Shown in pieces: positions 1 through 36,711 of a stretch of DNA of 36,711 bases (positions within the stretch are counted from its first letter, which is position 1; each line of letters opens with the position of its first letter). The notes under the pieces are model-generated. The model did no database searches and was not told the DNA's origin. It was given only the letters and a program-made list of their open reading frames with translations. The translations under genes and the position numbers were made by a program. Source of the stretch: Blepharisma japonicum (taxonomy: Eukaryota; Ciliophora; Heterotrichea; Heterotrichida; Blepharismidae); contig CATKHK010000166.1 in NCBI GenBank assembly GCA_949751835.1, positions 1-36,711 of the forward strand. Direction: 5' to 3'.

Positions 1-96
1 CTTTTGCAGACCACTTACATGGAACGAGGGATTGTACGTACGAGAGTAAGCTTGTCTTACGATCTACTGAGATCCAGCCTCCTTCCTTCGATTTGT
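1..96 (+). rRNA. 3' end of large-subunit (28S-type) rRNA, truncated by window edge
   Basis: These 96 bases match the universally conserved 3' terminus of eukaryotic 25S/28S rRNA as I know it from yeast. They contain GCAGAC-ACTTA-ATGG-AACG, then CTTGT-TTACGATCT-CTGAGAT, and end in GATTTGT at 90-96. The block is GC-richer than the DNA that follows. The mature end is placed at about base 96 by homology. The rest of the gene lies upstream of the window, so only the last few percent is visible. Whether it belongs to a functional rDNA unit or is a chromosomal fragment cannot be decided here. Confidence 0.87.
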
Positions 97-420
97 CACC
101 CCCTTTATATTATTCTCTGCTGGGGTAAAAAAAATGTCTTTGCTTTGTTTAATTTCTTATGAGAATATATTTTTAGCAATTTTAAAGCAAGATTACATAG
201 TTTTAAACCTAATAATAGATTATATAATTTATAAATAATTTATTTATTTCGTAGGATATAGATAAATAAAGATAAATTTATTTAATTTTAAATTTTATAG
301 CATAGAAGATGTTTATTATAATAAATTGTCTAAGAAGCTTTGAGTTGAACAGTGCTTAATAAATAATGGGTTTTTATAATATAACTTATAATATCTACTA
401 TAATACTAAAAGATTGCTTT
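97..420. other. rRNA 3' flank, no gene seen
   Basis: This is AT-rich DNA downstream of the LSU rRNA end, presumably the 3' external transcribed spacer and flank. A pyrimidine-rich segment (97-125) and an A8 run (about 127-134) lie just after the rRNA. No open frame, tRNA or telomere-like repeat is recognisable. Confidence 0.4.
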
Positions 421-2090
421 CACAAAGCCAGAGCACTTGCGGTGATTAATTGACCAGCTTCTATTGGTAAAGTAATGTGTGAATACTCATAGTTTTTGTT
501 CTTAGGCCTGAATTAATAATATAGGCCCAATCAAACATGGTTTCTATAATATTGACTTTTTCATTAAAATCATATTCAATCTGCGCTTTATATGAAAGAT
601 TTTTTCTATTCATATGTGCAAGCAGTAACAGCAAATCTTTTAGCATCTTTGGGTTGAGATTTTGATTTTTTGGAATAATTCAACAATTTTTCCTTAATTT
701 GTTTAGCTCTAGTGAATCAGATTTTGGTCTGCAAGTTCATGGAATTCAGCACTGATAATAATCATCAATAAGCATTGCTGATATTCATGCTTTCATTTAA
801 TAAGCTTTAAGTATACAAATTGCCCGAGGATGGCGCAAGATAGCGCCATCCTCGGATACAAGCCCCCCTACAAAATTATCACCACAATTACAAAAAAGAC
901 TAACAAAATTGATACATGGTTTTCTGTTTTTAGCAAAAACATCGGCAGCCATATGGCATTTTTGCTGGGGAAGACACATCAATTCCTTCACAGAGACTTG
1001 CTAAATTGTTAATAATTTCGATGAATTCATTTAGCCTTTCTTGATTTGCAAATAATTTTTTATTCTCTGACAATAATTTCTTCAAAACGAGGTCTTAAAA
1101 CTTCTCTGTAGATATGGAGGAGGTTCTGGACCTGAATTAAGAAATTCTATTACTGCTTTTCTTCAAAAATCATTTAAACGCCTTGTGGCTGGGTGAGAAA
1201 TCCATATTTCTTCTTCCTGAATATACCCATAAATTAGTAGTGTATCCAAATGATTCTTTTAGGTCAATATCCATTGATTAGCAAGAGAATACGAAAAATT
1301 TCCAGCAAGGTTGGCAAATTACAGCGCTAGAGCAGCATGCTCTAACTTTTGCCATAATCAGTCACATCAATATCAATGGCAAATTCTCTTTTGAGAAGTC
1401 TCATAGCGAATTTATTAAGAGTATTTTTGTTTGGGAGGACTGTTCACACAGCTTCAATATGAATTTTTTCTGGCTTGTCGTGAATCAGCTGATCTTTAAA
1501 TTTATTTGCAGAGCTGAAATTTTGATGGCGGCAATATATATCTCCAGCAAAGTGAACGAAAATTCTCTGCTTTCAAATTAAGTTTTGTCATATCTTGTTT
1601 TTCATTGTCAACTCCTGCAGCGAGCTATCTACAAAGTGTGTTACAAGGGAAATAATTTCTATAGTAGTTTTCTAAAGTTTGTGGGTCCATTTGCCTTCCT
1701 GCTATTAATAAATAAGGCTCATCAGGATTTTCATATTTTCATAATTTGCTTTAACGGACTCATTTATCAAGGTTCCATAAGATTTTGTGATCGTTATGTA
1801 TTTTCCTGCTACCCAATTGCTTTCTGGGTCTTTATCAGGGGTTGGTATTTTTTACTGAGCTTTCTGAAAATTGAACGAATTTGTTTATCTTAAGTGCCAA
1901 CTTCGATTTCTAAAATTTCATAAGGATCAAATACTTTTATGCCTTTTTGGGAATTGTTAATATTGACTGCTGTCACATAATAGCATACCCGAATAAGATT
2001 ATCAATAGCAAGTGGCAAAACAAAGCCATTCCAAACCTAGACGCTTTCTGATTACAAAGCTTATAAATTCATTTTTAGGCTCTTTAGGTA
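420..2090 (-). pseudogene. Decayed SEC63-like gene (J-domain remnant)
   Basis: Reading the minus strand from about 2030 down gives a hydrophobic stretch followed by a J-domain with Sec63-type signatures: KVFDPYEIL, FRKLSKKY, KYITITKSYGTLINESVKANY and KYENPDEP (about 1940-1715). Sec63 is the ER membrane J-protein that recruits BiP/Kar2 to the translocon. The copy is broken. A TAA interrupts helix II at 1890-1892. The HPD catalytic tripeptide is destroyed by His-to-Gln plus a one-base frameshift near 1838-1842. A second one-base shift falls at about 1734-1740, and further TAA/TAG codons follow. None of these disruptions is TGA, so UGA=Trp decoding does not rescue it, and none is removable as a 15-nt GT-AG intron. 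Further down (about 460-650), a segment starting MLKDLLLLLAHMNRKNLS could be the remains of the Sec63/Brl domain, but that part is weak. The J-domain call is firm; the extent of the pseudogene is approximate. Confidence 0.7.
824..855. repeat. Perfect 13-bp GC-rich inverted repeat (hairpin)
   Basis: CCGAGGATGGCGC at 824-836 is mirrored by its exact reverse complement at 843-855 around a 6-nt loop (AAGATA). It is much more GC-rich than its surroundings and sits inside the decayed SEC63-like region. It may be a small fold-back duplication created during decay, or a structured RNA element. Confidence 0.75.
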
Positions 2091-2200
2091 ATTATCAAAA
2101 ATATTTATTGGATAATTATGATGCTTTTATTATAAATAATATCACGTTTCTCTTTAGTTTGAGAGCTGATTTATTTTAATAATATATAATTAAATATAAA

Positions 2201-5200
2201 ATGAATAATTCGAACCTCTTTGAACCTCTACTTGAGAAGAATCTTAATTCATCAAATGTTTTGCCTCAATTGAAGCAAGTAACTGCATCGACGCCTAGGC
2301 TATTTACAGAAAATGGAACTGAGCCAGAGCTTTTATCCCTAAAGCAAGCAGTGATTAGCATTTCTGCCGAGTTCGAGAAAAAACTGCCTCATGCAGTCAG
2401 TCTTCCTTTCAGTGTTGAGGAGATGATTCCATTTTCAGATCAAATCCATTACCTAGTATCTACCAGGGAAGGAACAATTCTTTACCTTAATATTTCAACC
2501 CAAAGCTTCAACGACAAAAAAATTTCAGCTGGCCCTTTCTCAATAGTTGTTTTGGAAAATGAAAAAATGGCTTATTTTTCTAGAGAAAATGAAATCTTAT
2601 GCATTAGCATCCCTTCACTGGAGTTAAAACTATTTCAAAAATTTGAGGGCAAGCGTCTAATTTGTTTAAAAGATTCTTGGGATAAGAAAAGTTTAATTGC
2701 TCATTTTGATAATGAAATTACTTCAATAAGCTTTTCTGATCCAAGAGAAGCAAAATCGTTGATCGTAGGCAACTTTACCAGCATAGCTATATCAAATAAA
2801 GGCCATTTTGCTCTTATATCCTCTGAGGATCAACTAGTACTTTTGTCTTCTAAGCACGAAAAAATTGGTGAAGTAGCGATTGACCCAAAAAGCCTCAAAC
2901 TGAAATATTCACCACAACTATCAATGATCATTATTAGTTACATAACAAAAATAGTTATTTTAAATGCAGAAACTCTAGAAAATATCCAAAATATTAAAAT
3001 GTCTGAAAATGAAGTTGGAGTTTTCTCTGTGACTAATGATGAACATTTTATTTTGTTTCCAGATAATGAAGTTCTGCATTTCTATGATTTGAGGAGCTTT
3101 CAAGATAGAGAAACAGTAAATGTTGATAATTTTCAAATAAAATTTATTGCACAGAGCATGGACAACCGTTCAATTTTAATTAATGGGCCAAATAGCAAGT
3201 TTTACGTGCTGCCTTTTCCTGTCTTTGAATATCAAAAATCTAAAGATATCTTTTGAGCTGAAAGTTTGGATAGAACTAGAATGATAATCAAGCATGAAGG
3301 ATATTTCAAGACCTGGGACTTTGAAACTGATAAAACAGAGAATATTGTTGAAGTTAAGATAGGAGGCTTGGAAGTTAAAGATCCGGAAAACTTTATAGTC
3401 TGGAGCAGAAGTGAAGTTGGTTTTAGTAAAATAAATATTCCAACTAAATCAATCTCAAATGTTGTTTTAGACAAAAATTCTTATGAGATGATAAGATCCA
3501 CAGCCTTCAGCCCTGACAAAAAATTTTTTACGACTGGAACAGAAAAGAGAGTGTTTTTATGGGACTTTGAATCATTGCAAATAATTAAAGAATTCAAAGG
3601 TCATGATACCACTACATGAACAATGTGCTTTTTGACAAAATCAAATGCAATAGCAGGAATGGCTCAAAACTGTTCTATAAGGATATGGGACATTGAAACC
3701 ACGAAAGAAATTGCAGTCATCAATGAAAATACAAACACCTATAGCATGAATATAACCCATAACGAAGAAATCCTTATTTTGGTCACCATTGATTCATATA
3801 TCAATATTTGAGATTGAAGGAAGAATATTCGTCTTCATTCAATAAAAGGTATATTTCCAGCGATTGTTAAAGTCATGATAACGGAAGATGATAGATTCAT
3901 GATTGGGTATTCCCGCGATGGGAAGGTTAGATTTTTCAGCCTAGAGACCTTCAATCTAATATTTTCATATAAGTTTGAAAACATGATATGAATAGACTTT
4001 CTGCTAGGAGAAAATCATATTTTTTATATATATAAAGCTAAAACAGAAGTTCTCGGGGAAGTGACTGAAAAAACTGTGGTTGTCATCAAGGAAAACCCAC
4101 TAAAAGTTAGCAAAATCACATGTGCAGGTCCAGGAAATGAGTATGAGTATATGAAGTACGTCTCAAAGTTGCTAAAGAGTAAAGAGGTTGATTATAATCC
4201 TTTAATGGATGAATGAATAATTTTCCCTTATATGATCAATACCCTCCATCTTTATGCGTACTGCAACTATCCAAATCACTTGAAAAAGGCACTTAAAAAT
4301 GGTTCATCAATGATTAATAGTATTTTCAATAAAAATCCATTATCAATTGCAATGCTAAAAGGATTCAAAAATTGTATCAGCTCAGTCATTTTAACACTTG
4401 ATAATTATCTAGTGATTCATCCTTATTCCTTGAAGAATTTGAGTATTGACGGCTTAATCAAACTCAATCTTTCAAGTTGCAGCTCTTTAGTAACTTTCTA
4501 TGAATCAATATTTAGAAAAGATGTAAGCGAACACCTCGCCAAATTTTGCTGTACCTCTACCCAGCTTCCAGTTCAATTCTTATCAAAAAATATTTACATT
4601 GAAACTGGCAATCTTCTTAATAAAGAAGCTTTAAGAGAACAAGAAAAGCCTATTGTTTATATTTCTTCACATATTTTGCTAGACATGGCTGTTGGGTCAC
4701 AGAAATCAATTGATTTTTTATATAGTATTCATGGCTCCCCAAATCCAAGCATCATGATGACTTCCCTGATTCAAGAAATCATTCATTATAAATGAAGAAA
4801 ACTCAGCTGGGTAATGCATCTCCAAGCTCTGGTCTATATTGTGTATATGCTCTTGCTTTCTTTCTATGTTCTTTATTTCATTGAAAACGATAGCGTACTA
4901 TTCATTTTGTTTGGTGAAAGCGTGATTATATCGCTTTATGAGGCCTACCAACTCTGGGCCTCCCCACTGAGTTATATCAAGGACTTATGGAATTATGTAG
5001 ACATTGCAAGAACCATTTCCTCAATCTTATACTTTGTTATATATCTAGCTTCTTCGACTTCAACTATAAGGCACGATGTGCTCTCGTTTTTAGTCATAAT
5101 TTCTTGGATGAGAGGAATTGCTTATTTTAGAGTATTTTCAAATACACGGTATATGGTGAATCTAATTTCAGAAGTAATCAAAGACATGGCTACCTTTTTA

Positions 5201-5755
5201 ATTCTGCTGTCTTATTCAACAATTTCGTTTGCTTTTATTTTTTTGGTGTTAGATAGTAATAATCCTCAGTTTATTGATTATTTAAAAATATCTTACAGGT
5301 TTGATGTGGGAGATTTTGATACGACCGATATGAACTCTATGCAATGGATTTGCTTCTTTTTGGTTTCTATGATCAACATGATTGTTATGTTGAATTTGCT
5401 TATTGCCATTATTGGGGACACTTTTGAGAAAGTCCAAGAAAACTATCTAATTGCTGATACGCATGAGCTTTTAAATATGATAATTGAAATTGAAACAATG
5501 CTAATTAAAAACAGAAATGCTTCTGATCCTTGCTACTTCCAGATTTGTATTGAAGATAATTCTGATGAAATGAAGGGTGAAGAATCCAGATTCAGTTCAT
5601 TGAAAAAATATATTAAAGCTCTCCAAGTTGAAAACGCAAAAACTAATGAAGAAATCAGCAACGTTAAAACTCTTGTGGAGAATAATCAAAAAGAGATGAG
5701 AGAAAGCTTTGAAAAGCTTTCCCTCGCCATTTCTGCAAAGAACAAGGATGAATAA
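2201..5755 (+). CDS. WD40-repeat protein fused to a TRP/polycystin-like ion channel
   Basis: One frame of 1,184 codons, ending in TAA, once seven in-frame TGA codons are read as Trp (3254, 3617, 3809, 3815, 3989, 4214, 4793); ten other Trp are TGG. The N-terminal half (about residues 60-620) is a beta-propeller-like region with WD repeats such as IRIWDIETTKEI and VFLWDFESLQII. A linker (about 670-860) has weak ankyrin-like helices. From about residue 872 there are at least five hydrophobic helices. The last part reads as pore loop plus S6: YRFDVGDF, then MINMIVMLNLLIAIIGDTF (about 1058-1076), typical of TRP/PKD ion-transport domains. A short coiled coil ends the protein. Role inferred: a gated cation channel in the plasma or ciliary membrane, with the propeller as a cytosolic regulatory module. 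Ion selectivity cannot be read from the sequence. No intron is needed. Confidence 0.85.
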
Positions 5756-6270
5756 TAGTTTATCTTCTTAAATTAATTATTTAGTGACCTTTTTCGTTTT
5801 GCTACTTTGAGTGTGAATCAGAGCCTTTGCGCTCTTTCAGCGCCATTGTCCCTTGTCTTGAGCTTGTCATTTTTCTTAGTTTTGAAAGGTTCTACTGCAA
5901 CTTAGGAGATAATAAACTTTTACTTAATCTGTAAATTAAAAAATAAAAATTACGAATAGCAAATGCCTGATGGAAAAGAATAATTTATTGGATAAATAAC
6001 TTCTCGAAGTAAATAATTCGATTTTCGATAAATAAACTATTCAATTGGAAATCAAGCATCAGTAGTAAAAGAAATAAAAAATAAATTACTAAACACAAGA
6101 ATTTTTTCAGCATGAATTATTATCGAAATATTAAAGTCTTTTATTTTTTTGGAGCTTTTTCAGTAGCTTTAATTAAAGCTATTATTTAATTATCTATAAA
6201 TGAAGATAAAATCTATATTTAATGATTATCATATTATGAAAATATTAGCACATTAAAATTTCAATTGCAT
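5756..6270. other. Intergenic, convergent genes; GC-richer island at 5785-5905
   Basis: This lies between two convergently transcribed genes. Most of it is very AT-rich. A GC-richer island at about 5785-5905 has a minus-strand frame (stop at 5773-5775, no ATG) of about 40 codons rich in Lys/Arg, containing one TGA. It might be a gene fragment or a non-coding RNA; I cannot support either. Confidence 0.3.
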
Positions 6271-8355
6271 TTATTTACTCATAATCATTTCAAGGTTTGG
6301 TGACGTATAGATCCCTTCTGGCAGCATTTCATTTATTACATTTTGATAATGCTGTTTTATCTTGAATCTTTGCATCTTTAAAGTATCAGTCAAAAAATTT
6401 TCAGGCGTTCATGGATTTTTTTCAATATAAATTGTGCTTACCTGTTCATAAGGCAATAAAGATTTTTGTGAAGCGATTTCTGCTAAATCTAGTAAAATTG
6501 CTGTTTTCAATTCTTCTGAGCTGCAAATTTCTTCATAACTTCTATTTTCAAAACCACTGCTTGCATGAACTCAGCTTTCTTTTAAATACACTTCATCAGG
6601 AACTACAATACCAACAATACTCATCCCAGTTGGTTCAGCATGCAAATAAATTTGTTTAATAAAGCTGCTTGAATGGTAAATAGTCTCAAGCCTTTCGATT
6701 GCTATAAATTCTCCATTAGCAAGCTTAAGTATATTTATTTTTCTATCAATAATTGCTACTGCGTTTCTATCAGGTAAGATTGCAGCAATATCGCCAGTGT
6801 GCAATCAACCATATTTATCAATGACATTTGCATGCTCTTTTGAGTGACCAAGGCTATAATATCCAACAAAAATTGAGTCTCCTCTCAAGCACAATTCTCC
6901 TATCTTACCTTTATATTCTTCAAATTTGAAATCCTCTGGCAAATTTTCTTTACTTAATTTCATTTCTAATCCTGGAGATGGACCACCTACATGGCCTAAA
7001 GAATTGTCTCCTGGCATTGAGCATAAGCAAGCTATAGATCCTTCAACTAGTCCATAGCCTTCAATAATACTGCAAGATAAGATAATTCTGAGTTCTTTAA
7101 GGATTTTTGAGTTCATCGGTGCAGATCCTGTGCATAAGACCCTTATTTTGCCTCCCAAAATTCTTCTCGCAGCTCTGAGAACCAGCTTGTCCCATATTGC
7201 ATGCTTAATTGACCCGTTCTTGTCATAATTTTCGAATTTTCTTTTCAAAGCCGATCTGAGAAGAAAGCCTTTAAGATTTTTTTGCTTTGAAAACTCCTGA
7301 TTAATTAAAATGTATAGCCTGTGCATCATCCTCGGAACCGTAAGCAAGACAGTTGGCTTGAGAATTTGAAGATCCTCTGCAAACTCTGTAGAATCCCCAG
7401 AGGCAAACCCTACTTTTCCACCATTAAAAGTGATTAAATATAATAATCATCTTTCCATAAGATGAGCCATTGATATATATGAAATGTGTGTATCGCTTAT
7501 CCTATCAAATCCCAGTCCGCATGCTCTAGCACTTGCTATAGAGCAAATAATATTTTTGTGCGAAATAATCGCAGCTTTAGGGTGCCCTGTTGTTCCGCTC
7601 GTGCTACATAATGTGAAAATATCATCAGGACTCAGCTTAACCTCAACTCTATCTGGCACATTCTCTACAGAAATGCTTGACTTCGCTGAGTTTCCTTGTT
7701 TTCTTTCTTCAAGACTTGGGCATTCTAATTCTCTAAATGAAATTGTTCTTATATTAGCGTTTGCAGCGTGCTTCCTTTCTTCATTATTTAAGTCTTCAAA
7801 TTGAATTATGAGTTCAAGTGTAGGAATTTGTCCTTCTTCTTTAAGATTTAACAGTCTAGAAAAGTTGCTTGAGCTACAGCACATGTATTTCAATCCTACT
7901 TGCTTTATCATATTTGCAATAAACTCCCCTCTCTGCATATCAAAAAACCCAAAACTAGCAATTCTTTTGCTCATGCAAGCAATTTCCAGCAAAATTCATT
8001 CTTCTCTATTTTTTGACAAAATTCCTAAAATTTTCGTCCCGTTTTCGTCAGGAAATAAATTCAAGGTATCGAGACCTAAAGCGATTTTTTCAATTCTTTC
8101 ATACGCCTGCCTATATGTAATCCATTGATATTCATGCCTTCTATCAGATTTTCTGGAGCCTAAAAAAGGCCTATTCGGATAATCAGCAACTGATTGTAAG
8201 AAGCAATCATAAAGAGTTTTTTGCCCTTTTACTTCAGAAGGGACTAAGCCGTCAATAAATTCAGGATGACGGTATATCGGACTATCGAATTCTGATTCAG
8301 TTCCAGGTATTGGTGAACAATATTCATGAACAAGAGTGCCATTTCTGCCTCCCAT
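6271..8355 (-). CDS. Long-chain acyl-CoA synthetase (AMP-forming)
   Basis: 694 codons from ATG at 8353-8355 to TAA at 6271-6273, with five in-frame TGA read as Trp (7996, 7447, 6805, 6571, 6409). The enzyme activates fatty acids: fatty acid + ATP + CoA gives acyl-CoA + AMP + PPi. The AMP-binding P-loop motif STSGTTGHPKAAIISH lies at about residues 251-266. The second conserved block is G-W(TGA)-LHTGDIA followed by DRKINILKLANGEFIAIE, the long-chain synthetase version of the motif with the adenylation-domain hinge. The C-terminal region (NPWTPENFLTDTLKMQR) matches the usual subdomain that carries the catalytic Lys. Length fits the eukaryotic ACSL family (about 650-720). No transmembrane anchor is evident. 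MGGRNG at the N terminus could be myristoylated, but this is only a possibility. The upstream gene on the same strand ends 60 bp away. Confidence 0.93.
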
Positions 8356-8415
8356 TTGAAAAAGTAAAAAATATTAATTTGGTTAACAAGTTGGTTGATA
8401 TTTTAATAATTCGAA

Positions 8416-10725
8416 TTAAATCGGCCCAGATGAACTTCTAGATGGTGGCTTGGCTCCTGAAGACTCATCAATTGTATCAACTTGATTCCATTCAGGCCCA
8501 AGTCTTGGCGGTCTCGTTTTTCTTGAATAAAGCGCTTTTCAATTAACCCCTTCAAAAAACTTCATTTTTTTCATTTGAGAAGTTAATGGTCTTTTCCCGG
8601 GATTCCTGTTCATTAATTGGCTAATTAAATCTTTTGCGCTGTCAGAAATATAGCTTGGAAATGTCAACTTCGCTGATTTTATATTTTTAAATAAAACTTG
8701 TGTATCTTCATTATAATAAGGTGGCATCCCTGTGAGCATTTCATACAATAGGGATCCTAAACTATACATGTCTAATGCTTGGTTTGACGATTGCTTTTGC
8801 AATATTTCAGGAGCCATATAAGCAGGAGCCCCACAAAAAGATTTTGCTGGGTTAGCTTGGCTTACGTCTTCTTTAGCTAGTTGGAAATTAGTAAGTCTTA
8901 TATGGCCTAGAGCATCTAAATAAATCGTTTCAGGCTTCATATTCCGATAAACAACATCAAGCTTGTGGAGATAGTCTAAGGCAAGAACTGCCTCAGCAAG
9001 ATAAATCTTGGCAGATTCTTCATCGAAGTGCCTCCTCAAGTCCAAATGGTTTCTGAGGGTTCCATTTGGGCAATATTCCATCACTAAATATAAATGATTC
9101 TGAGATTGGAACGACTGGTGTAATGATAAAATAAAAGGATGCTTTGTTTTTTTAAGGATTCTATATTCAGTCATAGCAAATTTGACACCATTAATTTGTT
9201 GTAAGTGAGGCTTATTATAGACTTTCATGCAGAAAATCTTATTGCTGTCAATTTTCAATGCTTTGAAAAGTCTTCCTAAGTGTTCCACTCCAATTTCTTC
9301 TATAATGTCATATTGTTTTGTTTGAGGTGTTACTTCATTTAAAAGATCAGAAATTCCAAATTTTGGCTCAGCTGAGTCAGGCAAAACAGGTGACCCAGGC
9401 TCAATATTTGCTTTTGGGACACCAGATTCATTAATATCAGATGTTTCTCTAGTAATTGCTATGAAATGTATTGGGTTTCTTGTTGGCGAGCTGTCTTTTG
9501 TTTTTAGTCTTTGCCAGTAGTCACAGGCTTCTTTTATTCTTTTTGTCCATTGTTCACATACCTCAGGGTAATATGAGTTATATTTAAACTTCAAAGCCGC
9601 AGTTTCTATAATGAAATAATAATAACTTCTATTAAATCCTTTTGTAAAGAGATTTTTCAAGTCTCTGACTTCATCAAAAATGATGGAATATTTAGGCTCT
9701 TGGTTATCTAAAAACGATTCACGTGATTTATAGTGATATAAAAATCCTTCCTCAACGTCTAGGACCAAATAAACCAATTTATCGGTGCCAAATACAGGTT
9801 TGCTTCAATTTATGACTCCAGAAAAATTAGGCGGCATATCAGGATCTCGAACCTTTTTAATAGTATATCTCTTAAGCATTTGCTCACCCATATATTTTGG
9901 GATTTCTTCTAAAATTGCTGGCTTGTTTGCGTATTCTAATGGGATTTTGCCAACTGGATCTTCTAGAGTCATTGAAGCCCCGTGCTCAAGCAATAAAATA
10001 ACAATTGCTGTATCTCCTGATTGGCACGCCAAATGAAGCGCTGAGCCTTTATCTTTTGACATTTGATTAACATCGATGTTAGGACAAGATACTAATAACT
10101 TTGCACATTCAAAATGGCCATTTGCACATGTCAATTGTAGAGCAGTCCAGCCATCGTCAGTTTCTCTGTTTAAATTGACTCTTCAATTTAGCAATTCTCT
10201 CAATATTTCAATATTTCCATTTTTGCAGGCATGATGGATGCACCTTCACCCAGTTTTGTAAGGTTTGTTTAAGAATGTTGTAATTTCTCCCTTTGGAACA
10301 GTATAATTCATACTTGCTGTATACTGCTCAATTATTTCCCTCAACTCTTCCGGAGTTCCTAATTTTGCAATCTAAGTTACGCTTACCATTATAGCTTTTC
10401 CAATCAAATTGGCGTCTGAGTATCTTTTTCTCCCATAACTTTCTACCAATAGCTCTTGGTGATTTGTATCCAATTGCTCTCTTAAATGGACCATTTCAAG
10501 AAGCACACTCGATCCATTTTCAAGGCCATAAAACTTGCAGGACCAACCTTCAACAATCATCACTTTTACATCACACATATAAGTGTACAGTTTTAGCCTG
10601 TTCGTGTTTACTCTAACCTTTTCTTCAATTTTTGATTTCAGTTCTGTAATTGTTGCGTTTTGTTGAAGCGAAATCTTACAAAATGTGACTTGAGGGTCTT
10701 CATGTTTCCGAAGCACAATTTCCAT
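8416..10725 (-). CDS. Ubiquitin-like/ankyrin/PH/AGC-type protein with predicted inactive kinase domain
   Basis: Two exons (10725-10387 and 10371-8416) flank a 15-nt intron, gtaagcgtaacttag (10372-10386). The product is 764 aa with at least four TGA-encoded Trp. Domains in order: a ubiquitin-like fold (1-80); ankyrin repeats (about 150-290, e.g. GSALHLACQSGDTAIVILLL); a PH domain (about 305-400, ending EQWTKRIKEAC); an AGC-family kinase domain (about 467-720); and an AGC-like tail (FFEGVNWKALYSRKTRPP). The VAIK-type Lys (MKVY, about 496) and the APE motif remain. The glycine loop is degenerate (GVEHLG). The catalytic YRD is YRN (about 590), the metal-binding Asn of KPEN is Thr (about 595) and DFG is NFQ (about 608). 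Losing all three should abolish phosphotransfer, so I infer a pseudokinase scaffold of Akt-like layout that binds membrane lipid through its PH domain. Partners are unknown. Confidence 0.88.
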
Positions 10726-11546
10726 TTTGATTTCACCGAAACTAATTTATCTTAAAATTTATAGATTAGCATAAAAGCTTAAAATCAAATTCTAAGCTAT
10801 AGTCGCTTTATTAAAATTATTTAAGATTCATTGATAGTTTTATAAGTAAATTTAGCCTTATATATAAGTTTACATCTGATTGGAGAAGATTTGATTAATT
10901 TGAAGTATGAGTATTAAAAGGATTATATAATCATAAAATATCTATTCTGCTAATAATAATCTTATTGGAAATTGCTTATTTATTCATAAGATTAGAATTT
11001 TCTAATTAAAAGTATTATTCGTTTCAATATGCAAAATTTGAATTTGTTGGAGTAAATTATCTGCCATTTTATCAACTAATCACAGAGTTTGTCTCATAGA
11101 ATTAGAAAAAGAGAGCAATTCTCAATAAACTTTTGCTCAAAATCCTTTATTAAATTGCAAAATTGTTTTTCCTATTTTATAAATTAATATTCATTTGAAA
11201 ATTATTTTAACAATAAGTACAAGATTCTGATTCTCCATAGGCATTAAATCTTCTTTCTCCATGGAAGATAGACAAGAAATTATTTTTTCACCTGACTTTA
11301 ATATTTTTTATCCATTAAATTTTAAAGGCTTATGAGCATTCTATGAAAAGACTTTGAGTATTATAGCTGCTAAAACAGAGTAATATAATCGCTTTTAATT
11401 TTCTCAATTCATTTTTCATTTTTAATATTTGCCACTCTTCTCAAATCAATAAAATATCCAATAATTATTACTGCTCTCAACTTCAACTTAATAATTTTTT
11501 CCAAATCTTAATTTCTTCCATACTTAATCTTAATCAGCCTATAAAT
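10726..11546. other. Divergent intergenic region, no supported gene
   Basis: This separates the divergent pseudokinase and RING-CH/FHA genes, so it should hold both promoters. It is AT-rich throughout. One + strand frame with TGA=Trp stays open from about 11183 to 11380 and contains an ATG at 11261, but it has no recognisable domain and could be chance. No RNA gene is seen. Confidence 0.35.
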
Positions 11547-12917
11547 ATGAAATCCACCAATTTGTAATTTTTATTCAGTCTTGATGTCCACGCAGTTACT
11601 TGGTCACGAGAAACACATGGTCTTTTCGATTACGAGTCGCGAACTGTCCACAAATCAGATTTCAAAATCAAAAAATCAGTAATAATCAATAGAAACGGAC
11701 ACAACTGCTTTCTATGCGACCACCAAACCAAAGAAACGAATTACGACAGCTCAATTCCTCTCCTTGGGGTCAAAGTCCATAACCAGGAATTTATAGCTTA
11801 TCAAGCAAGTGAGAACTCGAGCGAAAAAATGTGACTTGTTGTAAAATATATGAAAATGAACGGATCCAAAGGCATTACATTGCATGAAGGTGACTGATTG
11901 AAACTTGGAAGGGTAAGGCTCAGGGTCAAAAAAATTTTTATTTATAACAGCACTAATGGAGAAAATAATGATATTCAAGGGATCCCTAAATATCTTGAAG
12001 GGCTGAACACAGAGTGCAGGTCAGTAGATGATGGAGCTGAAGAAAACAAAGAAAACACAGAAAAAGCAGCATGCAGAATCTGCCTCTTCGACACATCCAC
12101 AAAAGAAGACCCTTTGATATCCCCTTGCAAGTGCTCCGGAACTATGAAATCTGTTCATGTGAATTGCCTTAAAGAGTGACTAAAAAATAAGGTAGAAACC
12201 AGGCAATCAGAGAAAGCCACCTCATATTGTTGAAAAGACCTCTCATGTGAGCTCTGTAAAAACCCATTACCTTCAAGCATTTTAGTAGATGGAGAAAAAG
12301 TTGAATTAATCAGCATGTCTTACCCCCAGTCATCATATATATTATTTGAAGATTATCGGCCCGAATTTAGGCAAAGCTATGGTATACACCTTGTTTCTAT
12401 TCCTAATGGCCAATACGCAGTTCTTGGACGTGGCCACGAATGCGATATAAAGCTGAGCGATATTTCTGTCAGCCGCACACACTCAAGAATTAGATTTCTT
12501 AATAATTCGTTTATTATTGAAGACAAAAGCAGCAAATTCGGCACTCTATTGCAGCTGAAAAGAGCAATCCAGCTGAACTCTTATAAGGAGCTTACAATTC
12601 AAGTTAACAGAACTATTTTTCACCTAGCGGTGAAGGAGCCATGAACAGTGGCAAGATTTTGCTGTCCTTGCATGGCGAAAAGAGTGGTACCAATAAATGT
12701 GATTTCAGACTTGACAGAAGACGGAGTTCCTGAGCCAGAGCCAGATGAGGCTGAAGAGAGAGAAGATATTCCTTCCCCAGTGACGATGGCTAGAGAAGAT
12801 AGCTCTCCTCAAAGAGTAAGAGAGGATAGCTTTCATTTATTGGTGCCTCAGGTCATGCAAAATATTAGATCTGAAATGATGATTGTACCGAATGAAGAGT
12901 TAAAAGATGATTTTTAA
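11547..12917 (+). CDS. RING-CH (RINGv) and FHA domain protein, probable E3 ubiquitin ligase
   Basis: A 17-nt first exon (11547-11563) is joined over a 15-nt intron, gtaatttttattcag (11564-11578), to exon 2, giving 451 aa with several TGA=Trp codons and TAA at the end. The RING-CH zinc domain spans about residues 171-233 (CRIC, CKC, HVNC, CELC; C4HC3 order), the type found in MARCH-family E3 ligases. A phosphopeptide-binding FHA domain lies at about 270-350, with GRGHECDIKLSDISVSRTHS and, after a short gap, the SSKFGT block. The first 130 residues end in LHEGDWLKLGRVRLRVK, which resembles part of a second FHA-like fold. The C-terminal tail is acidic, rich in Glu/Pro/Ser. No transmembrane helices are seen, unlike most MARCH proteins. 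Role inferred: ubiquitin ligation targeted by phosphothreonine recognition. Confidence 0.87.
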
Positions 12918-12986
12918 GTGGAGTTGGACAAAGTTTTGTATCATATTGGTCTTATGTAACTAGAATTCACTTAAATCTTAATGTTT

Positions 12987-14207
12987 TTAGAATTCCCAAA
13001 CTGGAATGTGAAGATAAGCTGACCTTTCAGCCCAATATGGCAGCCCCGCAATAATTTTATTGGCCAAATCCGAGTATTTAGCTTGTTTTTCTCCTCCTAA
13101 GGTGTTTCCATATGCGCTATACACAAAGACTTCGTTATAATCGTTTTTCTAAATATCAAATACTCCTCTCACACTTTCCAAAGCGCTTCTTAGTAAGCTT
13201 AACCCTTGCCCTCTTTCTCCATTTTCACACATGAACATCCCTACTAGCGTTAATGCTTTCCCAATATTTCCTTTATCATTGTCCTCATAAAACTTCAATA
13301 ATTTCTTCAGAGAATTCAAAATTTTCTAAGTTTTTCTTACATCTTGCTCATATAATTGACTTTCCAATGCAATTTCGGTAAGTGCTGTAAGTGATAGCCC
13401 TGATAATTTATTTTTCAGAACTGTATTTTTGTCAAGAGGATCATAAGCTTCAGGAAGAGCTTCAAATAGCTGTATTGCTTTTTGCAAGTTTGGGACTGCT
13501 TCATTGAACTCCATTATGGCTTTTTTGTACTCTGAAAGTTGAGGTCCATGCAAATCGTTAATTTCATTTTCTTGGTATTTTGTGGCATGCCACCATTGGG
13601 CTATTGCAAGATTGTGAAGCACAAAGCAAGTATTGGCCCCTGGGTTCATATTAAGAACCTCATAAAATTGTGCTTTAGCTTCGTTGTGGCAATCATCTTT
13701 GAGTAAAAAGGCAGTCTATATGAGTTTTACTCCAATTAAAAACTTCAAATCTTTTTGAGTGTGCCTGTGAAAGACATTTCAATTGTCTTCTCTAAGAATA
13801 TACTGCCCAAATCTTAAAGCTTTGTCAATATTGCTTTGCAGATACTGCTTGAGAAGGTTTTCGCAAGCTGTGCCTAGCTGATGCGAATATTCTTTTTCCT
13901 TAGCTTTATAATTCATGACTATTTCTTCCAATGTCTTTTCACACTCTTTGATCTTCTTTTGTGCTCGCAAGATTAGTGCTATTCTTTGCAATATAAAGTT
14001 ATAAACTGGCTGCCCGAACATCCCTTGATTTGATAATGATTCCAATGTGGATCTGAATTTTTCTTCTGCTTGAGCGAAGTTAGATTCTTTTACAAACTCA
14101 ATCGCCTTGGTGTAATCTTGGCCTAAGCTGCCTGCAAGAATTTGTTCAGCTTCAGTGTTTTTCGGAATACTTGATGTAGAAAGCCACCTTCTTGCAAATC
14201 TCCACAT
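12987..14207 (-). CDS. TPR-like protein with probable mitochondrial presequence
   Basis: Four exons separated by three 15-nt introns: gtaaaactcatatag (13716-13730), gtaagaaaaacttag (13326-13340) and gtatttgatatttag (13149-13163). Splicing plus one TGA=Trp gives 391 aa ending IPVWEF-TAA. The N terminus MWRFARRWLSTSS is Arg/Ser-rich without acidic residues, as expected for a mitochondrial targeting peptide. The rest is helical with TPR-like pairs, for example around FVKESNFAQAEEKFRSTLES and LHNLAIAQWWHATKYQ. General layout resembles mitochondrial TPR assembly factors such as TTC19, but I see no diagnostic motif and do not assign a symbol. It is the most intron-dense gene in the window. Confidence 0.8.
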
Positions 14208-14665
14208 TATAAACCATTTTAATGCAAATTTAATTCAGCTATAATGTATACTTGATTCTTTATATCCGAAAAAATAAGCTCTAAAAATTGCAATATTAAT
14301 CGAGAATATAGTTTCCTTATTTTAGCTTTACGCATTACTTAAATAAACTTATTAACAAATGGGACTGCTTCTTTATTATTAATCAAAAAATTCATTCAAT
14401 TTGAAATTTTTATTGATGTCAGTCAATGATTGCAATGCTTCAGCTTTTATGATACTGAATATTAAATGCTAAATATATGTAAATCCTAATATTTGACTTT
14501 TTCAGAGGTATAGTCAACCAAAAAATGTAAGAATTATTATGCTTTTAAAATAATCATGCAGTGGGGCTTTGTAAAAAACTTTTATCGTTTTCACGAAAGA
14601 GCCTCTTGCTTTAAATTGCTGTAATTAACAGACATGCATCATTTAATAGCAATAAGTTCATTAAT
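14208..14665. other. Divergent intergenic region, no gene seen
   Basis: AT-rich spacer between the start codons of the TPR gene (-) and the disordered-protein gene (+). It should contain both promoters. No frame or RNA structure stands out. Confidence 0.4.
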
Positions 14666-15331
14666 ATGGAAGAAATATCGTCACCTGAGTCTGAAGTAGA
14701 TTTAGCTATAGAACCAAGAAATTCAAGCAATGAAATATCAGCAGATTTTCATGAAAGTCCAACGAACTGTAGCTTAGAGGCAAATGAGCAACCTTCAAGC
14801 CCTCAAAAAACTATAGATAGCGCAGTTATCTCTCATGAAAACGCTTGCGAGAGCTATCAAAGCCAATCAAATAAAGAAGTTGGGCAAGAAATGCCACCAA
14901 ATTTAACTCTATCAGCCAATAATGCTGCTTCTTTAGCTGATAAAACTGCTAATGAAGTAGAGTTTCAGACCAGAATTGATCGATCATTCAATGCTGAGGA
15001 GCAAATACAAATATCAGCTATAAAAAGCTGAAAAATGGCTTCGCCATCCCAAAATCGGGACTCAGCAAATCAAAGTAAGCCGGATGTATTTCAGATCACA
15101 GTAGATCTATCAACTCCTTCAGGCACTTTAACAGGAAAAAATTATCTTCCTTCCCGTCATGGTTCTGGCCGTGAAGATAAATCAGAGCATCAGCGATCGG
15201 CAGCTGGCTCCTTGAGAATTCCGATTCTTACTGAAAGATCTGACTCCACTCGCGAAGGGTCGGTAAGAAGCACAATTAGCAGGCCAGAATCCAGTGACAG
15301 ACCTATTTGCTTCAAGTGCCTTCTTCAATAA
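14666..15331 (+). CDS. Unrecognised, intrinsically disordered Ser/Glu-rich protein
   Basis: 221 codons from ATG to TAA, with one in-frame TGA (15029-15031) read as Trp. The composition is Ser, Glu, Asn and Gln rich, with no predicted globular domain, signal peptide or membrane helix. The second half is more basic, with SR-type segments such as RSDSTREGSVRSTISR, and the end is Cys-containing (ICFKCLLQ). I recognise no family. It starts 458 bp from the divergent TPR gene and ends 53 bp before the VPS37-like gene on the same strand. Continuity of the frame across the TGA and the coding-like composition support a real gene, but evidence is limited to that. Confidence 0.6.
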
Positions 15332-15384
15332 TGGTAATTTTTAAACTAATCCTTATTTTTCTTGTTGACAATAAATTTATCGAA

Positions 15385-16251
15385 ATGGCACAGTATAATC
15401 CTTATTGGCATCAGTATTTATAACATAGACAAGAAGCTCAAATCACCCAAGTTTCTTCTGTTTACCCTGGAACCCGTAGAATAGATGCATTCACTATTGA
15501 AGTTCCTTTGAATATCCATGGTCCTACCCTATATTTGCAATGGTAAAATCTATGCAGCCGTCTTCCTCAGAATTTTCCTCTGGCAGCTCCTCAGATTTTC
15601 GTTATGAGCACAGTTACCCATCCCCTATTAGACTCCACTATGAGAGTAAATCATGACTACTTAGTCCGCTGGAATCAGCAAAGCACAATTTTCAACGCTG
15701 TCAATATCGTCCATCAAGAATTTTTAAGATCTCCCCCTAATGTGATTGCAAATCCAAAGCAAACTCAAATAACTGATCCTCGAGCTACTGTGATTGATTT
15801 TACTGACAGATTAAGCGCCTTAACACCTGCTGAGCTTTCTCAGCTCACCCAAGACGATATGATTGCAATAGTGAAAAACTACCCAGGACTAAAGGAAACT
15901 GTAGACCAAAACGTCAGGACTAACGAAATCTGCAGCAATTTGGCCCTCGAAAATTTGACAATTTCTGAAGAGGCCTCGAAGCTTAAAGCTGAGTATGACC
16001 AATTGAGAGAAATATATATGACAAACAGAGAAAAAATAAGAAGGGCTGGTGGAGAAAATTCAGCAGGAATCAAGGATGAAGGTGCCTATAAAAGGGAGGT
16101 CCAAAGATTGCTAGAGTTACAGGAAAGAGAAGTAAGGGAAATTGAAGCAAGGATTGAAAGAGAGTTTGATCCAAGTTTGCTTGAGGATTATATCAAAGTT
16201 GCAACGCAGTTCCATATGATAGACAATATAAAAGCAAAACTTAATGCATAA
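15385..16251 (+). CDS. VPS37-like ESCRT-I subunit
   Basis: Three exons (15385-15413, 15429-15542, 15558-16251) with 15-nt introns gtatttataacatag and gtaaaatctatgcag. Both introns contain an in-frame stop if retained. The product is 278 aa. Residues about 25-105 look like a degenerate UEV fold, with APQIFV followed by VTHPLLDSTMRV and YLVRWN. Residues about 130-275 form the helical Mod_r domain of VPS37 (LSALTPAELSQLTQDDM, then a long coiled-coil hairpin). VPS37 is a core subunit of ESCRT-I with VPS23/TSG101, VPS28 and MVB12, sorting ubiquitinated cargo at endosomes. The UEV-like N terminus occurs in some VPS37 proteins and lacks an obvious ubiquitin-binding role. Without splicing only the C-terminal two thirds would appear as an ORF, so the first two exons are easy to miss. 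Confidence 0.83.
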
Positions 16252-16334
16252 TTAACCTTATCCTAAAATATTGATAATTCAGTTAGAAATATCAAGCCAT
16301 TTATGATGTATTAAAAATAGAATTTCCAGCGTCA

Positions 16335-17234
16335 ATGACTCTAAGCTTACTGGAGGAAAACTTACTCATGGCTTCTGAAGATTCACGAGACGACCTTGTG
16401 AAGCTAAATATTCTAAGATTTCTTATCAAACTAAAAAAACCCAAAAAGATTTTGCAACAATCAAAGTCTTCTTTTCGATTAAAAGACCTTCCAGAACTAT
16501 ATCGGCATTTAACTGCGCCACCTCTCAAAAATTCTGTCAATCAACGGTCAAGCCCTAAGCCCTCGCTATCAAAATGCCATTCTAAATTGTCAAATGACGG
16601 GACTGAGACTGAGCTAATAAGATTCGGCAGTTTGGATGACGAAGGATTCAGACTGAAAAACAACATTTGTAACAATAATTTAGACACCCAAGAGGAATAT
16701 GACATCATTCGCAAGAATTTTCTTTACTTATACTCTGCTCATCGTCCTCAAGACGGGTCTCGGATAAATGAAGGAAATTATGAAGTGCATTTATTGAATA
16801 TTAAACAGCATTTTTTAGACTGCTGCATTAGTTCTCTATCTGCATTAGGAATAGCTCTATCAAATGTAAAGGACATGAAATGAATTGATTTATATGCGTT
16901 TACAGAATGTATTGAAGAATTCCAGCGATTCTTGCTTGATAAAAACTCTCTAGTATCAAATGATTCGAATATACGGGCAAGCTTTACGCTGCAGTGACTT
17001 TTGTGTATTTTTTATTTAGTCTTTTTTAGGTTTGTAGATACTCGAAGGCGAAATTTGCTGCGGAGAGCTGAATTAAGACTTGCAATTAGTATGGCATCAC
17101 GCAAAAAGAAAGGGATTAATAAGAATTTAGATAATCTTGTTGAGTACACGTTCAAAACTGTGGAATCTTTATGCGGGGAGCCAAGAGAGGAAATCAGCTT
17201 TGAAGAATTTGAGCGAGCACTGCAAACGACTTAA
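16335..17234 (+). CDS. Degenerate EF-hand-like protein, function unknown
   Basis: One continuous frame through TGA=Trp codons at 16881-16883 and in the segment LQWLL, ending in TAA: 299 aa unspliced. A perfect 15-nt intron candidate, gtattttttatttag (17005-17019), contains no stop and its removal keeps the frame. Splicing changes QWLLCIFYLVFFRF to QWLLFFFRF (294 aa). The spliced form fits better before the EF-hand-like stretch FRFVDTRRRNLLRRAELRLAI. A second such unit, GEPREEISFEEFERAL, is near the end. Calcium ligands are mostly missing from the first loop, so calcium binding is doubtful. The N-terminal 100 residues are basic and low-complexity. No firm family assignment. Confidence 0.6.
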
Positions 17235-17267
17235 TATACAATTGTGTATGAATTATAATTAAATTTA

Positions 17268-17702
17268 TTAAAGATCTTCTCTCTGTTTTCTCAATCTCTC
17301 TTTTTTAATGTGAATCAATCTCTCTTTGATTGCACTTCTTCTAATTTTGATTTCCTTATTAAGCATTAGATCTTCAGATGACCTAAGGTCATTGATTTCA
17401 GAGAGAGGAACTAGATGAATGAATTTCTCATAAGAAACCAGAGATTCATTCATTATTTCTTTGGCTTGCTCATAAGTGATGCTTTCTATGCATGCAATGA
17501 AGGTCTTTTCTAGAAGTTTCGATCTCAAATCTCTGCTATTAAGCGCAGGCTTTGATTTTATTGCTTCATCAAGTTTTTCTTTAAATTCTTTTTGTAGTGC
17601 CTCATTTAGAGTCAAGCAGGCATTTTCTTTTTCGATTGTTTCTAGGTCCTGAGATTTTGCGAGAATGAATGTTATGAATAATAAAGGTATCTTTATAATC
17701 AT
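17268..17702 (-). CDS. Small secreted or vesicular protein, unknown function
   Basis: 144 aa, ATG to TAA, no intron and no TGA. The N terminus MIIKIPLLFITFILAKSQ is a classic signal peptide with cleavage likely near residue 17-18. The mature part is charged and helical, with a Lys/Arg-rich end (IHIKKERLRKQREDL). It contains two Cys that could pair. I recognise no family. It lies 36 bp downstream of another minus-strand gene and converges with the EF-hand-like gene 33 bp away. Confidence 0.65.
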   Translation of the reverse strand: MIIKIPLLFITFILAKSQDLETIEKENACLTLNEALQKEFKEKLDEAIKSKPALNSRDLRSKLLEKTFIACIESITYEQAKEIMNESLVSYEKFIHLVPLSEINDLRSSEDLMLNKEIKIRRSAIKERLIHIKKERLRKQREDL

Positions 17703-17738
17703 AAATTATCTTAAAAATGGAAAATTAAGGTTAGGATC

Positions 17739-18425
17739 TTAATCAAATAGCTTTACAGCCGATAATTGATTAAGCCTATACAGCTTTTCCATATATGTTA
17801 GTGCAGGATTAATGTGAGGAACCTCACGAAAACTTAAAGGCTTTGTATTTTGCATTTCTTCAACCGATGGACTTTTTTGGGATTTCGGTCTTCTTTCAAA
17901 ATCAATAGTTAGCCGTCTTTCTAAATTCTTCTTTAAATATTTTATTTCTTGAGGCTTAGCTGGCAATGAGCCATTATATCTATCTCCACAAATCTTGAAG
18001 AGATTTATTGATCGTTCTAACTTTTCCTTTTTTTCTGAAGAGCTTCTGGATCTTGGAGCACTAGAATGCCGTTTATGAGCCTTATTTGAAAGCTTGGTAG
18101 TGAAAGGTCTGAAATGCTCTTGATTTGATTCTGCAGAGATTTTGCTCTTTTGAGAAAAACTGCTTTTTGGTCGCTTTCGATATAAAACTGGGTCATAAAT
18201 ATATTCGTTTATAAACTCAGGTAAAGCTTTTGCTTTCCGGTGATGGCAAGTTTCTCTTGGTGGTAACTTGAAACTTTCATCTGATATTGAAGTCGATTTA
18301 TTTTTGCATGTTACGGTATATCGGTAATCTATGTTTGAAAGGCAGCGAGGAGTGATGTGCCTTTGAATCATATAAGTATCAATTTTCACTTCCAAAGAGG
18401 AAGTCTTTGGCTGATTTACTTCCAT
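17739..18425 (-). CDS. Unrecognised basic, mostly disordered protein
   Basis: 228 aa from ATG (18423-18425) to TAA. It is rich in Lys, Arg and Ser, with a basic Ser/Arg stretch (HKRHSSAPRSRSSSEKKEK) in the middle. No membrane helix, signal peptide or known domain is seen. The C terminus (PALTYMEKLYRLNQLSAVKLFD) may form a helix. Composition suggests a cytoskeletal or nucleic-acid-associated protein, but that is a guess. It is divergently transcribed from the next gene, with about 118 bp between start codons. Confidence 0.6.
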   Translation of the reverse strand: MEVNQPKTSSLEVKIDTYMIQRHITPRCLSNIDYRYTVTCKNKSTSISDESFKLPPRETCHHRKAKALPEFINEYIYDPVLYRKRPKSSFSQKSKISAESNQEHFRPFTTKLSNKAHKRHSSAPRSRSSSEKKEKLERSINLFKICGDRYNGSLPAKPQEIKYLKKNLERRLTIDFERRPKSQKSPSVEEMQNTKPLSFREVPHINPALTYMEKLYRLNQLSAVKLFD

Positions 18426-18543
18426 TTTTTGATTTTAAAGCATTTCAAAATACTTAGATGCAAAATACTCTCTTATTTGTTTTGATGATAAATTAAAATA
18501 TCTGTAAGTAAAAAACACCCGAAATGGTGAGAAAATTGATAAT

Positions 18544-19554
18544 ATGATGATTTTATTAATGAATATGAAAAAGTTTTCATCAAAATGAACATCTGAGTTT
18601 CGTGGCGATGCTACATGCGAAAGACTTTTGAATGCTTTAGAAACAATTTCGAAGCCTTCACAAATTCCTGCATACACTTTGAGTGTAGAACAATTTTCAT
18701 CTCCTAGTCGATCTAGAGCTTTACTCCACAACGATCCTCCAAAGCCAATTCAAAAAATCTCGATAACTATTGAACCTCCCAAATCTATCCAAAAAAACAA
18801 GCCTGGCTCATTTTCTTTTAGTACTTTCGATAACATTGGAATGAAAAAGCCTAAATCTCCTCAAAAGACTCAAATCAGTTCAATTGATATGAAAAAACTC
18901 ACGCTAAAAACAAATTTCGAAGACTCAGAAAGTTTTAGACAAATTTTAAGTGCGAGAACAATAAAATCGTATGGAGAATTATCTGAAACTAGAACCCTCT
19001 CAACTAATAGACAAAGGCCAATTACCGCAAATTCTGCTAACTCTGCTAATTCGTATGCAAACAAGCCAAAATTAAATTATCTGAGAGAAAGCATAAGAAA
19101 GGCTTTCCAGCATCAATCTCCTGAACTTTTGCACGTACAGTAAAAAATAAACAGGCTTGAAATTGAAGGAAAGCATGAAATTCAAAGGAAACAAATTATA
19201 GCAAAATCCTCACTCAGTCGAAGATTATTAGAAAATAAACTCCAAAGACCTAAAACTGTTGAAAGGCCAAAACGACTGATGTCAGCTTCCATGGAAAAAA
19301 GACTAGTTCTCATAAAAAGGCCAGGAATTGAAAGTTTGAGCTCCAGTGGACTAGCTGCCTTAAGGAAGCAAGACCGAGAAAGCACCCTTTCTAGCGACCT
19401 TAAAATTGAAGTCCCAACAATCTCATTTATAAATAAAAAGGCTTTTGCTAAAAGAATGCCTGTAAAAGTAGTCAAGCAACAAAGTATTGCTTGCACAACG
19501 GAATCTGAAGACTGCTCTGCATTTCTCGGAGATTTATTGGACTCACGATATTAA
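18544..19554 (+). CDS. Unrecognised basic disordered protein, spliced
   Basis: Exons 18544-19139 and 19155-19554 are joined by removing a 15-nt intron, gtaaaaaataaacag (19140-19154), which carries an in-frame TAA. The product is 331 aa ending LLDSRY-TAA. ATG codons at 18544, 18547, 18559 and 18565 are all in frame; I took the most upstream, and the first tens of residues are uncertain. One TGA (18586) reads as Trp. The protein is rich in Ser, Lys, Pro and Arg with repeated PPKPIQK/PPKSIQK motifs near residues 60-80 and a NSANSANSYAN repeat. No known domain. Its stop is 11 bp from the stop of the convergent RING gene. Confidence 0.65.
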
Positions 19555-19565
19555 TTAATTTTCGA

Positions 19566-20408
19566 TTAATCTAGTTTAATTGTGACAAAAGAACTAATTG
19601 GACCTCTGCATATAGGGCAAGAGTTTCTAGATTGATTTTTAAGCATTTCTGCACAGTATTGACAGAGGCATACATGTCTACACGGGATAATTGTTGTGTC
19701 ATTTTTTTCTGACATGCAAATAACGCACGTTGAATTGTCAGCTCCCTGCTTTTCAGAAAATCCATAAATCTCCATCAATTCGTAAGTCTGCCCAGCATAA
19801 GTTAATTTTTGCCTGATTGGAATCACTCCAAGATTTTTACCTTTTCTTTCAAACGATAAATATGTTGTCAATGCTTGTGGAGGTCGTGAGTTGTCAGGAT
19901 ATCTTGGTATGATTTCAATTACAATCGGGTATGAGTTACTATTTCTAAAAAATAACTCGTCTGGAGAATATTTGGAAATGTCAATAGTTGCTTGGCTGCA
20001 CTTTTGAGATTGTGCTGGTGGGAGATTTAAGAAGAGTGGCTGCGGGTATTTGCTAGTATTTACTATGTATTGGACTCCAGCAGGCCCTATTTGTTCATCT
20101 GCAAAAAAATAAATGTTGATTGAGCATTGAAATTCAGAGTAATACTCAAACTCAAGGTGATAGAAGTTGGGCTTATAATCATTAGAAACCAGCTTTATAG
20201 AACTTTTATTTATAGTTGCATCTGACCTCACTGGAATTGCTTGAGTTGTAGTTGTAGCTGGAACTTGATAATGATAGGGCTCTTGAACATTTTGATGATA
20301 GCTAAATAGTGCTTGGGGCTGAGATTGTGAGTAAAGCCTCCCCATGACTGAATCTGGAGGAGGTGGAGGGCTGTATTGAGGCTGCTGATGTGATGATGAT
20401 CCACCCAT
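19566..20408 (-). CDS. MGRN1/RNF157/LUL-type RING E3 ubiquitin ligase
   Basis: 280 aa, ATG to TAA, no intron. The N terminus MGGSSS fits an N-myristoylation site, as in plant LUL and animal MGRN1 relatives, followed by a Pro/Gln-rich stretch with a PPPPP run. Residues about 70-220 form the family's beta-rich domain preceding the RING. The C-terminal RING finger is at about 230-275: CVIC, then PCRHVCLCQYC, then CPICRGPI (C3HC4). MGRN1-family ligases act in endosomal sorting and membrane-protein ubiquitination. It is 23 bp downstream of the membrane-protein gene on the same strand. Confidence 0.87.
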   Translation of the reverse strand: MGGSSSHQQPQYSPPPPPDSVMGRLYSQSQPQALFSYHQNVQEPYHYQVPATTTTQAIPVRSDATINKSSIKLVSNDYKPNFYHLEFEYYSEFQCSINIYFFADEQIGPAGVQYIVNTSKYPQPLFLNLPPAQSQKCSQATIDISKYSPDELFFRNSNSYPIVIEIIPRYPDNSRPPQALTTYLSFERKGKNLGVIPIRQKLTYAGQTYELMEIYGFSEKQGADNSTCVICMSEKNDTTIIPCRHVCLCQYCAEMLKNQSRNSCPICRGPISSFVTIKLD

Positions 20409-20431
20409 AATTTTATTAGTTTTTATTAGAC

Positions 20432-21253
20432 TTAACTACTCGATTTAACTGCTTTAGGCCCTATAATAGGCTGGATCTCCGATATCAAATTATGCTTCCA
20501 TACATCATATATTACTGTAATCAATCCAACCCCTTCATCGCAAAGAATCACAAGCAAAGCTATTTTTGTGTTAGAATGATAGACAATTAAAGCAGAAAGC
20601 AATAAAAACCCAATTGATAGAGCTCCAGATAAGATTTTAGCCAGCCCCAATAAGCATATAACTGGCTTTTCTCCAAGTCTAGATTTCATAACGTGCTGGT
20701 TAAAAACCAATAAATAAAGCAAAACTCCTCCACAAACACTGATAAAAAACATCATCTGGATAATCATAAAATACCCGTGCCTCATAAGCAAATTATCGTC
20801 CATGCACATTTTGTAGTCATCAATAAGCGCTGGGTAACTAAGAGGTGAGATTATCAATAAAGAAGCCAGAGCTAGAAGCTCCACCACAATATGTCTTTTT
20901 AAGTTTTGCTTATCATTAGGATCTTTAATTACATAATACCAATATACAATAGAGCCTATAGCACAGGTAACCATAAGTATATAGTCACAAAATGCAAACC
21001 CTAGAACATACCAAGTATTGATGTCATTCGCAAATTTCATTCGATCTTCAGCGTCCTTATAATCCATATAAAGCGTGCACGTGAAATTTCCTGATTCTTC
21101 TGCAATTACTGTGGAATAGTTCGTATAGTTCACCACTTCATAAACAGGCCGTTCAGCATAGTTTATCCATGCAATTGGGTACGTGAAAAAGATATAAAAG
21201 GTGGAAAAAGTAGCTGCAGAGTATGCAATGGATAGGAGAGTGCTCCCTTTCAT
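20432..21253 (-). CDS. Six-helix membrane protein, family not recognised
   Basis: 273 aa with about six hydrophobic helices (near residues 7-30, 87-110, 124-145, 160-183, 197-220 and 226-246). The first loop (31-85) is long and contains Cys and several N-x-S/T sites, as expected for a lumenal or extracellular loop. Charged residues between helices 3 and 4 include a DD-K-CMDD segment. The end KAVKSSS is cytosolic in the likely topology. I cannot place it in a family; Frag1/DRAM-like six-helix proteins are a loose possibility. Its start is 25 bp after the stop of the coiled-coil gene and its stop 23 bp before the RING gene. Confidence 0.75.
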   Translation of the reverse strand: MKGSTLLSIAYSAATFSTFYIFFTYPIAWINYAERPVYEVVNYTNYSTVIAEESGNFTCTLYMDYKDAEDRMKFANDINTWYVLGFAFCDYILMVTCAIGSIVYWYYVIKDPNDKQNLKRHIVVELLALASLLIISPLSYPALIDDYKMCMDDNLLMRHGYFMIIQMMFFISVCGGVLLYLLVFNQHVMKSRLGEKPVICLLGLAKILSGALSIGFLLLSALIVYHSNTKIALLVILCDEGVGLITVIYDVWKHNLISEIQPIIGPKAVKSSS

Positions 21254-21278
21254 ATTTATAGAAGAACAAGACTATTTA

Positions 21279-22958
21279 TTAATGCTTTTCTGTCTTCCTG
21301 CTGAATCAACTGGATTTTTTGCCTTTTTTGGCGTCATGGTACATTTTTTGATACATATCTCGGTCTGTTGCTGCTTCTGCATATTTCAGGTTGGCTTGGA
21401 TTGCAATGGCTTCAGTTTCTTCAAGATTTGCCCTTAAGCTGTTATTTTCTTCAGCCCACACTTGTTTCGAAAGCAAAAGCTCTGTTTCCAAGCGTCTTTT
21501 TTCAGCTAAAAGTCCTTGGTATTCAGGTGAATTTTTCATTAAATTTGTGGATAGCTCTTCAACTTGGCGTTTTAATGAATAAAGTTCTGATTTTAAAAAT
21601 GTGATTTGGGCGTCCTTTTCTGAGATTTCAGCAATGTATTTTTCATCTCTTCTAAAATCAAATGCGCTGCCTTTGGGGGTGCTTCTCCTGGAAATTCTTT
21701 CGTTTAGTTGGCTAAGCTCATCTGCAAGGGAAGGGTCTGCATTTAAAGATGGGTTCAGTGACAGCCTTTGCAGTTCTTGCTGGTCTTTAAGCTCTTGGAG
21801 TTCGTTTTCAAGCTCAGATTTTTCTTGTTTTAGTTTGTAAACTAAAGCTTGAAATTCATTTAATTGCCCTTCTCTAGCTTTATTTTTGGCAATTTCTTGA
21901 TATGAGGTCTCATTTCTGAGTTTTTCAAGCTCGTCTTTTAGAATCAATAAGCTGTCGCTTAGGAATTTTTTTTCTTTTTCCAAAGTTTCAGTTTTTCTGT
22001 TATTTTCACTCTGAATCTTTTTGACTTCTTCTTGGAGGGCTTCATTTAAATCACTTGCACTTTTTTCTTGTTTTGAAACTTGTTTTAGTTGGCTTTGCAA
22101 AGTATTGCACAATTTTTTCAGATTTTCAAGTTCTTGCTGATTTGCGTCTTTTACGTCCTCTGTAACTGAAGTAATTTCTGTTTCCAAATTATGTATAGTT
22201 TTTTCATGTGACAGCAAGCCTTTTCTAAGCTCAGCATTTTCATGTTCAACGCTTTTATACCTTTCTTCGAGGTGGCTCAGCTGGTCTCTGATTTCTTCAT
22301 TCAATTCTAAAGCTTCATTCAGCCTATCACTCAGCTTCCTAAGTTCTTTTTTCCTACTGCTTAATGCATCTTCTAAGTTAAAGTTTGTGTTTTTTAGTGT
22401 CTCTATTTCATCTTCATATTTTTCTTTGATATCTGCTAACTCTTTGTGTTTTTCTGTCAGCTGTGTATCAAATCCTTCCAAAATAGCTTTCATCTCATCG
22501 TTTTCACTTTTAAGCTTCTCATTTTCAAAGCTCAACAATTTATTCGACCCTAGAGAAATTTCTTGAAACTCTTTAAGCTCTTCTTTCAATTTCTCGTTTT
22601 CTTCCTGCAAATCATATATAGTCGAATCTTTGGTCGTGTAATTTTGTAATGTGTGGTCTTTTAGTCCTTCAATTTCTTTTTCTAAGGATAGAACTTTGGA
22701 CTGAAGAATTGTATTTTCTAATTGAAGAGAGGAAGCATCTGATGGGGTTCCATTTGATAAAGTTCTTTCAAGATGTTCACTTTTTTCTTTTTCTGCTGTA
22801 AGCTGCGCTTGAAGCTTAGAAATTTCTGCTGCACTTTCACGTTGAAGGGTGCGGAGTTTTTGGCCAAGAGTGAGCACTTTTTGTCGTTCTTGGGAAAGTT
22901 GGGATCGGAGCTATGTGGAAATTACTTCAAGTAGTGCAGGCTGCAATTCTTCGTCCAT
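21279..22958 (-). CDS. Long coiled-coil protein, unknown role
   Basis: A first exon of 33 nt (22926-22958; MDEELQPALLE) is joined across a 15-nt intron, gtaatttccacatag (22911-22925), to exon 2. The C terminus reads through a TGA (21306-21308, Trp) to TAA at 21279-21281, adding WFSRKTEKH. Total 554 aa. Almost the whole protein shows heptad patterns with Leu at a/d positions and rich Glu/Lys/Gln, for example KLKEELKEFQEISLGSNKLL. A break occurs near residue 400 (RRSTPKGSAFDF), possibly a phosphorylation site region. Likely a structural or tether protein of centrosome, cilium or Golgi type; the sequence alone does not say which. Confidence 0.8.
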
Positions 22959-23022
22959 TTATCAAATTAAAAGTAATTACTTTGAAAATTGACTGTAGGT
23001 TATAATAAGGGTAGAGAGGCTT

Positions 23023-23538
23023 TTAATTGAAATATGAGTACCAATTGTCTTCAATGAGTGATCTTGTGTAAAAATGTCATGAGTCCACCCTTCTGCCTTC
23101 TTTATTTGAAATTTTTACTTTTGCGTATAATTTACTGCACAATTTTGCGCCCTCTTCTCTTGTGATTTCATCTAAATCCTTAATGTTTCTCAGTTCTGCC
23201 TTGCAGGCACTAATTAATGATCTCGCTTCTGCATCATTGCTTATATGCAATCCGCTTCTAAAATCTTCCCTTCATTTTACTTCTCTTTCCAAGCTCCCTC
23301 TCAGATCTTCCTCCGATTTAATCAAATTTCTGCACACCCTGATTTGGTCTGTATGTTTTTCATATAAAACATTTACTGAGTTATCCTTATAGCAAAATAC
23401 TAAATTTCTTGTAAAATAAACTTTAGGTTTTTCTTCAAGTCCTTCTAAGATCTCATCTACAATTTTCTGCATGCTTTGTTTGCTTGTGTAGGGTAACTGT
23501 GCAGCTTGTTTCACTTTTCTATTAATATAAGTGAACAT
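23023..23538 (-). CDS. Unrecognised 171-aa helical protein
   Basis: 171 codons from ATG (23536-23538) to TAA (23023-23025), passing through two TGA=Trp codons (one at 23272-23274). It is charged and mostly helical, with a basic N terminus (MFTYINRKVKQ). Motifs such as EEDLRGSLEREVKW and ELRNIKDLDEITREEG are helical and unassigned. No signal peptide or membrane span. It starts 17 bp after the stop of the malate dehydrogenase gene on the same strand. I do not recognise the family. Confidence 0.65.
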
Positions 23539-23555
23539 AATGTTTATTATTATTT

Positions 23556-24599
23556 TTAACTAAGGGCGTCTCTTCTTTCTTCAACTAGCTCTCTAGCAGT
23601 GGCACAAATTTTTTCTTGTGAAAATTGATCAAGGGTTAAGTCTCTAATGATTGTCCAGGTCCAGTTTTCACATACGACTGGGTATGAAAATACAAGGCCA
23701 GGTGGCACTCCGTAAGCTCCATCACTGACCACACCCATGCTAACCCATCTACCGTTAGTTCCTAAGCACCAATCTCTTACGTGATCGATTGCAGCACTTG
23801 CAGCTGACATTGCACTTGACAGTTTTCTAGCTTTTATTACAGCTGCTCCTCTCTGTTGAACATCAGCAATAAATTTACCATTTAACCAATTATCGTCACC
23901 GATTTTTTCTCTAATTGGCTTGCTAGTGATAGCTTCATCAACTTTTGTAGCAATTAGGCCATGGTTAACATCTGGGTATTGAGTAGAACTGTGATTTCCC
24001 CAGATAATTACTCTAGAAATGTGAGCAACGTTCATTTTTGCTTTTGCAGCAACTTGCCAAACTGCTCTGTTTTGGTCTAGTCTAGTTAAGGCAGTGAAAT
24101 TTTCTTTAGGAATCCTTGAAGCAAAAGTAGAAAGTGCCAAGCAATTAGTATTTGCTGGATTTGCAACAACGAGACATTTCGTTGTCGTTTTTCCAACAAG
24201 ATTTAAGGCTTCCCCTTGTGTTTTGAAAATTTGGCAATTCTTTCCGATTAATTCTTTACGTTCCATACCAGCTTTTCTTGGAAATCCTCCTAAAAATATG
24301 ATCAAATCTGCATCTTTGAAAAGGACTGCAGGATCAGATCCATAGGAAATCTTATAAAATAAAGGATAGGCGCAGTCTTGTAATTCCATGACGACACCTT
24401 CTAATGCTCCTTGTGCTTGAGGAATTTCAAGAAGTCTTAAATCAATTAGCTGATCGGTGCCAAGAGCAAGTCCACGTCCTAGCATAGGCAGTAAAGAATA
24501 AGCAATTTGTCCAGCAGCTCCAGTTACGCAGACTACCATAGGGTCCTTAAGCCTTAAGTGATGTTCAATTGTGCGAAATCTCTTGCTTGGACTAGCCAT
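23556..24599 (-). CDS. Malate dehydrogenase, cytosolic type (NAD-dependent)
   Basis: 347 aa, ATG to TAA, intron-free. It interconverts malate and oxaloacetate with NAD(H). The Rossmann nucleotide-binding motif is VCVTGAAGQIAYSLLPML (about 23-40). The substrate-binding Arg region is GGFPRKAGMERKEL (about 104-117). The catalytic His lies in IIWGNHSSTQYPD (about 198-210), with the paired Asp in LTRLDQNRA (about 171-179). Sequence type is that of cytosolic MDH1 rather than the mitochondrial/glyoxysomal form, and no targeting peptide is present. The N terminus is about 20 residues longer than usual. All seven Trp codons are TGG. Confidence 0.95.
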   Translation of the reverse strand: MASPSKRFRTIEHHLRLKDPMVVCVTGAAGQIAYSLLPMLGRGLALGTDQLIDLRLLEIPQAQGALEGVVMELQDCAYPLFYKISYGSDPAVLFKDADLIIFLGGFPRKAGMERKELIGKNCQIFKTQGEALNLVGKTTTKCLVVANPANTNCLALSTFASRIPKENFTALTRLDQNRAVWQVAAKAKMNVAHISRVIIWGNHSSTQYPDVNHGLIATKVDEAITSKPIREKIGDDNWLNGKFIADVQQRGAAVIKARKLSSAMSAASAAIDHVRDWCLGTNGRWVSMGVVSDGAYGVPPGLVFSYPVVCENWTWTIIRDLTLDQFSQEKICATARELVEERRDALS

Positions 24600-24801
24600 A
24601 TTATTACGTCATTAAGAAAAATTCTCACATAAATTTCGATATGAATATGGCATTAGATTTAAATTAAGAGAATTCAAAATTTGTATAATAGAAGCTTTGA
24701 AGTTTCAATTATAAAATCTTCATCTCACTATAAAAGTCAAACTTTTACCGAGTGAATATTTATAGAAAAAGCTAACTGAAACTCAAGTTATTGATAATTC
24801 A

Positions 24802-25545
24802 TTAGTTTACTTGCAATTCAATCCAGAGCCATGGCCCAAAAGCTGTTCCATTTTCAGTTATACGTCAAATTGAGGAGCACCATCCTTTTCCAGGCACCTT
24901 AAGCCCTTCCACTTTTGCTATTGCTTCACTTCCTTTTACACCTACTTTAAATTGTTTTCCTTTAAATGCTCCGTCCATACATTCAATTTGAAGATTTTTG
25001 CCTTTAGTATTTATCAATTGAAGTTTCCATGTCTTGCTTATTGTAAAGCTAGATTTCACCACGCTCCCATCTTCGCAACCTTCTGATAATATTATTGAAA
25101 AATCAGACCTTTTGCCATCATCATCAATTTTTGCTTCATCTATGTTGCTGATTTTTTTTGCTTCAGCAAAGACTGGCAAAAGCACTGGTGAAGTAAATGA
25201 AGGCTGAGAACTTGGGGCTGCTTGGGAAATTTGAGGTTGTTGAGGTAGCTGAACGGGTTGAGGAGCCATACGGGGTGCTTGCACTAGCGGAGCTGATGGT
25301 GCTTCGCCTATTGAAGTGAAGACAAGAGTAATAGACTTTTTATTTGTTTCCTCTGAATATTCTTTGAGATGTTGAAGATCTTCATTGGAGAGAATGGGAA
25401 TTGCTTCTAATTCTGAGTTGTCTTGGATAAGGACATAGACATTATTTGGGATTAGCTTCTTTTGCTTAACAATATCACGCTTTATGCTTTCTAAATCAGG
25501 GTAGGAAGTTATGTCATCGGTAGAAAAGGACTGTAATGTCGTCAT
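24802..25545 (-). CDS. NBR1/ILRUN-type Ig-like domain protein with PB1-like N terminus
   Basis: 247 codons from ATG to TAA at 24802-24804, reading one TGA (24865-24867) as Trp. That Trp falls in WCSSIWRITENGTAFGPWLW, the most conserved part of the NBR1 central domain (usually YRSYWRL...G..FG..LWVDI), which supports both the frame and the code. The Ig-like domain covers about residues 150-247, including FTISKTWKLQLINTKGKN. Residues 1-80 look like a PB1 or ubiquitin-like fold. A Pro/Gln/Ala-rich linker (about 85-125) connects them. NBR1-like proteins serve as selective autophagy receptors; this one lacks a visible UBA domain or ZZ finger, so it is a reduced version. Confidence 0.77.
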
Positions 25546-25968
25546 ATTGATTACAAATCTATAAAATTTAGGCTATTAAAAAAGACTGTAATGAAAAATA
25601 GATAAAAATTATTGAATTTTTCTTTCAGGAGATACCTTAATATTTTAACATTAGATATATAATATCCTTAAGCTATTATTATTGTTTAAATTAATATTGA
25701 AATTTATATTCTTTTGCTTGTGAGGGAAAAAGAAGGCACAAAAAAATTAAATAACTTTTTAATATTTAGCCGCAAAACAGGCAATAGGCTAGCATTCATG
25801 AGCACAGATTGAGAAAAAAACTCTACTGCTCTTATTTTAATCAAAATAAAAGAAAAAATAATGCTTAATTTCCTGTTGATATGGCAGATTAGACGATTTC
25901 ACCAATTAATTTTATTACATCTTCTTTATTATTTTCCAAAAAACGAATTTTTATATTTTAGTGCGGAA
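25546..25968. other. Divergent intergenic region
   Basis: AT-rich DNA upstream of the NBR1-like gene (-) and the next + strand gene. A frame from ATG at 25798 (with TGA=Trp) runs into the next gene and would give it a 57-residue hydrophobic extension. I treat this as untranslated sequence but cannot exclude it. Confidence 0.35.
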
Positions 25969-26244
25969 ATGGGAGGAGCAGGGAGTTTAAATTGTGGATG
26001 CTTCGCTGTTATTAGTTCAGCTTGCAAAGGAGTGAGCTCATATTTGCATCCAAAGCCTAGCTATGAAAAGCTTTCAATATTGGAAGAAGATAATATTTAC
26101 CCAGCTGGACTTCTTTCAGATCAAGAAATCCAAAAGCTACTAAATGAGAGTTTAGATATCTATGGATCTTGTAAAGACGTAAAAAGTAGCGAAGAACTCC
26201 CAAAAATCGAAGAATGCACAGCAAATTTTGATAATTCTTATTAA
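25969..26244 (+). CDS. Small, possibly N-myristoylated protein of unknown function
   Basis: 91 aa from ATG at 25969 to TAA. I chose this start because MGGAGSLNCGC is a plausible myristoylation and palmitoylation signal, and because the in-frame sequence upstream to 25798 is AT-driven and hydrophobic. The body is acidic with a KPSYEKLSILEEDNIYPAG segment. It carries no known domain. If the upstream ATG is used the protein is 148 aa. The 120-aa gene that follows also has a Cys-rich N terminus, so the pair may share membrane anchoring. Confidence 0.45.
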   Translation: MGGAGSLNCGCFAVISSACKGVSSYLHPKPSYEKLSILEEDNIYPAGLLSDQEIQKLLNESLDIYGSCKDVKSSEELPKIEECTANFDNSY

Positions 26245-26710
26245 TTTGGCACAATTTAATTACTTGGAAAATATTGGAGATACTTGAGAATATAATCAGC
26301 GCTTTTGAATATTTTGGGTTTTTCTAAATTAGAGAAATGTTTCCATTCAAATTCTAAGCAAAATGCTTAGATTTATTGATTTTTTTCTAATATCAACTTT
26401 GGTTGAAATTCTGAAGTTCTAGTTATTTTCTTTTTTCAATTTCAATTTGTGGCAATTTTGGTTCATAGTATAGCATTATGTGTAGGTTCTTCTATCAAGT
26501 TTCAATAAATTAATGCATTTCCGATATTGCATACATAATAATCCTCAAGCCTCTCTTACGTCTATTTTTCTATTAAATTAGAAATATTTTGAAATATTTT
26601 TTTTATAAAAATTCCTTCTTGAAATTCAATTTTCTTCTAATATAAATTTTCTGTTGACAAAATAATCTTTTCTTATTATCCTAGAAATTTGATAAATAAT
26701 AAAAACTACT
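26245..26710. other. Intergenic, no gene seen
   Basis: AT-rich, low-complexity spacer between two + strand genes, containing several poly-T and T-rich tracts. No frame, hairpin or RNA gene is supported. Confidence 0.4.
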
Positions 26711-27073
26711 ATGAAGCTTTTGTATTGTTTATGCTTTTCCTGTTTTGATGACCCGAAAAATGATCAACCAGAAGAACAACAAATTGCTCCTCCAATTGAC
26801 CAAAGCCAAATCGAAAATAAGAGTGCAGATACCTTCAATGTAAAAGTAGCAAACGATAATGGCAGCAATGCATCATCAGATCATTCCAATTTGGCAATTT
26901 CAAGCATTGAAGTTTCAAATATTTCCAAAAGAGACGTTGCAGAAGACCGGAGGGCTTCAGCTCCGATCTATCATAATGGAATTGCATTCACTTCTGATGG
27001 GTATAAAAGAAAAAAGTACATTAAGCATAGCAATCGAAGGATGAGCGAAGATTTCAAATCAGGGATGGATTAA
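26711..27073 (+). CDS. Small protein with Cys-rich N terminus, unknown function
   Basis: 120 aa, ATG to TAA, no intron. The N terminus MKLLYCLCFSCF holds three Cys in seven residues and could be palmitoylated. The remainder is polar and disordered (Asn/Ser/Asp rich), ending in a basic, Ser-containing tail (KRKKYIKHSNRRMSEDF) that contains kinase-like recognition sites (RRMS, RRAS). I recognise no family. It converges with SMC4, whose stop is 347 bp away. Confidence 0.55.
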   Translation: MKLLYCLCFSCFDDPKNDQPEEQQIAPPIDQSQIENKSADTFNVKVANDNGSNASSDHSNLAISSIEVSNISKRDVAEDRRASAPIYHNGIAFTSDGYKRKKYIKHSNRRMSEDFKSGMD

Positions 27074-27420
27074 ATGATACCTGTAAGGAAAAGGATAAAT
27101 TGTAAATAACTATGCATATAAAATTTTGATTGGGATTAATTGGCATAAAAAATGATTTAATTGATAAAGAAGTCAGTTATGGAGATTTGCATGTTAAGTA
27201 TGAGTTTTCAACATGAGAACAAGATGGATCAGATTTATTTAAATCACAGATTAAAAGAATTTTATTTTGAATTTAATAAACGTTTTAAATAGTAGATTTG
27301 CCCTTGAATTTAATAAAATATAATTTACTGAGAAATAGTAAGTTGTAAAAATTAAAGAATTATATTATTTTCTATTAAGATGAGATAATAACTTGAAAAA
27401 ATTATAGATTAAAAACAAGC
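27074..27420. other. Convergent intergenic region, no gene seen
   Basis: AT-rich spacer between the 3' ends of the small Cys-rich gene (+) and SMC4 (-). Nothing distinctive. Confidence 0.4.
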
Positions 27421-30400
27421 TTAGTTGACTTTGATATTGCTCAACGTCTGTCTTATAATTGGATTCGATTTATCACTTTCTTTAAGAGAGCAAGGACTAA
27501 TTGTAATTGTCTGAGACACATCTCTCGTCTTATAAACGCCAATAAGTCTATCAGCAAGCTCAAACATTTGATACCTCAGTGACACAATAATAAACTGTGC
27601 ATTTTTCGTTCTATCTTTAATATAATTTGCTATCACACTGACATTCTGGAAGTCAAGGGCAGCATCCACTTCATCCATCACATAAAGAGCATTTGGTTTA
27701 TAATGATGCAATGCAAAAACCAATGACAAAGAGCTTAATGTTTTTTCACCTCCACTTAAATTTGCCATTTTTTTCCAAGACTTGTTAGGAGGCCTCACAG
27801 TAAATACAATCCCTTCTGAAAATGGGTCAGTTGAGTCTGCAAATTCAAGTTCAGCGTCTCCTCCTCTTGTGATCATTCTGTACATTTCTCGTAATTTTTG
27901 AGAAATCATAGTAAAGCCTGTGTTGAACTCTTGAAGCCTTCTGCCAGTGAGATCTGAGTATTTTTTCCTCAATTCAGTTTCCCTGAGTTTTACTTGGTTA
28001 AATTCATCTTCTTTGCCTTTTTTATCTTCAACCCGGGTTCTATATTCCTGGATGACTCCTAAATTCGGTCTGGCTGCTGTAAGATCTTCTTGGATTTTTA
28101 CTTCTAATTTTTTAACGGTTTCCAGTTTATTATACAAGTTTTCCATTTCTTCTTTTGAAAAGTCTTTATTTACTGGGAATCTCAAAGATTTCCTTTCTTC
28201 GTCCTTTTTACCTTTTTTCCTTGGATTTTCGACATCCTCTTCAGTATCTTCTTTTTCTTCGACGATTTCCATATCCATTCCTAGCACATCTTGATATTCG
28301 TTGATTAATTCTTGATAATCTTTTCTATTTTTTTCTATTCTTGTATCCCATTTATTGATCTCATTTTGTATTTGTGCTAGATTCGCGACTTCGTCTTTTC
28401 TTTGTGATTTCAATTTATTTCTTTTTTCTAAAATTTCGTCAAATTCTTTTTTCATTTCTGCTTGTTGACGATTTAACTCAGTTAAGGTTTTTTCAAGGGT
28501 AGCTTTGACAATCTTGGCTTCTTCATGCAGTTTTACGGTTTCAAAGGCTTTTTGTTCAATAATTTCGCTTTCTTCTTTAAGCTGAACAAATTTCTGATCC
28601 AGATCATTTTTAGTGCTTTCAAGCTCATTAAGCCTTTTCTGAACTTTGTCGAAATCTTTTTTGCATTGTATTAGCTTCTTGTTCTGCTTTTCAGCCTCAG
28701 TCTTTAAATGTTCTTCAGCTTCATATAAATGATGCTTTCTCTTTTTTAGTTCTTTGAAATCTTCTCCTCCAAACTCATCAATTTCTTTTTCAGTTTTTTC
28801 GATATGGTTTTGTATATTCTCTATTACTTTTAATATTTTGACTAAGGCTTGTTCATTTTTCTTTTCGATTTCTCTGAGTTCTGCTAATTCTTTGTCTTGA
28901 TTTATTTGGGATTTCGACATGAGCTCATTTTGCCTTGATATTAATTTCTCTAGCCTTTCTGTGAGACCTTCACAATCGTTTTTCATTATTTGCAAGTTAT
29001 GCAATGATTGATCTTTTTCTTTTCTTTCTGCTGCGATTTCTGATTGAAATTGTTTTGCTCTGGCATTCAAATCGTTGACTTGAAGGGTTAACTGCCGAAT
29101 ACTTTCTTGCAAGCCTCCTATATCATGTTGCGAAAAACTGACTCTGTGGTAATTTTGCTGTTGGACACACATGAGACCACTTTTAGGTTTAGCAAAGCCC
29201 TGCATTTCTCCTGAAGGGTTAATGATTTCTCCTGTTAGAGTGACCACTCTATATCTTTTGTGCCCTCCAAAAGCAATTTTTCTGGCATCATCCATAGTAT
29301 CAGCAACAAGGGTATCACTCATTGCATAATAAAATGCAGCTTCTAAATTTCTGTCATCAAATCTTATAATATCGAAAAGTCTCACAGCTCTGGGGTCTGG
29401 ACTTTCAAACGGTACTCTTGCACGCTGCTCCCATTGCTGCTTAACTTTATCCAGAACAATAACATTAATTCTCCCTAAGTTCTTATTCCTTACAAACTCT
29501 ATAAGTTTTTCTGCATCTTGAACTGTTTCTGCCACAATGTTATCAAGCCTTGAAGTTGCAGATGAGACTGCTATATCATATTTGCTATCAATAACCCCTA
29601 AGTCTCCAAGTCTTCCTAAAATCCCCTCCAATTCTCCAGTTCTTTTTGCAGTATTAATATCTTGCATCAGTTTACTTTTCCCTTCAGCTTTTCTCTCATT
29701 TTCCTCTATATCTTGAAGCTGTTTTTTAGACTCAGCCAATTGTTTTTTCGCTGTATCTAATTCTCTTAATAACTCTTCATAGCTTTCTTTTTTGTGCTTC
29801 ACTTCTTCTTGGACAGCTTCAAATCTCCTTTCCATCTCTTGGAGTTCTTTTGTTTTTATTTCTAAATTTTCTTGGCATGATTCAATATCATTTTCAATAG
29901 TTTTTCTTTCTTCATCTTCTTGAGCTCTTTCTGATAATAAAAATTCGATTTTTTGTTTGTTGACTTCTTTTCTGCCGAGGATATCGTCATGCTGCTTTTT
30001 GCAAGGGACAAGATCTTTTTCGAAAGCCATTTTTTGCCTTTGCATTTCTTCAGTTGCGCTGATGATTTCTGCATTTCTTGCATTGTACTCAGCTTCTACA
30101 GCTTCTTTGTCTCTGAGTGTCTCTTGTAGTGAATTTACTACAGCTGGAATAGCTTGATATAGCTCTTCTAGGGTTTCTCTTATACCATCTTTTCTTTTAT
30201 TTTCAGCTGCGATGTTTTTATAGGTGTCTTCTTGCTTCTTTTCTATCCCTTTTTTGTTTTCTTCTACTTGGTCATATTTTCTAGACATTTCCTCTACGTC
30301 TTCTTTTAATTTTTTCTCTTTTTTTACATAAGTAATATATTCTTGCTGCTTTGATTGATACTCATTTATAGCGTCAATATGCAGCTGCTTCTTTTCATTG

Positions 30401-31251
30401 AATTGCATTTCAACTTCTTTCATATTTTCATCGATTTTCCTTATTTCCTCCTCTATTTTTGCTTCATCATTTAAATACTGGTACCTTGACAGCTGATTCC
30501 TTAAGTTCGCAAAATCGTGGACTTCTTTTTCTAGCTCAATATAAGCTAGAGCTTCATTTTTAGGGTCTTCTAGCTGATTTACCGCTTTTTGGGCTTCTTC
30601 TACCCTTAAATTTTTAGCATTCAACTCATCCCCGATATTCTCAAGCTGAGTTTCTGCTTCCTGTATAAGCGGGACATAAACATTTGTCCCGATAATTTCT
30701 TCCAAATATTCCAAAAGCCCAATTTTTCCCTCGTCATTTGGAGGTGCTTTTGGCCTCATCATGGCTATTTGTTCCACTTCCCCTTGAAGAATCAAAAATC
30801 TGTTATGTTCCAAATCGATCCCTTTTGCTTTTAGCGCCTCTTTTACCTGCTCTTGGGTGCTGAGAACACCATTTAGTTTATAATTTGATGAGCCATCTTT
30901 TAAAACTGTACGAGTAAGGGTAAGACTTGACCCTGGAATCACTTGGTACCCGTGCTCTGTGTCGACTATATCACTAAAATAAACTGAAACTCTGGCAAAA
31001 TTGAGGTCTGGGAAACGATTGGAGACGTGGATCAGTTCGGAGAGCTTTTTCAAACGCATTTGCCGCGCTCTTTTGCCAAATGCAAAAAGAAGGCATTCTA
31101 ATAGGTTCGATTTGCCAGATCCATTCGGACCGACAACTGCTGTGAAATTCTTGTGGAATGGGCCAATTTCTTTAATTCCTGCGTATGATTTGAAGTTTTC
31201 AAGGACTACTCTTTCGATTATAAGTCTTGGCGCGGTTTGGTCACCTGACAT
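27421..31251 (-). CDS. SMC4: Structural maintenance of chromosomes protein 4 (condensin core ATPase)
   Basis: 1,276 aa, ATG to TAA, uninterrupted, no intron and no TGA. The Walker A loop GPNGSGKSN is at 41-49 and the Q-loop region includes FLILQGEVEQIAMMRPK, characteristic of SMC4. Two long coiled-coil arms flank a hinge (about residues 530-690; GILGRLGDLGVID then ARKIAFGGHKRYRVVT). The ABC signature LSGGEKTLSSLSLVFALHHY starts at about 1165, and the Walker B LYVMDEVDAALD at about 1189. SMC4 pairs with SMC2 in condensin to compact and resolve chromosomes. In ciliates it is needed for micronuclear division and macronuclear segregation. The N-terminal extension seen in yeast and animal SMC4 is nearly absent. 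All three Trp codons are TGG. Confidence 0.95.
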   Translation of the reverse strand: MSGDQTAPRLIIERVVLENFKSYAGIKEIGPFHKNFTAVVGPNGSGKSNLLECLLFAFGKRARQMRLKKLSELIHVSNRFPDLNFARVSVYFSDIVDTEHGYQVIPGSSLTLTRTVLKDGSSNYKLNGVLSTQEQVKEALKAKGIDLEHNRFLILQGEVEQIAMMRPKAPPNDEGKIGLLEYLEEIIGTNVYVPLIQEAETQLENIGDELNAKNLRVEEAQKAVNQLEDPKNEALAYIELEKEVHDFANLRNQLSRYQYLNDEAKIEEEIRKIDENMKEVEMQFNEKKQLHIDAINEYQSKQQEYITYVKKEKKLKEDVEEMSRKYDQVEENKKGIEKKQEDTYKNIAAENKRKDGIRETLEELYQAIPAVVNSLQETLRDKEAVEAEYNARNAEIISATEEMQRQKMAFEKDLVPCKKQHDDILGRKEVNKQKIEFLLSERAQEDEERKTIENDIESCQENLEIKTKELQEMERRFEAVQEEVKHKKESYEELLRELDTAKKQLAESKKQLQDIEENERKAEGKSKLMQDINTAKRTGELEGILGRLGDLGVIDSKYDIAVSSATSRLDNIVAETVQDAEKLIEFVRNKNLGRINVIVLDKVKQQWEQRARVPFESPDPRAVRLFDIIRFDDRNLEAAFYYAMSDTLVADTMDDARKIAFGGHKRYRVVTLTGEIINPSGEMQGFAKPKSGLMCVQQQNYHRVSFSQHDIGGLQESIRQLTLQVNDLNARAKQFQSEIAAERKEKDQSLHNLQIMKNDCEGLTERLEKLISRQNELMSKSQINQDKELAELREIEKKNEQALVKILKVIENIQNHIEKTEKEIDEFGGEDFKELKKRKHHLYEAEEHLKTEAEKQNKKLIQCKKDFDKVQKRLNELESTKNDLDQKFVQLKEESEIIEQKAFETVKLHEEAKIVKATLEKTLTELNRQQAEMKKEFDEILEKRNKLKSQRKDEVANLAQIQNEINKWDTRIEKNRKDYQELINEYQDVLGMDMEIVEEKEDTEEDVENPRKKGKKDEERKSLRFPVNKDFSKEEMENLYNKLETVKKLEVKIQEDLTAARPNLGVIQEYRTRVEDKKGKEDEFNQVKLRETELRKKYSDLTGRRLQEFNTGFTMISQKLREMYRMITRGGDAELEFADSTDPFSEGIVFTVRPPNKSWKKMANLSGGEKTLSSLSLVFALHHYKPNALYVMDEVDAALDFQNVSVIANYIKDRTKNAQFIIVSLRYQMFELADRLIGVYKTRDVSQTITISPCSLKESDKSNPIIRQTLSNIKVN

Positions 31252-32720
31252 TTTATATTTGAATTTAAATGAAATCTTTCATAAGTGATTCTTAGGGCAA
31301 AAAATACAAGTTTTTAAAATCAAGAAAGTCATAGGAATAGATAAATCATTGCAATATTGATCAAAGAATTGATTGAGAAGAAAATTTTAAAATTTAAATT
31401 TTTATTTTGAAAAACCTTTATTAAGAGTTTTGATAGGATTTAAAAAGTTCAATCAGGAAAGAACTATTTATGATTACCTGTGATCAATTATACCTTCGTT
31501 TTGAAATAATTGTTTAATAATAAGAATCATAATGAATGCTATAAAATTAATCTTGCAGGAGGAATATTTAACTATTTATGTACGAATCAAGAGCAATAAA
31601 TATCTCTGAGAGGTTTCTTGAGCCTTTATAATGCTAAAAAATATTTGATTTTTTAAGTTCTACCTAATAATCTATAATTTTCATAGCTAGGCATATCAAG
31701 AGAGTCAAAAATAACTTCATAAGCTAATAAATATTTACTTTTGAGCCTTCTATAGTTAATTTCTACTAATTAAGTAAAGATTAGTTATAAATATAGTGAG
31801 ATGAGCTGTACCAATCAAAAATTTCAATATATGCATTTGCCACAATTAGGTGCTGTTAATACTTTGAGTGCATTTATAGATTGCATAATATCTCAAGCCT
31901 ACCACACAAATAATGTAAGCTTATAGTTTGCTACGACTTCTAGTTAGAAAGTCAATTCACAAATCATATAATGCATGCTAAAAAAGCCTAAAAAATTCTT
32001 TGCTGATTCAACGCACTTAAGATCAGAAATTATTTATTGAAATATAAAAAGCACTATATAATGCTCTAGTAATATTATATAGTATTATGAAAGTCAAGCC
32101 CATTCATCATGCTAAAATATAGATAAACATATAGATGAAATTTAAAATTTACTAGCAAATATCTATTTTACATCAAATTCACTCATATTTAAGTATAGCT
32201 TGTTGGATTTATTGTGGAGCTTAAATTCCACATGTAAAGCGATTCAAGTATTGGTGCTTCGTGCGTGGAATTTGTTCCAAGTGTGAAGCTTAATACAAAA
32301 AAATCCAGCAGATTATTGTTAAGTAACTCATTTGAAGCCATGTCAATTATAATTAAAAATTATTACTTATAATATATATTTCATGCTTAGGAAACTGAAA
32401 CATATAAAAAATGCTTATTTTATATAGAAATTTACCAATTTTCGTTTAAAGAATTATCAGCAGGGTTATCCTGAAGACTGCAGATCTTGCACTATTTAAT
32501 TGTATCTAGCCTAGATTAATATTCTTTAATCAGATTAATTATTTCAATTCATAAAGGCTGATTGTTTTTAAATGAATTGCGCTTTATTCTAATAATTATA
32601 TATTTCATAAGCATATAATTTGATTAATATTCTTTTGATATATTGTTCTTTAGTTCCTTATTTATATGAAATTCCTTTTTCATGCTATTACTTTAAACTA
32701 AACCCCAACCGTTATTATAA
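31252..32720. other. 1.47-kb divergent intergenic region, gene-poor
   Basis: Far longer than other spacers here. It separates the SMC4 (-) and CFAP58 (+) start codons. It is AT-rich and contains one short frame (ATG 31801, stop 31924-31926; 41 aa, MSCTNQKFQYMHLPQLGAV...) that is too small to call, and a 9-bp inverted repeat (AAATTCCAC at 32223-32231, GTGGAATTT at 32265-32273). No tRNA or known RNA is recognised. Confidence 0.45.
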
Positions 32721-35249
32721 ATGGGAGAAGAAGTTTTTGAAAGAGTGCTTCAAGACCTAAGCCTGGCGCCAACTGAATATGAAGCTCTAGAAAGAGACTT
32801 CCAAATCATGCTTCAAGAAATGCAAGGTGACCAAACCTTAGAAAGGTTCAGACAAGAATATGAAAAGCTTCATAGAACACTTAAGCGATCACATGAAATC
32901 GAAAAAAGACTCATAAAAAGATGCAGGGAGCTTAATAGAGACATACAATTAAATGCCAAAAATGTTCAAGATGCGCTTAGGATGGCACAAAAAGATAGCG
33001 AGAACATTAAGTCGCTGAAAACTGAGGTAGAAAAAGCATGGAAATTGGTGGATTCTCATAAAGAAAAAGAAGAGCGTAGCAAGCAGACTATTCACAACCT
33101 AAAGCAAGAAATCAGTCAGCTGGGTAAGATTGTGGAGCAAGGGTCAGGGATTTCTGTCAACCAGGAGAGCACGATTAAAGAGCTGATGGAAGAGCGTGAT
33201 AGACTTTTGTCAGAGAGAGAAGCTCAAGTTGCGAAACTTACTAATTTGCATAATGACAATTTTACTATTACAGACAAAGTCCATAAGCTAGAGAGTGAAA
33301 TACTGGGACTCGACAGCGAAAAGAAAAACCTTAAAGACATCATTTCTCAACATAGAAGCAACACAGAAAGAGAAGAAAGGAGAAGAAAAAGGCTTGAAGG
33401 TGAGCTAGAACAAGCCAGAAAAAAGCGAAATGAGTTGGAATCTGATGTAAACGATAAAGAAAAGCAAAGAGAAGATTCCAAACAAGATCTAGATAAGATG
33501 GTCGAAGAGTGGGAAAATTTGAAAAAGAGTGTCATAGACATTTCTAAACAAATACAAGAATGCAGAGATAACACAAAAAAAGTGGAAGTTGAACAAAAAA
33601 CGCAGAGCGAGCTGAATAAGCAATTAGAGCAAAACAGAAAAGAGAATGTAAGGATCCTTGAAGAGCTCGACATGAAAATCTTGGAGCTCAGAAAACAAAA
33701 TCAGCAGCTCACAAGAGATATTATTAAGCAGAGAAAGACCAATAAAAACCTTACAAATATCATAGGTGACGCCAATCTTCAAAAAGAATCAGCCAAACAG
33801 AACATTTACAATCTTGGCAAAGTTATCGAAGCAGCCAAACGTCAAGCTGAAGAGGACCGTAAAATCATTATTTCTTTGCAAGATGATCTAAAAAAAATAG
33901 AAGACAATGTGAGAAATACAGAAGAAGACACTAAGAAAAAACAAGAAGATATCAGCGAAAAAGCTAGAGCAGAAGAGCATTTAAAAGCAGAAATTAAAGA
34001 AAAAGAAGAAGATGCTGCAAGGCAATACCAAGATATAATAAGGCTTAGCAAAATTAAAGAAAAATTCGGAATTGAAGCAAGTCAGGCTAATGCGAAATAT
34101 TTCCAATGCTTAGAAGAAGTCAAGCTTAAAAACAACTTAATAGCTGAACTGCAAAAGAAAAACTTAGAAGCAGAATCAAGGCTAAAGCAGCAGCAAAATT
34201 TGTGTGAAGCGGTCAGGAGTGATAGAAACCTGTACTCGAAAAATCTGATAGAAAGCCAAGATATGATTGCTGAGCTGAGAAGAAATTTCAAAATTTATCA
34301 TCATCAAATTGAGCAACTAAAAGAAGAAATTGAAGCAAAAACTGCAGACTTGAAGGAAAAGCAGTCGAAATCTTCAAAACTGTCTGGACAAAATGAAGGA
34401 ATCAAGTTAAATACTGAAAAAATACAAAAAGTTATAGAGCAGCTAACAAACAGAAAAAAAAATTTGGTTAATGAAGCAACAAAACTTAAAGAAATCATTA
34501 TAGCTGCTGATAAAGAGCGTGAAGCCCAAAAAGAACAATATGAAAGGATTATTAACATGAGAGATTTGCTTGGAACTCAGCTTATCAGGAAAAATGATGA
34601 GTTAGCACTTTTGTATGAAAAAATAAAAATTCAGCAAAGCGCTTTAGCAAAAGGTGAAGTCATGTACCAAGAAAGAAACGGTGATATTAGACTTCTTAAA
34701 TTCAAGATCGCTGATTTAAACCGTGAGCTTGCTATTATCACCAAACAAGCTGGCGAGATTGAATCTCTCAAGCAGCAAGTATTTTTACTCGAAGAAGAGT
34801 TGCTACAAGAAAGAACTAAAGTTAAAGCTCTATCAGAAGAATTAGAAAATTCTATGAATACTAACAGGTATCAAGAACTAGAAGGTAAAGATCCTCCCGC
34901 ATTTGAATTAATCTCAAAAGTAGAAACCCTGCAGCATCGTCTCATCTCTAAAACTGAACAAGTTGTAGAGCAAGATGTTCTTATCCAAGAAAAGAAAAAA
35001 CTCCTCATAGAGCTCAACGAAATTTTAGAAAAGCAACCAGGCGTAGACGTCGCCCGAGAATTGTCCTTTTATAAGCAAAAATTAAGGGAAACCACTAGAA
35101 AAATGAAGAGTATTGCGAGCGAACTAAATATGTTCCACTCTCAAGTAAATGAATATAAAGAAGATATTGAAAGACAGACAAAGGAGCTGCAGGAGTATAA
35201 AAGAAAATATTATGAAAAGAAGAGGGCAGAAAGGGAGATGACTCAGTAA
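32721..35249 (+). CDS. CFAP58: Cilia- and flagella-associated protein 58 (coiled coil)
   Basis: 842 aa, ATG to TAA, no intron. The protein is almost entirely coiled coil. Conserved CFAP58/CCDC147 blocks are recognisable: DRNLYSKNLIESQDMIAELR with FKIYHHQIEQLKEEI (about 505-545), then QLIRKNDELALLYEKIKIQQ with ERNGDIRLLKFKI (about 615-660), and the final EYKRKYYEKKRAERE. Length is close to the animal protein (about 870). CFAP58 is an axonemal/flagellar-base protein needed for motile cilia structure and, in several systems, intraflagellar transport or microtubule inner-region organisation. Its presence fits a ciliate. The upstream spacer of 1.5 kb and the downstream 1.5 kb are both empty of recognisable genes. 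Confidence 0.92.
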   Translation: MGEEVFERVLQDLSLAPTEYEALERDFQIMLQEMQGDQTLERFRQEYEKLHRTLKRSHEIEKRLIKRCRELNRDIQLNAKNVQDALRMAQKDSENIKSLKTEVEKAWKLVDSHKEKEERSKQTIHNLKQEISQLGKIVEQGSGISVNQESTIKELMEERDRLLSEREAQVAKLTNLHNDNFTITDKVHKLESEILGLDSEKKNLKDIISQHRSNTEREERRRKRLEGELEQARKKRNELESDVNDKEKQREDSKQDLDKMVEEWENLKKSVIDISKQIQECRDNTKKVEVEQKTQSELNKQLEQNRKENVRILEELDMKILELRKQNQQLTRDIIKQRKTNKNLTNIIGDANLQKESAKQNIYNLGKVIEAAKRQAEEDRKIIISLQDDLKKIEDNVRNTEEDTKKKQEDISEKARAEEHLKAEIKEKEEDAARQYQDIIRLSKIKEKFGIEASQANAKYFQCLEEVKLKNNLIAELQKKNLEAESRLKQQQNLCEAVRSDRNLYSKNLIESQDMIAELRRNFKIYHHQIEQLKEEIEAKTADLKEKQSKSSKLSGQNEGIKLNTEKIQKVIEQLTNRKKNLVNEATKLKEIIIAADKEREAQKEQYERIINMRDLLGTQLIRKNDELALLYEKIKIQQSALAKGEVMYQERNGDIRLLKFKIADLNRELAIITKQAGEIESLKQQVFLLEEELLQERTKVKALSEELENSMNTNRYQELEGKDPPAFELISKVETLQHRLISKTEQVVEQDVLIQEKKKLLIELNEILEKQPGVDVARELSFYKQKLRETTRKMKSIASELNMFHSQVNEYKEDIERQTKELQEYKRKYYEKKRAEREMTQ

Positions 35250-36711
35250 GTTAATATTGTTTTTAATTATTTCTTGTAATGATCATCTTGTTCTAGCTTT
35301 GTAAGAAGGACGAATTTATTTTATATTTTTGTCTTAGTAAGGTATTATCTTTGAGCTTTCATGGTTCTATTTTCTGGAATAGATAAGACTGCGTATTCAA
35401 TAAAACTGGAAATTTCAATATTTTCATTTAAATAATTAATTAATTTATAATATTTCATAGTTATGAGAGTGTTTTATTGGGCCTTCTATCTCATGAGAAA
35501 GAAAGAAAAAGAGAAGTAAGTATTTGTATTCGTTTTATTTGCTTAAAAAAATATTAATAAAATTTGTAATTATAATTTTATACTGTGCAATATTAAAAAT
35601 TATACTTTAAATACTTTTTACCTTTAGGGACGATTTTTATACTATTAAATCATTTAAATTGGCTTATCGCTGAAAATTTTTGCAAAAATTCCTTCAATAT
35701 AGATGAGCTATACTATAGCACCCTATAAATTGGTCTTCTTTATTATCTAAATTAAGGCACTTATAAAAAATAAAGTATCACAGAAATATGAAAACTCTCC
35801 ATTTTATTATATTTAACTTTTAAGAAAAATTTCAGAAAAGTTGAGTTAAGAAATTAATTGAATAAAAAACTGAAAAAATATAAATTATTTAGAGTCTTAG
35901 GGGAATTAAAGCCCATTATAGTTCATTTTAAATGTAAGCTGATTATTTACAAAACTCATGACCACAAGAGGATAATATAAAATAATTATATATAATTGGT
36001 AATTGGGTTGCAAAGAGATTAAAAAAATTTGTATAATCTCTAAATGAGCCTTCAAAAATTTTTCTTCTCTCACAAAGGTCTGGAAGGAAGCTAAAAGTTT
36101 AAATTTTCAATACTCCGCCTTGTATTAGATTAATCTCCTATCCGCAAATTACACTTTCCACTGCTCTAAACAAATTTCTGAGCTGATCCAATTTGACCAC
36201 TAATGAGTGCTTCTCAATCGATCCTTAAATTGCTATCCTTTCAACCAAATTGAGTATTTATAACACTCTAAAGAGTTCAGTCTCCACTATCTAGGTTGGC
36301 AGCACTTTCAGAATGTTTGGTTAGTTAACACTACCTTCTGTTAATTATTAAATAATTTGCTCGCTGGTTGAAGGAGATTTTTTATATAAATAAAAGCAAT
36401 TTAAAAGATTCTAGAGTATAAAATAGCCAGATGCACCTTTAAATATAAAAATTATAGCTTAAATCCAGTTTTTAATTTTAAAGCATACATTATTAGATAT
36501 TATTTGGTAATTCAAAATTGTAAGTTGGGTAGGTACATAGATTTAATTTTATCAATAGAACTGAAAATTCAAATATTTTGGAGCTTAGGGATATCTCTAA
36601 TAAATTATGCGTACTACAATAAATCCAAAAAGCGTGCAGATATTACAGATTCATAACTTTCATTAAGTTTAAAATTCGTCAAGAAATTAAAGATAATAAA
36701 AAGAATGCCGA
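35250..36711. other. 1.46-kb 3' flank, no supported gene
   Basis: AT-rich DNA after CFAP58 to the window end. The stretch 36120-36350 is GC-richer and shows a + strand frame (starting at CIRLISYPQITLSTALNKF, then SWSNLTTNECFSIDP) broken by four TAA/TAG codons. It may be a decayed gene piece, but no family is recognised. No telomere repeat is present, so this is not a visible chromosome end. Confidence 0.35.

Follow-up and report, generated by a model that had tools for sequence, protein, structure and literature searches.

A predicted pair of pseudokinase genes in a ciliate family of ubiquitin-like, ankyrin, PH and AGC kinase fusion proteins in Blepharisma japonicum

Ciliates have very large kinomes, and a 2017 preprint by Reiff and Marshall on the kinome of Stentor announces novel domain architectures in its title. 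Two described pseudokinases are of particular relevance to the protein studied here: ILK, which belongs to the TKL group, and VRK3, which belongs to the CK1 group and is not known to carry an ankyrin, PH or ubiquitin-like (UBL) domain. ILK is a scaffold that, like our protein, combines a pseudokinase with ankyrin repeats and a PH-like stretch; according to a later view this stretch does not bind PIP3, and the portion of that article used here mentions no UBL, which our protein has (PMC8799556). VRK3, in the part of the source drawn on here, has active paralogues, an acidic residue (Asp) at position G52, a degraded Gly loop and an intact Lys-Glu pair, its purine pocket is filled, and it does not bind nucleotide (PMC4718504). 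In the Phytophthora infestans kinome, ankyrin repeats are described together with AGC and TKL kinases in three proteins, and PH domains on some kinases, a likeness at the level of description (PMC3019232, in part), and 38 unplaced kinases of the ciliate Ichthyophthirius were counted as likely pseudokinases (PMC3341644, in part). Within the open-licence literature, no title or abstract opening that we found names a UBL-ankyrin-PH-AGC kinase architecture.

The gene under study lies on the minus strand, at positions 10725-8416, of what we call the window, the whole stretch of 36,711 nucleotides of Blepharisma japonicum contig CATKHK010000166.1 that was analyzed; all coordinates given below for this gene refer to that strand. 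A sequence-only reading of the window had assigned 8416..10725 to a 764-residue product, and both values are correct, given that TGA is read as tryptophan and that a 15-nt intron is removed. Under genetic code table 4, in which TGA encodes Trp, the open frame is broken by a single TAG, located inside the 15-nt stretch GTAAGCGTAACTTAG (10372..10386), which was called as an intron from sequence, without a transcript; the full product requires its excision and Trp at four TGA codons, and ends at a TAA stop (8418-8416). Exon 1 (10387..10725) encodes residues 1-113 and exon 2 (8416..10371) residues 114-764 and the stop, and the intron position, after residue 113 in phase 0, is shared with the closest paralogue, C28. 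Moreover, W724, one of the residues encoded by TGA, is invariant across a 19-row family alignment. Reading TGA as Trp and having 15-nt introns are traits of heterotrich ciliates such as Blepharisma. The Blepharisma telomere repeat had 0 matches in the window, which speaks neither for nor against a heterotrich, since not every contig is expected to reach a telomere. Elsewhere in the window, on the plus strand, WD40-type repeats and an ion-transport channel region occur in one 1184-residue protein (2201-5755, TGA as Trp), and a 362-residue protein joins RING-variant and FHA domains (11829-12917).

We then examined the domain composition of the product, in which the sequence-only reading had seen a UBL, ankyrin, PH and kinase fusion. 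The fusion was confirmed, with all four domains in this order, the UBL and the PH domain being recovered only by means of family profiles or paralogues. In a Pfam search, the kinase domain (residues 467-719; 8554..9312; Pkinase 4e-58) and the ankyrin repeats (Pfam span, residues 148-251; 9958..10269; Ank_2 1.9e-20, Ank 7.6e-18) were clear, whereas the UBL and PH models remained below cut-off in the whole protein (E 0.023-0.11). The UBL domain (residues 1-81; 10483..10725), searched as a separate piece, matched UN_NPL4 (0.0011) and ubiquitin (0.0033), again below cut-off. When seven UBL pieces of the family were scanned, C35 (ubiquitin) and C27:352 (Ubiquitin_2, ubiquitin) scored above the cut-off, C32 exactly at it (25.4 vs 25.4), and the other four, that of the window protein included, below it. 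A UBL-like start could be read in 16 of 20 PH-containing genes, and was not found for C123, C30, C7 and C13 in the sequence stretches examined; a profile built from segments of 14 of these 16 starts (C152 and C8:190 were omitted as near-copies) matched single-copy ubiquitin chains at about 1e-9. Single-sequence structure models were poor (mean pLDDT 34.6 for exon 2 and 49.6 for exon 1), and comparison of the exon 1 model with the PDB, in which the rows shown were mostly ubiquitins, is not taken as evidence for the UBL because the best E value was 0.63 and none reached 0.001. For the PH domain (about residues 286-403; 9502..9855), a scan of 19 family members gave Pfam PH matches in 10 of them at E<=0.1, with a best value of 4.5e-6, and a profile built from the PH segments of 14 genes, out of the 20 that contain the domain, matched the PH domains of SBF1, pleckstrin and TAPP1 at 1.1e-4 to 8.9e-4.

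Comparison of the kinase domain with the PDB gave 2605 matches, and the 60 listed are all AGC kinases (RSK, Akt, S6K, SGK or PKA; E 1.6e-60 to 1.4e-53), so the AGC-like nature proposed earlier was borne out; no ILK chain occurs among those 60. Beyond it, the C-terminal tail (residues 720-764; 8419..8553) opens like an AGC tail (NWKALYSRKTRPP), and FFEGVNWKALYSRKTRPP aligns with the start of the RSK tail. Within the domain, the ATP-anchoring β3 lysine (K496, PKA K72; 9223..9225) and the APE motif are retained, as had been said, and the three motif changes reported with them (YRD to YRN, KPEN to KPET and DFG to NFQ) are all present. From the alignment and the codons, N590 (8941..8943) replaces the catalytic Asp (PKA D166), T595 (8926..8928) the metal-binding Asn (PKA N171), N608 (8887..8889) the DFG Asp (PKA D184) and Q610 (8881..8883) the DFG Gly (PKA G186). 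By alignment, Glu515, Gly50, Gly55, K168, the activation-loop Ser, D220 and R280 are also retained, as are the three regulatory-spine residues checked. Judged by its sequence, the window protein is a pseudokinase. Residual kinase activity by an unusual mechanism appears highly improbable: the Lys, the Glu, K168, the activation-loop Ser and APE are in place, and one review names CASK as a pseudokinase that is active (PMC4718504, in part), but D166, N171, D184 and the DFG Gly are replaced both here and in C28.

Paralogues were sought in the window's own genome (45.2 Mb, 224 contigs), in which the N-terminal 463 residues found 92 matches and the kinase domain 126, with the window gene counted in. 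Splice-aware alignment allowing introns of 15-17 nt gave models for 31 of the 125 further kinase matches; of the 30 fetched loci, L054 and L055 have no model. Nineteen of the modelled paralogues have a PH domain and a kinase domain, and 18 of these also have ankyrin repeats, the model of the remaining one (C13) beginning close to where the ankyrin region ends; the other 12 combine kinase and ankyrin, with no recognisable PH. D166, N171 and D184 are all retained in 29 of the 31 (17/19 with PH, 12/12 without). The 17 intact PH-containing paralogues share with the window protein the domain order and the AGC kinase fold, at identities of 27-43% over the ankyrin region (taken as residues 114-285 in all paralogue comparisons; the lowest value is for C13, over 33 columns) and 38-47% over the kinase domain; unlike it, they have YRD or FRD, KPxN and DFG, and 16 of 17 keep the second of the Gly-loop glycines. 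Of the 20 PH-containing genes, 19 entered the main alignment, and C32 was omitted because its model retained one stop, probably a further short intron. The twelve ankyrin-AGC kinases without a recognisable PH domain (L056-L067) carry W-S/T near the C-terminus in 12/12 cases and GW-S/T-F in 10/12, the latter resembling the hydrophobic motif of S6K and RSK.

Two PH-containing paralogues depart from this pattern. C28 (C28:389875-392130), which is 61% identical to the window protein, has YRG, KPES and NFY, and has thus lost all three residues. Codons in the window gene and C28 are AAT and GGA at D166, ACG and TCA at N171, AAT and AAT at D184, and CAA and TAT at G186, respectively. A sequencing error is very unlikely, since four codons carry separate base changes and the same four are altered in this nearest paralogue. 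Orthologues with intact YRD and DFG, together with a sequencing error, had been named beforehand as grounds for giving up the pseudokinase; intact relatives do exist, as paralogues, and the error part of that objection is made very unlikely by C28. A segmental duplication of the window gene and C28 together with flanking genes is unsupported within roughly 1.5 kb on each side of the C28 gene, where the acyl-CoA ligase, RINGv-FHA and channel neighbours found no match. The other paralogue, C7 (C7:377748-379568, minus strand, locus L011), retains D166 and N171, has Val for the DFG Asp and Cys for the alpha-C Glu, and shows a gap in the activation loop; it appears to be another ANK-PH gene whose kinase domain has degraded, independently of the first two.

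In a midpoint-rooted kinase-domain tree of 32 sequences, the window gene and C28 formed a clade (100/100) with a long stem of 0.71, and C7, a long branch whose position is unsure, was placed together with intact paralogues in a nine-member group (94/94), adjoining C123 and C30 at 88/67 in a second tree. The window gene is accordingly placed, as far as sequence can tell, in a two-member dead branch of the UBL-ANK-PH-AGC kinase family, and since this clade is separate from the position of C7, catalytic residues appear to have been lost at least twice within an otherwise intact family.

The losses in the dead branch seem to cluster in the nucleotide site. Thirty-six positions of the kinase domain are invariant in the 29 intact paralogues, and the window protein has lost eight of them, 6 of 11 at nucleotide or catalytic positions versus 2 of 25 elsewhere (Fisher 0.005), with the same counts in C28; C7 has lost 6 of 11 and 6 of 25 (Fisher 0.12). 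These Fisher values are descriptive, because the position set (16 nucleotide-site positions taken from PKA and from PMC4718504, in part) was drawn up when the motifs were already known. In a leave-one-out control with the 29 intact paralogues, 27 lost none of the set, C123 one and C133 two.

Lost catalytic residues could also mark a decaying, functionless gene copy, a reading we find scarcely credible, as the gene keeps a 764-codon open frame and an intron site common to C28, and non-synonymous differences from C28 lie far below the synonymous ones in all four domains. Between the two genes, pS is saturated (0.73-0.84) and pN is 0.28 in the UBL, 0.20 in the ankyrin region, 0.22 in the PH domain and 0.24 in the kinase domain; many comparisons gave infinite or very large synonymous distances, and dN/dS is therefore not given. 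Identity is 20% in the linker (30 columns) as compared to 60-66% in the domains. On the open frame and this excess of pS, the pseudogene reading was rejected. By sequence, the four domains have thus stayed conserved since the two dead genes split, although purifying selection does not identify the function retained. Moreover, the kinase had a lower pN than the ankyrin region in 6/6 intact pairs, five with PH (kinase/ankyrin 0.129/0.132, which is nearly equal, 0.035/0.059, 0.012/0.049, 0.132/0.229 and 0.171/0.265) and one without (0.026/0.092), the pairs being partly non-independent as C61 was used twice, whereas the order is reversed in the dead pair (0.24/0.20). Such a reversal is consistent with a kinase fold that is retained for binding once catalysis is no longer demanded of it.

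We then focused on the nucleotide pocket, which was read from the alignment because the structure models were poor. In both dead paralogues, the Gly loop and pocket show G52>E, S53>H or Q, F54>L, V57>L, A70>C or T and L173>Y, and the catalytic motifs D166>N or G, N171>T or S, D184>N and G186>Q or Y. A70, V57 and L173 line the adenine pocket (PMC4718504, in part). An occluded pocket is the likelier reading for the window protein because these changes resemble VRK3, with the difference that the filling of the VRK3 pocket is described in a paper and that of the window protein is read from the alignment at A70, V57, L173 and G52. It is unlikely, although worth considering, that the protein instead binds ATP in the manner of ILK, as a structural ligand for partner binding and with no catalysis. 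Lys496, Glu515, Gly50 and Gly55 are retained here, and ILK binds ATP at micromolar affinity despite a divergent Gly loop, a Ser for N171 and no catalytic Asp; however, ILK retains the DFG Asp (PMC4718504, for both points in the part of the source used), which is Asn in the window protein, and in both dead paralogues L173 is Tyr and A70 is Cys or Thr, two positions of the adenine pocket.

The sequence-only reading had further suggested a membrane-recruited scaffold related to Akt-type signalling, and this suggestion was supported for the layout and not for the recruitment. Akt (RAC kinase), like the window protein, has a PH domain followed by an AGC kinase domain, and a profile of 19 family members aligns with Akt across both domains in one stretch. 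In addition, the Akt and AktR families are expanded in ciliates (PMC3341644, in part). Akt is not known to have a UBL or ankyrin repeats, both of which precede the PH domain here, and it possesses a hydrophobic motif and catalytic residues. The basic motif by which PH domains bind phosphoinositides is K-Xn-(K/R)-X-R. By alignment, this motif is incomplete between β1 and β2 of the PH domain of the window protein (K304, K311 and then V for the expected R), weaker still in C28 and absent from the family consensus; furthermore, neither a hydrophobic motif in general nor the F-x-x-F-S/T-F/Y of Akt was found in the 45 residues beyond the kinase domain, including the tail RPPRLGPEWNQVDTIDESSGAKPPSRSSSGPI. 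Membrane recruitment of the Akt type is unsupported because the full phosphoinositide motif and the hydrophobic motif of the tail are both missing, and we regard a scaffold brought to membranes by phosphoinositides as quite improbable.

To place the family in a wider context, relatives in other genomes were scanned, with 80 loci listed of 279, of which L069 was the one studied. L069 (1-4318) is a 4318-base environmental contig in a record labelled as a Candidatus Paceibacterota MAG, and has C4A4 repeats, the telomere sequence of spirotrich ciliates, at its start; it is apparently a mis-binned, ciliate-like chromosome end. The product of its eukaryotic gene has a start that resembles a UBL, ankyrin repeats, a PH-like region and a kinase domain in which the motifs read YRDLKPDN and DFG. 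Pfam recognised the kinase (1.1e-60) and the ankyrin repeats (Ank 1.1e-22), with ubiquitin (5.4e-5; 23.3 bits vs 25.4) and PH (0.0012; 19.8 vs 25.1) below cut-off, and the alignment was identical under genetic code tables 1, 4 and 6. In the tree, L069 joined the PH-containing branch (100/98) on a long branch, and not the ANK-only branch. The fusion would then be common to different ciliates, if the telomere reading of L069 holds, and both have the form with intact catalytic residues. Loci L070 to L148, which have bacterial titles, match chiefly in the kinase domain at 21-32% identity. A 74-kb IMG/VR contig classed as viral (L068) encodes an AGC kinase domain with intact motifs, which falls in the ANK-only branch on a long branch.

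The domain combination had been put forward as one not recognised from described families, and the fusion proved real and not peculiar to one protein, as 17 of the 19 PH-kinase paralogues are intact and L069 shares it. Because intact paralogues and L069 carry the same arrangement, we read the fusion as a ciliate kinase family, and the new result is this context: by sequence comparison, the family is mostly intact and has a two-gene dead branch. A two-gene pseudokinase branch inside a ciliate family of UBL-ANK-PH-AGC kinases is an interesting case and not a startling one.

Regarding function, the reading we prefer, with a probability of roughly 0.6, is that the dead UBL-ANK-PH-AGC kinase is a folded, non-catalytic scaffold or allosteric partner of the active paralogues or of their substrates. 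The pseudokinase would keep a closed, folded kinase shape by means of the Lys-Glu pair, the three spine residues and the activation-loop Ser, with its nucleotide pocket occluded or weakened, and may serve as a protein-interaction module, while the UBL, ankyrin and PH domains would bring partners together. The window protein would thus probably act as a docking or control partner and not as an enzyme. By comparison with other pseudokinases, the likeliest targets would be active paralogues or their substrates, regulated by allostery or competition; that the dead proteins regulate their active paralogues is something we infer from that analogy. A more specific version, possible and put forward tentatively, holds that the two dead genes are dedicated regulators of the at least 17 intact UBL-ANK-PH kinases, working as an ILK-like scaffold of independent origin within the AGC group of a ciliate, with a pocket locked closed by side chains of its own and without requiring ATP. 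ILK is, by description, the nearest analogue in layout, and the likeness would be convergent.

Altogether, these results suggest that a layout resembling that of ILK, with ankyrin repeats, a PH domain and a pseudokinase, can arise from an AGC kinase. The Blepharisma genome offers a natural experiment, since a single multi-domain family has both intact and dead members there, with two independent losses of catalytic residues, and the family permits a direct test of whether pseudokinases become regulators of their own active relatives.
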